DNA from: a virus | IMG/VR virus record: IMGVR_UViG_3300032285_001218 | Location: 1-55,024 of that record | Length of the DNA stretch: 55,024 nt | Strand: one strand, 5' to 3' | Shown here: positions 1 through 55,024 of the stretch, one piece after another | Numbering within the stretch: the first letter of the stretch is position 1 | How the letters are laid out: the number at the start of each line of letters is the position of its first letter | Notes under the pieces: generated by a model | What the model saw: only the letters and a program-made list of their open reading frames with translations | Told to the model about the DNA's origin: nothing | The model's database searches: none | Made by a program: the position numbers and the translations under genes

Positions 1-2
1 TA

Positions 3-842
3 TTTACTGATGCTTGGCACCCTGGTATCGTCAATTTAAAATACATGAGTGAACTACTGAATATTCCAGTAGTTACACATGGCTTGTGGCATGCTGGTAG
101 TTATGATCCCCAAGACTTCCTAGGTCGGCTAGTTGGCAAAAAGAAATGGGTCAGAAATGCTGAGAAAAGTTTCTATCATGCATTTGATCATAACTACTTT
201 GCTACAGAGTTCCATGTTAAGTTATTCATCGATGAATTGTTAGAAGATGGATTCAAAGAAGAAAATCCATGGTACGAAGAAGACTTTGCCGAACGTTACG
301 ACGATGGCAAAATGGTTCGTACAGGTTGGCCCATGGAATATATGGAAGATACATTGCTACCATATAAGAACATGACTAAACGTGATCTTATCTTGTTCCC
401 GCATCGTATTGCACCAGAGAAGCAAGTTGATATCTTCCGCGACTTGTCTACACATTTGCCACAATACGAATTTATTGTTTGTCAAGATCAACAACTTACC
501 AAGCACGAATATCACACACTGCTAGGTGAATCTAAAATGGTGTTTAGTGCCAACTTGCAAGAGACGCTTGGCATTAGTTGGTATGAAGGTGCTATTGTAG
601 ATTCTATTCCTATGGTGCCTGATCGTTTAAGTTATAGTGAAATGGCATTTGATACATTTAAGTATCCTAATGAATGGACAGAAAGTTTTGAAGCATATTC
701 TACATATAGACCGTTTGTTTGTAAAACAATTATAGATCATATGGAGAACTATAAAACTAGACTACCCATGCTACATAAACAAACGGAGTCTTTACGTGAC
801 AACTACTTCTCATCCAAAGAATTACTCAACAACATCAAGTGA
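3..842 (+). CDS. Glycosyltransferase-like protein, GT-B fold (5' end outside window)
   Basis: The reading frame is open from base 3 with no start codon needed, and the codons before the first in-window Met (base 45) read as normal protein (FTDAWHPGIVNLKY), so the true start lies upstream of the window. The C-terminal half has the look of a GT4-type glycosyltransferase: a segment HRIAPEKQ followed by a predicted Rossmann-like strand (YEFIVCQD) and an acidic donor-site motif, ETLGISWYEGAIVDSIPMV, resembling the E-x7-E region that holds a sugar nucleotide. The acceptor is unknown; in phages such enzymes modify DNA, virion proteins or host surface glycans. It is separate from the glycosyltransferase block on the other strand at 14-19 kb. 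The family call is inferred from motifs only. Confidence 0.6.
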   Translation, partial: FTDAWHPGIVNLKYMSELLNIPVVTHGLWHAGSYDPQDFLGRLVGKKKWVRNAEKSFYHAFDHNYFATEFHVKLFIDELLEDGFKEENPWYEEDFAERYDDGKMVRTGWPMEYMEDTLLPYKNMTKRDLILFPHRIAPEKQVDIFRDLSTHLPQYEFIVCQDQQLTKHEYHTLLGESKMVFSANLQETLGISWYEGAIVDSIPMVPDRLSYSEMAFDTFKYPNEWTESFEAYSTYRPFVCKTIIDHMENYKTRLPMLHKQTESLRDNYFSSKELLNNIK

Positions 843-1209
843 TACTATAACTATAACTAGTTTAGATACTATTGATTTTAATTCAATTAGTACTATATCT
901 AGTATAGATTATACATCACCAGCATATAGCTATAGTAATAACTATGGTACAATTATTACTGGTGCAACAGTTGGAGGAGTAATTCCATCATTAACTACAT
1001 CACAAATTAATTCGATAGCGATCGATACATCATCATTTAAAATCAACATTCCAGAAGAATGGGTTAATTGTTTGCCAGATTTTAATCGTATTGAAAAAAT
1101 GTGTGAAGAATATCCAGGCTTAAAGATAGCATACGAAAAATTTAAGACAACTTATAAACTAGTAGCAGATCATTATGATACTCCAAAAGATAAAAGACCA
1201 AAGCCTTAA
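796..1209 (+). CDS. Hypothetical protein with Ser/Thr-rich N-terminus
   Basis: 137 residues starting at a GTG. The start is supported by GGAG at 785-788, seven bases upstream, and no in-frame ATG occurs until about residue 97. It overlaps the previous gene by 47 bases in another frame. Residues 1-75 are almost entirely Ser, Thr, Ile, Asp, Asn and Tyr in a beta-like alternating pattern. The C-terminal 50 residues (from PEEWVNCLPDF) are charged and probably helical, with a motif YPGLKIAYEKFKT. The same two-part layout, including an HPKLKKLYDEY segment, recurs in the product of 1617-1994, so the two are probably diverged paralogues. The function is not recognised; it could be a small virion or adaptor protein. 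Confidence 0.6.
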   Translation: MTTTSHPKNYSTTSSDTITITSLDTIDFNSISTISSIDYTSPAYSYSNNYGTIITGATVGGVIPSLTTSQINSIAIDTSSFKINIPEEWVNCLPDFNRIEKMCEEYPGLKIAYEKFKTTYKLVADHYDTPKDKRPKP

Positions 1210-1651
1210 CTGGTTAGAAAAACACGATCGTAAACGGATCATTATGGATCGTACTAGCCAAGAACCTTTACTAACAAGGTATTATATATTCTTGAAAGAC
1301 CGTAAATGGTTTCCATTCAATGTGTTCATTCACAAGTTTCATAAGTCAGATCCAGATGATGTTCATGACCATCCATGGCCGTATGCCACACTAATACTAT
1401 CAGGTGGCTACTATGAGTACGTTCCTGAATTTAATTCTAAAGGAGAAATGATTGCAGAAATCAAACATTGGCGGAAGCCTGGTCATTTTCGCACTTGTAG
1501 TGCTAATAGTTATCATCGCATTGAACTAGACCCTAATGTAACAGCATGGACTATGTTTATGCCTGGCCCTCAAAAACGTGAGTGGGGATTTTTAGTAAGC
1601 AACAAATGGATACATAATGAGCACTATCTGGAATCCCGTAAATCCAACTAA
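1175..1651 (+). CDS. Cupin-like protein
   Basis: 158 residues. The sequence DDVHDHPWPYATLILSGGY is a cupin-type metal-binding motif (His-x-His followed by a Gly-rich turn). A later SYHRIEL with downstream WTMFMPGP fits the second cupin motif, so one double-stranded beta-helix domain spans roughly residues 35-150. Related small cupins occur in T4-like phages of aquatic bacteria; their substrate is not known. The ATG at 1175 overlaps the upstream gene by 35 bases and has only a weak ribosome site. A second ATG at 1244 is possible, but it would drop the WLEKHDRKR segment that looks like part of the fold. Fold confidence is good, substrate unknown. Confidence 0.7.
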   Translation: MILQKIKDQSLNWLEKHDRKRIIMDRTSQEPLLTRYYIFLKDRKWFPFNVFIHKFHKSDPDDVHDHPWPYATLILSGGYYEYVPEFNSKGEMIAEIKHWRKPGHFRTCSANSYHRIELDPNVTAWTMFMPGPQKREWGFLVSNKWIHNEHYLESRKSN

Positions 1652-1994
1652 TCCAACTCCACTAACTGTTGGAACAGTTTATACCACTAATAATACTGGA
1701 CAGTTTTTAACAAGCGGATCAAATGGAACTAGTTGGGCCAATCCAAACGACAACGTAATGATTGTTAAGCAAGATCCTGCTAGTTTAGAAGTTAAAGGTA
1801 AAGTAGTTATAAACGGTGTAGACTTGGAAGAACGGCTAAAGACAATCGAAAAAGTCTTGCAAATTCCCGAAAGAGATGTTAAACTAGAAAAGAAGCACCC
1901 AAAGCTAAAGAAGTTATACGACGAGTATATTAATGCTTTGGGTAAGTATAGAACATTTGAAGCAATTAAAGGAGATGATGATGGAACTACATGA
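1617..1994 (+). CDS. Hypothetical protein with low-complexity N-terminus
   Basis: 125 residues. Residues 1-50 are rich in Asn, Thr, Pro and Gly and contain NPVNPTNPTPL and TNNTGQFLTSGSNGTSW, which resembles beta-solenoid or fibre-like repeats. Residues 55-70 (SLEVKGKVVINGVDLEERL) resemble the short adaptor found at the ends of phage fibre and baseplate accessory proteins, and the C-terminus is helical and charged. It overlaps the cupin gene by 35 bases and the following gene by 14. It looks like a diverged paralogue of the product at 796-1209. No enzymatic motif is visible. Confidence 0.6.
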   Translation: MSTIWNPVNPTNPTPLTVGTVYTTNNTGQFLTSGSNGTSWANPNDNVMIVKQDPASLEVKGKVVINGVDLEERLKTIEKVLQIPERDVKLEKKHPKLKKLYDEYINALGKYRTFEAIKGDDDGTT

Positions 1995-2211
1995 ATCAGT
2001 TGCAGGTACTGCAAAAGAAATGACAATTAAGCAATCGGAAAGTTTTCGTGTACGTATGGAAAAACACGAAGTAATAAATCCCAAAGGATTGTACAGTCTT
2101 AACATCATTCAAGAAAGTTTAAAAGACGGTGAAGTAACCGATAGTCAAACTTATAATTTTTTTATGTCCAAGAGCGAATTAAACACATTGGCTTATTCAC
2201 TAACTCTATGA
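1981..2211 (+). CDS. Small hypothetical protein
   Basis: 76 residues (MELHESVAG...). Three in-frame ATGs follow one another at 1975, 1978 and 1981. The ribosome site AAAGGAG at 1968-1974 leaves a workable gap only for the third, so 1981 is chosen. The product is hydrophilic, with a central segment FRVRMEKHEVINPKGLYSL and a Leu-rich end. It ends inside the ATGA overlap with the phosphoribosyltransferase gene, which suggests coupled translation. No family recognised. Confidence 0.6.
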   Translation: MELHESVAGTAKEMTIKQSESFRVRMEKHEVINPKGLYSLNIIQESLKDGEVTDSQTYNFFMSKSELNTLAYSLTL

Positions 2212-2699
2212 AAAAGATTTACTATACTTGGCAGCAAGTAGAAGGTGCTTGTTTAGAAATTGCTAGACAGATGCATATTCATTACTGGCGGCCAGATTAT
2301 ATTGTGGGTATTACACGTGGCGGACTTGTTCCTGCTAATTTAATCAGTCAGTATACTGACATAAAAATGAACAGCCTAGACATTAGTCTACGTGACAGTG
2401 GTGATTGTGTTAGCAATTTAAGCATGGCCGAAGATGCATTTAACGGTAAAAAGATTCTTATAGTAGATGACATTAACGATCAAGGTTCTACTGTTAATTG
2501 GATTAAAAAAGATTGGCCTAGCGGTTGTTTTCCGGATGACCCTAAATGGGAGGGCATCTGGGGAGACACCGTTCGTTTTGCAGTTTTGACTCATAATTTT
2601 GGCAGTCAGTTTAAAGATCCAGACTATTATGTATGGACTGTGAACAAGGCAGAAGAAGATTGTTGGTTAGTTTATCCTTGGGAGGAATTTTGGAAATGA
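2208..2699 (+). CDS. Phosphoribosyltransferase (type I PRTase fold)
   Basis: 163 residues. The PRPP-binding motif ILIVDDINDQGST is at residues 83-95 and the upstream loop GITRGGLVPANL at 34-45; both are standard in type I phosphoribosyltransferases such as the hypoxanthine/xanthine-guanine enzymes. These transfer ribose-5-phosphate from PRPP to a base. The expected C-terminal aromatic hood is suggested by DPDYYVWTVNK and the Trp-rich tail. The exact base is not readable from the sequence; purine salvage is the default inference. The start overlaps the stop of the upstream gene (ATGA at 2208). The product is close in size to bacterial Gpt. Confidence 0.85.
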   Translation: MKKIYYTWQQVEGACLEIARQMHIHYWRPDYIVGITRGGLVPANLISQYTDIKMNSLDISLRDSGDCVSNLSMAEDAFNGKKILIVDDINDQGSTVNWIKKDWPSGCFPDDPKWEGIWGDTVRFAVLTHNFGSQFKDPDYYVWTVNKAEEDCWLVYPWEEFWK

Positions 2700-2887
2700 C
2701 ATCAGCTTTAATTAAACTTATAGTAGGCATTACACTAATTGTAATTGCCATTGCAATTGGACCTATACTAGGAATATGGTCATTGAACACTTTATTCCCA
2801 GTATTGCAAATTCCTTTAACATGGGAAACATGGGCAGCATTTGCTATTTTATTTGGCAGTAGTATTGCAACGAGGTTGAAAAAATGA
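2696..2887 (+). CDS. Small membrane protein
   Basis: 63 residues beginning MTSALIK. The ATG overlaps the TGA of the phosphoribosyltransferase gene, and GGAGG at 2681-2685 sits ten bases upstream. Two hydrophobic stretches are visible: residues 5-30 (LIKLIVGITLIVIAIAIGPIL) and about 45-58 (TWAAFAILFGSSI). A membrane protein with two short spans and a Lys-rich end (RLKK) is likely. The length and position do not identify it as holin or immunity protein; such roles are only possibilities. Confidence 0.6.
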   Translation: MTSALIKLIVGITLIVIAIAIGPILGIWSLNTLFPVLQIPLTWETWAAFAILFGSSIATRLKK

Positions 2888-3051
2888 GTGATTTAACTAT
2901 CGAGTCGTTAAAAGCTAAAATAGAAACAGTAAATAACGATATTCAAAAATTGCAAAGTGAAGGCGAAAACATTCGAAAAATTGAAACATTAACGGAATAT
3001 AAAAAATATCTCCAAAATGAATTAACATCACTAGAAAAGGGTAAACTATGA
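2884..3051 (+). CDS. Small coiled-coil protein
   Basis: 55 residues from ATG 2884 (MSDLTIESLKAKIE) to TGA 3049-3051. It is highly charged, with Leu/Ile at heptad-like spacing (LKAKIETVNNDIQKLQ) and a second helix KKYLQNELTSLEK, so a short two-helix coiled coil is likely. It overlaps its neighbours by four bases at both ends, as expected for a coupled operon. No homologue is recognised. Confidence 0.5.
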   Translation: MSDLTIESLKAKIETVNNDIQKLQSEGENIRKIETLTEYKKYLQNELTSLEKGKL

Positions 3052-3203
3052 TATCTGAATATTTTCAAATCAAATCATCCATTGAAGAGATAGAACATAA
3101 CTCACGTAAAGTTTGTTATTTGTGTTTACCAAAAAGTCAATGGATTACTAATAATCAAAAAGACTTAATTGAAAATAAATTAGAAGAAATAGAAAATGAG
3201 TAA
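3048..3203 (+). CDS. Very small hypothetical protein with CxxC pair
   Basis: 51 residues (MISEYFQIKSSIEEIEH...), in a +1-shifted frame overlapping the preceding gene by four bases and the next by eight. It contains a single CYLC pair near residue 23 and an acidic Glu-rich C-terminus. The overlaps at both ends and continuous frame support a real gene; nothing indicates function. One CxxC alone is not enough to call a metal site. Confidence 0.45.
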   Translation: MISEYFQIKSSIEEIEHNSRKVCYLCLPKSQWITNNQKDLIENKLEEIENE

Positions 3204-3447
3204 AGGTAGTAAACAGCGTCCAACTAACATGGCTGCATATAGTTCAAATTACGATAAAATTTTTAATAAGGATAAAGATATGCAAATCAGAGTAAAAGAA
3301 GATCCAAAAGAATTTGGTAAGTGTGGTTGTGGTCGTAGTCCAACAGGTAAGTGTATCGGTTGGCATGGACTCACAGAAGAACAGTTTCAAGAACGTTTAG
3401 AAAAATATCAAACTGGCCGGCAAGACTTATCCGGCAAGGATCTGTAA
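3196..3447 (+). CDS. Small protein with CDGSH-like Cys3His motif
   Basis: 83 residues. Residues 43-57 read CGCGRSPTGKCIGWH. This follows the layout C-x-C-x2-S-x4-C-x-G-x-H. The CDGSH iron-sulfur motif is C-x-C-x2-(S/T)-x3-P-x-C-D-G-(S/A/T)-H, so the phage motif has one residue fewer between Ser and Cys and lacks the Pro and Asp. It could bind a [2Fe-2S] cluster or zinc through three Cys and one His; this is inference. The N-terminus is basic (SKGSKQRP) and the C-terminal helix is charged (EEQFQERLEKYQ). The start overlaps the upstream stop by eight bases. Confidence 0.65.
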   Translation: MSKGSKQRPTNMAAYSSNYDKIFNKDKDMQIRVKEDPKEFGKCGCGRSPTGKCIGWHGLTEEQFQERLEKYQTGRQDLSGKDL

Positions 3448-3656
3448 TGTCGCCTAGCGATCATGAGGTCATTGTTAGCTGGCATTCTCACAACGGTGAA
3501 TTTTGGTGGAATGAAACATGTGCTATGGTGGTAGAAGTATTTGGTTTGCCGGGACAACGATTTATGTACACTCCAACTGAAGACTTTATGACATTTTGTT
3601 TCAAATCAAAAAAAGACGCAGGCTTATGTCGTATACTTTTAAGCGAAAGATTGTAG
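3447..3656 (+). CDS. Small hypothetical protein
   Basis: 69 residues starting MSPSDHEV. The ATG at 3447 shares its A with the preceding TAA. The product is compact with many aromatic residues (SWHSHNGEFWWNE, FMYTPTEDFMTFCF), suggesting a small folded beta-rich domain. No family recognised. It is the last gene before the promoter at 3679-3707 and probably ends the upstream operon; no terminator hairpin is apparent between them. Confidence 0.5.
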   Translation: MSPSDHEVIVSWHSHNGEFWWNETCAMVVEVFGLPGQRFMYTPTEDFMTFCFKSKKDAGLCRILLSERL

Positions 3657-3678
3657 ACAAATTAGAACAAAAAATGTC

Positions 3679-3707
3679 TTGCAAAAACCTAAATAAACCT
3701 ATATAAT
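3679..3707 (+). promoter_or_regulatory. Sigma70-type promoter for folE operon
   Basis: TTGCAA (3679-3684), a 17-bp spacer, TATAAT (3702-3707), then ACAA and ACATAG (3712-3717). The ACATAG after the -10 box is shared with the promoters at 9616 and 10807 and probably covers the transcription start. The ribosome site AGGAG lies at 3716-3720, six to eight bases from the folE ATG, so the leader would be very short. Confidence 0.8.
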
Positions 3708-3725
3708 ACAAACATAGGAGTAATA

Positions 3726-4553
3726 ATGACTAACGAATTCAAACCAGATCCAGTATTTCATTCAGATACAGACAATAAATTTGTAGCAGATGAATATACA
3801 CCACTAGGCAAAGAAGTTTATGTCAAAGCCGCAGACATGATGTCCGACAAAGGCTACCAAGAAGGCAAATATCTCGGAGATCATCTTCGCTTTAAAATGA
3901 AACGTGACAATAAACGCTTTTGGGCCGGCGACAATATCAGTGACTACTTGCAAGAAGGCGATGTTGAACGTCTAATTGACGAGGCCGCTGAAGCATTTGA
4001 AACAGTGCTTGATCGTTTGCTTATTGATCGTGAGAATGATCCTAACAGTAAAGGCACGGCACGTAGGCTTGCCAAAATGTACTTTAATGAAATAATGGCA
4101 GGTAGATATGAACACGCACCAGACGCAACAGCATTTCCAAATGATTCGGCGGACCGTTATGAAGGTATGCTCGTTGTTCGTAGTGAGTTGCGCTCTATGT
4201 GCAGTCATCATCACCAGCCTGTTACCGGTGTTGCTTATATTGGTATTATCGCGGCGCAAAAACTTATTGGACTCAGCAAGTACACACGAATCGCACAGTG
4301 GTGTGCAAGACGCGGCACTCTCCAGGAGGAACTTTGTAACGACATTGCTAGGGAAATCCAGAAAGCAACAGACTCCGAAAACGTAGCAGTCTATATTCAG
4401 GCAGTACATGGATGCTGTGAGAATCGTGGTATTATGGCACACTCTAGCCTTACACAAACAACTGTACTCAAAGGTGCGTTCAATAACGACATGGGTACAA
4501 AGAAAGAATTCTTTGATAATATTAAAATGCAACAGGAATTTGCTCCGCGATGA
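3726..4553 (+). CDS. folE: GTP cyclohydrolase I
   Basis: 275 residues. GTP cyclohydrolase I opens GTP to 7,8-dihydroneopterin triphosphate, the first step to folate and to queuosine/7-deazaguanine compounds. The catalytic core is at the C-terminal half: MCSHHHQPVTG supplies zinc ligands Cys159 and His162, IGLSKYTRIAQW (181-192) is the typical helix, and AVHGCCENRG supplies the third zinc Cys (230 or 231). The protein is about 50 residues longer than E. coli FolE, with the extra length at the N-terminus. It is first after a strong promoter and shares the operon with queE. The pairing suggests preQ0-type chemistry rather than folate, but QueD and QueC are not in the window. Confidence 0.92.
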   Translation: MTNEFKPDPVFHSDTDNKFVADEYTPLGKEVYVKAADMMSDKGYQEGKYLGDHLRFKMKRDNKRFWAGDNISDYLQEGDVERLIDEAAEAFETVLDRLLIDRENDPNSKGTARRLAKMYFNEIMAGRYEHAPDATAFPNDSADRYEGMLVVRSELRSMCSHHHQPVTGVAYIGIIAAQKLIGLSKYTRIAQWCARRGTLQEELCNDIAREIQKATDSENVAVYIQAVHGCCENRGIMAHSSLTQTTVLKGAFNNDMGTKKEFFDNIKMQQEFAPR

Positions 4554-4723
4554 ATCCAAAATATTTGTATACCATTAGGTGGTCGCAACCATATGCTACA
4601 TATCAAATGCGTCCATACTTAAGGCAACTGCGGGATGATTATGAAAAGATCATTGAAGCACAGTTAGAAAGAAACGAATTTACACACGCTAAAGAAGTAA
4701 TCGAAAGGATAATGAAATTATGA
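4550..4723 (+). CDS. Small hypothetical protein
   Basis: 57 residues (MNPKYLYTIRWSQPYATYQ...). The ATG overlaps the folE stop by four bases and its own stop overlaps the next ATG by four. It is Tyr/Arg-rich at the N-terminus and helical and charged at the C-terminus (EKIIEAQLERNEF). No motif recognised; it is supported mainly by the overlap pattern. Confidence 0.5.
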   Translation: MNPKYLYTIRWSQPYATYQMRPYLRQLRDDYEKIIEAQLERNEFTHAKEVIERIMKL

Positions 4724-5016
4724 ATTGGTTAAAATTAAAACTACGCAGTTGGGTGATGAGTGCTCAAGACGAACCTGACCAAATTTATTCAAATTCTAAA
4801 GTGAGCCGGGGCCTTGCCACAGCAAGTACTCGTGATGTTGGCAGTGATCCTACACTACAGTTTAAGATTTACAATGCCATTGGCGGCAAGGTCGTAGAGT
4901 TTAGTCGCTACGATAGACAAAAAGATCGACACTTCCACGATATTTACATTATTGGCAAAGATGAAGACTTTGGCACAAAGATTGCTAAAATTGCCATGCT
5001 AGAGGTGCTTAAATGA
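4720..5016 (+). CDS. Hypothetical protein
   Basis: 98 residues. It starts at ATG 4720 overlapping the upstream stop. It has a short amphipathic N-terminus (MNWLKLKLRSWVMS), then a likely alpha/beta domain with strands FKIYNAIGGKVVEFSRY and HDIYIIG and a final helix. Between folE and queE, it is probably co-transcribed with both. No catalytic signature was seen. Confidence 0.55.
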   Translation: MNWLKLKLRSWVMSAQDEPDQIYSNSKVSRGLATASTRDVGSDPTLQFKIYNAIGGKVVEFSRYDRQKDRHFHDIYIIGKDEDFGTKIAKIAMLEVLK

Positions 5017-5354
5017 CACCGCAGATTCCTGCAGAAGGCATACTAAAAACAAACGACTGGGGTGATAGTAAAGTCTATCGAATTGCTTGCGAATGTGGAG
5101 ACGAAAGCCATAACCATAATGTATGGATTGAAGCAGAAGATACTGGCATTGTTGTTAGTATATATACAACAGGTAAAACAAATTGTTGGAGTAAAACACG
5201 TTGGTATCATCTTTGGACATTGCTAACTAAAGGTTATATCGATACAGAATCTGTTGTTCATTTAACCAAACAACAAGCATTAAACTATGCAGAGACATTA
5301 AAATCTGCTATAATAGATGTAGAAGATTTCAGGAAGAAAAATGTCAAAAATTAA
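5013..5354 (+). CDS. Hypothetical protein
   Basis: 113 residues, ATG overlapping the upstream stop by four bases. It contains a CECGDESHNHNVWIE segment with two Cys and two His, a possible metal site, followed by beta strands (GIVVSIYTT) and a Lys/Trp-rich middle. The C-terminus is helical. It overlaps the start of queE by 14 bases. Function is not recognised; the position in the folE-queE operon gives no more than association. Confidence 0.55.
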   Translation: MTPQIPAEGILKTNDWGDSKVYRIACECGDESHNHNVWIEAEDTGIVVSIYTTGKTNCWSKTRWYHLWTLLTKGYIDTESVVHLTKQQALNYAETLKSAIIDVEDFRKKNVKN

Positions 5355-6183
5355 AATTGCAGAATTATTTTACAGTATTCAAGGTGAAGGACGCTATATG
5401 GGCGTTCCGTCTGTGTTTTTACGTACATTTGGTTGTAACTTTACATGTGACGGCTTTGGTATGCCGCGTGGGGAACAAAGCAAAGAGCGTGATTTTATTG
5501 CAGCCGATATTAAGAAGTTTTTTAAGTATGAAGACTTACCACTAGTAAGTTCAGGCTGCGATAGTTATGCAAGTTGGGATCCACGATTTAAAGATTTAAG
5601 TCCGCTATTGACCACAGATGCTATTGCTAATCAAATTATGGAAATTTTGCCGCACGGTGAATGGCGTGACGAGCATCTTGTCATCACAGGTGGCGAGCCA
5701 TTGCTGGGTTGGCAACGTGCTTATCCAGATTTACTTAATCATACTAAAATGCAAGGCTTAAAAGAAATCACATTTGAAACAAACGGAACTCAACAATTAA
5801 CTCCAGAGTTTAGAGAATACTTGCATAATTGGAGAGGTGATAGTCGAGAAATTACATTTAGTGTAAGTGCTAAACTTCCAGCCAGTGGCGAGAAATGGGG
5901 AGACGCTATCTGTCCAGAAATTGTTTGTACATATGAAGAAGTCGGTACAGCATATCTTAAATTTGTTGTAGCAACAGAACAAGATATTGCAGATGCAGAA
6001 TGTGCTGTAGGTGCATTCCGTAGTGCTGGATTTGAAGGACATGTTTATCTAATGCCAGTCGGTGGCGTGGAATCTGTATATACATTTAACGCAAAGAATG
6101 TAGCACTTGCGGCTATGAAGCGTGGATGGCGTTATAGCGATAGGCTACAAGTACCATTGTTTAAAAATGAGTGGGGAACTTGA
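5341..6183 (+). CDS. queE: 7-carboxy-7-deazaguanine synthase-like radical SAM protein
   Basis: 280 residues. It opens AELFYSIQGEGRYMGVPSVF, the QueE N-terminal signature, followed by FLRTFGCNFTC, and has the SAM-contacting TGGEP at 116-120. QueE converts carboxytetrahydropterin to 7-carboxy-7-deazaguanine in preQ0 synthesis. The cluster cysteines are odd: Cys32 and Cys36 fit the CxxxC pair, but the usual third Cys two residues later is absent (CDGFGMPRG). The next Cys is 73, in SSGCDSYASWD. So the cluster would be C-x3-C-x36-C, or the third ligand is different. The start has AGGAAG ten bases upstream. The enzyme is longer than most QueE proteins because of this insert. Confidence 0.85.
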   Translation: MSKIKIAELFYSIQGEGRYMGVPSVFLRTFGCNFTCDGFGMPRGEQSKERDFIAADIKKFFKYEDLPLVSSGCDSYASWDPRFKDLSPLLTTDAIANQIMEILPHGEWRDEHLVITGGEPLLGWQRAYPDLLNHTKMQGLKEITFETNGTQQLTPEFREYLHNWRGDSREITFSVSAKLPASGEKWGDAICPEIVCTYEEVGTAYLKFVVATEQDIADAECAVGAFRSAGFEGHVYLMPVGGVESVYTFNAKNVALAAMKRGWRYSDRLQVPLFKNEWGT

Positions 6184-6635
6184 TGTTAAAAAACTTCTTT
6201 AAACGGATGACTGGTTTAGATAAAGTTGAACAAGCACTTATCGAAACACAAGCTAAATTGGCAACTACTGTAGATGAAACTGCCAAACATCTAAAAGAAG
6301 CAGAGGCCGCACGAGCGGCCGAGGTACAGGCTAAACTTACTCCAAAAGAACGTGCCACTGCCAAAGGTGAACCATGGGTCGCTGTTTTGGATACACATGT
6401 CAATAAAGATAATATTAGAAATGGCTTTTTTGAGCTTGACTGGAATGCCGAGTTTGTAGTACAATTAAAACGAGAAGGATATGGTTATGACGGCGATCCT
6501 GATGAAGAAATTGTAGATCGCTGGTTTCGTGATCTTGCTCGAAACGTGCTAGCTGACGAGGGTCAAGATACAACTCGTGGTGCTGGTTATATTAATGTAA
6601 GAAAATTGCCAGGTGGCAAATCGGAAATTGAATGA
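6183..6635 (+). CDS. Hypothetical protein with helical N-terminus
   Basis: 150 residues from ATG 6183, which overlaps the queE stop and has GGGGA five bases upstream; an ATG at 6171 would add four residues but has no better ribosome site. Residues 1-60 form a long charged Ala/Glu/Lys helix (EQALIETQAKL, AARAAEVQAKL), and 65-150 form an acidic domain with GEPWVAVLDTHVN and ELDWNAEFV. Such proteins are common small unknowns in T4-like phages of aquatic hosts. Overlap of four bases with the exonuclease gene suggests coupling. Confidence 0.6.
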   Translation: MLKNFFKRMTGLDKVEQALIETQAKLATTVDETAKHLKEAEAARAAEVQAKLTPKERATAKGEPWVAVLDTHVNKDNIRNGFFELDWNAEFVVQLKREGYGYDGDPDEEIVDRWFRDLARNVLADEGQDTTRGAGYINVRKLPGGKSEIE

Positions 6636-7648
6636 CATATATTATTGTTGATACTGCTAATACATTTTTTCGTGCTAGACACGTTGTACAAGGTGCGGCC
6701 GATATTAAACTTGGCATGGCATTTCATATTACATTTAACAGTATCAAGAAAGCATGGAAAGACTTTGGCGGTACTCATGTAGTATTCTGCCTCGAAGGTC
6801 GAAGCTGGCGTAAAGACTTTTATGCTCCGTATAAAGCAAATCGTACCGCAGTACGTGCCGCACATACTCAGAAAGAAGCAGAAGAAGAAAAGATTTTCTG
6901 GGAAGCATTTGACGAGTTTAAAAACTTTGTTAGTGAAAAGACTAACTGCACAGTAATGCAACACCCTAAACTAGAAGCAGATGATCTCATTGCCGGTTGG
7001 GTGCAAGCACATCCAAATGACAAACATGTTATCATTTCGACAGATGGCGATTTCGCACAATTAATTACACATAATGTGAGCCAATATAATGGTGTAGGTG
7101 ATTTGCATATTACACATGAAGGTACATTTGATGCGAAAGGTAAACCTGTTAAAGACAAAAAGACAGGCGAGCCAAAAGCCGCACAAGATCCCGAATGGAT
7201 GCTATTTGAAAAATGTATGCGTGGCGACACAAGCGATAATGTCTTTAGTGCTTTCCCCGGTGTACGTACTAAAGGTAGTAAAAACAAAGTTGGACTTACT
7301 GAAGCATTCGAAGACCGTAAAAGTCGCGGATATAATTGGAACAATCTCATGTTGCAACGTTGGGTTGACCATAATGGTGAAGAACATCGTGTATTAGAAG
7401 ATTATCAACGTAATGTACAGCTATGTGACTTAACAGCACAACCTGACGAAATCAAGGGATATATACGTGAAACAATTGCAACTCATGCAGTACCAAAAAC
7501 AGTTGATCAAGTTGGTATACGTATGTTAAAATTCTGTAATAGTTACGACATGAAAAAAATTGCCGATAACATACAATCATATGCAGAGCCGTTTCAGGCA
7601 AAATACCCGCTTACAAAGGCAGCAGAAAATTTATTTGAGGAAAAATAA
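6632..7648 (+). CDS. 5'-3' exonuclease / RNase H of the FEN family (T4 Rnh-like)
   Basis: 338 residues, close to T4 RNase H (305). The FEN/PIN nuclease acidic residues are in order: Asp7 in IIVDTAN, EADD at 115-118, STDGDF at 136-141 and GDTSDN at 198-203, followed by an FPGVRTKGSKNK helix-hairpin-helix-like segment. KDFYAPYKANR (61-71) fits the helical arch. The T4 enzyme removes RNA primers and flap ends during lagging-strand synthesis; the same role is inferred. The frame overlaps the neighbour upstream by four bases and its stop shares a base with the next start. Confidence 0.88.
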   Translation: MTYIIVDTANTFFRARHVVQGAADIKLGMAFHITFNSIKKAWKDFGGTHVVFCLEGRSWRKDFYAPYKANRTAVRAAHTQKEAEEEKIFWEAFDEFKNFVSEKTNCTVMQHPKLEADDLIAGWVQAHPNDKHVIISTDGDFAQLITHNVSQYNGVGDLHITHEGTFDAKGKPVKDKKTGEPKAAQDPEWMLFEKCMRGDTSDNVFSAFPGVRTKGSKNKVGLTEAFEDRKSRGYNWNNLMLQRWVDHNGEEHRVLEDYQRNVQLCDLTAQPDEIKGYIRETIATHAVPKTVDQVGIRMLKFCNSYDMKKIADNIQSYAEPFQAKYPLTKAAENLFEEK

Positions 7649-8154
7649 TGCCTGTATATCTAATCAAACCTTTAGAAAAGAAAAGCATTGTCTGGCATGT
7701 AGAAATGTACCGTCATAACAAAGACGGTAGCATAAGCTGGTTTAATCTCGACGAAACTTATCGTTGGGGGCAAGGCTTTATCGAAGAAGATATGGACTGT
7801 AACTTGCCGTATGAAGATAGCGAAGTTGCCTATTGTAAGCCAGACGGCGGTTGGGGTTGCGAGTTTGATGATAGCATTAATATCGAAATAGAATACAGTG
7901 ATGACATTACTGAAGAAGAACAGGCGGCTATTCGCGAAGCATACTATGAAGGCGGAGCAGGTTGGCTATTTGATGGCGAACATGATTGGCAGGAAGAAGA
8001 TACTTCTGTTCTTGTATACGCACCATTCCAAGTTAGCCTTTGTGATGACGACGGATCAGTTATTGAAGAAAACGTAAAATTAGAAAAACGTCCTACCAGT
8101 GCAGAAATTAAAGCATCTATGGCACAATGGCCATTTGATACAAAGGAAAAATAA
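7648..8154 (+). CDS. Acidic hypothetical protein
   Basis: 168 residues, strongly acidic (long Asp/Glu runs such as YEDSEVAY, DDITEEEQ, DGEHDWQEED) with several Trp. There is no membrane segment. Acidic composition could reflect DNA mimicry or simply a folded acidic domain; neither can be shown here. The ATG overlaps the exonuclease stop by one base, and the next gene also starts at its stop, so it belongs to the same transcript. Confidence 0.6.
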   Translation: MPVYLIKPLEKKSIVWHVEMYRHNKDGSISWFNLDETYRWGQGFIEEDMDCNLPYEDSEVAYCKPDGGWGCEFDDSINIEIEYSDDITEEEQAAIREAYYEGGAGWLFDGEHDWQEEDTSVLVYAPFQVSLCDDDGSVIEENVKLEKRPTSAEIKASMAQWPFDTKEK

Positions 8155-8636
8155 TGACAGAGATACACGCGAAACCAATCGTAGATGGGAAATTTTGGAT
8201 TGTCGAACAAGACGGCACTAAGATTGCTACACTACATAAGAAAGAAAACAATAAGTTTATACTATCAAGTACCAACGGCGAAGTTATGTTCAACAAAAAA
8301 GAAGACTTGACCAAACAATTTGGCAAAGACTTCTTTTTGAAAAATACTAAAGTTAAAGTTACTTCAGCGGAAGAAGTATACGAGTGTCACGGATATCCAA
8401 CACTATGCTCTCCTTATAATAGTATGTATGATGTTAGACGTAAGTTACCATTGTTTACCAAAAGTGAACAAAGCAAAAGTCTGTATTGTGCAGGCTACTA
8501 TGTTATTAAGTTTAATAAAGGTTGGGTTAAAAGCTTCTGTCCAAAAGCTATTACAATTGAACGATACCCTTACAAAGGCCCGTTTAAAGATAAATTTGAA
8601 ATGAAGGCAATACTTACAAATGCAAAATCCGATTAA
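8154..8636 (+). CDS. Hypothetical protein
   Basis: 160 residues. The N-terminal 50 form a small beta-rich unit (GKFWIVEQDGTKIATLHKK, FILSSTNGEVMF). The middle has ECHGYPTLCSP and the C-terminal part YCAGYYVIKF...FCPK, so four or five Cys could bind metal or form a redox site. Basic overall. It is a recognisable kind of T4-like phage unknown without an assigned role. Ends 17 bases inside the next gene. Confidence 0.6.
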   Translation: MTEIHAKPIVDGKFWIVEQDGTKIATLHKKENNKFILSSTNGEVMFNKKEDLTKQFGKDFFLKNTKVKVTSAEEVYECHGYPTLCSPYNSMYDVRRKLPLFTKSEQSKSLYCAGYYVIKFNKGWVKSFCPKAITIERYPYKGPFKDKFEMKAILTNAKSD

Positions 8637-8868
8637 TACAAGCCCTATTGCACAGTTTACCCAAGCAGTAAGAGCAGCCGAGTTAGGTCAACAAAAAGAA
8701 GTTAAGTTGTCTATCCAACAAGCACGATTGTTAAGTTTAACACTAACAGAAGTGTTAGACAAGTTAAATCGTGATTTAGAAACAGTTTATAATGCGGTTA
8801 AAAGTAATTCTGCTACAGAAGTTATAAGTGTGCAAATGGACGGCGGTGGGTTTAACGACCCCAAATAA
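8620..8868 (+). CDS. Small hypothetical helical protein
   Basis: 82 residues starting at ATG 8620 inside the end of the upstream gene. Mostly helical with Leu/Gln-rich stretch (SIQQARLLSLTLTEVLDKL) and a flexible Gly/Asp end (MDGGGFNDP). No cysteine, no membrane segment. Function unknown; probably the last gene of the folE transcript. Confidence 0.55.
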   Translation: MQNPINTSPIAQFTQAVRAAELGQQKEVKLSIQQARLLSLTLTEVLDKLNRDLETVYNAVKSNSATEVISVQMDGGGFNDPK

Positions 8869-8869
8869 G

Positions 8870-8877
8870 GATAAATA
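8870..8877 (+). promoter_or_regulatory. Possible late-type promoter box
   Basis: GATAAATA differs from the T4 late box TATAAATA at one position and lies 29 bases ahead of the ATG at 8907, with no clear sigma70 -35 box upstream. It is the only plus-strand candidate of this type with suitable spacing. The match is short, so this is tentative. Confidence 0.3.
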
Positions 8878-8905
8878 TATGCGTATATTATTAGGATACG
8901 CATAT
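8877..8905 (+). promoter_or_regulatory. 10-bp perfect hairpin directly before a start codon
   Basis: ATATGCGTAT (8877-8886) pairs perfectly with ATACGCATAT (8896-8905), leaving a nine-base loop ATTATTAGG. The only Shine-Dalgarno-like AGG (8893-8895) is in the loop and the ATG at 8907 begins two bases after the stem. There is no U-run, so it is more likely a translational control element for 8907-9191, or an operator for a dimeric protein, than a terminator. Confidence 0.6.
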
Positions 8906-8906
8906 T

Positions 8907-9191
8907 ATGAGCAGACCAAAACCCAAAGTACTGTTAGAGTACACTAATAAAAAAACCTATAAAGCCGAGCAAGTTTTAGAGGCAGAAGCCATTTGGGCAG
9001 TTTTTTATAAAAGCGAGCCTTTCAATCTAAAATCGTTTAATAGTCTTACTAGCTATCCTGGCCCAAAATACAAAAAAGTTTCTTTTAGCAATCCTGGACA
9101 TGCACGTAATCTTGCTAAAAAATTGAATCTAACATTTGGAACAGAAGATTTCCAAGTTGTCAAACTAACAAGTGGCACTATTGTTAAATGA
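8907..9191 (+). CDS. Small basic hypothetical protein
   Basis: 94 residues, Lys-rich and basic (MSRPKPKVLLEYTNKKTYKAEQ). A likely alpha/beta fold with a strand IWAVFYK, a middle segment YPGPKYKKVSFSNPGHARNLAKKLN and a C-terminal strand FQVVKL. It may bind nucleic acid given its charge, but no motif is diagnostic. The start codon lies just behind a perfect hairpin. The stop overlaps the next ATG by four bases. Confidence 0.55.
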   Translation: MSRPKPKVLLEYTNKKTYKAEQVLEAEAIWAVFYKSEPFNLKSFNSLTSYPGPKYKKVSFSNPGHARNLAKKLNLTFGTEDFQVVKLTSGTIVK

Positions 9192-9577
9192 TAACAAGAA
9201 CTGCATTGACCAAAATATTTTTACAACAATGGGGTAAAAGTACAGACGATGCTAATATAAACTTGTATAGCCACAAATGGTGGCAATCTAATCGTGTTAA
9301 TAAACCAAATGCATTCCGTTTAAGCGACGAAGGATATGAATTTTTGGTTAAAGAATTGGAACTTAAAGAGTACGAAATCCCATTTACCGAACCAATTGAA
9401 TTGAGTCCACAAACGATTATATTTTTGGAAAGGTATGTTGATTGTCCGTACTATCTTACCAATCAAAGTATAACTGTTTTTGCCGAGAAAAAAGGCTTTG
9501 AATTGATGTTGTTTTCAGACGACATCAGAAAATTTGGTTTGGTTAAGGCCATGAGCGAACGCCAAAAAGAATTATAA
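9188..9577 (+). CDS. Hypothetical protein
   Basis: 129 residues starting at an ATGA overlap. It contains SHKWWQSNRVNKPNAFRLSDEGYEFL, which resembles a winged-helix-like arrangement (helix, then LSDEG-Y helix), and later ELSPQTIIFLERYVDCPYYL. Proteins of this pattern are common unknowns in T4-like phages. Regulatory function is possible but unproven. It is the last gene before the promoter at 9616. Confidence 0.6.
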   Translation: MITRTALTKIFLQQWGKSTDDANINLYSHKWWQSNRVNKPNAFRLSDEGYEFLVKELELKEYEIPFTEPIELSPQTIIFLERYVDCPYYLTNQSITVFAEKKGFELMLFSDDIRKFGLVKAMSERQKEL

Positions 9578-9615
9578 ATTTTGGTTAGTTTGATAAAAAC
9601 TTCTTAAAAAAACAC

Positions 9616-9644
9616 TTGACTCTTCTCCTACTCTGCTGTATAAT
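9616..9644 (+). promoter_or_regulatory. Sigma70-type promoter for MoxR ATPase gene
   Basis: TTGACT (9616-9621), 17-bp spacer, TATAAT (9639-9644), then ACAT and ACATAG (9649-9654). Near-consensus. The leader to the ATG at 9699 is about 45-50 bases, longer than at the folE promoter, with AGGAAA upstream of the start. Confidence 0.85.
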
Positions 9645-9698
9645 ACATACATAGACAGCGTTAGTTCAACAACACTTTTTTATTAAGATAGGAAATAT

Positions 9699-10790
9699 AT
9701 GAGCGAGATCATTAGCCGTACAGTTGGCCCAAAAAATGCTAAAAAGTCTTTGCGTAAGGCTTTTAAAAATCAGCGTCCAATCTTTATCTGGGGACCCCCA
9801 GGAATTGGTAAGTCTGATATTATTAAACAATTGGGCGAGGAACTTGACGCTCACGTTATCGATGTACGTTTGAGCCTGTGGGAACCTACTGACATTAAAG
9901 GTATTCCTTACTTTGATTCTAATGTCAATAAAATGGTTTGGGCACCTCCTAGCGAATTGCCTGATGAAGAATTTGCTAAACAGCACAAGAAGATTGTACT
10001 GTTCTTGGACGAAATGAACAGTGCCGCACCTAGTGTACAGGCAGCGGCTTATCAGCTAATTTTGAATCGTCGTGTTGGCACTTATAAACTGCCAGAAAAC
10101 GTTGTAATGGTTGCGGCCGGTAACCGTGAAACTGACAAAGGTGTTACATTCCGTATGCCTGCTCCGTTGGCTAACCGTTTTGTTCACTTGGAAATGACTG
10201 TTGAGTGGGATGATTACTTCGAGTGGGCCGCTGAAAATAAGGTCCATAAGGATGTAGTTGGTTTCTTGAGTTTCTCTAAAAAGGATTTGTACGACTTTGA
10301 TCCAAAGTCTAGCTCACGTGCTTTTGCTACTCCACGTAGCTGGTCTTTTGTTTCTGAACTGTTGCACGACGATGATTGCGATAACGACACACTGACTGAT
10401 TTGGTTAGCGGGTCTGTCGGTGAAGGGCTTGCTCTTAAGTTCATGGCACACCGTAAACACTCTAGTAAAATGCCTAACCCTACAGACATTTTGAATGGCA
10501 AAGTTAAGAAAATGGAGTCAAAAGAAATTTCGGCTATGTATTCTTTGACTGTGTCTTTGTGCTACGAATTGAAAGATTCTTGCGATAAAAAGGCCAAGAA
10601 TTGGAACGAACAAGTTAACAACTTCTTCCAATTTATTATGGATAACTTTGAAACAGAATTGGTTATCATGGGTACTAAATTGGCATTGAGCACCTACAAA
10701 TTGCCATTGGATCCAGACGAGATTGAGTGTTTTGACAAGTTCCATGCTAAATTTGGCAAGTACATTGCGGCGGCAACTGACAAGAACTAA
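9699..10790 (+). CDS. MoxR-type AAA+ ATPase
   Basis: 363 residues. Walker A GPPGIGKS at 32-39, Walker B IVLFLDE at 99-105, sensor-1 Asn142 in AAGNRETDKG and an arginine-finger candidate in PLANRF (Arg160). Proteins of the MoxR group act with a von Willebrand factor A partner to insert metals or remodel protein complexes. Here the next gene encodes such a partner, so a two-component chaperone-like machine is inferred. It has its own strong promoter, and the two genes are separately promoted. Cytoplasmic; no membrane segment. Target unknown. Sequence GAT/GCT codon use is similar to the rest of the region, giving no sign of recent import. Confidence 0.88.
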   Translation: MSEIISRTVGPKNAKKSLRKAFKNQRPIFIWGPPGIGKSDIIKQLGEELDAHVIDVRLSLWEPTDIKGIPYFDSNVNKMVWAPPSELPDEEFAKQHKKIVLFLDEMNSAAPSVQAAAYQLILNRRVGTYKLPENVVMVAAGNRETDKGVTFRMPAPLANRFVHLEMTVEWDDYFEWAAENKVHKDVVGFLSFSKKDLYDFDPKSSSRAFATPRSWSFVSELLHDDDCDNDTLTDLVSGSVGEGLALKFMAHRKHSSKMPNPTDILNGKVKKMESKEISAMYSLTVSLCYELKDSCDKKAKNWNEQVNNFFQFIMDNFETELVIMGTKLALSTYKLPLDPDEIECFDKFHAKFGKYIAAATDKN

Positions 10791-10806
10791 TTTGGTTTAG
10801 CACTAT

Positions 10807-10835
10807 TTGACACCTCCTTCGGGAGGTGTTATACT
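10807..10835 (+). promoter_or_regulatory. Sigma70-type promoter with palindromic spacer
   Basis: TTGACA (10807-10812), 17-bp spacer, TATACT (10830-10835), then ATAT and ACATAG (10840-10845). The ribosome site CAGGAGC lies at 10854-10860 and the ATG at 10865. The spacer is almost entirely the hairpin described in the next entry. Confidence 0.8.
10810..10829 (+). terminator. 8-bp hairpin with TTCG loop inside the promoter spacer
   Basis: ACACCTCC (10810-10817), loop TTCG (10818-10821), GGAGGTGT (10822-10829): a perfect stem capped by the stable UUCG tetraloop. It lies 20 bases after the stop of the ATPase gene. It is followed by TTATACTAT, not a strong U-run, so it may be a weak terminator for the upstream gene that doubles as promoter spacer. 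Confidence 0.55.
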
Positions 10836-10864
10836 ATATACATAGTAAACATTCAGGAGCAAAT

Positions 10865-12052
10865 ATGTCACACGTAGATCCAATTATTGACAAAATTATC
10901 GTAGCCCGTGTGGGTCTACTACTTCGCCATCCATTCTTTGGCAATATGGCGACACGCCTAAAAATTGAAGAAGGATCAGAGTGGATGGGTACTGCCGCTA
11001 CAGACGGACGCACCATTTATTTCAATCGCAAGTTTTTTGAACCACTCACAGTTAAACAAGTAGAGTTTGTTATTGCACACGAAATTCTTCACAATGTATT
11101 TGATCACATGGGTCGACGTGAAGGTCGTAACGCACGTATTTTTAACATTGCCGCTGACTATTGTGTAAACGGCCAATTAGTTCGTGACCGTATTGGTGAA
11201 CATAATATCGAAGGTATTAAAATCTTCCATGATCCAAAATACTACGGCATGGGTGCAGAAGAAATCTATGATAAGATTTTTGACGAAATGGACGAGCAAG
11301 AATTAGATGCACTTGGCCAATTGCTCGACGATCATATTGACTGGGGTGACAAGGATGCAAATGGTAACAAGCCTAGTTATTCAAAAGAAGAACTGAAACA
11401 AATTCGAGACGAGATCCGCGAAGCAACAATGCAAGCGGCCCAGGCAGCGGGTGCGGGAAATGTTCCGGCTAGTGTACAACGCATGATCAAAGAGTTGACT
11501 GAGCCCAAAATGAACTGGCGTGAAATCCTTCGTCAGCAAATTCAAAGCACTATTAAATATGACTACTCTTTTATGCGTCCTAATCGTAAGGGCTGGCACA
11601 TGAGTGCAATACTGCCTGGATCTGCATACGAAGAAACCATCGATGTGTGTATTGCGATTGACATGTCAGGGTCTATCGGTGATGAGCAGGCTAAAGACTT
11701 CTTGTCAGAAATTAAAGGTATTATGCAAGAATACAAAGACTTTAAAATTAAAGTTTGGTGTTTTGATACTAAAGTCTACAACGAGCAAGACTTTGACGGT
11801 TACTCCATGGATGAGTTTGACAACTATGAAGTTATGGGCGGTGGCGGTACCGAGTTTGATGCAAACTGGGATTACATGAAGGAACATAATATCACTCCTA
11901 AAAAGTTTATTATGTTTACAGACGGTTACCCATACGGTTCATGGGGCGATGAAAACTACTGCGATACTGTATTCATTATACATGGTAATAACAGCATTGT
12001 TCCACCTTGGGGCGAGTTTGCCTATTACGACATGGCTACAGAAACAGCATGA
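10865..12052 (+). CDS. Metallopeptidase-like and VWA-like domain protein (DUF2201 type)
   Basis: 395 residues from ATG 10865, chosen because CAGGAGC precedes it and because the upstream in-frame start would lie within the promoter. The N-terminal domain has a zinc-peptidase motif, AHEILHNVFDH (HEILH 72-76). The C-terminal domain from about 258 is a VWA-like fold with an intact MIDAS: DMSGS at 266-270, Thr329 in GGGGTEFD and Asp353 in FTDGYP. This two-domain layout is known from MoxR-associated proteins. Together with the ATPase encoded just upstream it probably forms a remodelling pair. The middle (170-225) is charged and helical. Whether the peptidase domain is active is not known. Confidence 0.85.
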   Translation: MSHVDPIIDKIIVARVGLLLRHPFFGNMATRLKIEEGSEWMGTAATDGRTIYFNRKFFEPLTVKQVEFVIAHEILHNVFDHMGRREGRNARIFNIAADYCVNGQLVRDRIGEHNIEGIKIFHDPKYYGMGAEEIYDKIFDEMDEQELDALGQLLDDHIDWGDKDANGNKPSYSKEELKQIRDEIREATMQAAQAAGAGNVPASVQRMIKELTEPKMNWREILRQQIQSTIKYDYSFMRPNRKGWHMSAILPGSAYEETIDVCIAIDMSGSIGDEQAKDFLSEIKGIMQEYKDFKIKVWCFDTKVYNEQDFDGYSMDEFDNYEVMGGGGTEFDANWDYMKEHNITPKKFIMFTDGYPYGSWGDENYCDTVFIIHGNNSIVPPWGEFAYYDMATETA

Positions 12053-12336
12053 GTCTAAAGAACGGCAAGCCCAATCCCTTAAATTATTTTGATTTGCGGA
12101 GGGTTGAGTTTGCCTGTCCTCATTTCAAATACACTCATTTAGATAGATATAATCCTGCACTTTATAAAAATATCGACGACTGGATTAAAAAGAATCTAAA
12201 TAATCGTTATTACATAGGACAAGGTATTACAGTGGATCGTACAAATACAATCACACATAATACTAAAATAGGATTTGAAAGTGAAAAAGAACTCAGTTTC
12301 TTCACAATTGCCTGTCCACATTTACAGACGAGATAA
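12049..12336 (+). CDS. Hypothetical protein
   Basis: 95 residues beginning MSLKNGKPNPLNYFDL at an ATGA overlap with the VWA gene. The segment FACPHFKYTHLDRYN and the end TIACPHLQTR each contain CPH, so two Cys-Pro-His pairs could bind a metal. Middle part ...NNRYYIGQGITVDRTN... beta-rich. Unknown function; co-translation with the VWA gene suggests possible linkage to that module. Confidence 0.55.
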   Translation: MSLKNGKPNPLNYFDLRRVEFACPHFKYTHLDRYNPALYKNIDDWIKKNLNNRYYIGQGITVDRTNTITHNTKIGFESEKELSFFTIACPHLQTR

Positions 12337-12366
12337 ATTATATACGTACTTACTTAAGGAGACATC

Positions 12367-12594
12367 ATGACTGATACTGTACAAGATACTACCCAATCTC
12401 AAGAAACTGCAACTCAAGAGCCTTCAAACGAATTGAATATTAATGATCTAAATGCAATGAAAGTTATTATTGATATTGCCAGTTCACGTGGTGCTTTTAA
12501 GCCTAATGAAATGGTGGCAGTTGGACAAACTTATACCAAGCTGACTTCATTCCTAGATCAGGTTGCCAAGCAAGCTGAAGGGGCAAAGAAATAA
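12367..12594 (+). CDS. Small hypothetical protein
   Basis: 75 residues with a good ribosome site (AAGGAG at 12356-12361). The first 25 residues are Thr/Gln/Glu-rich and likely disordered; residues 26-70 form helices (LNAMKVIIDIASSRGAF, YTKLTSFLDQVAKQ). This arrangement is a recurring small protein in T4-like phages of aquatic bacteria, without known function. No clear promoter lies in the 30 bases upstream. Confidence 0.65.
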   Translation: MTDTVQDTTQSQETATQEPSNELNINDLNAMKVIIDIASSRGAFKPNEMVAVGQTYTKLTSFLDQVAKQAEGAKK

Positions 12595-13190
12595 TGAGTG
12601 AATTAAAACATGTTGGTAGAGTAAAATCTACTAATAAAAAATGCCTAGTAGCATATCGCACACTACCGGGCGATGCATACTATTGTCTGATTGTTCCAAC
12701 TGAAAATTTGCCCGATGCATATCATGATGCATTGATCAACTTGGTGGAAAGCCATGCTGGTCAAGATGCGTACGAATTTGCAGAAGCAATGGACCGTACA
12801 CAATTTCCAGACGGAAGTCGTATGTTGCCGGCACTACATGCAAGCGGTCGTTTAATTAAAATATCAACCGATGCTGTTGAAATGACACCAACATTGTCAC
12901 AGAGTATTACATTGTCTGAACTAAATCAAATTATTGCAGAACAGCGTGGTGTTCCAATCGACGAGCTGTCTGTTCAACCAAGTTTAGCAGAAGGTAAACG
13001 TACACGAGATTTAGGCGAACCAGTTGCGGCAGAAGAAGTTAAAACTGCAACAGCACCAGTTACTGCTACAATTGAATTAACTCCAGAAGCACAAGCAAAA
13101 GAGTATCGATCCAAAGCAGATAAATTGGCAAAAGAAGCAGCCGCATTTAGACGTATGGCTGAAGAACTAGCACCTACAAAGAAAAAATGA
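12594..13190 (+). CDS. Hypothetical protein
   Basis: 198 residues, start codon sharing a base with the previous stop. Residues 1-100 are a compact alpha/beta domain (CLVAYRTLPGDAYYCLIV, DALINLVESHAGQDAYEFAEAM), 100-140 a linker, and 140-198 an Ala/Glu/Lys-rich helix (EAQAKEYRSKADKLAKEAAAF). The conserved-looking N-terminal pattern resembles a small phage structural or regulatory factor seen in other T4-like genomes; no function can be assigned. Confidence 0.6.
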   Translation: MSELKHVGRVKSTNKKCLVAYRTLPGDAYYCLIVPTENLPDAYHDALINLVESHAGQDAYEFAEAMDRTQFPDGSRMLPALHASGRLIKISTDAVEMTPTLSQSITLSELNQIIAEQRGVPIDELSVQPSLAEGKRTRDLGEPVAAEEVKTATAPVTATIELTPEAQAKEYRSKADKLAKEAAAFRRMAEELAPTKKK

Positions 13191-13507
13191 CGTCCCAGGG
13201 AAGAATTCTTCCCAAGGATGTCGTTGACCATTGGCCTGAAGTATTCGGTGATATAAAACTTAATGTACTACCAATAAGTTATTTAAATGCAGTACTTGTC
13301 AATTTTAAAGATGGGAAAACTTGGGAAATCCGTGTGACTCCGCAAACCAGAAAAGCTGGTTGGGAATCTTTTGAAAAATCTCTATCTGAGTTGGTAAAGA
13401 ACTACGAGGATAGGATTGACAATGTTGATTTTAAACTAGATACTGAAAAAGTTAAAAGAGATATTAAAAAATCTACCGATAAATTCTTAAAAAAGAAGAA
13501 GTTATAA
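13187..13507 (+). CDS. Basic hypothetical protein
   Basis: 106 residues, overlapping the upstream stop by four bases. An alpha/beta N-terminus (LNAVLVNFKDGKTWEIRVTP) leads to a highly basic C-terminal helix ending KFLKKKKL, compatible with nucleic-acid or membrane contact. Function is not recognised. It ends three bases before the thyX start. Confidence 0.55.
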   Translation: MTSQGRILPKDVVDHWPEVFGDIKLNVLPISYLNAVLVNFKDGKTWEIRVTPQTRKAGWESFEKSLSELVKNYEDRIDNVDFKLDTEKVKRDIKKSTDKFLKKKKL

Positions 13508-13510
13508 ATA

Positions 13511-14173
13511 ATGAATGTTCAGCTATTATCCTATTCACAGCCAACCGCAGAATTTGCAAATCTTGGAATCACGGATGCGCAAGAACTCATTGCGTATTGC
13601 GCCCGTGTGTCCAATCCAAGCAATCAATTCAACACAGAAACATCTGAAAAACTCATCAGATACTTGGTCAAACACCAGCACTGGAGCCCACTTGAAATGG
13701 TCAGTGCCTGTATTGAAATCACCACCACCCGAGATATTGCACGACAAATCTTGCGACACAGAAGCTTCAGCTTTCAAGAGTTCAGTCAACGATATGCTGA
13801 CCCAACTAAAGACCTTAACTTTGTTACAAGAGAAGCAAGACTTCAAGATCCAAAAAACAGACAGAACAGCGTCGAAGTGGATGATACAATGTTACAAAAC
13901 AATTGGTACAGAGCTCAACAACGAGTCATCTACGCAGCCAAGCGGGAATACGAATGGGCTATCGCTAATGGCATAGCAAAAGAGCAGGCTCGTGCTGTAT
14001 TGCCTGAAGGTCTTATCGAAAGTAGAATTTACATGAATGGTACACTACGTTCATGGATTCATTTTATTGAATTACGTAGTGCTAATGGTACTCAGAAAGA
14101 ACACCAAGAAGTAGCAATTGCTTGTGCTAAAGTAATTGCCACTGTATTTCCAATGGCAGCTAATCTTACTTAA
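13511..14173 (+). CDS. thyX: Flavin-dependent thymidylate synthase
   Basis: 220 residues. It has the ThyX signature RHRxxSxxxxSxRY at residues 82-95 (RHRSFSFQEFSQRY) and the downstream RAVLPEGL (161-168), where substrate-binding Arg lies. ThyX makes dTMP from dUMP using methylenetetrahydrofolate, NADPH and FAD, and phages use it to supply thymidine for DNA synthesis. Its length is normal for the family. It is the last plus-strand gene here; it converges with the glycosyltransferase-like gene and their coding regions overlap by eight bases, so no terminator fits between them. Confidence 0.95.
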   Translation: MNVQLLSYSQPTAEFANLGITDAQELIAYCARVSNPSNQFNTETSEKLIRYLVKHQHWSPLEMVSACIEITTTRDIARQILRHRSFSFQEFSQRYADPTKDLNFVTREARLQDPKNRQNSVEVDDTMLQNNWYRAQQRVIYAAKREYEWAIANGIAKEQARAVLPEGLIESRIYMNGTLRSWIHFIELRSANGTQKEHQEVAIACAKVIATVFPMAANLT

Positions 14174-15803
14174 AAGTCTCTGGAGGGTGAGTTTCTATGT
14201 GATAATAGAATTCACCCTCTAACCACGAGTCGTCCTCAATCTTGGCGAATGTATCTGGATCGTTTCGATAAGTGTCGCCAAACCATTTGCCAGCACTTGC
14301 CCCGCCACGTGAGTATTCATTTATTCCATGATACAGTAATTTATCTAATCTATCAGCATCAGTAGTAGTGGCAGCTTCTCTAAATGCACTTCTCCAATAA
14401 ACAAACGGATTTATTGCAAACTGTTCCACTGGATTGTTTTCAGTATGCCAATAAAACTCTCCTTCTAGAAATTTATCATCTGTAATTTGTTGCATTTTTT
14501 TGGCATCGTTTTGATAAGTTTCTCCCCACCATTTGCCAGCACTTGCACCACTTAAAGAATATTCATTTATCCCAAAGTAGAGTAATTTATCTAATTTATC
14601 AGCATCAGTAGTGGTGGCAGCTTCTCTAAATGCACTTCTCCAAAAGTTGATTTTTTCGTCCTGTGTTAGTTCGTCTCCTCGTTCTCGTTCTCGTTCTTGT
14701 ACAATAACCGGATCTTCTAAATCTTTAAACGTTTCACTAGGAGGGAACATTTCAATATGTTCATTAAATTGTATTTCTAACCATTCGTAATCATTAATTT
14801 TAGATAAGGCTTCGCGATCATCTTTATATGTTGTTCCGTACCAAGTTCCCGCACTCGCACCGCCTTTAGCATATTCACCAAATTCTTTATCTCCGCCGCA
14901 GTAAAGCCAAGTTTTTAATCTAATTTGAGATTCTGTTAATTCATCTCCAGGCATTACACCACTACTCAATTTTACACATTCTCTAAATGCACTGCGCCAT
15001 GTATTAAACGGGCTTGTATTAAATTTAGTGATATTTGAAACAGTGGGCATAACTTTGAATTTACTGGAAATGCTTGTGGTCATATCAGTACTGTTAACAT
15101 CAAGATTCAATGTTAATTCACGCGGTAATAGTTTTACACCGCCGTTACCATATTCTAATCCGTTTACTGGATTTTGGCTACGCCAGACATGAACAATATC
15201 ATTTTCTTTTTCGGATAACATAGAATTAAATCTAAATTGGGGATCAATAATAGCATCAGCATCGACTACCCAAAACATATTTGTAGTTGCTACTTCGGCA
15301 GCTGCAATATGTGCTTGGTGAATTCCCTTAACACCGTCAATTCTGTGAATATCGTTGTGCTGGACACCAGCATGTCTTATTAGTTTTTCGTAGTTTTCAT
15401 CAGCATATTCTTCGTTATATGCAATAAACACAATGTCATAATATTTTGTATGACTTGCTATTGTATTCATCTTTATCATACCTGAAAAAAATCTATTTTC
15501 TATTTCTTTGTCAGTTACTTCTTTATCTTTAGGAAATAATCCTACAGACGGAAGATTTCTATCGGCACTATTTGGCCAAATATGAACATATTTTTCTTCG
15601 TGAGCCGGTGGACGATAATCAAAATTAAAATTTATATCTACAACCACGTCAGGCCATACTGCCCAAAATAATTTAGTAGTAGATTTTTTTTGAGCTTCTC
15701 TAAACGAACTAGCAGTTTTTGCAAAGGGCCAAGTTTGTTTTAATCTGGCAAAATCTAATTCAGAACTTTTATTATTTCGACTGATAAAAATAATGTCGTA
15801 CAT
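14166..15803 (-). CDS. Glycosyltransferase-like protein with three tandem C-terminal modules
   Basis: 545 residues. Residues 120-260 look like a GT-A-type domain, with a candidate metal-binding DAD (181-183) in FWVVDADAIIDPQF and a typical YGNGGVKLL (218-226). Residues 1-100 look like a degenerate copy of that domain (YDIIFISRN, FWAVWPDVVVDINF) in which DAD has become WPD. The C-terminus carries three related modules (W269, W388 and W470 mark equivalent positions) built around WRSAFRE and GGASAGxWxGxTY. The last two are almost identical with an 82-residue (246-base) period. A linker has an ERERER run. It is the last gene of the block and closely related in layout to its upstream neighbour. 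Acceptor and donor are unknown; the start has AAGGAAA upstream. Confidence 0.7.
   Translation of the reverse strand: MYDIIFISRNNKSSELDFARLKQTWPFAKTASSFREAQKKSTTKLFWAVWPDVVVDINFNFDYRPPAHEEKYVHIWPNSADRNLPSVGLFPKDKEVTDKEIENRFFSGMIKMNTIASHTKYYDIVFIAYNEEYADENYEKLIRHAGVQHNDIHRIDGVKGIHQAHIAAAEVATTNMFWVVDADAIIDPQFRFNSMLSEKENDIVHVWRSQNPVNGLEYGNGGVKLLPRELTLNLDVNSTDMTTSISSKFKVMPTVSNITKFNTSPFNTWRSAFRECVKLSSGVMPGDELTESQIRLKTWLYCGGDKEFGEYAKGGASAGTWYGTTYKDDREALSKINDYEWLEIQFNEHIEMFPPSETFKDLEDPVIVQERERERGDELTQDEKINFWRSAFREAATTTDADKLDKLLYFGINEYSLSGASAGKWWGETYQNDAKKMQQITDDKFLEGEFYWHTENNPVEQFAINPFVYWRSAFREAATTTDADRLDKLLYHGINEYSRGGASAGKWFGDTYRNDPDTFAKIEDDSWLEGEFYYHIETHPPETFK
14169..14645 (-). repeat. Tandem coding repeat, 246-base period
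   Basis: The last two modules of the 545-residue protein align with an offset of 246 bases: for example bases 14335-14397 match 14581-14643 with few differences, and the encoded AFREAATTTDAD is identical. The copy at residues 266-360 is older and more diverged. This points to a recent in-frame duplication. Confidence 0.8.
14680..14697 (-). repeat. Hexanucleotide repeat CGTTCT x3 in coding sequence
   Basis: Three perfect units of CGTTCT (plus-strand reading) encode the ERERER run in the linker between the first and second C-terminal modules. In-frame slippage here would change linker length without breaking the gene. Confidence 0.7.
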
Positions 15804-16702
15804 TATCGTTTCCTTATAATTCTAGGAGTGTTGTTAAACACAGTTTTAAAAAATTTGCTGGATTCTGGACACGGATCAAATAATTCTAATTTACATTCGT
15901 GACTTAATGTTTCTCCCAATCCCATAATTTCATAGGGCAACATTTTGTCTGTAATCTTACTGTACTTTTCTTCCCACTCATTTGTAAGCCAGTCAAAATC
16001 ACGTACATTACTATAATCCCAATCTGTACAATTAGTAAGATAGGCACCTTCCCGTGCACCGTACATACTCCATAGACCATTAGTAACATCTGCACCTATG
16101 TTGCACCATATGAGCAATCTATGATAGTTTTGCCACCATATATTTTTAAGATTAGGAACTTTAGCACCTTGATCCAATGACATTTTTACACCTTCACGGA
16201 ATCCTGCACGCCATGATTGAAACGGTGTTGCATTAGTGTAACTTGTACTGTAATTTTCATTGAACTGATAATACTTGTCATCGAAGCAAAACTCTACCAA
16301 ACCTTTAGTATCGCCAGCATTTGAATTTTCGTGTGTTTTCATTTCATTAACAAACTTGGGTGTCCACATTTTAAGGCCGCCATTACCATACATAAGATCA
16401 TTTACATGTACTTTTCCGCACCAGCTGAATACATGATCAGATGTTAATTTCAATTCATCTAAATCTATTTCAACTTCTAAAAATGCCGGATCAATAATAT
16501 TATCTCCGTCCACCGTGACGAAATATTCAGTCTCACATTTGGCGGCACATGCCTTGTGTGCGGCATCGCTACCTTTGACTCCGTGTACACGTTTTGCCCA
16601 AGGCACTTTAGTTAGTAAATCTGCATAATGCTTCTCTGCATTAGGCTCATCATAACTTAAAAATATAATGTCCTGATCTATAACTTTTATTACTTTGCTC
16701 AT
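15803..16702 (-). CDS. Glycosyltransferase-like protein (GT-A type)
   Basis: 299 residues. It opens IDQDIIFLSYDEPNAEKHY, like the second domain of the downstream gene, and has a candidate DxD in FVTVDGDNIIDPAF, then YGNGGLKMW. The C-terminal half contains SWRAGFREGVKM and a single module comparable to those repeated in the 545-residue protein (MYGAREGAYLT matches the GGASAG region). So one ancestral gene probably gave both. The enzyme acts presumably on a sugar nucleotide through a metal; acceptor unknown. It overlaps the upstream stop by four bases and shares one base with the next start. Confidence 0.7.
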   Translation of the reverse strand: MSKVIKVIDQDIIFLSYDEPNAEKHYADLLTKVPWAKRVHGVKGSDAAHKACAAKCETEYFVTVDGDNIIDPAFLEVEIDLDELKLTSDHVFSWCGKVHVNDLMYGNGGLKMWTPKFVNEMKTHENSNAGDTKGLVEFCFDDKYYQFNENYSTSYTNATPFQSWRAGFREGVKMSLDQGAKVPNLKNIWWQNYHRLLIWCNIGADVTNGLWSMYGAREGAYLTNCTDWDYSNVRDFDWLTNEWEEKYSKITDKMLPYEIMGLGETLSHECKLELFDPCPESSKFFKTVFNNTPRIIRKR

Positions 16703-17337
16703 TCTTCAGTTCTCTTCCAAGTTGTTAATCCGTATGATAAAAATAAGGATTTAGTAGATATCGAAATTTTATCTATTTTTTCTTCGACTGTAGTTGTAAA
16801 AGGAACGCATACTTTATCCAATACTAAATCTTTAATATTAATAGTAATTGTTCTAACTAAAAAATCAAAATCAGTTTCTAATGTGATGAAAAAAGTCAAT
16901 GTTTCCATTGGATACTTATTATCATAATACTGTTGTCTAACTTTATCTGATATTAAGAAAATCCACATACTTTCGTTTGGACTCCAATGTACTGTTAATT
17001 CTGTCTGTTTGGTGGGCTTGGCTGTGATCCATTCAAACATGTTATTTTTAAAAAATAACTCTTGTTGCATCCTTGGAACAATTTCCAGGCCTGATTCGCT
17101 ATCAGGATTTTTTGTCCTTGTTACTACCCAGTCTTTAAACTGCTCTATACCTATTGCAAACTTTTCATATAGTGAATAATCTATTATAATACCATGTTCG
17201 TGTTGCTTAATTTCTTCGTTTGAAATGGCTAATATATCGCCAGTTTTAATATCAAAATAACACCTATAAGTTTGTACTATAGGAGTCATTGCAGCCGCAA
17301 TTTCTTCTGGCGTGAGACAATCTTCAATATCTTCCAT
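16699..17337 (-). CDS. Hypothetical protein in the glycosyltransferase block
   Basis: 212 residues. N-terminus acidic and helical (EDIEDCLTPEEIAAAM), followed by YRCYFDIKTGDILAIS, a pattern typical of small beta-hairpin domains, and beta-rich sequence to the end (LTFFITLETDFDFLVRTITIN). No glycosyltransferase motif is seen, so it may be a structural or accessory factor of the block. It overlaps the upstream gene by 14 bases and the downstream one by four, so it is translated with them. Confidence 0.6.
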   Translation of the reverse strand: MEDIEDCLTPEEIAAAMTPIVQTYRCYFDIKTGDILAISNEEIKQHEHGIIIDYSLYEKFAIGIEQFKDWVVTRTKNPDSESGLEIVPRMQQELFFKNNMFEWITAKPTKQTELTVHWSPNESMWIFLISDKVRQQYYDNKYPMETLTFFITLETDFDFLVRTITINIKDLVLDKVCVPFTTTVEEKIDKISISTKSLFLSYGLTTWKRTEE

Positions 17338-18169
17338 TTGCCAATTCCTTTAATCTATCAAGAATACTGTCTGTTAGGAAATTCTTTTCTACATAATGAA
17401 AAAGTGCGGGTTGTTTAATATTTCCAACAATTAGATTTCCGCTTGAAGTTAATACATATGGAACAGTATCTTGCCAACTTACTGGAGATATTGGCCAGGA
17501 TTGTAATGGTGTTTTCATATGTACAAAATGTAGGGGAGAATTTATATCAAACATATCGTCTTGCATACCAGACATTTCAATTGCAATAGCACTGGCTAAA
17601 TCCATGCTTAACCAAGGCTGATAATCTACAGGTGCAAATTCAGAATATGCCCACTCCCAATTATTACATATAAATTCTAATGCTTTATAAAAAATAAGAC
17701 TTTCATCACATTTTTTAAAGTAATGTAATGCAAAATAAGGATTAGACAAGTTGTTAGAAATAAATGCTTTACGGTGTACAGTATCTATAACTGTTTCCAA
17801 TTTGTAATTTTTAATAGTAGAACAAAATCTAATATTAAAATTCTTACAATAATCCCACCAAGAAGAAACATCATCTAACAGCAACATGTCAGTATCTAAA
17901 ATAATAGTCTCGTCGTATGGACTTGCATGATACAATTTCCAACGATTCTCAACTTTCCATTCTGCATTGGCGGCATCGTCATTTCCCGGAATTGGAATAA
18001 TTTGATCAAACACTGATCTGTATTTTTTTGGAACTTTATCATTCGTAACTAATGATATCATCGATACTGTTTTTTGGCTAGACTTAATAGACAATGCCAA
18101 TGCGTATGCCTGTTTGATATAATCAACAGTATCTGTATTTTGTGCAAGTACTAAAAAACCTTTAGACAC
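17324..18169 (-). CDS. Glycosyltransferase-like protein (GT8-like, DxD)
   Basis: 281 residues. The N-terminal GFLVLAQNTDTVDYIKQAYALALSIK resembles the nucleotide-binding start of GT8-like enzymes, and ETIILDTDMLLLDD contains the DxD (DTD) motif that holds a metal and sugar nucleotide. The C-terminal part has HFVHMK, a His position expected late in such folds. A related neighbour lies directly upstream, with the same AQN start and DxD region, so the pair probably arose by tandem duplication. Overlaps eight bases upstream. Acceptor unknown. Confidence 0.7.
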   Translation of the reverse strand: MSKGFLVLAQNTDTVDYIKQAYALALSIKSSQKTVSMISLVTNDKVPKKYRSVFDQIIPIPGNDDAANAEWKVENRWKLYHASPYDETIILDTDMLLLDDVSSWWDYCKNFNIRFCSTIKNYKLETVIDTVHRKAFISNNLSNPYFALHYFKKCDESLIFYKALEFICNNWEWAYSEFAPVDYQPWLSMDLASAIAIEMSGMQDDMFDINSPLHFVHMKTPLQSWPISPVSWQDTVPYVLTSSGNLIVGNIKQPALFHYVEKNFLTDSILDRLKELANGRY

Positions 18170-19010
18170 CAGAACCTCCGTCTATATAACGACTTAAACT
18201 GGATTTATTCATAACATGAACATCAATGCCAGTTGTTTTTGCAGCAATGTATTCTCCAAGATAATCTTGTTTTTCTAGGAGGAATTTTAAAGTAGTATCA
18301 TCCATTGTAATAAGAACATCACGGTCAGTAGAATAGATCATTTTACCAGGTAATTCATCTGCAAATGTTCCATTAGTTTTTCCATTCATAATATGAATAG
18401 CAATGCTAAAAGCAAAATCATTTCTAAATGTAGGAGATTCAATACTATATAGAGTTCTAAAATAATTCCAATTTAATTTTATATATTCTATTAGATCAAA
18501 GAATGTTTTCATTACTGGATTCTTTTCAAATATAAAAGTAGTAGCCCAGTAAAACGGAATAGAATACGGATTAATTCTAATGTACTCTTTGTTTGTACGC
18601 CAATTTGAAATGTCTAAACTGTCTTTATATATTTGTAAATTTGCATCATGTGTTAATGCACCAGAAAGTACAGATGAGTTAATAATGTAATCACTGTCAA
18701 TTACCAAAGTTCTATCATAAGGTGTTAAGTCATATACTTGACTCCTTGACATGTTTTTCCAATCAAGAATTTTAGAAGACAAAGACCCGTCATTAAATCT
18801 ACGTGTATGAAATGCCACACTATTAGGTATTTCAACTATTTGATCAAATACATGATTGGGTTGACTTTCTAATAGCCAACTTTTACTATCTGTGATTAAG
18901 GTTACTGGGATTTTTAAAAACTTATCTATTCGTGTGGCAGCAAAGGCTGCCATTTTTACATAATCTATTGCAGAATTATTTTGGGCAAATATCACTGCTC
19001 CACATTTCAT
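18162..19010 (-). CDS. Glycosyltransferase-like protein, paralogue of the next gene
   Basis: 282 residues. It begins GAVIFAQNNSAIDYVKMAAFAATRI, aligned in pattern with the next gene's start, and carries DRTLVIDSDYIIN with DSD as the candidate metal-binding DxD. Identity to its neighbour is low outside these motifs. It follows the small first gene with a four-base overlap and precedes its paralogue with an eight-base overlap. Probable sugar transferase; acceptor and donor unknown. Confidence 0.65.
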   Translation of the reverse strand: MKCGAVIFAQNNSAIDYVKMAAFAATRIDKFLKIPVTLITDSKSWLLESQPNHVFDQIVEIPNSVAFHTRRFNDGSLSSKILDWKNMSRSQVYDLTPYDRTLVIDSDYIINSSVLSGALTHDANLQIYKDSLDISNWRTNKEYIRINPYSIPFYWATTFIFEKNPVMKTFFDLIEYIKLNWNYFRTLYSIESPTFRNDFAFSIAIHIMNGKTNGTFADELPGKMIYSTDRDVLITMDDTTLKFLLEKQDYLGEYIAAKTTGIDVHVMNKSSLSRYIDGGSGV

Positions 19011-19357
19011 AATTCAATCAAACCCTGTACTTTACGTTGTTTTTTGATTTCAGAGAATTTGTTTGAATACGAATTCAATGCAAGAAAATATTGTTCAGTA
19101 ACAGTATCAAAAAACGTTTGTACGTCTTGTATTTGCACAGGGCAATTATTTGAATCAACAAATACTACATCTGTAGTATGTCCAAGCTCTAATACAGTCT
19201 TGATATAAGTAATCAAATTGCTGTCAATTTTAAATACAGCACCGTTAACATAATATATTAACTGTTGATTAAATTCTTCTAATATGATTCTTCTTTGGTT
19301 TGATAACGTAGCCATATAATTGGCTGTTTCAAACGCTTTTTCAATTCTTTCGTCCAT
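19007..19357 (-). CDS. Hypothetical protein, first gene of the glycosyltransferase block
   Basis: 116 residues from ATG 19357 (MDERIEKAFETANYM). GGAG lies six bases before it, whereas a GTG at 19369 that would extend the protein by four residues overlaps this ribosome site. Mostly helical, with a middle segment AVFKIDSNLITYIKTVLELGHTTDVVFVDSNNCPVQI that is more beta-like. Similar small proteins are widespread in T4-like phages of aquatic bacteria. Function unknown; being first behind the promoter it may be produced earliest. Confidence 0.65.
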   Translation of the reverse strand: MDERIEKAFETANYMATLSNQRRIILEEFNQQLIYYVNGAVFKIDSNLITYIKTVLELGHTTDVVFVDSNNCPVQIQDVQTFFDTVTEQYFLALNSYSNKFSEIKKQRKVQGLIEL

Positions 19358-19376
19358 AGATAACTCCACAAGTAGT

Positions 19377-19405
19377 ATAATACACTACTTTAATTATCTA
19401 GTCAA
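19377..19405 (-). promoter_or_regulatory. Sigma70-type promoter for the glycosyltransferase block
   Basis: On the minus strand: TTGACT (19405-19400), 17-bp spacer, TATTAT (19382-19377). It lies 20 bases before the first start codon and 12 bases downstream of the end of the late virion block, so this block can be expressed without late transcription. It lacks the ACATAG seen at the plus-strand promoters. Confidence 0.75.
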
Positions 19406-19416
19406 CGAATTTAGAG

Positions 19417-20310
19417 TTATAAAGCTGAAACAACAGCAGTTGGAGGAGTCACTGATACATTTGAACCAGTAGCATAATATAGTTGAGGAATGCTAGTTAA
19501 TGTACCGTTTGCTGGTTCATATGCATATCCGCCTGCGCCAGCGGCTGTATAAGAAAAAGTTGGAGTAAAAATTACCTGGGTAGAACCTGCATTTCTTCTA
19601 GCATATAAATCATATTGATTTGGAGAGTATTGATTGTCAGCGGCATCGACTAATTTTGTAAAAATTAATTGATTTGTAGTAGTTAAATTATACCATCCAA
19701 TATTCTGTGGAGTTCCAGTACCTGTGTTTGTGGTAGTATTGGCACTCATTGTTATAATACCCATATTAGATAATAATGTGTACCAAGATCGATTGACAAG
19801 ATAGCTAGTATCATTGGTATAATTTGTAAAACTAGCACTGAATTTAAAATTTCCGCCACTATTAAAATAAAAACGAGCAGCATCGGCTGATGCAAACGTA
19901 ACAGTAACAGTATGACTAATTGTAGAAGCCCATGGACTAGTTCTAGTGGCTGGAGTAAAGTTTGCTAATGACCCTTGCGTAGCCGGCGGAATAGTCAGTC
20001 GATTACTAGTGGTAATATCGGCAAAAGTATTATAGGCAGCACGATCAACTTCTTTAATTGTTGTGCTAGTAGTAGGCAATACTAGTAATCCACTTTCATC
20101 ATTTCCTGTTTGGTGTTGTCTTGCTTTAAGCAAATCATTTCTTAAATTATTCCACTGTGTAACTGTAATTTTATTGTTTCTAATAACTTGAGAACTAGTA
20201 ACTGTTTGGCCGTAACCATAGTCGGCAGACCCCGTTCCTAAAATATTACTTATTTTTGATTGTATAGCATTATAATCTGTTGCTATAATCGATGTGCCAA
20301 AGCCTGCCAT
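19417..20310 (-). CDS. Virion structural protein (tail-fibre region)
   Basis: 297 residues. The N-terminus MAGFGTSIIATDYNAIQSKI and the TGSADYGYGQTVTSSQV segment recur as a conserved start in structural proteins of T4-like marine phages. The rest is Thr/Ser/Asn-rich with a beta-sandwich-like region (SHTVTVTFASADAARFYFNSGG). It is the last gene of the late block and follows three tail-fibre genes. No enzymatic motif. Likely a fibre or fibre-attached protein; inference from context. Confidence 0.65.
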   Translation of the reverse strand: MAGFGTSIIATDYNAIQSKISNILGTGSADYGYGQTVTSSQVIRNNKITVTQWNNLRNDLLKARQHQTGNDESGLLVLPTTSTTIKEVDRAAYNTFADITTSNRLTIPPATQGSLANFTPATRTSPWASTISHTVTVTFASADAARFYFNSGGNFKFSASFTNYTNDTSYLVNRSWYTLLSNMGIITMSANTTTNTGTGTPQNIGWYNLTTTNQLIFTKLVDAADNQYSPNQYDLYARRNAGSTQVIFTPTFSYTAAGAGGYAYEPANGTLTSIPQLYYATGSNVSVTPPTAVVSAL

Positions 20311-20324
20311 GTGTTATCCTTGAT

Positions 20325-21827
20325 TTATAAAATTAAGCATTCTACAAGTTTAACACCTGCTTCGCTATTTGATTCTAATGCAACAGCAAATACGTCTGAA
20401 ATGTTATTACCCATTGCGGCTTGTGCTGTACCGTTAAGTCCGGCTACCATACGTTGGCCTTTAATAACAGATCCGGTTACTTTAACTGGAACTCGCCCTT
20501 TTAAAGCTATGTAAACTCCGCCTTCTAGTTCACTGTTCATCATATATGCTGGTTTTTCAGATATTGGGCCAATTGCTCGAAATCCTACTTGGCAAGCAGT
20601 AACTTCTTTTTCGCCGCCTACCATTACAACAGTTCCTACCTCATATTCTCCATCAGCAAGATATTTTTCAGCCAAGTCAGCATAGTTAGCACTAGTTGCA
20701 ACGCCTTGGAATACTACTGCATTTATATAGCCGTTGCTGTCTCGAGCTGCAATGGTATTAATACTAGAATCAGTACTAGCAGAACGATAATTTCCGTTAA
20801 CACTTAATAAATCAGCTTTGTCAGCGGTTCCTTTGAATTTATCAGCATAAACTCTAGAAAATTGGAAATCTGAAGATCCAATATTGGATGATAATGTTAC
20901 ACTTGGTAACATATCCAATATTGTTGTAGCCGTTCGTCCGCTAAATTTAATATTAGTAGTAGTAGGAGTTCCAGAAATAGTCGTTTCAAAAACAATGTCT
21001 TTACCTTGTTGATTTTGAATAGTTGGAGTATTTTCAGCTCTATTCCAAATACGAAGTTGCGCTACTGATCCGGTGCCCACAATAAATCCTGCATGTGAAA
21101 AATTAACAGGATTAGTAAAAGTTGCATTATCTGTTTGAATAAAAGAGCTAGCTGATAATCCGCCAAGTCTTTCGCTATTTGTAGCTGTTCCCCAGAATCT
21201 ATGACCAGTTTGTGTTTGTCCTAAATTGCTTACTCCGTCATCGTTAGTATAACACAGTGTTACACCCTGATGTATAGTTTGAAATCCATCAATTGGATTT
21301 ACAGCATTTAGGGTAAAGTTTTCAGTACTGATTGTAAATATTGTGACATCATCATCAATGGCTTGAATAACTGCATGCGGATTTCCGCTTGTGTCTAGTA
21401 GACTAACTGATCGCATTTGTGTTACTGTTTGAGATCCGGCAACACCTTGCGGCCCAATAAGAGTATATGCTAAACCATCCCATGCATATAGCTGTTTATT
21501 AGATGTGTCAAACCAGAAATCTCCAACAGTTAGACCAGTTGGAGCAACAGAGCTAATTTCAGCGCCGCCTGTTGTACGAAATTTAACGCCATCATAAAAT
21601 TTTAATTTACTAGAACTACTATCAAACCAGATTTGACCCGATATTGGGCGAGTTGGTGGGTTGTTCGATGCAAAATTTTCAAGTAAATATACAAAATTTT
21701 CATTTTGTACAGCACCGTAACCTGCATAATTTTTACCAATTAGTTTTAGATCAAGGGTCGCATCAATAGTTCCGTCTGCAACCACCGCAACTTGTGCTCC
21801 ATTTGTTCTAGTTATAGTATATGACAT
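20325..21827 (-). CDS. Tail-fibre protein with C-terminal chaperone-like domain
   Basis: 500 residues. Its first 130 residues share a module with the next two fibre genes upstream (LIGKNYAGYGAVQNENFVYLLENFA, then SGQIWFD). The middle is beta-rich and repetitive. The C-terminal 119 residues (382-500, from YADLAEKYLADGEYEVGTVV) resemble the end domains found on fibres of marine T4-like phages; some such domains are intramolecular chaperones that may be cleaved after folding. Cleavage cannot be inferred here. A late-type box lies 23 bases before the start. Probably binds the host surface. Confidence 0.7.
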   Translation of the reverse strand: MSYTITRTNGAQVAVVADGTIDATLDLKLIGKNYAGYGAVQNENFVYLLENFASNNPPTRPISGQIWFDSSSSKLKFYDGVKFRTTGGAEISSVAPTGLTVGDFWFDTSNKQLYAWDGLAYTLIGPQGVAGSQTVTQMRSVSLLDTSGNPHAVIQAIDDDVTIFTISTENFTLNAVNPIDGFQTIHQGVTLCYTNDDGVSNLGQTQTGHRFWGTATNSERLGGLSASSFIQTDNATFTNPVNFSHAGFIVGTGSVAQLRIWNRAENTPTIQNQQGKDIVFETTISGTPTTTNIKFSGRTATTILDMLPSVTLSSNIGSSDFQFSRVYADKFKGTADKADLLSVNGNYRSASTDSSINTIAARDSNGYINAVVFQGVATSANYADLAEKYLADGEYEVGTVVMVGGEKEVTACQVGFRAIGPISEKPAYMMNSELEGGVYIALKGRVPVKVTGSVIKGQRMVAGLNGTAQAAMGNNISDVFAVALESNSEAGVKLVECLIL

Positions 21828-21849
21828 CTCACTTGTTCCTTATTCTACA

Positions 21850-21858
21850 GTATTTATT
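21850..21858 (-). promoter_or_regulatory. Late-promoter-like box AATAAATAC
   Basis: Minus-strand AATAAATAC, 23 bases before the ATG at 21827, in the gap between two fibre genes. It matches three other boxes in the late block and the T4 late consensus TATAAATA at seven of eight positions. Confidence 0.6.
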
Positions 21859-21865
21859 CTATTTG

Positions 21866-23536
21866 TTAAGGCAAATTAGTTTGCCACTGCCATACTCCAG
21901 CTAGCAACTGGAACTGCCTTATTTGAGTAGGGCCGCCCACTTCAGTGACAACAATATTAGCTTTTGTATTAAATTCATGGTCTGCCGAGTCAAATACTAT
22001 AGACAAATAATTTGTAGCTATTTGGTCATTTCTATAACCTAGCGGTACAGTTAAAGACAACGCTAACGGTGCAGATCTAACTTTAACATCTACGTATGTT
22101 TTATTTGTAGCATCTGTGTCAAGAATTGGATTATCCAACGACGATATACGATGTCCGCTTACATCTACAGTACCCGTTCCTTTAGGTGTTATCATAACAT
22201 CACCGTTGGCTTGGCTTATATTGTTGTAATAAAGAATATTATCTTCTATCTTTAAGTTACCTGCTTGTACAGTAGTTAAATTACCCACGCTTGTTAGTCC
22301 TGGAGCACTTGTAATGTATACTCCTAGACTGCTACCTGTTAGTGCATCAAATCCGTCAATTTTAAATGATTTGCCCGCAGCCAAATTGATATTTTCTGAG
22401 CTTGTCCAGCTACCAGTTGCAGATAACCATGATATTGTCTTATCGCCATCTGTACCAGCTGCCAATGTAATGCCGCCAGCTTCAGCTGTGGTATTAGTAG
22501 GCAGGGCTGTTTTACCCAATACTATCATTTTATCTGTTATTTCTAGATTTGTAGTATTAATTGTAGTTGTTGCGCCTTCAACAATTAAATTTCCTCGTAT
22601 CCTGGTATCACCGTTAACGTCAAGTGTCGCAGTTGGTAAGTTGGTATATATTCCAGTTTGTTTAGTTGTAGAATTGATAAAAAATGCAGTATCGAGACCT
22701 GTTCCGCTGAGCAAATTAATACCATAATTTTGATTGGAAGTATTTGATTTAATTTGAAAAATTGAAGTAGTGGCATTAAATTCAGTATTTGATCCTTCGC
22801 CTAATACTAAAGGAATTGGATTTTGAATGGTAATAGTGCCAGTTGTAGCAGAACTATCAGTTGTTGAAAGAAAGTTTGCGGCAGTTTTTCGAGTAATTCC
22901 ATCAGCAGATAACAAATAATCTGCCTGTGTAACTGGACTATGAAGTTTAATATTAGAATATGTACCTGCATTAAATCCAGTATATACATCGCCAGAATAT
23001 CCTGCAATTGAACTTGCAGGGGTAAACGTATCTTTACTCCAAATACCAATAGGTGTTCCAGCTATGCTAATTCGCAGAACAGTATGACTAACGCCCACCG
23101 AGTCAACTATATCTTCTGTATAAAAACCAGTAGTACCTTGTGCAGCCGTCCAGAGAGGGCCCGCAAGTTTTGTCGATGTACCGTCGTTAAAATAAAGTTG
23201 TTGACGTGTACTATCAATCCATATATCGCCAGCTGAAATACTGCTAGGTACAGATGGAGAAACAATTGTACCCCCACTAACTTTAAAAACAGTTCCATCG
23301 TAGACTTTTAATCTATTTTCACTAGTATCAAACCATAATTGGCCAGTAATTGGATGGTTAGGTTGAGCAGTGTTAGCAAAATTTTCTAACAACCAAACAA
23401 AATTATCATTTATATACGTGCCGTACCCGCTAGCATTTTTTCCAATTAAAGTAATATCTGTTACAGTTTGGTCAATGTCTCCGTCCACTAATTGCGTTAG
23501 TGTAGTTCCATCTGTTTTAATTATAGTATAACTCAT
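21866..23536 (-). CDS. Tail-fibre protein (paralogue)
   Basis: 556 residues. It shares the N-terminal module of the neighbours (LIGKNASGYGTYINDNFVWLL, then TGQLWFDTSENRLKVYDG) and has a long Thr/Ser/Asn-rich beta-repeat body. A segment LDVNGDTRIRGNLIVEGATT with TNLEITDKMIVLG resembles phage fibre sections that pair into trimers. The C-terminus is unlike the collar domain of the next gene and may carry a host-specific tip. Together with 20325-21827 and 23536-25668 it makes a triplicated fibre set. The start shares one base with the neighbour's stop. Confidence 0.7.
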   Translation of the reverse strand: MSYTIIKTDGTTLTQLVDGDIDQTVTDITLIGKNASGYGTYINDNFVWLLENFANTAQPNHPITGQLWFDTSENRLKVYDGTVFKVSGGTIVSPSVPSSISAGDIWIDSTRQQLYFNDGTSTKLAGPLWTAAQGTTGFYTEDIVDSVGVSHTVLRISIAGTPIGIWSKDTFTPASSIAGYSGDVYTGFNAGTYSNIKLHSPVTQADYLLSADGITRKTAANFLSTTDSSATTGTITIQNPIPLVLGEGSNTEFNATTSIFQIKSNTSNQNYGINLLSGTGLDTAFFINSTTKQTGIYTNLPTATLDVNGDTRIRGNLIVEGATTTINTTNLEITDKMIVLGKTALPTNTTAEAGGITLAAGTDGDKTISWLSATGSWTSSENINLAAGKSFKIDGFDALTGSSLGVYITSAPGLTSVGNLTTVQAGNLKIEDNILYYNNISQANGDVMITPKGTGTVDVSGHRISSLDNPILDTDATNKTYVDVKVRSAPLALSLTVPLGYRNDQIATNYLSIVFDSADHEFNTKANIVVTEVGGPTQIRQFQLLAGVWQWQTNLP

Positions 23537-25668
23537 TATAAGACACCAGTAAAGATTATATAATTTATAGTTGTGTACGGGTTCATGACATTAACCGCAG
23601 TTCCTAGTTGTCCAGCAATAACACTTCCACTATTAGGTAAACCAGATCCAGTACTTGCATTTGGAAGACCTAAACCTGGGACTGCACTTGTATCGCTTAC
23701 TCCGCCTGGCAAACCTGCAGCATAATATTGTGCATTTGCACTGCTTAAATTATGCTTGTGATCTGGTAAGTTTGATATGGTTAGTGAAACTGCTTGTTTA
23801 CCTGATCCTGTTCCTAGTAAGTCGGCAGTGACATCAGTAACTCGATTAGCGGCCGCTTCTGGTTGGCCGCTAATTTGTATTCCAGTATCTCCTTTACTTG
23901 GTACAACACCACCATTGTTCATATTATCGCGACCTAGTGGGAATCTTCCTCTAAAATCTGGTAATGCAAATGTTGCGTAACCCTGTAAAGATATAGCTGC
24001 TTTGTAAGTATATCCAATTACACTGTACAACACAGGATAATCAGCAGTTTTCACTTCGCTTCCGTCACACAATAAGTATCCAGTCGGAACTACATTACCT
24101 GCAAATGGAAATATTGCACCAACTGGTACAGTTGCCACATGTTTGAGGAATACATCTTTTGTCATTCTAGACAAATTAGAATTACCTACTCGATATATTA
24201 GCATTTGATCAGTAGCTAGTGAATCTGGTGTGGAGTCTTTATTACTAATAAAGTTTTGACTCAACGTAGTATTAAAAATTGCAGTACCGTAAGTAGTTTG
24301 TCCAGTAAAGCTAACAGGATCACTGGTAACATCCCCTGCAAGACTAAACACCGTTGGGCTGGCTAAACGTGCAGCTGATCCGCTAATGCTACCTTCTAAA
24401 GTTCCTGTAAATGTTCCTGTAAAATTTCCAACAAATGACTGTGCGTAAATATTTCTAAATGATTTGGCAGCAGATCCAATATCATAAATGTTAGTAGTAT
24501 TTGGTAATAATGCTGACCCTGTTTTTGGAAGATTTGTAGTACTATCTAGCCAATTTAAATATAATTGGCCGTTTACAGTAACATCGTCACCTAATGTAGT
24601 TTTTTTACCGACTGCAAGTCCGCCTGCTGTAATAATACTGCCAGTAGTCGACGATTCTGAATCGTCTTCTGATGTAACATTTAATCCGCCGCTACTAGTA
24701 ATAAGACCAGAAACGTCCAGCGTTGATGCAGGAGAAGTATTGTTTGTACCAATTCCTACTCTTGAATTTGCACCAAGGTGCAATACTGTAACAGGAATAT
24801 TATTATCGTTTAATCTAAAACTAACGCTATTCCCACTAGCTTTAGAATATAATACAGTACTGGTACCGTCTGATCCTGTTCCAATATTAAAATTTAAATT
24901 ACTACCAACAGTGATGCCGCCATCTGCACGTATACTTATTGGATAGTTAGTAACACTTGATATATCTGTTCTTAAAAAATTTGCAGCCGGTACTATAGTA
25001 GTTCCTACCAATAAAGCATCTGCTTTTTCTGCTGTTCCCCAGATTCTAGATAACGAATCAGTATTTGTTGAATCCGTTGAACTGAGGTTAAATCCTTGAT
25101 TAATTATTGCAAAGCCTGTAACTGTTGATTTTGGCGTAAATGTTTCTTTACTAATGATTGCCAACTGATAATCATTTGCATATAAACTAATAACACTGTG
25201 CGACACATTATTTGTGTCAACAATAGTATTAACAACTGGGCCTGTTAATTTGCCGGAACTGAATTGGGGGCCTACTAATAACCAGTTACTTCCAGAAAAG
25301 ACATATAACTGTGCGGTTGTAGTATCAACCCATAAATCACCAGCATTACTATTGGCAGCTGCTGGCACGGTACCAGCTTTTTTAATTGAACCCGCTGCTG
25401 TCCATATAGTTCCATCAAACACTTTTAATAAACTTACTCCGGTACTGTTATCATACCATAATTGGCCTTCTACAGGATTACTTGGCGCAGTGCTATTTGC
25501 AAAATTTTCTAATAAATGTAAAAAACTTTTTGCAATTTCAGGCGCATATCCAGCATAGTTTTTACCTACAAATGTTAAACTTGTTTGGGTATTAAGTGCC
25601 TGATCTTCAACTGTAATGCTTGGTTTGGCAGGATTAGTTGCATCAGTAAAGGTAACTTGATAAGTCAT
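23536..25668 (-). CDS. Tail-fibre/collar protein with gp12-type collar domain
   Basis: 710 residues. It has the shared fibre N-terminal module (SLTFVGKNYAGYA, VEGQLWYD) and a repetitive beta body (residues 140-510). Residues 514-710 are a phage tail collar domain: VPVGAIFPFAG, PTGYLLCDGSEV, YPVLYSVIGYTY and FALPDFRGRFPLGRD in order. LPDHKHNLS puts a His-x-His (637-639) where the T4 short tail fibre gp12 has its metal-binding histidines. By analogy the protein could serve as a short tail fibre that grips the host. Four bases separate it from the 204-residue gene's stop. Confidence 0.8.
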   Translation of the reverse strand: MTYQVTFTDATNPAKPSITVEDQALNTQTSLTFVGKNYAGYAPEIAKSFLHLLENFANSTAPSNPVEGQLWYDNSTGVSLLKVFDGTIWTAAGSIKKAGTVPAAANSNAGDLWVDTTTAQLYVFSGSNWLLVGPQFSSGKLTGPVVNTIVDTNNVSHSVISLYANDYQLAIISKETFTPKSTVTGFAIINQGFNLSSTDSTNTDSLSRIWGTAEKADALLVGTTIVPAANFLRTDISSVTNYPISIRADGGITVGSNLNFNIGTGSDGTSTVLYSKASGNSVSFRLNDNNIPVTVLHLGANSRVGIGTNNTSPASTLDVSGLITSSGGLNVTSEDDSESSTTGSIITAGGLAVGKKTTLGDDVTVNGQLYLNWLDSTTNLPKTGSALLPNTTNIYDIGSAAKSFRNIYAQSFVGNFTGTFTGTLEGSISGSAARLASPTVFSLAGDVTSDPVSFTGQTTYGTAIFNTTLSQNFISNKDSTPDSLATDQMLIYRVGNSNLSRMTKDVFLKHVATVPVGAIFPFAGNVVPTGYLLCDGSEVKTADYPVLYSVIGYTYKAAISLQGYATFALPDFRGRFPLGRDNMNNGGVVPSKGDTGIQISGQPEAAANRVTDVTADLLGTGSGKQAVSLTISNLPDHKHNLSSANAQYYAAGLPGGVSDTSAVPGLGLPNASTGSGLPNSGSVIAGQLGTAVNVMNPYTTINYIIFTGVL

Positions 25669-25671
25669 TTA

Positions 25672-26286
25672 TTAAACTCCAACAAGGCCAGTTAAGCTCT
25701 GAATACGCACAGTATAGTCAATTTGAATAAGTCTGTTTAAACTTTTTTGCACTGGATGAAATACTACATGTGTTAATAACAAACTATTGCCAGTGCTACT
25801 AAAACTTTTTAATCCCAATTCATCAAACACAAATGTACCGTTAGTAGTAGTTGCATTATCAAACGCTAGTTGTCCTGAATTATTACCGTCGCCGTAATCT
25901 AACAAACAAGTAACAAATAAATCACTGTAATTAGTACCAGTTACATGCCTTACTTCAATATAATTTCTACTTGGGTCTAAATTATTGCTTGAATTTTGAT
26001 TAACTACTTTAGAATATGTTTGGTTGTATAAACTTGCATTCAAACCTGAACTATTAGGAGTCAAATACGTAATAATCCCTGTTGGATCTATTGCTGTGCC
26101 GCCATTTCCAAAAGCCATTTCATAAACAAACCCATTGCCGCTGTCAGCAAGACTGTTAGCTAGGGCAACACTAATGTTTTCATAATGAATAGCATTACGT
26201 TTATTAATAAAGATTTCCCCAGATTCTGGGTTATAAATTTTAATATGCCCTTCTATGTGGATTCCAGTTGTTTCTTGACTCTGCAT
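25672..26286 (-). CDS. Virion structural protein
   Basis: 204 residues. The start IHIEGHIKIYNPESGEIF and INKRNAIHYENISVALANSLAD look like a small beta-barrel adaptor; the middle has NGTFVFDELGLKS and the end IQIDYTVRIQSLTG. Proteins of this type sit between tail and fibre genes in T4-like phages of aquatic bacteria. Probable structural connector; no enzyme motif. It is directly preceded by a late-type box. Confidence 0.6.
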   Translation of the reverse strand: MQSQETTGIHIEGHIKIYNPESGEIFINKRNAIHYENISVALANSLADSGNGFVYEMAFGNGGTAIDPTGIITYLTPNSSGLNASLYNQTYSKVVNQNSSNNLDPSRNYIEVRHVTGTNYSDLFVTCLLDYGDGNNSGQLAFDNATTTNGTFVFDELGLKSFSSTGNSLLLTHVVFHPVQKSLNRLIQIDYTVRIQSLTGLVGV

Positions 26287-26305
26287 GGTTATCTCTCTTT
26301 ATCGT

Positions 26306-26314
26306 GTATTTATT
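26306..26314 (-). promoter_or_regulatory. Late-promoter-like box AATAAATAC
   Basis: Minus-strand AATAAATACACGATA, 20 bases before the ATG at 26286, in the only gap between the giant gene and the 204-residue gene. The 15 bases AATAAATACACGATA are identical to those at the gp6 box at 44357. Confidence 0.65.
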
Positions 26315-26334
26315 CGTTTATATAATGTGCTAGT

Positions 26335-29300
26335 TTATTGCACAGTAGAAATAGTATTTTCAGCGTACCAGATGCCCGGAGTTGCTTTTAAAAACTCAGC
26401 AATTTTGCTATTATCATATTGAATATTAGTAATACTATCCCAATCTGTTCCATTTCTCTTAATAACAGTGATACGAGTTCCAAATAATAATTTATGTGTT
26501 AATCGGATAGCGGACGACACACCATCAACTGAAAAATCTGCATCTAATTTAATATCTCCAAGCGGACTATTTGGTGCTTGGTTTTCGTTATGCATACTGT
26601 ATGGGGCTTTCTTTAATCTGATATTCCCAATAAAGAATGTCCAGTTTGTAATATCATTTTTAAAATTGCTTGTACTAGTATGTTCAGTTATACATCTGTA
26701 TGTATAACTGCCCAACGTTACTATTATACCTGGAAGATACGTTACATTTGGTAACCAATCTACACTAGTGTCATAGCCTCCAACAAACACTTCAATTTCA
26801 TCACATTGTCCGTAGCCTACAGGAATTGTAGTATCGTATAATTTCCAATAAGTTGTATTTGTTGGCAATATTGTTATTGTAGTATCAAATACGTAAGATT
26901 TTATATTTACATAATATAAATTATTATAAATTACAACATCATTTGTGTTATAACTCAAAGAAATACTATAGTTTCCAGTTAATGTAAATCCAAAATCAGT
27001 AAACCACTGTTCAACACCAGCTGTGGCAGGGATAAAATTCAACGGAATAATAATACTTTCTCCGTCAGATATTACTTGCTCAACTATCGAAGAATCAACA
27101 TACGGAATAGATTCTGTTGTACCTATTTCTTGTACATATGTTCCAGCTTTGTGTACGAGAGGAACTCCTGTTCCTAAAGTACCTCGACGTATTTTACTTA
27201 ATACATTACCATTTATTTCATAAAACTCTATACGTTCTCCTCGAATTTCAATAATACCTGGTTTATTTTTAATAAAATTTGGTTTATCAAAATTTTCTGC
27301 ATTTTCAACTTCAATAAATTTATCATCAAATTTTAAATCTGTTGTTAATACAGTTTGTTTATTCAGGCTTAATCTTTTATAGTGTACTCGATTTAACATA
27401 TCTTTAAATTGCATATACGAAATACCAGTTGTTAGTATATTACTACCAAATGTTATTAATGTAATTTTATCATCAATAGGAGGGTTAACAGTAAGTTGTA
27501 TACTTGTACGACCTTCGTTTAATTTATAATCTACACTAGGAACAAGAATAGTTTCATTTTGTATAACCCATATGTAGCTATCATTAATAACAGAACGATC
27601 TAGTGCTAATGTTCCATTAGTAATGCCTTTATAAGAATAATACTCAATAGAATCAGGAGTTAGTGCAAGATTAGAAGATACAGTTAACATTGTTCTTTCA
27701 ATATCCAAAATATCATGTTTATAAGAACTGATAACTTCTATTACATCTAAATTAGAATATGATTCAGCAAATGTAATTTTATTTGTAATAGGATCATATG
27801 AATAACTTTGATCTGTAGTAACACTTACCACTAACGTTTGTTTTGCATATTGAGAATAAATTAATTTATTAATTTTAACAGTTATACCTCCGAGATCAAT
27901 TGTATAATCTGACCCAAGATTTAATTTTGTATCACCTACATAAACAAAAATATTACTAATTGCCGTTGAATATGGAATTACTTTAGTTGGGTCGACTGTA
28001 TAATTTAATCGATTATTTGAAATTGTAAAGTAACTGTTAATTGGGCCAGGAATAATAGTATTATTAACACGGACTAGCATATTTGACTCGTTAGGCAGTG
28101 CGTTGCCAATATTATACGCTAAAGAATATGTATAGGATCCGTTAGTAACTATTTTTTCAGTTTTTGTTACTGCAAAAGATTGTTGAGTACCAGCAACAAT
28201 AATGAAGCTCAATAATGCTCCAGCTTCTGGAGCAACACCAAATCTCATAGCTACACGATTAATACTATTGTAAGAACTATCAGTTTTAAATACATCAGGA
28301 GTAACTGGAATACCATCAATATAAATTAACGCATTTATAGAAGTTACCCAAGGTGCTCTGGTAATAAATTCTTGTGTCACACCGTCGCCTACAAAATAAT
28401 CAATATCTAATATGTTACTTCCGTTAAATCCAATAATATATACTGTTATTATTGTTTCAGCGGTAGGTGCAACATTAAAAATAATTTGTTTATTTCTATA
28501 GTCAACAGTATAATCAGTTCCGCTAGTTTGTAAATCTAAACCGGCACGTACAATTACCGCTTCAGCAGTATTTGGTTGAAGAGATAACTTAAACGATGTA
28601 GTTATACCATCTGCAATAAAATTGTCTACTTGTATGTTGGCTGCGCCAGCTGGAGGTTGGTCGTACACTTTGATAGCAACCGCGTCAACTACTTGTCCTG
28701 GTACTACTTCTTCAGGAGCTGGGCTAGTTGTTGGAGAAATTAAATCATCTCCGTCTAAAATAATATCATCTGGTAATATGCCGGTTGCGGAAGTAAAAAT
28801 GCCTGTACTATAATTGCCCAGGAATTCGCCGCCGCTTAATGCAGTATCATAATCAGTATCTTGCGACTTAATTGAACCGTCGCTTGTGCTTTTACGCAAA
28901 ATAATAATATCATTATCGTTAACTACATAATCAACTGGTATACTGACAGTTTGTGTAATATCACCAGTATAAACAGGAGTAGTTACTACTGCCGTAGAAT
29001 TTATTTGTTGTGGGGTTCCGTAATGCGGATCGTCTATCCTGATTGGATCAAAATTTCCAGTAATTTTTATTATACTGCCAACAACAGCTGGTTCTTTTAA
29101 TGTAATAATACCAGCTGTGTAAATATTAGCAGTAGTTGGTATTACTAAATTTCGGCTAAATTCCAATACTGTTCCAGGTAATAGTGTTTCATATATGATT
29201 TGATCAAGGACTACACCAATATTTGTGATTTCTTTTACAACTGTTCCGTATCCAAACGCAGCCACTGATGAAGTTCTAATAGTATCTCCAACAAATATCC

Positions 29301-32300
29301 CAACAGTTGATAGTAGTTGCACAATATTGCCACCACGGATACTGTGAGTAAAATGTAATGTACCATTTGGTTCACTATCAGCAGGAGCACTGATAGTTAA
29401 AGTTGTTCCGTTTACGTTTCTTACTACTGTCTGGCCTGATGTAAATCCAGTTCCTACAATAATCATCCCAGCTTCAATACTAGTAGTATCCGCTACTTTA
29501 AGTGTTGTAGTAGAATAGTTTGTAGAAGCATCGTAGTTAGAATCAACTCCTCCCGATGTAGTAGGATACACAACAGAAACTTCTGGATTATTTTTGTATA
29601 TGCTAAAAGAATAAGACAACTGATCTAGTACTGCTTCGTGAGTTTCTATATTATGGATTATATGATAGATATTAATTTCGGATCCAATTGGCCATGTTGT
29701 GGGTAAAGAATCTGCTGCATTTGATGGGAAAGTATGTGTTCCTGCACTAACTGTAATAATATAATCGTCAAATTCTGCATCAACTGAATCCCATTTATCT
29801 GTAAAATACGGCAGCACGCCCCAGCCTGTGCTTATTTCAAAGCCAAGACCAGTGACAACAACGCCGCCATAATCTATTCCAGTCATTAACTGACTTAAAT
29901 CATTTCCAATATTGCCTTCTTGAGGATTATAAAAATAATTAATACGATCGGCAGCATTCAACAAAGATGTATTTTTCTTATAAGTTACAGAGATGTTACC
30001 GGTTGGTGCAGAATCAAAAGTAATTAATCCAGAATATTTTGTACTGTTGCCTGTCTTGGTAGACACAACTGATAACTTATAGGAATCTCGCAGAGCTGCT
30101 ACTCCTGAAACAGTAACAGTCGATGACCCAATTGTGTTATCAGGCGCCCATGTTAAAGGAAATTGTAGACGAGAACCGTTAGGACTAAACGATTCAGTTT
30201 CTTCCAAATGTGTTACATAGTAAGAATGAGTTATTCTGTCAAATTTTATTTGGATTAAATTTGATCTCGGTAAGCCTTTACCTATAACTGCAATCACTTG
30301 GGCTGGAGTTCCAGTTGCAAGTATTCCGCCATCAATAACAATTGTAGGTGCTGACAAATATCCGCTACCAGGATTTAGTAAAACAATACGATTGATTATT
30401 CCATTAGAGAAAAATGCTCTAGCAGTGGCTCCGGATCCAGAATCGCTTACAATACGAACAACCGGTTCGGTGATATATCCGGAACCGCCGTTGATAATTT
30501 TTAATTGGGTAATAACAAATCCTAAATTATCAACCCAATTTTTCCAAGGATAAGAATTGAAGGCAGAATCAAGTGTTACTAACGATCCGTGATTTACATA
30601 TGCATCCATTGTTACTATTTTATTATCTCTATAACGTGGAGGTAAATCAAAATCTGATATTAAAGTACTACTTAAATCTGTATTTTGATAAGAACTTACA
30701 TATTCTCTAATTTTTGTTTTGTAAGGTTTAACTTCAGCAATGTATTCTTGATAATCAGATAAATTATCATTTTTGTAAGTGACCGGCTGATTTAACAATC
30801 CTACATTATGTCGAGCTTTAATAAAACTTGATTTAAAAATCCAATCAAGATAAATTTGTTCACTGAGTGCATAGCGAACAGTTGTGAAGAATAAATTTAA
30901 ATAAGTTGCTTTTAATTCGTCTATTAAAATGTTGTCTTTTAGTGCATTTAAAATAATACGCAATTCAGTAGTAGGTGCATTATCAAATACTGCGCCATCG
31001 TATGTTGAACCATCATACCCTTCATCAGTACTAACAGATTCGTAAATAGATGAATTAAACTGTATAGTTCCGTTTCCTATTCCAACAATATTATAAGATC
31101 TGGTATAATCAAACAAATCATTATTAGCATATTTCTCTATAACCAACCAATTACCAGAACTTGGATTGCGTACTTTAACTAGCTGACCTATTTCTACAGT
31201 TATAGAACTTAATTCTGCTAGTGTGTCAACTGCATGATCAACTGCTGTAAATTGATTATACCCTGTGGCAAACCAATCAACATACGACCAGTATTTTTGT
31301 GTGTTGTAAGTTTGAGATTGTAATCTAGACCATACCTTTTCAGTTGGTTCGTAACTATATAGTGCCCACGTTCCTTGAGCTTGACTGTCACTGTATACTA
31401 ATACAGAATAATCTCGAACAGTTGCAATAGTATTATTATCATATCCTTCGCCAGCTGATAATACTGTTACACCAGTTATTTGTCCAACAGAATTAATTAT
31501 AGCACGTACTTTGGCGCCAATGCCTGAACCAATAATGTTTATATAAGGTGCTTGCAAATAACCACGTCCGGCAAATTGAATATCTAAACCCGTTATCTTA
31601 CCATCAACTATTATAAGATTTCCAAATACTGGTCGTTTATAACCGCCAGCATTTACAAATCTCAATTCAGCATCAGTATTTTCTATGCTGTCATAAAGAC
31701 CCGTGATTAAACTTGGCGGAGTATCGTAAAGTTTTAATTTAGATATGTCTCGAGTAGTAACAATTTGTTCTTGTTTTAATGTTAAATTGACTTGTTCAAT
31801 AAATTGTTTTAGTGCTTCAAATCGATTAACAAACATACTTTGTCGAGGACGATTTTCAATACCGTATCGCAATTTAGGAGGTAACGATATATCTGGGACT
31901 TCTCTACCAGCTAAATCTTTTCCGCATAAGCTATCAAACCATTTTAATTCAACGCTACCAGGTAAAACTGTATTGGCATCATTATTAATAATTTTCCACT
32001 GGCTGTGTACGTTGATATCATTTTTATCAATAGTCCAATATTCAACAGACAATACAACTTCTGTATCTTTCAAATATTGCTTTGCATTAACTAGACTAAA
32101 CGAGTTAGTTCCTGTTAGTGCTAGATAAGCATACCCTTGGCCTCTTGGATTTTCTATTAGGCTTGCGACGGCTTGTGCAGATAAGTATCGACCAGATACA
32201 TTAGGAATAGTTTTTTTATTTTTAACCCAGTAATAATACGTATTTTTAAATGACTGACTAATAGAATCATAACGTTGTCTTAATGCGTATACACCATTTC

Positions 32301-35300
32301 CGTATAGTGATGTTCCACTGATCCCAGCGGCAATACCTGCTTCAGTATCGGCTATTTTATTCCATGCATCAGGAAGAAGTGTAGTTTCGACCCATTCATA
32401 GATATCAACACTTGCACCCGTTGCCAAAGTATTCCATGTATTGGTTCTATACATTACATCCGAATCATAACTATTAATAAATTTAGCGGTCCTCAAATCC
32501 CACCATAGTCTACCAACTTGTGATTTGTTCCACGGAGAGTCTGCATCAACATTGACATTTTCTGTTCCTACTGAATAAATTGCAGGATCATAAAATGATT
32601 GATATTTGATTTCTTCAGCAGCCGGGCCAGCTGGTCTTCCTTGTGCAACATCAATTATGTCAAGATAAGTTATTAATTTACCTGATACTCGATTATATAA
32701 AAAGGCTTTTCTAATTTTATTCACATCAGGTTTAGCAACTTCTTGATATTTGATTGACCAGCTACTAGTCGACGGTGGTTTTAAATAGTCTAAAACTTTT
32801 CCTGAAACTAAATTACGATCCAATGCATAAGGTGCACCTACTACAACCCTGTCATTACCTACCGCAAATCCAATACCATATCCATCACGAGCAGTTAATG
32901 TATTATTAAGAGTTTCGCTGTATACCCATTTGCTTGAATATCTATCATAGATATCAATGCGGCCGCTATCCACATTAGTAGAGACAAATCGTGTAGAATC
33001 CTTGTCAAATGTAGTAGCGTATTCATTTCTACCCGATATCGGGTCTTTTACATATGACGATGTTAGTATATTGTTGTTCTCATCTAAATATGAAAAAGTT
33101 GGCAATGTAGTTGCATACTGATCCAACGATGTTTTTATAACAGTATCTTCGTATGAACTATACACAACAAGTGTGTTACTACCGTTCATAAATGCAACTC
33201 TGCTACCAAAGTATCCAGATTCTTCTGCTTTGTGATTTACTAATTCTTGATAAGATACATATCCAGATGTTGTCTTTTTATATACAGTAACATTACCTTG
33301 AAATTGTTTATTGCCAGATGCCAGACTATCACCTACAGCAAGATAAGATGCATCGGTTGATAGTGCAATTGTTTTGCCGAAACTTGTAGTAGTACCTTGC
33401 AATGTTTGTTGTGTTGGAATTGTTCCAGGATTAGTAATAATAATAATTTTTCCGTTAGTTACTCCGTTATTTGATACTATTACTAAAGTATTATTATCAG
33501 AACTAATAGCTAAAGGACTTCCTAAATTGGCGCCAGCAGCAGGGCCTTCGTATGTTTCTTCTTTATCGTATCCCCAGCCAGTAAATGAAAAACTAATTTT
33601 TCCGCTCGGAGTACTATCAGCAGGAGCACTAATAGTTAAAGTAGTTCCATTCAATACTTCTAACACAGTTTGTCCGCTCGTAAATCCTTCGCCGCTAATA
33701 GTCATACCTGGTAAAATGCCAACAGTTGGATTAAAAGGAGACGGGACAGCTAATGTTGGAATATCTTTTGATAATGCAAGAGTAGTAGATGAGCTACCAA
33801 CTGGATTATAATATGCAGTTTTGTAAACTGTTGTAGTATATTTCAGTTTATAAACTTTTCCTGCATTATTATTATAACCAGATGCAGTAACATATAATAC
33901 GTTATCACCAAATACTAAATTAGAACCAAAGTGTTCATAGTTAGCAGGACTTGGACTAACAATAGAATGTACTATTGTGAATATATTATTTGAATCTTTT
34001 TTGTATAGTGAAATTACACCTTGTTCAACTAGACCGCTATCTTGTCCCGGAATAAGAGTCACTGGAACATACAGTAATTTTTTCCAAATACTACCATCAC
34101 TAAATGTAGTAGACGGAGTAGATGTAAGAGCTTGATAATAGTAAGTATCTTCAGAATTATATACAATATCTCCCAGTACGTAAGGACTTGTTGATGTAAT
34201 ACGTGTATATACATTGCTGGCTAATTTAGATCCAGTTGCTAACCATTTACCATCAGGAGAAATAGCAGTTACAGTGGCAATATTTTTAGGCAAGTTACCT
34301 GCTGGGCCATCTATTGTTCCAGTATTAGGAGCACTTGAAATATAAGGACGCTGTATGTTTTGTCGTTGTAGCCATGGCGATTTATAACCAGCCTTATCCC
34401 AAGTTTGCAATTCTCCTAAATTTGTAGAAATTGCAACTAGTGTACCTTGTTGATTAGATGCAATATAGCGGCCATAATTTAATAAATTTGCAGGACTTGA
34501 ATTTGTTAATTCAGTTGTTTCATAAATTGGTGTGTATTCCCACGATGCCCACTTGCCGGTCCCAGTGTTGTCGGTCCATATTTGTTCGCCTAATTCTAAA
34601 TTAGAAGTAATAGATTGATCAATATCATCAATTGATGATAATCGACGACTGATCAATACATTTACATTTATTTTAAGTACTAACGATGGAACAACTTGTT
34701 GGCTCCATCCCTTGATAGTGGTTGAAATAGTAAATTTATTTTGAGATACCGATGTAATCTTATAGAATCCGTTCAGCAAAGTGACTTGAGATAGACCAAT
34801 ATATTCGCCAACTTTTAATGTCAGTAATTCAGTTGTAGTTATTGTTAGTGTTGTAGATGCAGAATCATACTGGAGATCGTTTACGCTAATATTAGAATTA
34901 GTAAATTGATAAACATTCCAATCATTTTTTTCAAAAGTTACCCATATATAACATTTATTAGTAAATGTCGTAATATCGTAAGATGTTATATCATTAATAT
35001 TTTTTAAAATTAAAAATACTTCTGCAGATCTTACATATCCAGAACTTCTTAAAAATGGTCGATAATTGCTAATCACCGGCCATGGGTTATTATTATAACC
35101 CATAGGTTTTAAATATACTTGATTTGTATTTTGCCTTATAATAAAGTCAGTAAAATTATTTGTTGTATCTGATAATTCATAACCCTGTGGGTTGTTTTTA
35201 ACTAATGATTCATCTAAAATAAATTCTACATTATCAAACGCAGAACTTGCTCCGTATTGCCCTGCACGAAGTGCCCATTCTTCGTAGAATGTTAAACTAT

Positions 35301-38300
35301 CTTGTCCTTCTGCGCTTAATACATCAAACAATTTATTAAGACTGTTTTGCGTGCCTTTTTCAATTATCATTCCTTGGTAAAATTTAAATTCACTGACATC
35401 GTTTTGAATAATATTTTCAAGGTACTGTCGTTTTTGATAACCAATTAAATGTTGCGCCATTTTTTGCTGACCGGCATCAAAATTATCACTGTCAAGGCTG
35501 TAAAAATCTTCAAATTGTGCCGCTTTGTAAGACCAATTAGGCAGAAGTTGTGTAGACGGCTTTTTATCAAGTTTAATCCAATCTTTATCTACAAATGTTT
35601 GCGAGCCCACTAAAAATTTACTTGCGGTATAGAAGAATTGCTTATACTTAACAATATCTCCTAAATCGTAATCTTGCCAAGGTATCCAGTTCTGAATATT
35701 TGCAACGTCAAGAATAAATCCTGGTATGTCAAGACCTCCGTACCATTCGTTACTAACGTATCCAGAAACTTTAATTCTATCTTGTTTATAACCAGTTGAT
35801 GGACTGTAGATAGTATCATTAAACATTGTTGAATTATCTAACAACACAACATGCTCATGTTGTATTAGATAAAAACTTGCACCGTATATACCGTCACTAG
35901 TACGAGAACTATAACTTACTGCATTATCTTCTCTATAAGAATTAATAAGAATTGCTTCTAACGGAGTCCCATCAGCTTTAAAAATTTCATAGCCATTAAA
36001 TGGATTTCTAATGTCATCAATAACACATAAGTTTGCATTAAATATTATCTTGTCTGCTGCTGGACTGAGACTAATTACTGGGCTGCCTACGCTACTTAAT
36101 CCGTCAAGTTTAACAAACGATTCTTCATTAAATATTGGATTGGCTTCTACTTTTTTAAGGGCTTGGTAATAATCGCCATTATACTTAACAACATTGCCGT
36201 ACTCAATTGCATCCATTGGATTCCATTCCGTCCAGTGCTCTTGGCCAGTAGCCCAATTTTGTGTAGTCCAGAATAAAAATTCTTTAGCTGATGTTTCCCA
36301 GTTAGTAACTGCATTTAAAGTTGTATTAAAATCATCAAATATAAATCCTTGATCTTTTAACCATTCTCCGTACCCTGTTAGAAAATCAACAACTTCTTGA
36401 GTAGATCTGAATCTAGTTCCATATGGGATAGTAATTGCAAATTCCTTGTCCCATGTTTTTCGCAATGTAGCGTCACGTCCTCCAATAATAGGCAACGATG
36501 GTAGTAATTTAAAATTATTAGCATTAAAACTACCAGCTGATAGATGAGATATAGTTGTTCTATAAAATTTATTTGCAAATTTAACTACTTTTCCTGCAAC
36601 ATAATTTTGATTAGAATCCCAATTAGTAAAACTTTCTGATATGCCGCCTACATTTATTGTTATTCCAGATTGTAAAAAATTATATGTTTTAAAATATGGT
36701 TGTGTTTTGCTGTAACCTTTTACTTCATATTCAGTGTTAGATATTTTAGTTATAATAACTCCGCTATAAGTAATTTTACGAACAGGGCTAGAAATATTTA
36801 AAATAGTAGTATAATTTTCTGGAGGGACAAATACATTACCTGCCGATAACGGAGTTTTTGAATCTAATAATAAATTAAATTTTTCTTTACTTGTAAATGC
36901 ACCGACACGATAACTTAATTGTGTTTTGATATTCAATAAATCATATTGGTAATCGGCGTAAGATTTTAAATTATCACTTAAAATATAATTTGCAATATAA
37001 TTTATAATACCTGAAGTTTGTGTTCGTGTTGTACTTGAATAGATACTAGGAAATGTAATATCAGCTGGTGTAACACGAAGTCCAGTATCTTTATAAACCA
37101 TCTGTCCAGTAAGATTTCTTACAATCCTAGATCTATCAAGTAGTATGCCAAATGTCTTTGATGGAGTTAATAGCATTGAAGTTAATATGACACTAAATGC
37201 ATAATGGCTACTACGTCTCCATGTAGATTCAACAGGGCTTATATCTCCAAATATAAAACCGTCAGTAGGTCTAGAAGTTAACGGACTACTAGATAATCCT
37301 GAAGCAAGCGGGCTAATAAGGTTTCCAAATTCGTCAACCGGAATGTGCTTCATCAAGAAAGGTTTTGCATACTTTTTTATATAAGTTGCAGGCAGACCGG
37401 GCCGGCGAACTGCGCCATCTGCAATATCTTGCCACATTACACGGTTGTCGCTAGTGTATGGCGCTGGGCCGTATACTTCTTGCCACCATAATGGTTCAAT
37501 AGTAAAACCAAGCATCTCCCACGGACACAACTGCGGGCGTTCTGTATCTAAAATCCAATAGTATATGCCTCTCCAATATCCTGGAAGATTGCGGGCGTCG
37601 GGGGCAGTGTGCCCTGTATAGTTAAATGTAAAAGAATCGTCTTTATTGTAACCAATAGGTTTTGTAAAATCTTTGTCAATTAAACTTGACCATTTATAAA
37701 AATTTGGGCCAAGGACTTCGTTAAATTCAGTTAAACTATAGTCTGTTGTCCTGTTATAGCTAGGAATAACATCTGCAATATCAAATATAGTAGTGTCGTA
37801 AGAAATTTTTATATTATTAAAAATACGTTTTTCTAACTCTAATATTATATCATCTCTGTAATCATTATAAGCTAGTATCTGACTACCGTCATGTCCTTGT
37901 ATCATCATACGAGGTGTTCGGAGACTAGTATCAAGATATAGTTTAGGTTCGTATTTTGGCCACATGCCTAATTTAGTAGGAGTTTCAGGGATAAAACTAC
38001 CATCAGTGCTATCATATTCGTAAATTGAAACAATATCATTTTCTGATAAGTTAGCAGAAATATTTACAAACCCTTGACTATCAAATGTATAATCTTTTGC
38101 ATATATTAGTTGTACACCGTTTAAATATACGCCAACTGCTTTATTAGATAATTCATCTAAATTAAATGAATTAGTAAGAGGGTAATATTTTACTCTGCTA
38201 TCTATTACAGTAATATTATTTTTAATACTTGCACGATAGGGAACCATATCACTAAAATAATATGGAATATTATTAGGTTTATCTTTATTAATTTCGGCTA

Positions 38301-40893
38301 AAATTAAATTTACTTGCTCAATTGGAGTTACGTTGGCACCAAGAGAGGTGGCAGTCAAAATAAAATTACGTTTAAATTGATTATAGTTATCTCGTGCTTG
38401 TTCTATAGCACGAACAATATTGTTTGTACTTGATGTAATATGGTATAGGCTTAAACTTGCCGGGCCGCTATGTTGTACAAATTTAGTCCCGTATTGTGTA
38501 ACATTACCGAGATCTCTTAAATTACTAGCGCCTGGAAACACTCCAGTAAATGTCGAATTATCAAAGTTATCAATGATACTATCAACGTGATCAATAACTT
38601 CCCCCAATGTAAAATCTGCAATGTCACTATTAAGAGGATTATTTTTCAAATTTACTGGAATTTCATAAAACCCGTTGGAATTGATTGGCTGTGTAGCAAA
38701 CGCTCGAATAGTTAATACATCGGTGAGTAAGATATCTGTATTAAGAATAATATTTTTATAGTCTGATTTAGTAATTAGACTCCAATGATCACTAGTTAGT
38801 CGTTTGCCGTTGATGTACACTCGAACAATTAAATCTTCAAGGTTTGATACATTATCAAATATATCAATATCAAAATTATTTGTTTTATTAGAATTTTTAT
38901 AAATCCTTATTGCAGCTTGTGTAGTTGGCGTTGTTGCAATTTGCCACCCATTAACAAAATTCTTATTTCCATTATTATCAGTTTTAACAAGATACCCTGT
39001 TTTAACAGATTTATTAATGATAGTAATAATATCTTTATATTGGAATGAGTCGGCCGCAAGATTGAAATTAAAAACAATATCTCCAATGTTTGCAATATTT
39101 TTATAAGATAAGGCAAATCCTAAATTTGTATCTGGTGTTCCGCTTCCAATTTTATAAGAAAATAATTTTGTACCTAAAAAAGTAGTTCCGTCGTATATAG
39201 TTTTGTCGCCAAAACTTTGATTTAAATCATCAACAATATCAAATAATGGTGATTGATTAACAGTAGTTTTTTGTTGAGTGGGCAACCAAGTTGTACCGTT
39301 ATACCAATACATTAATCCTTTATTTGCAGTTCCTTGTTTGACTAGCACAACATCATTAAGTACAGGTTCAGCGACTTTAACTAATCGAATTTGTCTACTA
39401 CCTGCATTTAAATGTAATACATCAATAAATTCTACTCTATACAAATTATTTTTTACTAAACGATCAGTGTCGGCCAGGAATAAAATTAACTGACCTTCAG
39501 CAAGGTTAACATTGTCAACATTATATCCAAGTTTGCCTTCGATAATAGAAAATGCATCAGTTGTAAACGAATCAATTAAATCAATGTCTGGAATTGCAGT
39601 AGTACCAAAGTTAAACAGTTTTAAGTTAGCTTCAAATTCAATAACAGGTCTTACAGCACGAAGTGTTTGATCCAAACCAACTGTTGAATTATTATATTTT
39701 GCACTAGTTTCTATAACATCTTTATGAAACCATCGATTGTATCTTGACCAAGGATTATGATCCAGGCTTGCACGATTAATAACAATGTAATCAAGCGTTT
39801 TGGCAAAACCAGTTGAGTCGCCAAAACCGTCACTATCAAATGGTGTGGTGTCAAATTTTAATACTGTAGACTGAGAATATACACTAGAAACTTCTAATAT
39901 AGATTTATTAATTAATTGTATAGAATTACCTACACCTTCAACATAATACTCGCCTATTGCGTAAGTAGCAGGGCTTACGTTGCCGCCGAATGATACTTTC
40001 ATCCCGTTGCTTAATTTTGTCCCGTTGCTTAAAGTATAAAATTTCTTTCCAATAATATCGGCTTCAACATCTATAAATGAATTTTCATCAACGTCGTATA
40101 TTTGAAATACACCTCCTAGATTTAAATCTGTTTCACTTTGGTAATATAATACATTAGGAGAGTTTACAGGAATTTTAAAAGTCAAAACTCCTGTTTCAAT
40201 TGAGTTATTTGTAACTCCGTTTGTATAGATATCAGCCGCATTAGTAGTCCTTGCGGTTTTAATACTAAATGGATTGCCAGTGCTATTGATTTCAAATTTG
40301 TAAGTCTGGCCTCGGTATAACTTAATAACTGGATTAGCTGTTAACCCGTCAGGAGTAAACACATACTGATTATTAGCACCTTCAGTTTGAAATGTTATAG
40401 AGTAAGAACTAATAGAATTACTTTGTTGTCCGTATATTTTAATAGTTTCAGGTCCGTAAGGTAACCAATAATAGTTTTGAAAGTTAACAAACTTATCCCA
40501 ATCAATGTGCGGATCCCAACTATAAAATTCTTGTTTATTTAAACGTGCATGATTAGTAGTGTTGGCTCCAAATACACCCAACTGATTAATATAATCTATA
40601 TAATCTTTAAAAAATATATTATTTCCTAAAGAGTCGTTTACTGTAAAACTAGGTTCTAATTGATAATTTTGTCTATTTGCATCTGCTGCCTCTACAAAAA
40701 TATCAGTTCCAGTCGTAGCTTTTGCATATTGACGACCAATATATCCGTTAACTTTTTTAACAGTACCTGGTTGTACTAACTGATCAATAGTAGCTTGAAG
40801 GAATCTCTTATTAGCATCAGTTTTATAGAAATTTGGGAGAAAATTTACTCCGATACCTTTTTTAGATCCTGCAGGGTTAATACTATCAGCCAT
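26335..40893 (-). CDS. Giant virion structural protein (baseplate/tail, 4852 aa)
   Basis: One uninterrupted frame of 14.6 kb. The ATG at 40893 has CGGAG seven bases upstream and overlaps the gp6 stop by eight bases. The N-terminus (GIGVNFLPNFYKT, DANKRFLQATIDQL) matches a start known from large structural proteins of aquatic T4-like phages. Features along it: at least six carbohydrate-binding-like segments with Trp/Tyr and GxxVxY patterns (around residues 1430, 1560, 1730, 2240, 4640, 4710); a region of propeller-like repeats with phrases such as SPDGKWLATGS, LSTDASYLAVGDS and VVVGAPYAL (about 2200-2700); and GSGYxxxP/GAxA repeats near 3100 and 3470-3520. Position after gp6 is that of T4 gp7, so it may be a baseplate or fibre-connecting protein. 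No enzymatic motif was seen. Confidence 0.8.
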   Translation of the reverse strand: MADSINPAGSKKGIGVNFLPNFYKTDANKRFLQATIDQLVQPGTVKKVNGYIGRQYAKATTGTDIFVEAADANRQNYQLEPSFTVNDSLGNNIFFKDYIDYINQLGVFGANTTNHARLNKQEFYSWDPHIDWDKFVNFQNYYWLPYGPETIKIYGQQSNSISSYSITFQTEGANNQYVFTPDGLTANPVIKLYRGQTYKFEINSTGNPFSIKTARTTNAADIYTNGVTNNSIETGVLTFKIPVNSPNVLYYQSETDLNLGGVFQIYDVDENSFIDVEADIIGKKFYTLSNGTKLSNGMKVSFGGNVSPATYAIGEYYVEGVGNSIQLINKSILEVSSVYSQSTVLKFDTTPFDSDGFGDSTGFAKTLDYIVINRASLDHNPWSRYNRWFHKDVIETSAKYNNSTVGLDQTLRAVRPVIEFEANLKLFNFGTTAIPDIDLIDSFTTDAFSIIEGKLGYNVDNVNLAEGQLILFLADTDRLVKNNLYRVEFIDVLHLNAGSRQIRLVKVAEPVLNDVVLVKQGTANKGLMYWYNGTTWLPTQQKTTVNQSPLFDIVDDLNQSFGDKTIYDGTTFLGTKLFSYKIGSGTPDTNLGFALSYKNIANIGDIVFNFNLAADSFQYKDIITIINKSVKTGYLVKTDNNGNKNFVNGWQIATTPTTQAAIRIYKNSNKTNNFDIDIFDNVSNLEDLIVRVYINGKRLTSDHWSLITKSDYKNIILNTDILLTDVLTIRAFATQPINSNGFYEIPVNLKNNPLNSDIADFTLGEVIDHVDSIIDNFDNSTFTGVFPGASNLRDLGNVTQYGTKFVQHSGPASLSLYHITSSTNNIVRAIEQARDNYNQFKRNFILTATSLGANVTPIEQVNLILAEINKDKPNNIPYYFSDMVPYRASIKNNITVIDSRVKYYPLTNSFNLDELSNKAVGVYLNGVQLIYAKDYTFDSQGFVNISANLSENDIVSIYEYDSTDGSFIPETPTKLGMWPKYEPKLYLDTSLRTPRMMIQGHDGSQILAYNDYRDDIILELEKRIFNNIKISYDTTIFDIADVIPSYNRTTDYSLTEFNEVLGPNFYKWSSLIDKDFTKPIGYNKDDSFTFNYTGHTAPDARNLPGYWRGIYYWILDTERPQLCPWEMLGFTIEPLWWQEVYGPAPYTSDNRVMWQDIADGAVRRPGLPATYIKKYAKPFLMKHIPVDEFGNLISPLASGLSSSPLTSRPTDGFIFGDISPVESTWRRSSHYAFSVILTSMLLTPSKTFGILLDRSRIVRNLTGQMVYKDTGLRVTPADITFPSIYSSTTRTQTSGIINYIANYILSDNLKSYADYQYDLLNIKTQLSYRVGAFTSKEKFNLLLDSKTPLSAGNVFVPPENYTTILNISSPVRKITYSGVIITKISNTEYEVKGYSKTQPYFKTYNFLQSGITINVGGISESFTNWDSNQNYVAGKVVKFANKFYRTTISHLSAGSFNANNFKLLPSLPIIGGRDATLRKTWDKEFAITIPYGTRFRSTQEVVDFLTGYGEWLKDQGFIFDDFNTTLNAVTNWETSAKEFLFWTTQNWATGQEHWTEWNPMDAIEYGNVVKYNGDYYQALKKVEANPIFNEESFVKLDGLSSVGSPVISLSPAADKIIFNANLCVIDDIRNPFNGYEIFKADGTPLEAILINSYREDNAVSYSSRTSDGIYGASFYLIQHEHVVLLDNSTMFNDTIYSPSTGYKQDRIKVSGYVSNEWYGGLDIPGFILDVANIQNWIPWQDYDLGDIVKYKQFFYTASKFLVGSQTFVDKDWIKLDKKPSTQLLPNWSYKAAQFEDFYSLDSDNFDAGQQKMAQHLIGYQKRQYLENIIQNDVSEFKFYQGMIIEKGTQNSLNKLFDVLSAEGQDSLTFYEEWALRAGQYGASSAFDNVEFILDESLVKNNPQGYELSDTTNNFTDFIIRQNTNQVYLKPMGYNNNPWPVISNYRPFLRSSGYVRSAEVFLILKNINDITSYDITTFTNKCYIWVTFEKNDWNVYQFTNSNISVNDLQYDSASTTLTITTTELLTLKVGEYIGLSQVTLLNGFYKITSVSQNKFTISTTIKGWSQQVVPSLVLKINVNVLISRRLSSIDDIDQSITSNLELGEQIWTDNTGTGKWASWEYTPIYETTELTNSSPANLLNYGRYIASNQQGTLVAISTNLGELQTWDKAGYKSPWLQRQNIQRPYISSAPNTGTIDGPAGNLPKNIATVTAISPDGKWLATGSKLASNVYTRITSTSPYVLGDIVYNSEDTYYYQALTSTPSTTFSDGSIWKKLLYVPVTLIPGQDSGLVEQGVISLYKKDSNNIFTIVHSIVSPSPANYEHFGSNLVFGDNVLYVTASGYNNNAGKVYKLKYTTTVYKTAYYNPVGSSSTTLALSKDIPTLAVPSPFNPTVGILPGMTISGEGFTSGQTVLEVLNGTTLTISAPADSTPSGKISFSFTGWGYDKEETYEGPAAGANLGSPLAISSDNNTLVIVSNNGVTNGKIIIITNPGTIPTQQTLQGTTTSFGKTIALSTDASYLAVGDSLASGNKQFQGNVTVYKKTTSGYVSYQELVNHKAEESGYFGSRVAFMNGSNTLVVYSSYEDTVIKTSLDQYATTLPTFSYLDENNNILTSSYVKDPISGRNEYATTFDKDSTRFVSTNVDSGRIDIYDRYSSKWVYSETLNNTLTARDGYGIGFAVGNDRVVVGAPYALDRNLVSGKVLDYLKPPSTSSWSIKYQEVAKPDVNKIRKAFLYNRVSGKLITYLDIIDVAQGRPAGPAAEEIKYQSFYDPAIYSVGTENVNVDADSPWNKSQVGRLWWDLRTAKFINSYDSDVMYRTNTWNTLATGASVDIYEWVETTLLPDAWNKIADTEAGIAAGISGTSLYGNGVYALRQRYDSISQSFKNTYYYWVKNKKTIPNVSGRYLSAQAVASLIENPRGQGYAYLALTGTNSFSLVNAKQYLKDTEVVLSVEYWTIDKNDINVHSQWKIINNDANTVLPGSVELKWFDSLCGKDLAGREVPDISLPPKLRYGIENRPRQSMFVNRFEALKQFIEQVNLTLKQEQIVTTRDISKLKLYDTPPSLITGLYDSIENTDAELRFVNAGGYKRPVFGNLIIVDGKITGLDIQFAGRGYLQAPYINIIGSGIGAKVRAIINSVGQITGVTVLSAGEGYDNNTIATVRDYSVLVYSDSQAQGTWALYSYEPTEKVWSRLQSQTYNTQKYWSYVDWFATGYNQFTAVDHAVDTLAELSSITVEIGQLVKVRNPSSGNWLVIEKYANNDLFDYTRSYNIVGIGNGTIQFNSSIYESVSTDEGYDGSTYDGAVFDNAPTTELRIILNALKDNILIDELKATYLNLFFTTVRYALSEQIYLDWIFKSSFIKARHNVGLLNQPVTYKNDNLSDYQEYIAEVKPYKTKIREYVSSYQNTDLSSTLISDFDLPPRYRDNKIVTMDAYVNHGSLVTLDSAFNSYPWKNWVDNLGFVITQLKIINGGSGYITEPVVRIVSDSGSGATARAFFSNGIINRIVLLNPGSGYLSAPTIVIDGGILATGTPAQVIAVIGKGLPRSNLIQIKFDRITHSYYVTHLEETESFSPNGSRLQFPLTWAPDNTIGSSTVTVSGVAALRDSYKLSVVSTKTGNSTKYSGLITFDSAPTGNISVTYKKNTSLLNAADRINYFYNPQEGNIGNDLSQLMTGIDYGGVVVTGLGFEISTGWGVLPYFTDKWDSVDAEFDDYIITVSAGTHTFPSNAADSLPTTWPIGSEINIYHIIHNIETHEAVLDQLSYSFSIYKNNPEVSVVYPTTSGGVDSNYDASTNYSTTTLKVADTTSIEAGMIIVGTGFTSGQTVVRNVNGTTLTISAPADSEPNGTLHFTHSIRGGNIVQLLSTVGIFVGDTIRTSSVAAFGYGTVVKEITNIGVVLDQIIYETLLPGTVLEFSRNLVIPTTANIYTAGIITLKEPAVVGSIIKITGNFDPIRIDDPHYGTPQQINSTAVVTTPVYTGDITQTVSIPVDYVVNDNDIIILRKSTSDGSIKSQDTDYDTALSGGEFLGNYSTGIFTSATGILPDDIILDGDDLISPTTSPAPEEVVPGQVVDAVAIKVYDQPPAGAANIQVDNFIADGITTSFKLSLQPNTAEAVIVRAGLDLQTSGTDYTVDYRNKQIIFNVAPTAETIITVYIIGFNGSNILDIDYFVGDGVTQEFITRAPWVTSINALIYIDGIPVTPDVFKTDSSYNSINRVAMRFGVAPEAGALLSFIIVAGTQQSFAVTKTEKIVTNGSYTYSLAYNIGNALPNESNMLVRVNNTIIPGPINSYFTISNNRLNYTVDPTKVIPYSTAISNIFVYVGDTKLNLGSDYTIDLGGITVKINKLIYSQYAKQTLVVSVTTDQSYSYDPITNKITFAESYSNLDVIEVISSYKHDILDIERTMLTVSSNLALTPDSIEYYSYKGITNGTLALDRSVINDSYIWVIQNETILVPSVDYKLNEGRTSIQLTVNPPIDDKITLITFGSNILTTGISYMQFKDMLNRVHYKRLSLNKQTVLTTDLKFDDKFIEVENAENFDKPNFIKNKPGIIEIRGERIEFYEINGNVLSKIRRGTLGTGVPLVHKAGTYVQEIGTTESIPYVDSSIVEQVISDGESIIIPLNFIPATAGVEQWFTDFGFTLTGNYSISLSYNTNDVVIYNNLYYVNIKSYVFDTTITILPTNTTYWKLYDTTIPVGYGQCDEIEVFVGGYDTSVDWLPNVTYLPGIIVTLGSYTYRCITEHTSTSNFKNDITNWTFFIGNIRLKKAPYSMHNENQAPNSPLGDIKLDADFSVDGVSSAIRLTHKLLFGTRITVIKRNGTDWDSITNIQYDNSKIAEFLKATPGIWYAENTISTVQ
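29374..29409 (-). repeat. Copy 1 of long-distance coding repeat in giant gene
   Basis: 36 bases matching 33613-33648 at 34 of 36 positions. They encode the core of a GTTLTISAPADS segment that also occurs in the second copy, within a longer protein repeat beginning GFTSGQTV. Confidence 0.75.
33613..33648 (-). repeat. Copy 2 of long-distance coding repeat in giant gene
   Basis: Partner of 29374-29409, 4.2 kb away in the same gene and same reading frame. Nucleotide identity is higher than expected for old diverged domains, pointing to internal duplication or gene conversion. Confidence 0.75.
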
Positions 40894-43800
40894 TCGATGC
40901 TCCGTAGTTTGAACTGGTTATGTTTTGTGTATAAATTGAGTCTAATGCTGCTCCGGTAACCGATTTGATATTCCCTGACGTTATTCCTGAAATGATTTCA
41001 ATATCAGCTACAGTTGCACCATTAATAAAAATTTGATCGCTTGGACATTTTATTTCAAATAAACTTCCAAAATATGATCCGGCTTGACGGGGAACAATAA
41101 TGAAATTTGTAATATCGGGAGCAAGTTGATTCATCACATAAGTGGATAATTCTGTAAAATAAAATATATCTCCAAAATTCCAATTGTCTAAAGTGAAAAA
41201 TTGATTTATTGCAGTAATTGCCCTAGACTTAATATCATTATCAGATACAACTGAATTTGTATTTTTAGTTATTTTAAAACTAGCTTGCACATCTGACGTT
41301 GCTGTACTGCCAAATAAAATTTTATAATTTACAGGATGATATACAATTTCATCACTAATGGATTTAATTAATCCTAGCGTTGGGCCTATTGTATTATACA
41401 ATTCAGAAGAACTTGGTGGCAACGGTTGTGTTGTGGCGGCGCCATCGATCCATTGTCTAAATTGTGTATCATATGCTTTAGTTAATACATAAATGTCAAT
41501 AATATTACTTGCTCCAGGATCAATCCTTGATTCGTAATCGGCACTATGTGTGTATTGAAATTTTAATTTGTCTCTACCTGGATAAACTTTATAATCAAGA
41601 GTTGGTTGAGCAATACCAAGTTTAGCATTGTAAACTTTTACAACTCCGGTATCCGCAAAATAAAAATATTGACCGTCTGAATATCCGGCAAATGATCTAG
41701 GTTGTGAACTTAAAATCATTACTTTGTCATCGTCATTATTAACATATCGATAATCTTCTTGGCCAGATGATATTTCATATTTTTCTTGCACAATGTAAAA
41801 AGTAAAGTCTACACCGTTTGCAGAAACAATATCTAAAAACATTTGCGGATTATCAACTACTCCGTTATTGTCGCTATCTTGGAAAGATACTACTAATTTT
41901 TTGTTATCAATATATCCGTCCATTCCGCTATATGACGCAATAACATCCCAAGACAAATCTGCTGTGAACGGTACTATACTTGAAGGTTTAGTATTAATAC
42001 TTAAAATATTAATTTTATCACCAACTATAGAATTAGAAGTATTGTCGTAAATTCGAATATTATCATCAAAATAAAATCTAGTTTCTTTATCGCTTTCAAA
42101 TACGTATCTTAACAATCGAGTAGTTATAGTATAAAACTCATTGTCAGTAGTAAACATCAATATCCAACTTGAATCTTGATTTGTATTGGAATTATTACCC
42201 TGTTTGCTTAAACTAAATGCACTAGTCTGATTTAAATTACTTTCAAACACCAATTGCCAAGATTGTACAACAGTATTATATCTCAAACCAAACGGTCTGT
42301 TAGAATAAATTAAATCAATCATTGTTGCAATTACTGATGTACTTAATGATGTAGATAATTTAGGAATAATCTGTATAATTTTTGCATTGGATGGAATAAT
42401 CTGATTTAAAGTTATCGGGCCGTCGGTTTGAGACAAATCAGTTCCGGCGCTGTTTACTGATATAACTTCAGCCCAAATATATGATAATGCACCAGGTTTG
42501 TCTGAGGTAGTGTAACCTGTAGGAATCGATACTAATGTATTTCCATTAGTTGAATCAAAATATTTTCCAGTTGGTGGTGCAAATTTAATTAATGCGCCAG
42601 GTGTTAAATATTTTAAATCGGTAGAAGTATACGACCCTACAGCATAAGAAACATTATTGTCAGTGAGATCACCAATATAACCTGTAGAAGAATTGCTGTC
42701 TACTGTTTGTCTATACCATGCAATTGGAAGGCTTGCAGATAAAAAAGTAACATTATTAGAGTAATAAAAATTTCTTAAATCTGATTTTTTAATAATATCA
42801 TATACTGTATTTCTTATAACTCCTTCAATATCAGTTTTAGTTGCGTAATTAAATTTTGTATATTGTACATAAGAATCTTGATATATTACCCCATCGTTAG
42901 CATATAAATTAGTTGAACTATATTTTCCTGTTGGATCTTTAAGATCAAAATAACGACTGATTCCACTAGCGGTCCTATTAACTGCTTTAATTTTTGCGGC
43001 CTGTTGCGTAACTGACAACGGACTAATATTATAATCTTCAGCAGTAATCATTCTATTTTGTGTATAGTATGTTGCTGGTGCATTTGCTTTAATAGACGCA
43101 TTAGTTTCAGAAATATCTGAATTAGAAATAGAAGTAGGAAGGTTTAATGAAATTAATAATGTTTCAGTTCGTCCTTTTTTTGATGTGTAAGGGATTGAAA
43201 TAGAAATATTTCTAATATCAGCAGGATTAATAACATAGCTAATCCCATTACTAGTTCTATAGTAAGTTCTAAAAGTTCCAAGAGGTAAATTGCCAAAAGT
43301 GCCATCACTGAATGCCAAACTAACAGAATCATTTGCTCGTGTAATCACAGCATATATATTTCTAATACTTTTATTAAGGCTATTATAAATTACATTGTTG
43401 CCTTCAAGGCTTGGAATTTTTGTCCATAGTTCAGATTCAGATCCAGATTCGTTTAATCGATATAGCCAAACATCGTTATTATTAATATTAGTAGTTGCTA
43501 GATCAACAGACTCTGTTGAACTTGGTTGAGTAATTGTAAAAGAACCTGCATTTAATGTTCCTTGTGTGAAGTTAAAAAAGAATCCAGTACCTGGGCTACT
43601 TGCACCGTGTCCGTCTTCCTTGTAGATGAAGGCCGGGTGATTTCCAATTTTTGGGGCTTCTTCGTAGATATAATCTTCGCCACTAAAAGTAGTACTAGTA
43701 ATTTCAAAATTCATGTTGCGGCCAGCAACAGATTTAGAAAAACTATAAATTGGAATATCTGTGTTAGCACCTTGAAAACGGTATTGGCTAGTTGGTATTC

Positions 43801-44341
43801 CGTATATTGTTGCCTTGTCACTAGGATTTCCAAACTGCTGATTAGAACTCATAGCTGCATTTAGTATTTTAATAAACTGATCGTACCAACTTGGGTTAGA
43901 AGGGTCGTTCCATGTAATAACTTGTTCTGCTAAATTTCTGCCGTTAGCATCAACAACAGTTTCAGTAGTACGAATAGTATTAAATTTCAAAAGTCCTTGT
44001 GCTGGAATATTACGTTTAGCATTATAACTTACTAAACGAGCTAGCCTTAAGACACTTTCTCTACGCTCCGCTAACTCTAAAAAGTTTTCACGAGCATTTA
44101 AATCAACGCGGAAAGCTATGCTTTGGCCCAAGAATGCAATAAGATCCACCAGGGCAAGGTATTCGCTAGACTCAATGTAATCGTTAAAATCTTCAGGATA
44201 GTTTGTACGTAAGTATGTAATCATGGTCCTGCGGAGATTTTCAAAATCATAACTTTGAAAGTCTGCATTACGGAATGATTGGTAAATTTTCTTCCAATCT
44301 TCGCTGATTAATAAATTATTTTGTCTATCAGTTGAACTCAT
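40886..44341 (-). CDS. gp6: Baseplate wedge protein gp6-like
   Basis: 1151 residues. The N-terminus (SEDWKKIYQSFRNADFQSYD, then LIAFLGQSIAFRVDLNAREN and LARLVSYNAKRNIPAQG) is the conserved start of T4-type gp6, which dimerises to form the inner ring of the baseplate. The C-terminal part (NNDDDKVMILSSQP... and ITNFIIVPRQAG, FGSLFEIKCP) also fits. It is almost twice T4 gp6 (660 aa), with extra sequence in the middle. The ATG is 18 bases after a late-type box. Confidence 0.85.
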   Translation of the reverse strand: MSSTDRQNNLLISEDWKKIYQSFRNADFQSYDFENLRRTMITYLRTNYPEDFNDYIESSEYLALVDLIAFLGQSIAFRVDLNARENFLELAERRESVLRLARLVSYNAKRNIPAQGLLKFNTIRTTETVVDANGRNLAEQVITWNDPSNPSWYDQFIKILNAAMSSNQQFGNPSDKATIYGIPTSQYRFQGANTDIPIYSFSKSVAGRNMNFEITSTTFSGEDYIYEEAPKIGNHPAFIYKEDGHGASSPGTGFFFNFTQGTLNAGSFTITQPSSTESVDLATTNINNNDVWLYRLNESGSESELWTKIPSLEGNNVIYNSLNKSIRNIYAVITRANDSVSLAFSDGTFGNLPLGTFRTYYRTSNGISYVINPADIRNISISIPYTSKKGRTETLLISLNLPTSISNSDISETNASIKANAPATYYTQNRMITAEDYNISPLSVTQQAAKIKAVNRTASGISRYFDLKDPTGKYSSTNLYANDGVIYQDSYVQYTKFNYATKTDIEGVIRNTVYDIIKKSDLRNFYYSNNVTFLSASLPIAWYRQTVDSNSSTGYIGDLTDNNVSYAVGSYTSTDLKYLTPGALIKFAPPTGKYFDSTNGNTLVSIPTGYTTSDKPGALSYIWAEVISVNSAGTDLSQTDGPITLNQIIPSNAKIIQIIPKLSTSLSTSVIATMIDLIYSNRPFGLRYNTVVQSWQLVFESNLNQTSAFSLSKQGNNSNTNQDSSWILMFTTDNEFYTITTRLLRYVFESDKETRFYFDDNIRIYDNTSNSIVGDKINILSINTKPSSIVPFTADLSWDVIASYSGMDGYIDNKKLVVSFQDSDNNGVVDNPQMFLDIVSANGVDFTFYIVQEKYEISSGQEDYRYVNNDDDKVMILSSQPRSFAGYSDGQYFYFADTGVVKVYNAKLGIAQPTLDYKVYPGRDKLKFQYTHSADYESRIDPGASNIIDIYVLTKAYDTQFRQWIDGAATTQPLPPSSSELYNTIGPTLGLIKSISDEIVYHPVNYKILFGSTATSDVQASFKITKNTNSVVSDNDIKSRAITAINQFFTLDNWNFGDIFYFTELSTYVMNQLAPDITNFIIVPRQAGSYFGSLFEIKCPSDQIFINGATVADIEIISGITSGNIKSVTGAALDSIYTQNITSSNYGASNG

Positions 44342-44356
44342 GATGTATCCTATCGT

Positions 44357-44365
44357 GTATTTATT
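44357..44365 (-). promoter_or_regulatory. Late-promoter-like box AATAAATAC
   Basis: Minus-strand AATAAATACACGATAGGATAC region, 15 bases before the gp6 ATG at 44341; the first 15 bases equal those at 26306. Sits in the 45-base gap between gp25 and gp6 genes. Confidence 0.65.
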
Positions 44366-44386
44366 TTATATCAATAAGTACGCAGT

Positions 44387-44830
44387 TTATTGTGCTAACA
44401 GGCCGTTTGCTTGATCAAATCTTAATTGTAAGCTCTGTTGGATGTTATACGCAAGAAAAGTCAGTGTGCATTGTATTTGTATACCTTGATCATATCCTGT
44501 TACTACAACATTTTCAGCTTTGATTCGAGGATCATAATTAATGATAGTATTAACATTTTTTAATATCACATCTTTTATTTCAGGTGTTAATGGTTCAAAT
44601 AGTAAGTCCCATATTACTGTTCCAAATTCAGGTTGCATTAAACGTTCGCCCTGACGTGTGTAAAAATGATTAAAAAGATCTTGTTTAATTAGTTCAAAGT
44701 CGTATAAATTATAGTTTTCAGTATTAGTATTAACTGTACTAAATCCTTTATACATTTTTGGCCTGACAGTTTCTGTTTGATTAATAGCAGGCAATGTTAT
44801 TTTTTTATATAAGTTAGCGTTTGAGCTCAT
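44387..44830 (-). CDS. gp25: Baseplate wedge protein gp25
   Basis: 147 residues, near the T4 length (132). It has the gp25/GPW family features: FSTVNTNTENYNLYDFELIKQDLFNHFYTRQGERLMQPEFG, followed by LFEPLTPEIKDVILKNV and the family-like INYDPRI. gp25 is part of the inner baseplate wedge and carries a fold also found in type VI secretion TssE. It starts at an ATGA-type overlap with the gp5 gene and ends before the late box of gp6. Confidence 0.92.
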   Translation of the reverse strand: MSSNANLYKKITLPAINQTETVRPKMYKGFSTVNTNTENYNLYDFELIKQDLFNHFYTRQGERLMQPEFGTVIWDLLFEPLTPEIKDVILKNVNTIINYDPRIKAENVVVTGYDQGIQIQCTLTFLAYNIQQSLQLRFDQANGLLAQ

Positions 44831-46689
44831 TATGTTCCTGACTCCTCTTGTTCTTGTTCTGTTGCAGTAGGTGGCCTAACTGTAAATGTATCGTCAGGAC
44901 CAGTCGAATATGTTTTCCATAAAGTTGGAGTAGGTAGCATTGTCTCGCTAAAATCGCTTTGATCATTTAGCTGTTCTCCGTCTGTATCTTCATACCTACC
45001 GTCAATATCTCTGTCCGTCTGATCAATTTTAACTTTGAGAGGGTCTACATTTTCGTGATACACATACGGTTCAGTTGTAATAACTCGTCGCATAATTGTG
45101 GGTGGAAGTTTAGTATCGTCATACTCCCCAGTCTCAATTGATAATTTATGAAGTTTTAATCGTTGCGGTAATTCTGCTTCTGAAGCTGAATCGGCATCTG
45201 CGGCAGACGATCCTCCAAAATTTCCAGAATTAAAATGAATTTGGCCGCCATCAATGTTAGTACCAGATGCTTTAACTTGGAAAGCAGATCCAGCGGTAAT
45301 TGTATATCCACTGCCTGAACTAATAGTAACAGCATTGCCTATTGATCTATCTTCTGCTTCTCCAATTTTAGTTTTAAGGCTACCATCAAACTTTTTATCA
45401 ACATTGCCTAACACATGTTGCAAATAATTAGTATCGTATAATTTGTTTACATCTTGCTTAACATGGTGTGTGTATGTAGTTTCGTATGTAATATCTACAG
45501 CTTCCTTAACTTGTATTTTTTGATTTCCATCAACAACTAAAATTTGATCTTTAATTACATGAGTGTGCTGTTCTCCTCTAACTTTTGTGTTAAAATTTCT
45601 TCCACATTCAATATTAATATCTCTATCTGCATAAAAATTTAAATCATTTTGTGTACGTATGCTAATACTATCTTCCGCATAGATATCAATTTTGCCATCA
45701 CTAGTTAATTCAACCCAACTAGTACCCCGAGCATTAGTAATATAAATTAAATCTTCACTATTATGAAAAAGTATTTGGTGTCCAGTTCGTGTTCTAATTC
45801 TAACTAGTTCATTATGCGGAATGTTTACATCACCAGTTGTTTCTTTATTTTCTACAGAAGCATATTCAGGAGGGCCTTTACTTGCATTAGTTTTACGTAA
45901 AAATCTGTCGTCACCGTCGTCCATTACAAAAGTTGTGCCGCCTAGTCTACTTACAAATGCATTGTCAACTTTTTTTTCTTCGCTTCCAATACGACCAGTT
46001 TTAGCTCCTGGTTTTTTATCTACTGGGCCAGGTGTGCTGATTCCAAAAACCATACTAGGAACTTCTCTTCTAGCACTGCTAGATGTAATTCCTCTAATAT
46101 CATCGAAAAGCAATCCTTGATGAGATAAAACATCAGTAAATGGGTGGCGCGGTTTTAATGCCTGAGAAGCATCAGGATTATCTGTACTTTGTATTTTTTT
46201 ATTATATTCTGCTACAGGAACTCTGCCGTATTGATTTTTTGCATCAGGGTCCGCATCTTCAACAACTTTTTGAGTAGAAGCAAGGCCAGGAAGCATAAAG
46301 TTTGCTCCTTCATCTTGCACACACCCTATCCAATAACCTCTTCGAGTGTCGCCATCAATAAAAATTACAACCACCAGGCTACCAACATCGGGTGGAATCA
46401 TCCACATACCGTAACTTTTTTGTGTGTTGTTGTACGTATCATCTTCTGTTCGGCCTGGTTCTCCGGCAGTATGATTAGAACTTGTTACGCCGTAAAAAGG
46501 ACTCATATAACTTACTTGGTGTATCTCTGATTCAACTGTAAGATTACCAGAAGGTCTTAAAATTTCAACTTGTAGTATACCCATATAAGTTGTATCTAAA
46601 TGCCCTACTATTTTAGCAAGAAACGGGCCGGGGCGTCCAAGTTCGTCATTTTTTGAACTATAATTATAATTATTTGAATTGTTTGACAT
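44830..46689 (-). CDS. gp5: Baseplate hub spike protein gp5-like, no lysozyme domain
   Basis: 619 residues. Residues 20-130 form an OB-fold typical of gp5/VgrG proteins (AKIVGHLDTTYMGILQVEI, MWMIPPDVGSLVVVIFIDGD, GYWIGCVQDEGANFM). Roughly 300-490 consist of beta-helix repeats (IDIYAEDSISIRT, NLNFYADRDINIECG-like units, VDGNQKIQVKEAVDI), the trimeric needle. Between them T4 gp5 has a lysozyme domain; here there are about 160 residues with no visible lysozyme catalytic pattern. The protein would tip the tail and puncture the outer membrane without cell-wall hydrolysis of its own. The 1-base overlap with gp25 suggests coupling. Confidence 0.8.
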   Translation of the reverse strand: MSNNSNNYNYSSKNDELGRPGPFLAKIVGHLDTTYMGILQVEILRPSGNLTVESEIHQVSYMSPFYGVTSSNHTAGEPGRTEDDTYNNTQKSYGMWMIPPDVGSLVVVIFIDGDTRRGYWIGCVQDEGANFMLPGLASTQKVVEDADPDAKNQYGRVPVAEYNKKIQSTDNPDASQALKPRHPFTDVLSHQGLLFDDIRGITSSSARREVPSMVFGISTPGPVDKKPGAKTGRIGSEEKKVDNAFVSRLGGTTFVMDDGDDRFLRKTNASKGPPEYASVENKETTGDVNIPHNELVRIRTRTGHQILFHNSEDLIYITNARGTSWVELTSDGKIDIYAEDSISIRTQNDLNFYADRDINIECGRNFNTKVRGEQHTHVIKDQILVVDGNQKIQVKEAVDITYETTYTHHVKQDVNKLYDTNYLQHVLGNVDKKFDGSLKTKIGEAEDRSIGNAVTISSGSGYTITAGSAFQVKASGTNIDGGQIHFNSGNFGGSSAADADSASEAELPQRLKLHKLSIETGEYDDTKLPPTIMRRVITTEPYVYHENVDPLKVKIDQTDRDIDGRYEDTDGEQLNDQSDFSETMLPTPTLWKTYSTGPDDTFTVRPPTATEQEQEESGT

Positions 46690-46690
46690 G

Positions 46691-48892
46691 TTATTCCGTA
46701 GGATCTTTTATTGGAACAGGTGGTGGTTTTGAATTAGTTAGTACGCCGTTTCCGTCTGCACTAGTTGCACTAGTTGCACTAACTTCTTGGTACGGACGAC
46801 GTTGTCCTGATAATGTTTGTGTAAATTGTCCTTTTTGGAATTTACAAACAACATTTGTAACATGATAAAGACCGCTCCATGAAATTAAAGGAGCACTTGC
46901 AGTTGTGGGTGCAAATTGATATAACCCAGTTCCTTGATTTATGTCAAGCGGTGTTCTAAAATTAACAAGTATATCAACTTCGCCATTTTGCCAATTTACT
47001 GATCCATCATCTAGTAAATTAGTACTATTTGTAGTTGACTGTCCTGTCCAGTTACCCATCCCGCTGTGTGCAATATAGTACGGATCTCCGATAATTTCCA
47101 TATTTAATGTTGTCATTGAGCTAGTACTCGAACGGGTTACTGCATCATGAAAAATACGTGCGGCACGTACTGATGGAGTATCTGGGCCTGATCCGCCTTT
47201 TTGATCAGTGTTAGTTAATGTTTTTAAAAATCTTACTATACCTGGCATTACTCCAAGTTTTTGTTCAGGTGGATTGCCTGTACCGAGAGGAGCAACAATT
47301 TCTTTATTAGGATCGGTGGCTGCCACATCTCCAGATTGGTCAATTGTTACAGTATCCGCACCTTTATTAAGGAAATCGGCGGCCATTGCTGTGAAAAATC
47401 CATTTTCAAAATATATGTCAAAGTTTATAATATCAACATTTTTTCCAGTATAGATATAATCATATTGTTTAACTGTTTGTTTGGCAAGCTCATAAAAACC
47501 TGGGCCTTTTGTATTAACTGTAATCATCTTACTAGCGTGAACATCGTAAGGAACAACCCTATAAACATATACAAGAGGTTTGATTCCAGTTGTAGGTAAA
47601 TTTGCATCCGATGATATAATAAATTTTTGACAATCAATTCTCCACCAACCTACAAACCCTTTGTCATCTGTTTTTCCATCAAGGGCTTTATTTGGAAATA
47701 CACTTTTCAATATTACTTGATTGATAGCGTTTGGAATATCGTGAGATTGATTAAATTTAAAATCACTAACTTTAGGATCAGAAGTTAATTTACCTTTAAA
47801 GAAAGTATTTGATGTTTTGTCATATACATCAGTAGGAGATCCTACAGGCGGTGTTGATGCATTAGATTTATCAAAATTAAGTATTGCTAAACCAATTTCA
47901 TTTACATCGTCTACATTTTGCTCATAACCGTTTTTTCCTTTAGTCACTCCGATAATTTTGTTAATCTGTTCTCTGGACGCAGTTGTTGCACCTTTATCTT
48001 CGGGTATAGCTGGAGTTTTTGATGCAAGAGTTTTTGGAAAAGTTATAATGTATTCGTCAGGAACAGTACCTGGGTTATTTGCTACCAGTAAAGCAGCACG
48101 TTTATTAAGTGCCACTTGTAGACTTTTTTCTCCAGTTTGAAGTAACTGCAAAACTGATGCTCCGGATATTGCTACATCGTTAGGGAATTTTGCGGCGGCA
48201 TCAGAAAGTGTTGCCTGGCTAGTTGGCATAGCTTCTATATTATAAACGGCGCCAGTCTCTTTGACTCGCATGTTTATATTTGATATGTTAAAAGGAATTG
48301 CGCGGAAAGTTTTAGGAATAGATAAAATTTTTCCGTTTTCTGTATTTCCCCTAAACTCCATAGTCAACAACCACGGAGCGTCTCTCCAGTTTTTGTGTTC
48401 TTTTTTAGCAGCAAGATATTGCATTGCTATAGGAAACATGCCCATGCTAAAAGGTTCAGTAATTTGAAATTTTATATTAGTTACGTTCGAATTTAAATTA
48501 TTCTCAAGTCCGATTTGTATATCAAGTTGTAAATTATCTATAAAAAAATCAAATTTCCCGTAAGGAGTTTCTACTCTATTATTAGGGTCAGCATTTGCAG
48601 ATTTACAAATCAATTCAATTTTGCTACCAGCCATATATGTAGTATCAGGATTGTTTGCTTCTGCATCTGATAAACAACCAATTCCTAAAATATAATCATA
48701 GCTTGCATAATCAAACAACGGATTTTTTAATGGTAACTTAACATCAGTTAAAGTTTTAAGAAATTCGCCATTATTTTCAAGAAGACCAGTAACTTTATTA
48801 AGTACAGATGTCAATCCAGTTGCAGAGCCTAAAGAAGTTACCGCAGTTGTAATACTGTTTATTGCTGTAGTCGCTTGATCTAAAAATCCCAT
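46691..48892 (-). CDS. Baseplate/tail structural protein
   Basis: 733 residues. The N-terminal 45 are Thr/Ala/Leu-rich. Next come FDYASYDYILGIGCLSDAE and, at about 120-200, NNLNSNVTNIKFQITEPFSMGMF and LLTMEFRG, a set of motifs seen in large structural proteins beside gp5 in T4-like marine phages. Probably part of the baseplate hub or tube end; no T4 protein can be named with confidence. No enzymatic motif was seen. One base separates its stop from the gp5 start and one base separates it from gp53. Confidence 0.65.
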   Translation of the reverse strand: MGFLDQATTAINSITTAVTSLGSATGLTSVLNKVTGLLENNGEFLKTLTDVKLPLKNPLFDYASYDYILGIGCLSDAEANNPDTTYMAGSKIELICKSANADPNNRVETPYGKFDFFIDNLQLDIQIGLENNLNSNVTNIKFQITEPFSMGMFPIAMQYLAAKKEHKNWRDAPWLLTMEFRGNTENGKILSIPKTFRAIPFNISNINMRVKETGAVYNIEAMPTSQATLSDAAAKFPNDVAISGASVLQLLQTGEKSLQVALNKRAALLVANNPGTVPDEYIITFPKTLASKTPAIPEDKGATTASREQINKIIGVTKGKNGYEQNVDDVNEIGLAILNFDKSNASTPPVGSPTDVYDKTSNTFFKGKLTSDPKVSDFKFNQSHDIPNAINQVILKSVFPNKALDGKTDDKGFVGWWRIDCQKFIISSDANLPTTGIKPLVYVYRVVPYDVHASKMITVNTKGPGFYELAKQTVKQYDYIYTGKNVDIINFDIYFENGFFTAMAADFLNKGADTVTIDQSGDVAATDPNKEIVAPLGTGNPPEQKLGVMPGIVRFLKTLTNTDQKGGSGPDTPSVRAARIFHDAVTRSSTSSMTTLNMEIIGDPYYIAHSGMGNWTGQSTTNSTNLLDDGSVNWQNGEVDILVNFRTPLDINQGTGLYQFAPTTASAPLISWSGLYHVTNVVCKFQKGQFTQTLSGQRRPYQEVSATSATSADGNGVLTNSKPPPVPIKDPTE

Positions 48893-48893
48893 A

Positions 48894-49196
48894 TTACAAT
48901 CCTAGGGCTATTTTTAAACTACTATTTTTACAAATATATATTTTTTTACCGGGAACAAAATCAAATATAGGGTCTTGTAGTACATCAAGATTGCGCTGTA
49001 TAAAAACCCACCATAACGAAGCATCTCCGTACAAATCGTATGCTAGTAAATCAGGACGATGTGTATATTGGCTTTCAATGGCATATAAAAAATCATCTGT
49101 TTCCGCACTAACAGGTCGAATTGTTAGTACATCTAAATAATTTTTAGTAGTAATAGTATTATACCACGGGCTAGTATTTTTGTAGTTAGCAGCCAT
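48894..49196 (-). CDS. gp53: Baseplate wedge protein gp53-like
   Basis: 100 residues. RPDLLAYDLYGDASLWWVFIQRN matches the gp53 family pattern (R-P-D-x2-A-Y-D-x-Y-x-D-x3-W), often described as LysM-like, and the end is DVLQDPIFDFVPGKKIYI. T4 gp53 is about 196 residues, so this is a short form carrying the core. In T4 it bridges neighbouring wedges. Neighbours: tail-tube-like gene two bases upstream, large baseplate gene downstream. Confidence 0.8.
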   Translation of the reverse strand: MAANYKNTSPWYNTITTKNYLDVLTIRPVSAETDDFLYAIESQYTHRPDLLAYDLYGDASLWWVFIQRNLDVLQDPIFDFVPGKKIYICKNSSLKIALGL

Positions 49197-49198
49197 AA

Positions 49199-50218
49199 TT
49201 AAATATATCCAAAATTATTATTAAGGTAACCGCCAGTAACAAATCTATCAAGACTAAATTTACGAGCACTTGTTCTGCTATACATAGGTTGTAATGTTAC
49301 ACTAAATGTGCTTCTAGTAGGAACATGAGAAACTCCGCCGCTAGTGGTTCCACCAATTCCAAAACTACCCAACAATCCTGCAACTTGTCCTACACCCCCG
49401 GCAACTCCGCTAATAATAGACGTTGCTGATCCAACAGCGCCTCCAAATGCTCCGCCAAATGCTCCGCCAATTGTGTTGGCTAAACTACCAATTGCATCGG
49501 CTGTTCCTTCCAATCCTCCAGCGGCACTTCCAACAACATTGACTCCTATATAATCGCACTTGTCTTCTAAAGAAACATCCATTGCAGTAACTACTACTGG
49601 AACATTTTTAAAAACATAGTTTCCGTAACCATTTAAGAAAACAATTGGTGGCGGGTTTCCGGCTTTTGGATCATTTCCTGTAAACATTTTGGTTAAACTT
49701 CTTAAATAATGTACCATAGCAATCCAGTATAATCCTTCTGTAGGATCTGACACATACATTGGGGCTGTTATTTTAATTGCACCTGGATCACTATTCTTAA
49801 ATGCTTGAAACGTATAGTTAGTATGTACTGTTTCAATTGGTGTATATTTTGCGCCGCTATGTATAGAAATTTTAGGAGTATATGGAAATATTAAACCGCC
49901 TGAATCTTTTAATGGCTTTAACACAGGGCTTGATTTGAAACTAGTCCAACTTGCTAAACTTAATCTAACCCTCCAATCATTGGCATGGGTATCTTCTGTG
50001 AAAGCACTGATGGCGCCCACTATGTCGCCAATTGCTTCACCAGCAGCTGGTAAATTTATACTTCGAATGGCACTGGCAAGGCCGCCTGGAGATGCAAGTC
50101 CTGCAGAAAAAGCAGAGCCTAAATTACTGGCAGCATTGAATCCGTTTGCACCTGCGCTAGCTAAATTGCCAAGATTTCCTAGCGAAGATGTTAATCCTGA
50201 ACCTAAATCGAAACTCAT
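49199..50218 (-). CDS. Putative tail-tube/baseplate protein (gp48/gp54-like)
   Basis: 339 residues. The central part (residues 80-240) contains IFPYTPKISIHSGAKY, TNYTFQAFKNSDPGAIKITAPM, YLRSLTKMFTGND and FLNGYGNYVFKNVPVVV, a pattern found in tail-tube-initiator/cap-type proteins of aquatic T4-like phages. The N- and C-terminal parts are Gly/Ala/Ser-rich and flexible (GGAFGGAFGGAVGSA). By position in the baseplate cluster it is the likely gp48 or gp54 equivalent, but which one is not clear. First gene of the late block, 19 bases behind a late-type box with CAGGAG between. Confidence 0.6.
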   Translation of the reverse strand: MSFDLGSGLTSSLGNLGNLASAGANGFNAASNLGSAFSAGLASPGGLASAIRSINLPAAGEAIGDIVGAISAFTEDTHANDWRVRLSLASWTSFKSSPVLKPLKDSGGLIFPYTPKISIHSGAKYTPIETVHTNYTFQAFKNSDPGAIKITAPMYVSDPTEGLYWIAMVHYLRSLTKMFTGNDPKAGNPPPIVFLNGYGNYVFKNVPVVVTAMDVSLEDKCDYIGVNVVGSAAGGLEGTADAIGSLANTIGGAFGGAFGGAVGSATSIISGVAGGVGQVAGLLGSFGIGGTTSGGVSHVPTRSTFSVTLQPMYSRTSARKFSLDRFVTGGYLNNNFGYI

Positions 50219-50236
50219 AGTGTATCTCCTGATACT

Positions 50237-50245
50237 CTATTTATT
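50237..50245 (-). promoter_or_regulatory. Late-promoter-like box AATAAATAG
   Basis: Minus-strand AATAAATAG, 18 bases before the ATG at 50218. It shares its last base pair with the -35 box of the divergent gp55 promoter. Head of the 31-kb virion block. Confidence 0.65.
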
Positions 50246-50273
50246 TGACTTTAATAAGTGCGTAGTTTATAAT
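50245..50273 (+). promoter_or_regulatory. Sigma70-type promoter for the gp55-gp47-gp46 operon
   Basis: TTGACT (50245-50250), 17-bp spacer, TATAAT (50268-50273). Start at 50296 with GAGG at 50283-50286. It lacks the ACATAG of the other plus-strand promoters. Divergent from, and touching, the late box at 50237-50245. Confidence 0.85.
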
Positions 50274-50295
50274 GTAATTTACGAGGACTCATCTA

Positions 50296-51123
50296 ATGAC
50301 AGCAAAAGTTAATTACCTAAACAACAAGGATATGTTGTTGGAAATACATAGAAGTAAAAGCTCATATTGTAGCTTTACACAGCCTGAATTTCATCAATAT
50401 GACAGTATCTTGCCAAGTGTTGACAAGATCAATATCAGAAGTATAGCTGATGCAAAACGAGCAAGGGCCAAACGTATTGGTGATTTAGAGTATGCAAGAC
50501 GCAAAGCGGCTGGAGAAAAAGTTAAACAAGCAGATTGCGAAGTTGACTATAAAAAGATACTAAAAACAGATGTTGTATTTCGTGTTATGACATTTGATCA
50601 TATTCCTTTAAACGGAACTAGAAAAAAGAATCCAAAAAGTCTTGCAGATCATAGAGACAAAGTGAACTTCCCTCCGTTTCAGCATTGGAAATATAACGAA
50701 GAAGATGAACTCGTTTGTGTGGGCAAGAGTCATTGGAAAGGTGATTTGGAAAAAGGTCACTTTGACAAAGATGCTGGACAAATTACTCCGACACTTGCCC
50801 GAATGATGATTAAGCTATGTGAACGATATGCCACAAGGGGCAATGTTCGTGGTTACACTTACAACGATGAAATGAAAGGGCAAGCTATTTTGCAATTAAC
50901 ACAAATTGGACTTCAATTTGATGAAAGCAAGTCGGATAATCCGTTTGCTTATTTTACTGCCGCAGTTACTAATAGTTTTGTACGTGTTATTAATATTGAA
51001 AAACGTAATCAGAATATTAGGGACGATGTGCTTGAAATGAATGGTATGAATCCAAGTTACAGTAGAACTGGCTCGGGAGAACATGCTGCCGCTGTTAAAC
51101 GTTTTGATGAAGGTGCTGAATGA
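50296..51123 (+). CDS. gp55: Late-transcription sigma factor gp55-like
   Basis: 275 residues. The start NYLNNKDMLLEIHRS corresponds to the T4 gp55 N-terminus (NYVNNKELLQ). Residues 160-235 match its sigma region: YTYNDEMKGQAILQL (187-201), then FDESKSDNPFAYFTAAVTNSF (208-228). T4 gp55 directs host RNA polymerase to TATAAATA late promoters. Between these parts is an insert of about 130 residues (25-160) absent from T4 gp55 (185 aa), with CxxxDxKKI and KVNFPPFQHWKY segments; similar inserts are familiar in far-T4 phages. It is transcribed away from the late block it would activate. Confidence 0.88.
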   Translation: MTAKVNYLNNKDMLLEIHRSKSSYCSFTQPEFHQYDSILPSVDKINIRSIADAKRARAKRIGDLEYARRKAAGEKVKQADCEVDYKKILKTDVVFRVMTFDHIPLNGTRKKNPKSLADHRDKVNFPPFQHWKYNEEDELVCVGKSHWKGDLEKGHFDKDAGQITPTLARMMIKLCERYATRGNVRGYTYNDEMKGQAILQLTQIGLQFDESKSDNPFAYFTAAVTNSFVRVINIEKRNQNIRDDVLEMNGMNPSYSRTGSGEHAAAVKRFDEGAE

Positions 51124-52133
51124 CAAATTTATTTAAGAAGGTTGCTTGCTTCACAGACATACACTTTGGTTTGAAATCAAACAGTAGTGTACACAATCAA
51201 GACTGTGAAGAATTTGTAGATTGGTATATTGCCAAAGCCAAGGAGGAAGGATGCGATGTTGGAATTTTTATGGGTGATTGGCATCACAATCGCAATAGTC
51301 TTAATATCACTACTATGGACTATAGTATTAGGGCCTTGGAAAAGTTGGGGCAGGCGTTTGATAAATTTTATTTCTTTCCTGGCAATCATGATCTTTATTA
51401 CAAAGACAAACGGGATATTCACTCAGTCGAGTTCGGAAAATATATTCCCGGAATCACAGTGGTACATGAACCGACTACCATTGGGGACGTTACACTCTGT
51501 CCGTGGCTTGTAGGAGACGAATGGAAAACTATTGGTAAAAAAGGTGGCAAATACATCTTTGGTCACTTTGAATTACCCAGCTTCTTTATGAACGCTATGA
51601 TTCAAATGCCGGATCACGGTGAAATACAATTAGATAGCTTTAAAGGTTACGAGTTAGGCTTTAGTGGACACTTCCACAAACGCCAACAACAGCGTAATAT
51701 GATCTACATTGGCAATGCATTTCCCCATAACTACGCAGATACATGGGACGACGAGCGTGGTATGATGATACTTGAGTGGGGTGGTCAGCCAGAATATCAT
51801 ACGTGGCCTATGCAACCTACCTTTCGAACAGTTAAATTAAGTCAACTAATAGATGAAGCTGATGTAATTATCAAACCTAATCAACACCTACGTGTCAGTT
51901 TAGACATTGATATTACCTACGAAGAAGCTAGCTTTGTCAAAGAAGACTTTATGAAAAAGTATGCTATTCGAGAATTAACACTTATTCCCGAAAAGAAAGA
52001 ATTAGAAATTAACACTGATATTGATATACAAGCATTTGAAAGTGTAGATCAAATTGTCAGCAATCAATTAATCAATATTGAAAGCGATACATTTGATAAA
52101 AAAATATTGTTGGAAATCTATAACAGTCTATGA
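51120..52133 (+). CDS. gp47: Recombination nuclease subunit gp47 (Mre11-like)
   Basis: 337 residues, T4 size (339). Metallophosphatase motifs in order: FTDIHFG (Asp13, His15), GDWHH, FPGNHDLYYKD, FGHFELPSF and SGHFHKR. Together with gp46 it forms the Mre11/Rad50-type complex that resects DNA ends for recombination-dependent replication and host DNA degradation. It overlaps the gp55 gene by four bases and gp46 by four. Confidence 0.95.
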   Translation: MTNLFKKVACFTDIHFGLKSNSSVHNQDCEEFVDWYIAKAKEEGCDVGIFMGDWHHNRNSLNITTMDYSIRALEKLGQAFDKFYFFPGNHDLYYKDKRDIHSVEFGKYIPGITVVHEPTTIGDVTLCPWLVGDEWKTIGKKGGKYIFGHFELPSFFMNAMIQMPDHGEIQLDSFKGYELGFSGHFHKRQQQRNMIYIGNAFPHNYADTWDDERGMMILEWGGQPEYHTWPMQPTFRTVKLSQLIDEADVIIKPNQHLRVSLDIDITYEEASFVKEDFMKKYAIRELTLIPEKKELEINTDIDIQAFESVDQIVSNQLINIESDTFDKKILLEIYNSL

Positions 52134-53908
52134 TCAAAATTAAAGATTTAACCGTAAAAAACTTTATGAGCGTGGGTAATCAAACCCAAGCTGTAAACTT
52201 TGGGCGTGAACAACTAACTCTAGTACTTGGTGAAAATTTAGATCAAGGCGGAGATGACAGCGGATCACGTAACGGTACAGGTAAAACTACCATTGTTAAT
52301 GCGTTGAGCTTTGCTTTATTTGGCAATGCCCTTACGAATATCAAGAAAGATAACTTGATTAATAAGATTAACAATAAGAATATGTTGGTCACACTGTCTT
52401 TTGAGAAAGATGGTAACAAGTATAAGATTGAACGTGGTCGTAAACCCACAATCATGAAGTTTTACGTAAACAACCAAGAACAAAGTGCAGAGTCAACTGA
52501 TGATAGTCAAGGTGACATGCGTGAAACACAAAAGGACATTGACGAATTACTAGGCATGAGCCACGATATGTTCAAGCATATTGTAGCACTAAACACCTAC
52601 ACTGAACCGTTCCTTAGTTTAAAAGCCAACGAGCAACGAGAAATTATTGAACAGTTACTAGGCATTACCCTGCTTAGTGAAAAAGCTGATGCACTTAAAG
52701 AACAAATCCGTCTAACTAAAGAGTCTATCTTTCAAGAAACTGCAGATATTGAGGCAGCTAAGAAGTCTAACGATAAAATTCAAATCAGTATTACTGGTTT
52801 AGAAACTAGACAAAGTGCTTGGTATAGTCAACAAAAGACAGACTGTGCTAAAATTACAGAAAGTATTGCAGAATTACAAAGTGTTGATATTGAAAAAGAG
52901 CTAGTTCAACATGCTAAACTAAAACAGTATGACGAACATGCCGCAAAGATCAAAAGTCTTAATAAAGAGAAAGCAACATTAGAAACTGCTGTTATTCAAG
53001 CAGATAAAAGTGTTACCAAGTATACTAAAGAAGTAGAACAGTTAAAAAACAAGACTTGTCCTGCATGTGAGCAAGGACTACACAGTCATAAGCACGAAGA
53101 AATGACTGCAGGTGCTGAAAAAAATCTTGCAGATGCAATAATCTATCTTGAAGGCGTTAGCGACAGCTATGCTAGTGTTGTACAAGAATTAGAAACCATT
53201 GGTGATATCAATGGAAGACCTAAAACTTACTATGATACTGTAGAAGAAGCACTAAAGCATCAAAATAATCTTACCAGTTTAGAAGAAGCATTGTCTAGAA
53301 GACAAGCTGAAACTGATCCTTATCAAGAACAAATTGATGATTTAAAACATACTGCTATTCAAGAGATCTCCTGGGATAATGTTAATGCGTTGACAACTAT
53401 TAAAGATCATCAAGAGTTTTTGCTTAAATTGTTAACAAATAAAGATTCGTTTATTCGTAAGAAGATCATAGATCAAAACCTTGCCTACTTGAACAATAGA
53501 TTAACCTACTATCTTGATAAGATGGGATTACCGCATCAAGTAAGTTTCTTAAACGACTTAAACGTTGAGATTACACAGCTAGGACAAGATCTAGACTTTG
53601 ATAACTTGTCACGTGGCGAACGTAATCGTTTAATTCTTGGATTGTCGTGGGCGTTCCGTGATGTGTGGGAAAGTTTGTATCAAAGTATTAACTTATTGTT
53701 TGTTGACGAACTTATTGACAACGGATTAGATGCAAACGGTGTAGAAAATGCCTTAGGTGTGCTTAAAAAGATGGCTCGTGAACGCAAGAAGAACATTTTC
53801 CTAATCTCGCACAAGGACGAATTAATTGGTCGCGTGAATAATGTGCTTAAAGTTATTAAAGAAAATGGCTTTACCAGCTATGCAAATGATATAGAGATTG
53901 ATGAATGA
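52130..53908 (+). CDS. gp46: Recombination nuclease subunit gp46 (Rad50-like)
   Basis: 592 residues (T4: 560). N-terminal ATPase half with GSRNGTGKTT (45-54), two coiled-coil arms, and a zinc hook CPACEQG at the turn. The C-terminal ATPase half has the LSRGERNRLILGL signature, Walker B LLFVDELID and the H-loop LISHKDEL. This completes an SMC-type ATPase. The protein controls the nuclease gp47 and tethers DNA ends. Overlaps gp47 and the next gene by four bases. Confidence 0.95.
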   Translation: MIKIKDLTVKNFMSVGNQTQAVNFGREQLTLVLGENLDQGGDDSGSRNGTGKTTIVNALSFALFGNALTNIKKDNLINKINNKNMLVTLSFEKDGNKYKIERGRKPTIMKFYVNNQEQSAESTDDSQGDMRETQKDIDELLGMSHDMFKHIVALNTYTEPFLSLKANEQREIIEQLLGITLLSEKADALKEQIRLTKESIFQETADIEAAKKSNDKIQISITGLETRQSAWYSQQKTDCAKITESIAELQSVDIEKELVQHAKLKQYDEHAAKIKSLNKEKATLETAVIQADKSVTKYTKEVEQLKNKTCPACEQGLHSHKHEEMTAGAEKNLADAIIYLEGVSDSYASVVQELETIGDINGRPKTYYDTVEEALKHQNNLTSLEEALSRRQAETDPYQEQIDDLKHTAIQEISWDNVNALTTIKDHQEFLLKLLTNKDSFIRKKIIDQNLAYLNNRLTYYLDKMGLPHQVSFLNDLNVEITQLGQDLDFDNLSRGERNRLILGLSWAFRDVWESLYQSINLLFVDELIDNGLDANGVENALGVLKKMARERKKNIFLISHKDELIGRVNNVLKVIKENGFTSYANDIEIDE

Positions 53909-54159
53909 ACTATGATGAGTTGCACGATCAACTAATGAAAGAATTCAGAGCATACTTTGAAGACTATCAAAATTGGGCAACTACTGAGTCGCATGCCTCT
54001 GGTATGCGTTCTCGAGCACATTTATCAGAGATTAGGCGTATTGCCAGTGCATTACGTGTAGAAATATTAGAAGTACGTAGGCTTAAACCAAAAATTAAAT
54101 CGCCCGCATATAGGGCCGCTCAAAAACAACAGGCAGAAAAAGGCACAGACACTAACTAG
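53905..54159 (+). CDS. Small basic hypothetical protein
   Basis: 84 residues, overlapping gp46 by four bases. It is helical with a basic C-terminus (RVEILEVRRLKPKIKSPAYRAAQKQQAEKG). The motif KIKSPAYRAAQK recurs as a tail on small proteins of T4-like phages beside gp46. It may bind DNA or the nuclease; inference only. Stop TAG is followed within three bases by the endonuclease-like gene. Confidence 0.65.
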   Translation: MNYDELHDQLMKEFRAYFEDYQNWATTESHASGMRSRAHLSEIRRIASALRVEILEVRRLKPKIKSPAYRAAQKQQAEKGTDTN

Positions 54160-54162
54160 TTG

Positions 54163-54600
54163 ATGTCATGGTATTATCAAAACGCACTAGTTGAAACCCT
54201 TCCAGAAGAATGTATAGGTTTCGTCTATTGTATCACTAATAACATCACTGGTCGCAAATATATAGGCAAAAAACTAGCTAAATTCGCAAAAACAACTTAC
54301 AAAACAGTAAAACTAAAAAACGGCACAAAGAAGAAAAAGAAGATTCGTTCTAAAATTGATTCTGACTGGCGTGAATACTATGGCTCAAGCGACCATCTAA
54401 CAAAAGATATAGAAACTCTAGGCGCAGAGAATTTTACAAGAGAAATACTTTACTACTGCACATCAAAGGCTGAATGCTCATACATAGAGGCAAGAGAACA
54501 ATTCACTCGCAAAGTTCTCGAAAGTGACGACTACTATAACGGACACATAGCTGTTCGTGTACACGGAAGTCATATCAAAGGCAAACAATTAAACGGTTAA
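54163..54600 (+). CDS. GIY-YIG family endonuclease-like protein
   Basis: 145 residues from ATG 54163; an in-frame TTG three bases earlier is a weaker start. The GIY-YIG core is modified: GFVYCITNNITGRKYIGKK at residues 19-37 (FVY in place of GIY, YIG at 33-35), followed by SDWREYYGSS, ECSYIEAREQF and YYNGHI. This arrangement is familiar in T4-like phages and is often annotated Seg-like or homing endonuclease. No intron or intervening sequence was found beside it: gp46 and all other nearby genes are intact. It may be a free-standing endonuclease or a host/phage DNA nuclease. Confidence 0.8.
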   Translation: MSWYYQNALVETLPEECIGFVYCITNNITGRKYIGKKLAKFAKTTYKTVKLKNGTKKKKKIRSKIDSDWREYYGSSDHLTKDIETLGAENFTREILYYCTSKAECSYIEAREQFTRKVLESDDYYNGHIAVRVHGSHIKGKQLNG

Positions 54601-55024
54601 AGCTCGCACAGGCTAATTTCGTGTGCCGAACAGAAGAAACCTGGACCCAGTGTCGCAGGAATCCGTAGTCTCTCGCCGTTAAGAGCACTCAATCACTATC
54701 CTTCACAGGACGAAGATCGCAAAGCTGCCGCGGTTTGATTGTTTAAAAGAAATACAGGCAAAAAGAGGGTTAATAGCCCACGTTTGCTAGCATGTTAGCG
54801 TATGTTAGTAAGCCGCCGTCATAATAAAGACACAGCTCGAGGTACCGGATGACCGCCTCTGTAATGCTGTAACGCTAAGTGATAAAAGTGCAACTCAGAT
54901 AATGTTGATTTTATTTCTTTGCCCGCAAGGGCAAAGTGTGACTGAACAATCTAGATAATATTTAAACTGCTTCGCAGCAGTATTATTAAATACAAAAAGA
55001 AATTAGTTCGAGCGTAAGCGATGA
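54601..55024 (+). ncRNA. Hairpin-rich non-coding region, candidate structured RNA
   Basis: About 420 bases with no ORF of credible size. Visible stems: GCACA/TGTGC (54606-54610/54622-54626), CCTG/CAGG (54640-54643/54656-54659), CAATCA/TGATTG (54690-54695/54736-54741) enclosing TCCT/AGGA (54699-54710), GCTA/TAGC (54786-54799), a three-tier stem ACAGC-GAGG-CGG/CCG-CCTC-GCTGT (54832-54870), CTTTGCCC-GCAA-GGGCAAAG (54917-54936, GNRA loop) and ACTGC/GCAGT (54966-54981). The region continues past the window. No tRNA or tmRNA features were found. Its strand and limits are uncertain. Confidence 0.45.

Follow-up and report, generated by a model that had tools for sequence, protein, structure and literature searches.

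The DNA analysed here, called the window in its full length, is the linear stretch of 55,024 bases of the IMG/VR virus record IMGVR_UViG_3300032285_001218. Towards its end it carries the genes for the late sigma factor gp55 (50296-51123), an SbcD/gp47-like protein (51120-52133) and an SbcC/gp46-like protein (52130-53908), followed by an 84-aa ORF and, on the plus strand, by the gene for a SegE-like GIY-YIG endonuclease (54160-54600; Pfam PF19835, E 6.6e-33). When gp55 and gp46 were compared with cultured phages, the nearest relatives were the jumbo Pseudomonas phages of the PA5oct/Paride group and Sinorhizobium phage Phosso, with protein identities of 43-48%. In one subclade (e.g. L033, cluster 6 proteins), the place of the 84-aa ORF between gp46 and GIY-YIG is taken by a radical-SAM-like gene that has a CTLRCPRC motif. 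SegE-type GIY-YIG homologues are widely labelled 'NAD synthetase' in phage records (H7, H8, H11-H15), and this label is probably a propagated misannotation.

The GIY-YIG ORF stops at 54600, and the sequence from 54601 to the contig end is noncoding. The preliminary description had noticed that these roughly 420 bases lack a credible ORF, and we came to the same result: the only ORFs of at least 25 aa that overlap the tail are antisense and encode 31-37 aa. Among 131 relatives, the longest stop-free stretch had a median of 34-50 codons out of 133 across all six frames, and the length of the RNA falls into all three classes modulo 3. A coding gene with a frame conserved in relatives had been named as the observation that would speak against an RNA, and no such frame was found among the 131 relatives. 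A protein-coding gene was therefore rejected. ARAGORN detected neither tRNA nor tmRNA in the window, which also removed these identities for the tail.

To collect homologues, we used two sources of loci, which lie on contigs that are fragments. A search with the GIY-YIG protein yielded 80 phage loci, and a motif scan supplied further loci, which are biased for the middle motif; a test on 74 loci and the window itself are free of this bias. Searching the GIY-YIG and motif-scan loci at the nucleotide level with the 420 nt identified 149 homologues of full length, and 131 were distinct. Covariation was quantified in a MAFFT alignment of 130 IMG/VR sequences with our own G-test with APC, which resembles R-scape and is not R-scape itself; as null model, Fitch substitutions were re-dealt along a FastTree tree in 40 replicates. 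Under this tree-based null, 26 column pairs covaried at E<0.05, and covariation was seen in nearly all helices and in three pseudoknots. In 100 sequences of less than 85% identity, P1, P2, P3, P4, P6, P8, P10, P11, P14, PKa, PKb and PKc were 82-98% canonical vs 27-61% in slid controls, and most of their pairs showed double changes. The energy of single-sequence folding was moderately better than chance (z = -2.6), and since this alone is insufficient, the case for a structured RNA rests on covariation. Thus, the proposal of a long structured RNA beside the gp46/GIY-YIG genes is strongly supported by the very test, covariation in homologues, that had been suggested with it. The tail (54601-55024) encodes the greater part of a single structured RNA, which measures about 450 nt and is cut by the contig end.

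This RNA, which lies on the plus strand with all its elements, is built from a 5' three-way-junction domain, a middle domain with pseudoknots and a 3' module, the hairpin of which is flanked by two copies of a 7-nt sequence. At the 5' end (54602-54626), the P1 hairpin (54606-54610/54622-54626) is combined with the pseudoknot PKa (54602-54603/54612-54613); here the pairs 54602-54613, 54608-54624 and 54610-54622 covary and 94-98% are canonical. The three-way junction (54690-54741) is formed by P4 (54690-54695/54736-54741), P5 and P6 (54715-54720/54730-54735), with covariation between 54692-54694 and 54737-54739 and for the pair 54718-54732; P4 is 96% canonical and carries double changes in five of its six pairs. 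The middle domain (54745-54884; model R1) contains P8 (54782-54813), a 12-bp hairpin (54782-54793/54802-54813) with significant pairs 54787-54808, 54791-54804 and 54793-54802, double changes in all 12 pairs and 90% canonical pairing vs 39% in slid controls. Its loop UUAGCG (54795-54800) pairs with CGCUAA (54873-54878) to form PKb (54795-54878; pair 54800-54873, E 0.01), which is 96% canonical with double changes in 6/6 pairs. The three-tier stem P10/P11/P12 (54832-54870) bears the near-invariant sequence GGUACCGGAYRACCGCC, which gives invariant alignment columns, and 54833-54835 covary with 54867-54869 (E down to 1.5e-6). The AUGA loop of this stem (54849-54852) is engaged with UCAU (54819-54822) in PKc (54819-54852; pair 54820-54851, E 5.7e-5, 100% canonical), which reads GUYRU...AYRAC across the 100 diverse sequences. 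P9 uses bases that also belong to PKc, and the two may alternate. P8, PKb and PKc are the strongest elements, and P7 and P13 are weak and poorly aligned. Within the 3' module, P14 (54917-54936) is a hairpin of the type UUUGCCC-GCAA-GGGCAAA, which is 89% canonical with double changes. It can be seen that the three stems picked out by eye in the preliminary description, namely the 8-bp GCAA hairpin (P14), the three-tier stem (P10-P12) and the multibranch at 54690-54741 (P4-P6), are all real and conserved. RNAalifold predicted no base pair in the alignment of the 3' module because the twin loops dominate there and the MAFFT register is poor. At 55006-55024 a further hairpin starts (GUUC-GAGCGNAAGCGA-...; GAGCGTAAGCGA is unique in the window), and the window ends inside this GAGCGNAAGCGA hairpin at 55024. 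In the relatives, the RNA finishes with the GAGCGNAAGCGA hairpin arms (105/128), followed by a terminal hairpin of 7-8 bp with freely varying sequence (also 105/128).

When the tail was compared with Rfam, cmscan matched 54601-54744 to RF01718 Polynucleobacter-1 with 87.3 bits (gathering score 37, E 2.7e-18) over the entire model (positions 1-141 of 141). The 5' domain, comprising P1-P6 and PKa, is thus this family. Polynucleobacter-1 was described as a probable RNA that occurs in Burkholderiales and in fresh water and estuary and has no known function, and was tentatively listed as 'probably' cis-regulatory (Weinberg et al. 2010, PMC2864571); it was not found named elsewhere in the literature searched. 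The remaining two thirds of the RNA (about 280 nt), including the middle domain of the aquatic clade, belong to no Rfam family. Hence the novelty that had been proposed for the whole tail does not hold for 54601-54744, which scores well above the gathering score, and the Rfam search that had been recommended returned no above-threshold family for the rest. For this remainder of about 280 nt, as for the three pseudoknots, the twin loops and the setting in phages, neither Rfam nor the literature searched gave a precedent, so that the proposed novelty holds in part.

The two copies of the 7-nt sequence flank P14. Copy 1 (54894-54903) consists of CUC and the core AGAUAAU (54897-54903), and copy 2 (54950-54959) of UCU and an identical core (54953-54959). 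Three of the 26 significant column pairs connect these copies (54892/54948, 54897/54953, 54901/54957); they do not base-pair, lie at a constant offset of +56 and have the same base in both columns. The consensus is ACUC-[RSAURAD]-G for copy 1 and AUCU-[RSAURAD]-A for copy 2, and both segments are single-stranded or loops. The core was identical between the copies in all 131 full-length RNAs, although eight core types occur and at least 38 concerted changes, a minimum obtained on a tree from other parts of the RNA, have taken place. When only loci gathered by protein and with enough downstream sequence were considered, the window included, an exact twin core was present in 73 of 74; the single exception (L060) shows a one-base difference between its cores. 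As background, the twin pattern matched nine times in 240 kb, and the whole window contains one match, at 54894. Immediately outside the core, the two copies constantly differ (CUC vs UCU in front, usually G vs A behind). Five loci downstream of GIY-YIG (L062, L063, L064, L069, L074) have another large 5' body, apparently by body replacement, and keep the 3' twin-loop module with a ninth core, ACATGAA. Since the module is retained despite a different body, the RNA is modular. No other relation within the RNA is as well protected as this twin word, and the fact that both loops always change together suggests a shared partner.

Many uncultured T4-like phages from fresh and coastal waters inherit the RNA in a fixed slot, which follows gp55-gp47-gp46-GIY-YIG. 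The GIY-YIG gene, itself downstream of gp46, is the direct upstream neighbour in 116 of the 131 loci whose context was compared, and in nearly all 131 the RNA is on the GIY-YIG strand, usually -1 to 30 nt past this gene; in some loci (L021, L189, L097) another gene intervenes. In the 74 GIY-YIG loci gathered without RNA sequence, the RNA was always found downstream of the gp46 and SegE-like GIY-YIG genes. Its 3' side is occupied either by convergent genes or by a co-directional gene whose N-terminus, of the MKIYEIISE type, is similar to a capsid-targeting sequence of T4. A leader or riboswitch for a downstream gene was rejected because the upstream gene is constant, whereas the downstream flank is variable, often convergent and without a fixed co-directional gene family. 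A constant downstream gene, the criterion for the cis-regulatory listing of RF01718 in 2010, is not what we observed. Among the first genes 3' of the RNA (L002-L081), many start with a common short N-terminus (MKIYEIISE, MKVYDIISE, MRINDILTE) that leads into unrelated bodies, and these genes are preceded by the late-promoter-like AATAAATA; the N-termini are probably capsid-targeting sequences of internal head proteins.

A second Rfam family, RF02947 cow-rumen-2, matched the window at 54782-54887 with 21.8 bits, which does not reach its gathering score of 66, and it also weakly matches the corresponding place in most large aquatic contigs. Scanning viral contigs with cow-rumen-2 gave 65 stretches, with up to four above-cut-off copies per contig of about 420 kb. 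Inspection of their flanks revealed a larger RNA: a promoter-like sequence (GTTTAC...TATATTTG) is followed by a 5' multibranch, a hairpin with a UAGC-type loop, AGCCGCC, a GUACAGGAUGACC stem, a core, a GCCUA/UAGGC hairpin and again a core. These cores (ACAGAT, ACGGAATAT, GCAGGT, CCAAAAG) are alike within an RNA and differ between types, the longest common word of the repeats being 6.7 for the RNA's own copy vs 5.2 across RNAs. The paralogues of a single genome may carry different cores: one rumen genome (G015) has ACAGAT three times and GCAGGT once, and another (G016) has three different cores. One cow-rumen-2 paralogue (L468 / L338, G018:C1:322640-322746) seemingly lacks the 3' twin module. 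Alignments and regular expressions found the collinear order hairpin - GCCGCC - GUACnGGAURACC stem - core - hairpin - identical core in aquatic and rumen forms, and the baseplate gene that lies downstream in many rumen loci is a homologue of the one that is convergent in the aquatic loci (hhalign 96%, E 2.7e-9; blastp 5.6e-8). Reciprocal hits of covariance models were individually weak (about 17-23 bits) and fell on the right spot far more often than expected by chance. With the aquatic model R1, 3 of 9 hits in four rumen contigs fell on the few cow-rumen-2 copies. The rumen-only model R3 matched the whole window at E<=1 only at 54769-54961 (0.024, a rough value as these E-values come from a short calibration), and in 463 kb of protein-gathered loci its eight best hits were all at the RNA. 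Because element order, twin repeats, neighbouring baseplate gene and weak reciprocal model hits agree, RF02947 very probably represents the central part of a related RNA from rumen megaphages, the probable counterpart of the middle domain, and on the combined evidence a common ancestry of the two RNAs appears highly likely. Rfam holds no clan for RF01718 or RF02947.

The rumen relatives occupy several unrelated loci with their own promoter-like sequence, and tblastn found no GIY-YIG gene near them. A guide RNA dependent on GIY-YIG was rejected on this ground, and because the GIY-YIG homologue of cultured phages (e.g. Melnitz) occurs without the RNA. For a self-splicing intron or a nuclease-associated guide RNA no such Rfam match was obtained, and linkage to a nuclease is not obligatory in the rumen relatives.

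We found no cultured phage that carries the RNA: blastn of the window against INPHARED gave no match, nor did PA5oct, Paride and Phosso match the models R1, R2 and R3 or Rfam. These three phages contain gene-poor, strongly folding stretches (L326 8600-9530 in Paride, the same region of L325 in PA5oct, L327 8420-9420 in Phosso; z of -2.0 for part of L326 and -3.8 for part of L327), which are flanked by gp46 and by baseplate/RNase H genes, thus lie in a position similar to that of the window RNA, and show no sequence or model match. For PA5oct, ncRNAs based on RNA-seq have reportedly been described. Bacterial genomes searched with the pattern GGTACNGGAYRACCGCCT gave mostly short chance matches and were discarded as a source; no Rfam RNA was matched in the two best full-length bacterial hits (L253, L304), apart from a tRNA in L253, or in two rumen/gut hits (L219, L258).

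Taken together, these data are probably best explained by a stand-alone, trans-acting phage RNA, the pseudoknotted body of which would display a two-copy binding site to one partner. Such an RNA would be made as a discrete transcript and ended by its own terminal hairpin; in the rumen forms, the preceding Bacteroidota-type promoter sequence points in the same direction. The RNA would serve as scaffold and the twin loops as a bivalent, sequence-specific site. The partner would most likely be a phage-encoded dimeric RNA-binding protein, the simplest reader of twin loops, and both might form an RNP during infection. If the preference of this partner drifts, both loops must change, and we propose this as the reason for the concerted evolution of the cores. 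The rumen paralogues, which share cores only partly within one genome, count against a single partner per phage and make self-sorting assemblies like those of ROOL and GOLLD conceivable. Homo-oligomers are formed by ROOL, GOLLD and OLE (PMC12286853), and the RNA studied here has the same style, being phage-encoded, several hundred nt long, rich in pseudoknots and without an obligate protein neighbour. The concerted loops might then belong to contacts between RNA molecules by which paralogues, with their partly different cores, are kept separate. We consider such an RNA-only assembly unlikely, as the cores are identical rather than complementary, the RNA holds no complement of the core elsewhere, and the palindrome AUCU-AGAU of copy 2 is lost in cores of the GCAU type.

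Somewhat less likely still is an antisense or guide RNA whose twin cores pair with an mRNA or DNA target of phage or host. The cores do vary as though they tracked a sequence, two copies would raise avidity, and where paralogues differ in their cores, their targets could differ as well. However, in five large phage contigs, a test that covered phage targets, the reverse complement of an RNA's own core was not enriched near start codons or genome-wide when compared with other core types, and an antisense partner in cis was rejected, since none is present in the RNA. It is improbable that the structure is only a cis-acting 3' UTR that ends and stabilises the transcript of the gp46/GIY-YIG operon. 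Beginning at the GIY-YIG stop codon and closing with a terminator-like hairpin, the aquatic RNA would suit this role, but it is far more elaborate than stability needs, the intervening gene in some loci separates it from GIY-YIG, and the rumen relatives stand at several unrelated loci, with their own promoter-like sequence and with no GIY-YIG gene found by tblastn. Finally, an exact 7-bp identity over many divergent genomes might reflect gene conversion or a use of the repeats at the DNA level, such as protein-binding direct repeats, instead of a function of the RNA. This is the least probable reading, because conversion tracts would need to stop exactly at the core each time, given the constantly different flanks, and because the surroundings covary as RNA.

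In a wider sense, and with somewhat less than even confidence, the sequence comparisons may define a new superfamily of large modular RNAs of T4-like giant phages. Its members would combine a fast-changing pseudoknotted body with a conserved 3' module, in which two loops with one 'address' word evolve in concert, and would build an RNP or an RNA-only particle during infection; of this superfamily Rfam would so far see two unrelated fragments. Large phage RNAs such as ROOL and GOLLD are few and functionally mysterious, and the window RNA adds a class to them. This class was found downstream of GIY-YIG in every tested member of a widespread aquatic phage group and very probably extends to rumen megaphages. 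It connects two orphan families, RF01718 and, very probably, RF02947, and its twin loops offer a sharp handle for finding the partner of the RNA.

Compared with known systems, the window RNA has the freshwater setting in common with Polynucleobacter-1, the model of which spans only the 5' third of RNAs of this type. That family is listed as probably cis-regulatory, whereas the window RNA comprises about 450 nt, resides in T4-like phages and has no fixed downstream gene. With cow-rumen-2 it shares the hairpin with a UAGC-type loop, the subsequent GCCGCC and GUACAGGAUGACC stem, the twin repeats around a hairpin and a gp26-like baseplate neighbour; the rumen forms differ in being multicopy, in having their own promoter-like sequence and in lacking the PKb covariation. 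ROOL and GOLLD gave no Rfam match up to E 5 in 50000-55024 or up to E 1 in 54500-55024. Like the window RNA, they are large, pseudoknotted, encoded by phages or prophages and of unknown function (PMC12286853). Unlike them, the window RNA is shorter, lies outside a tRNA island and carries twin loops that change in concert.
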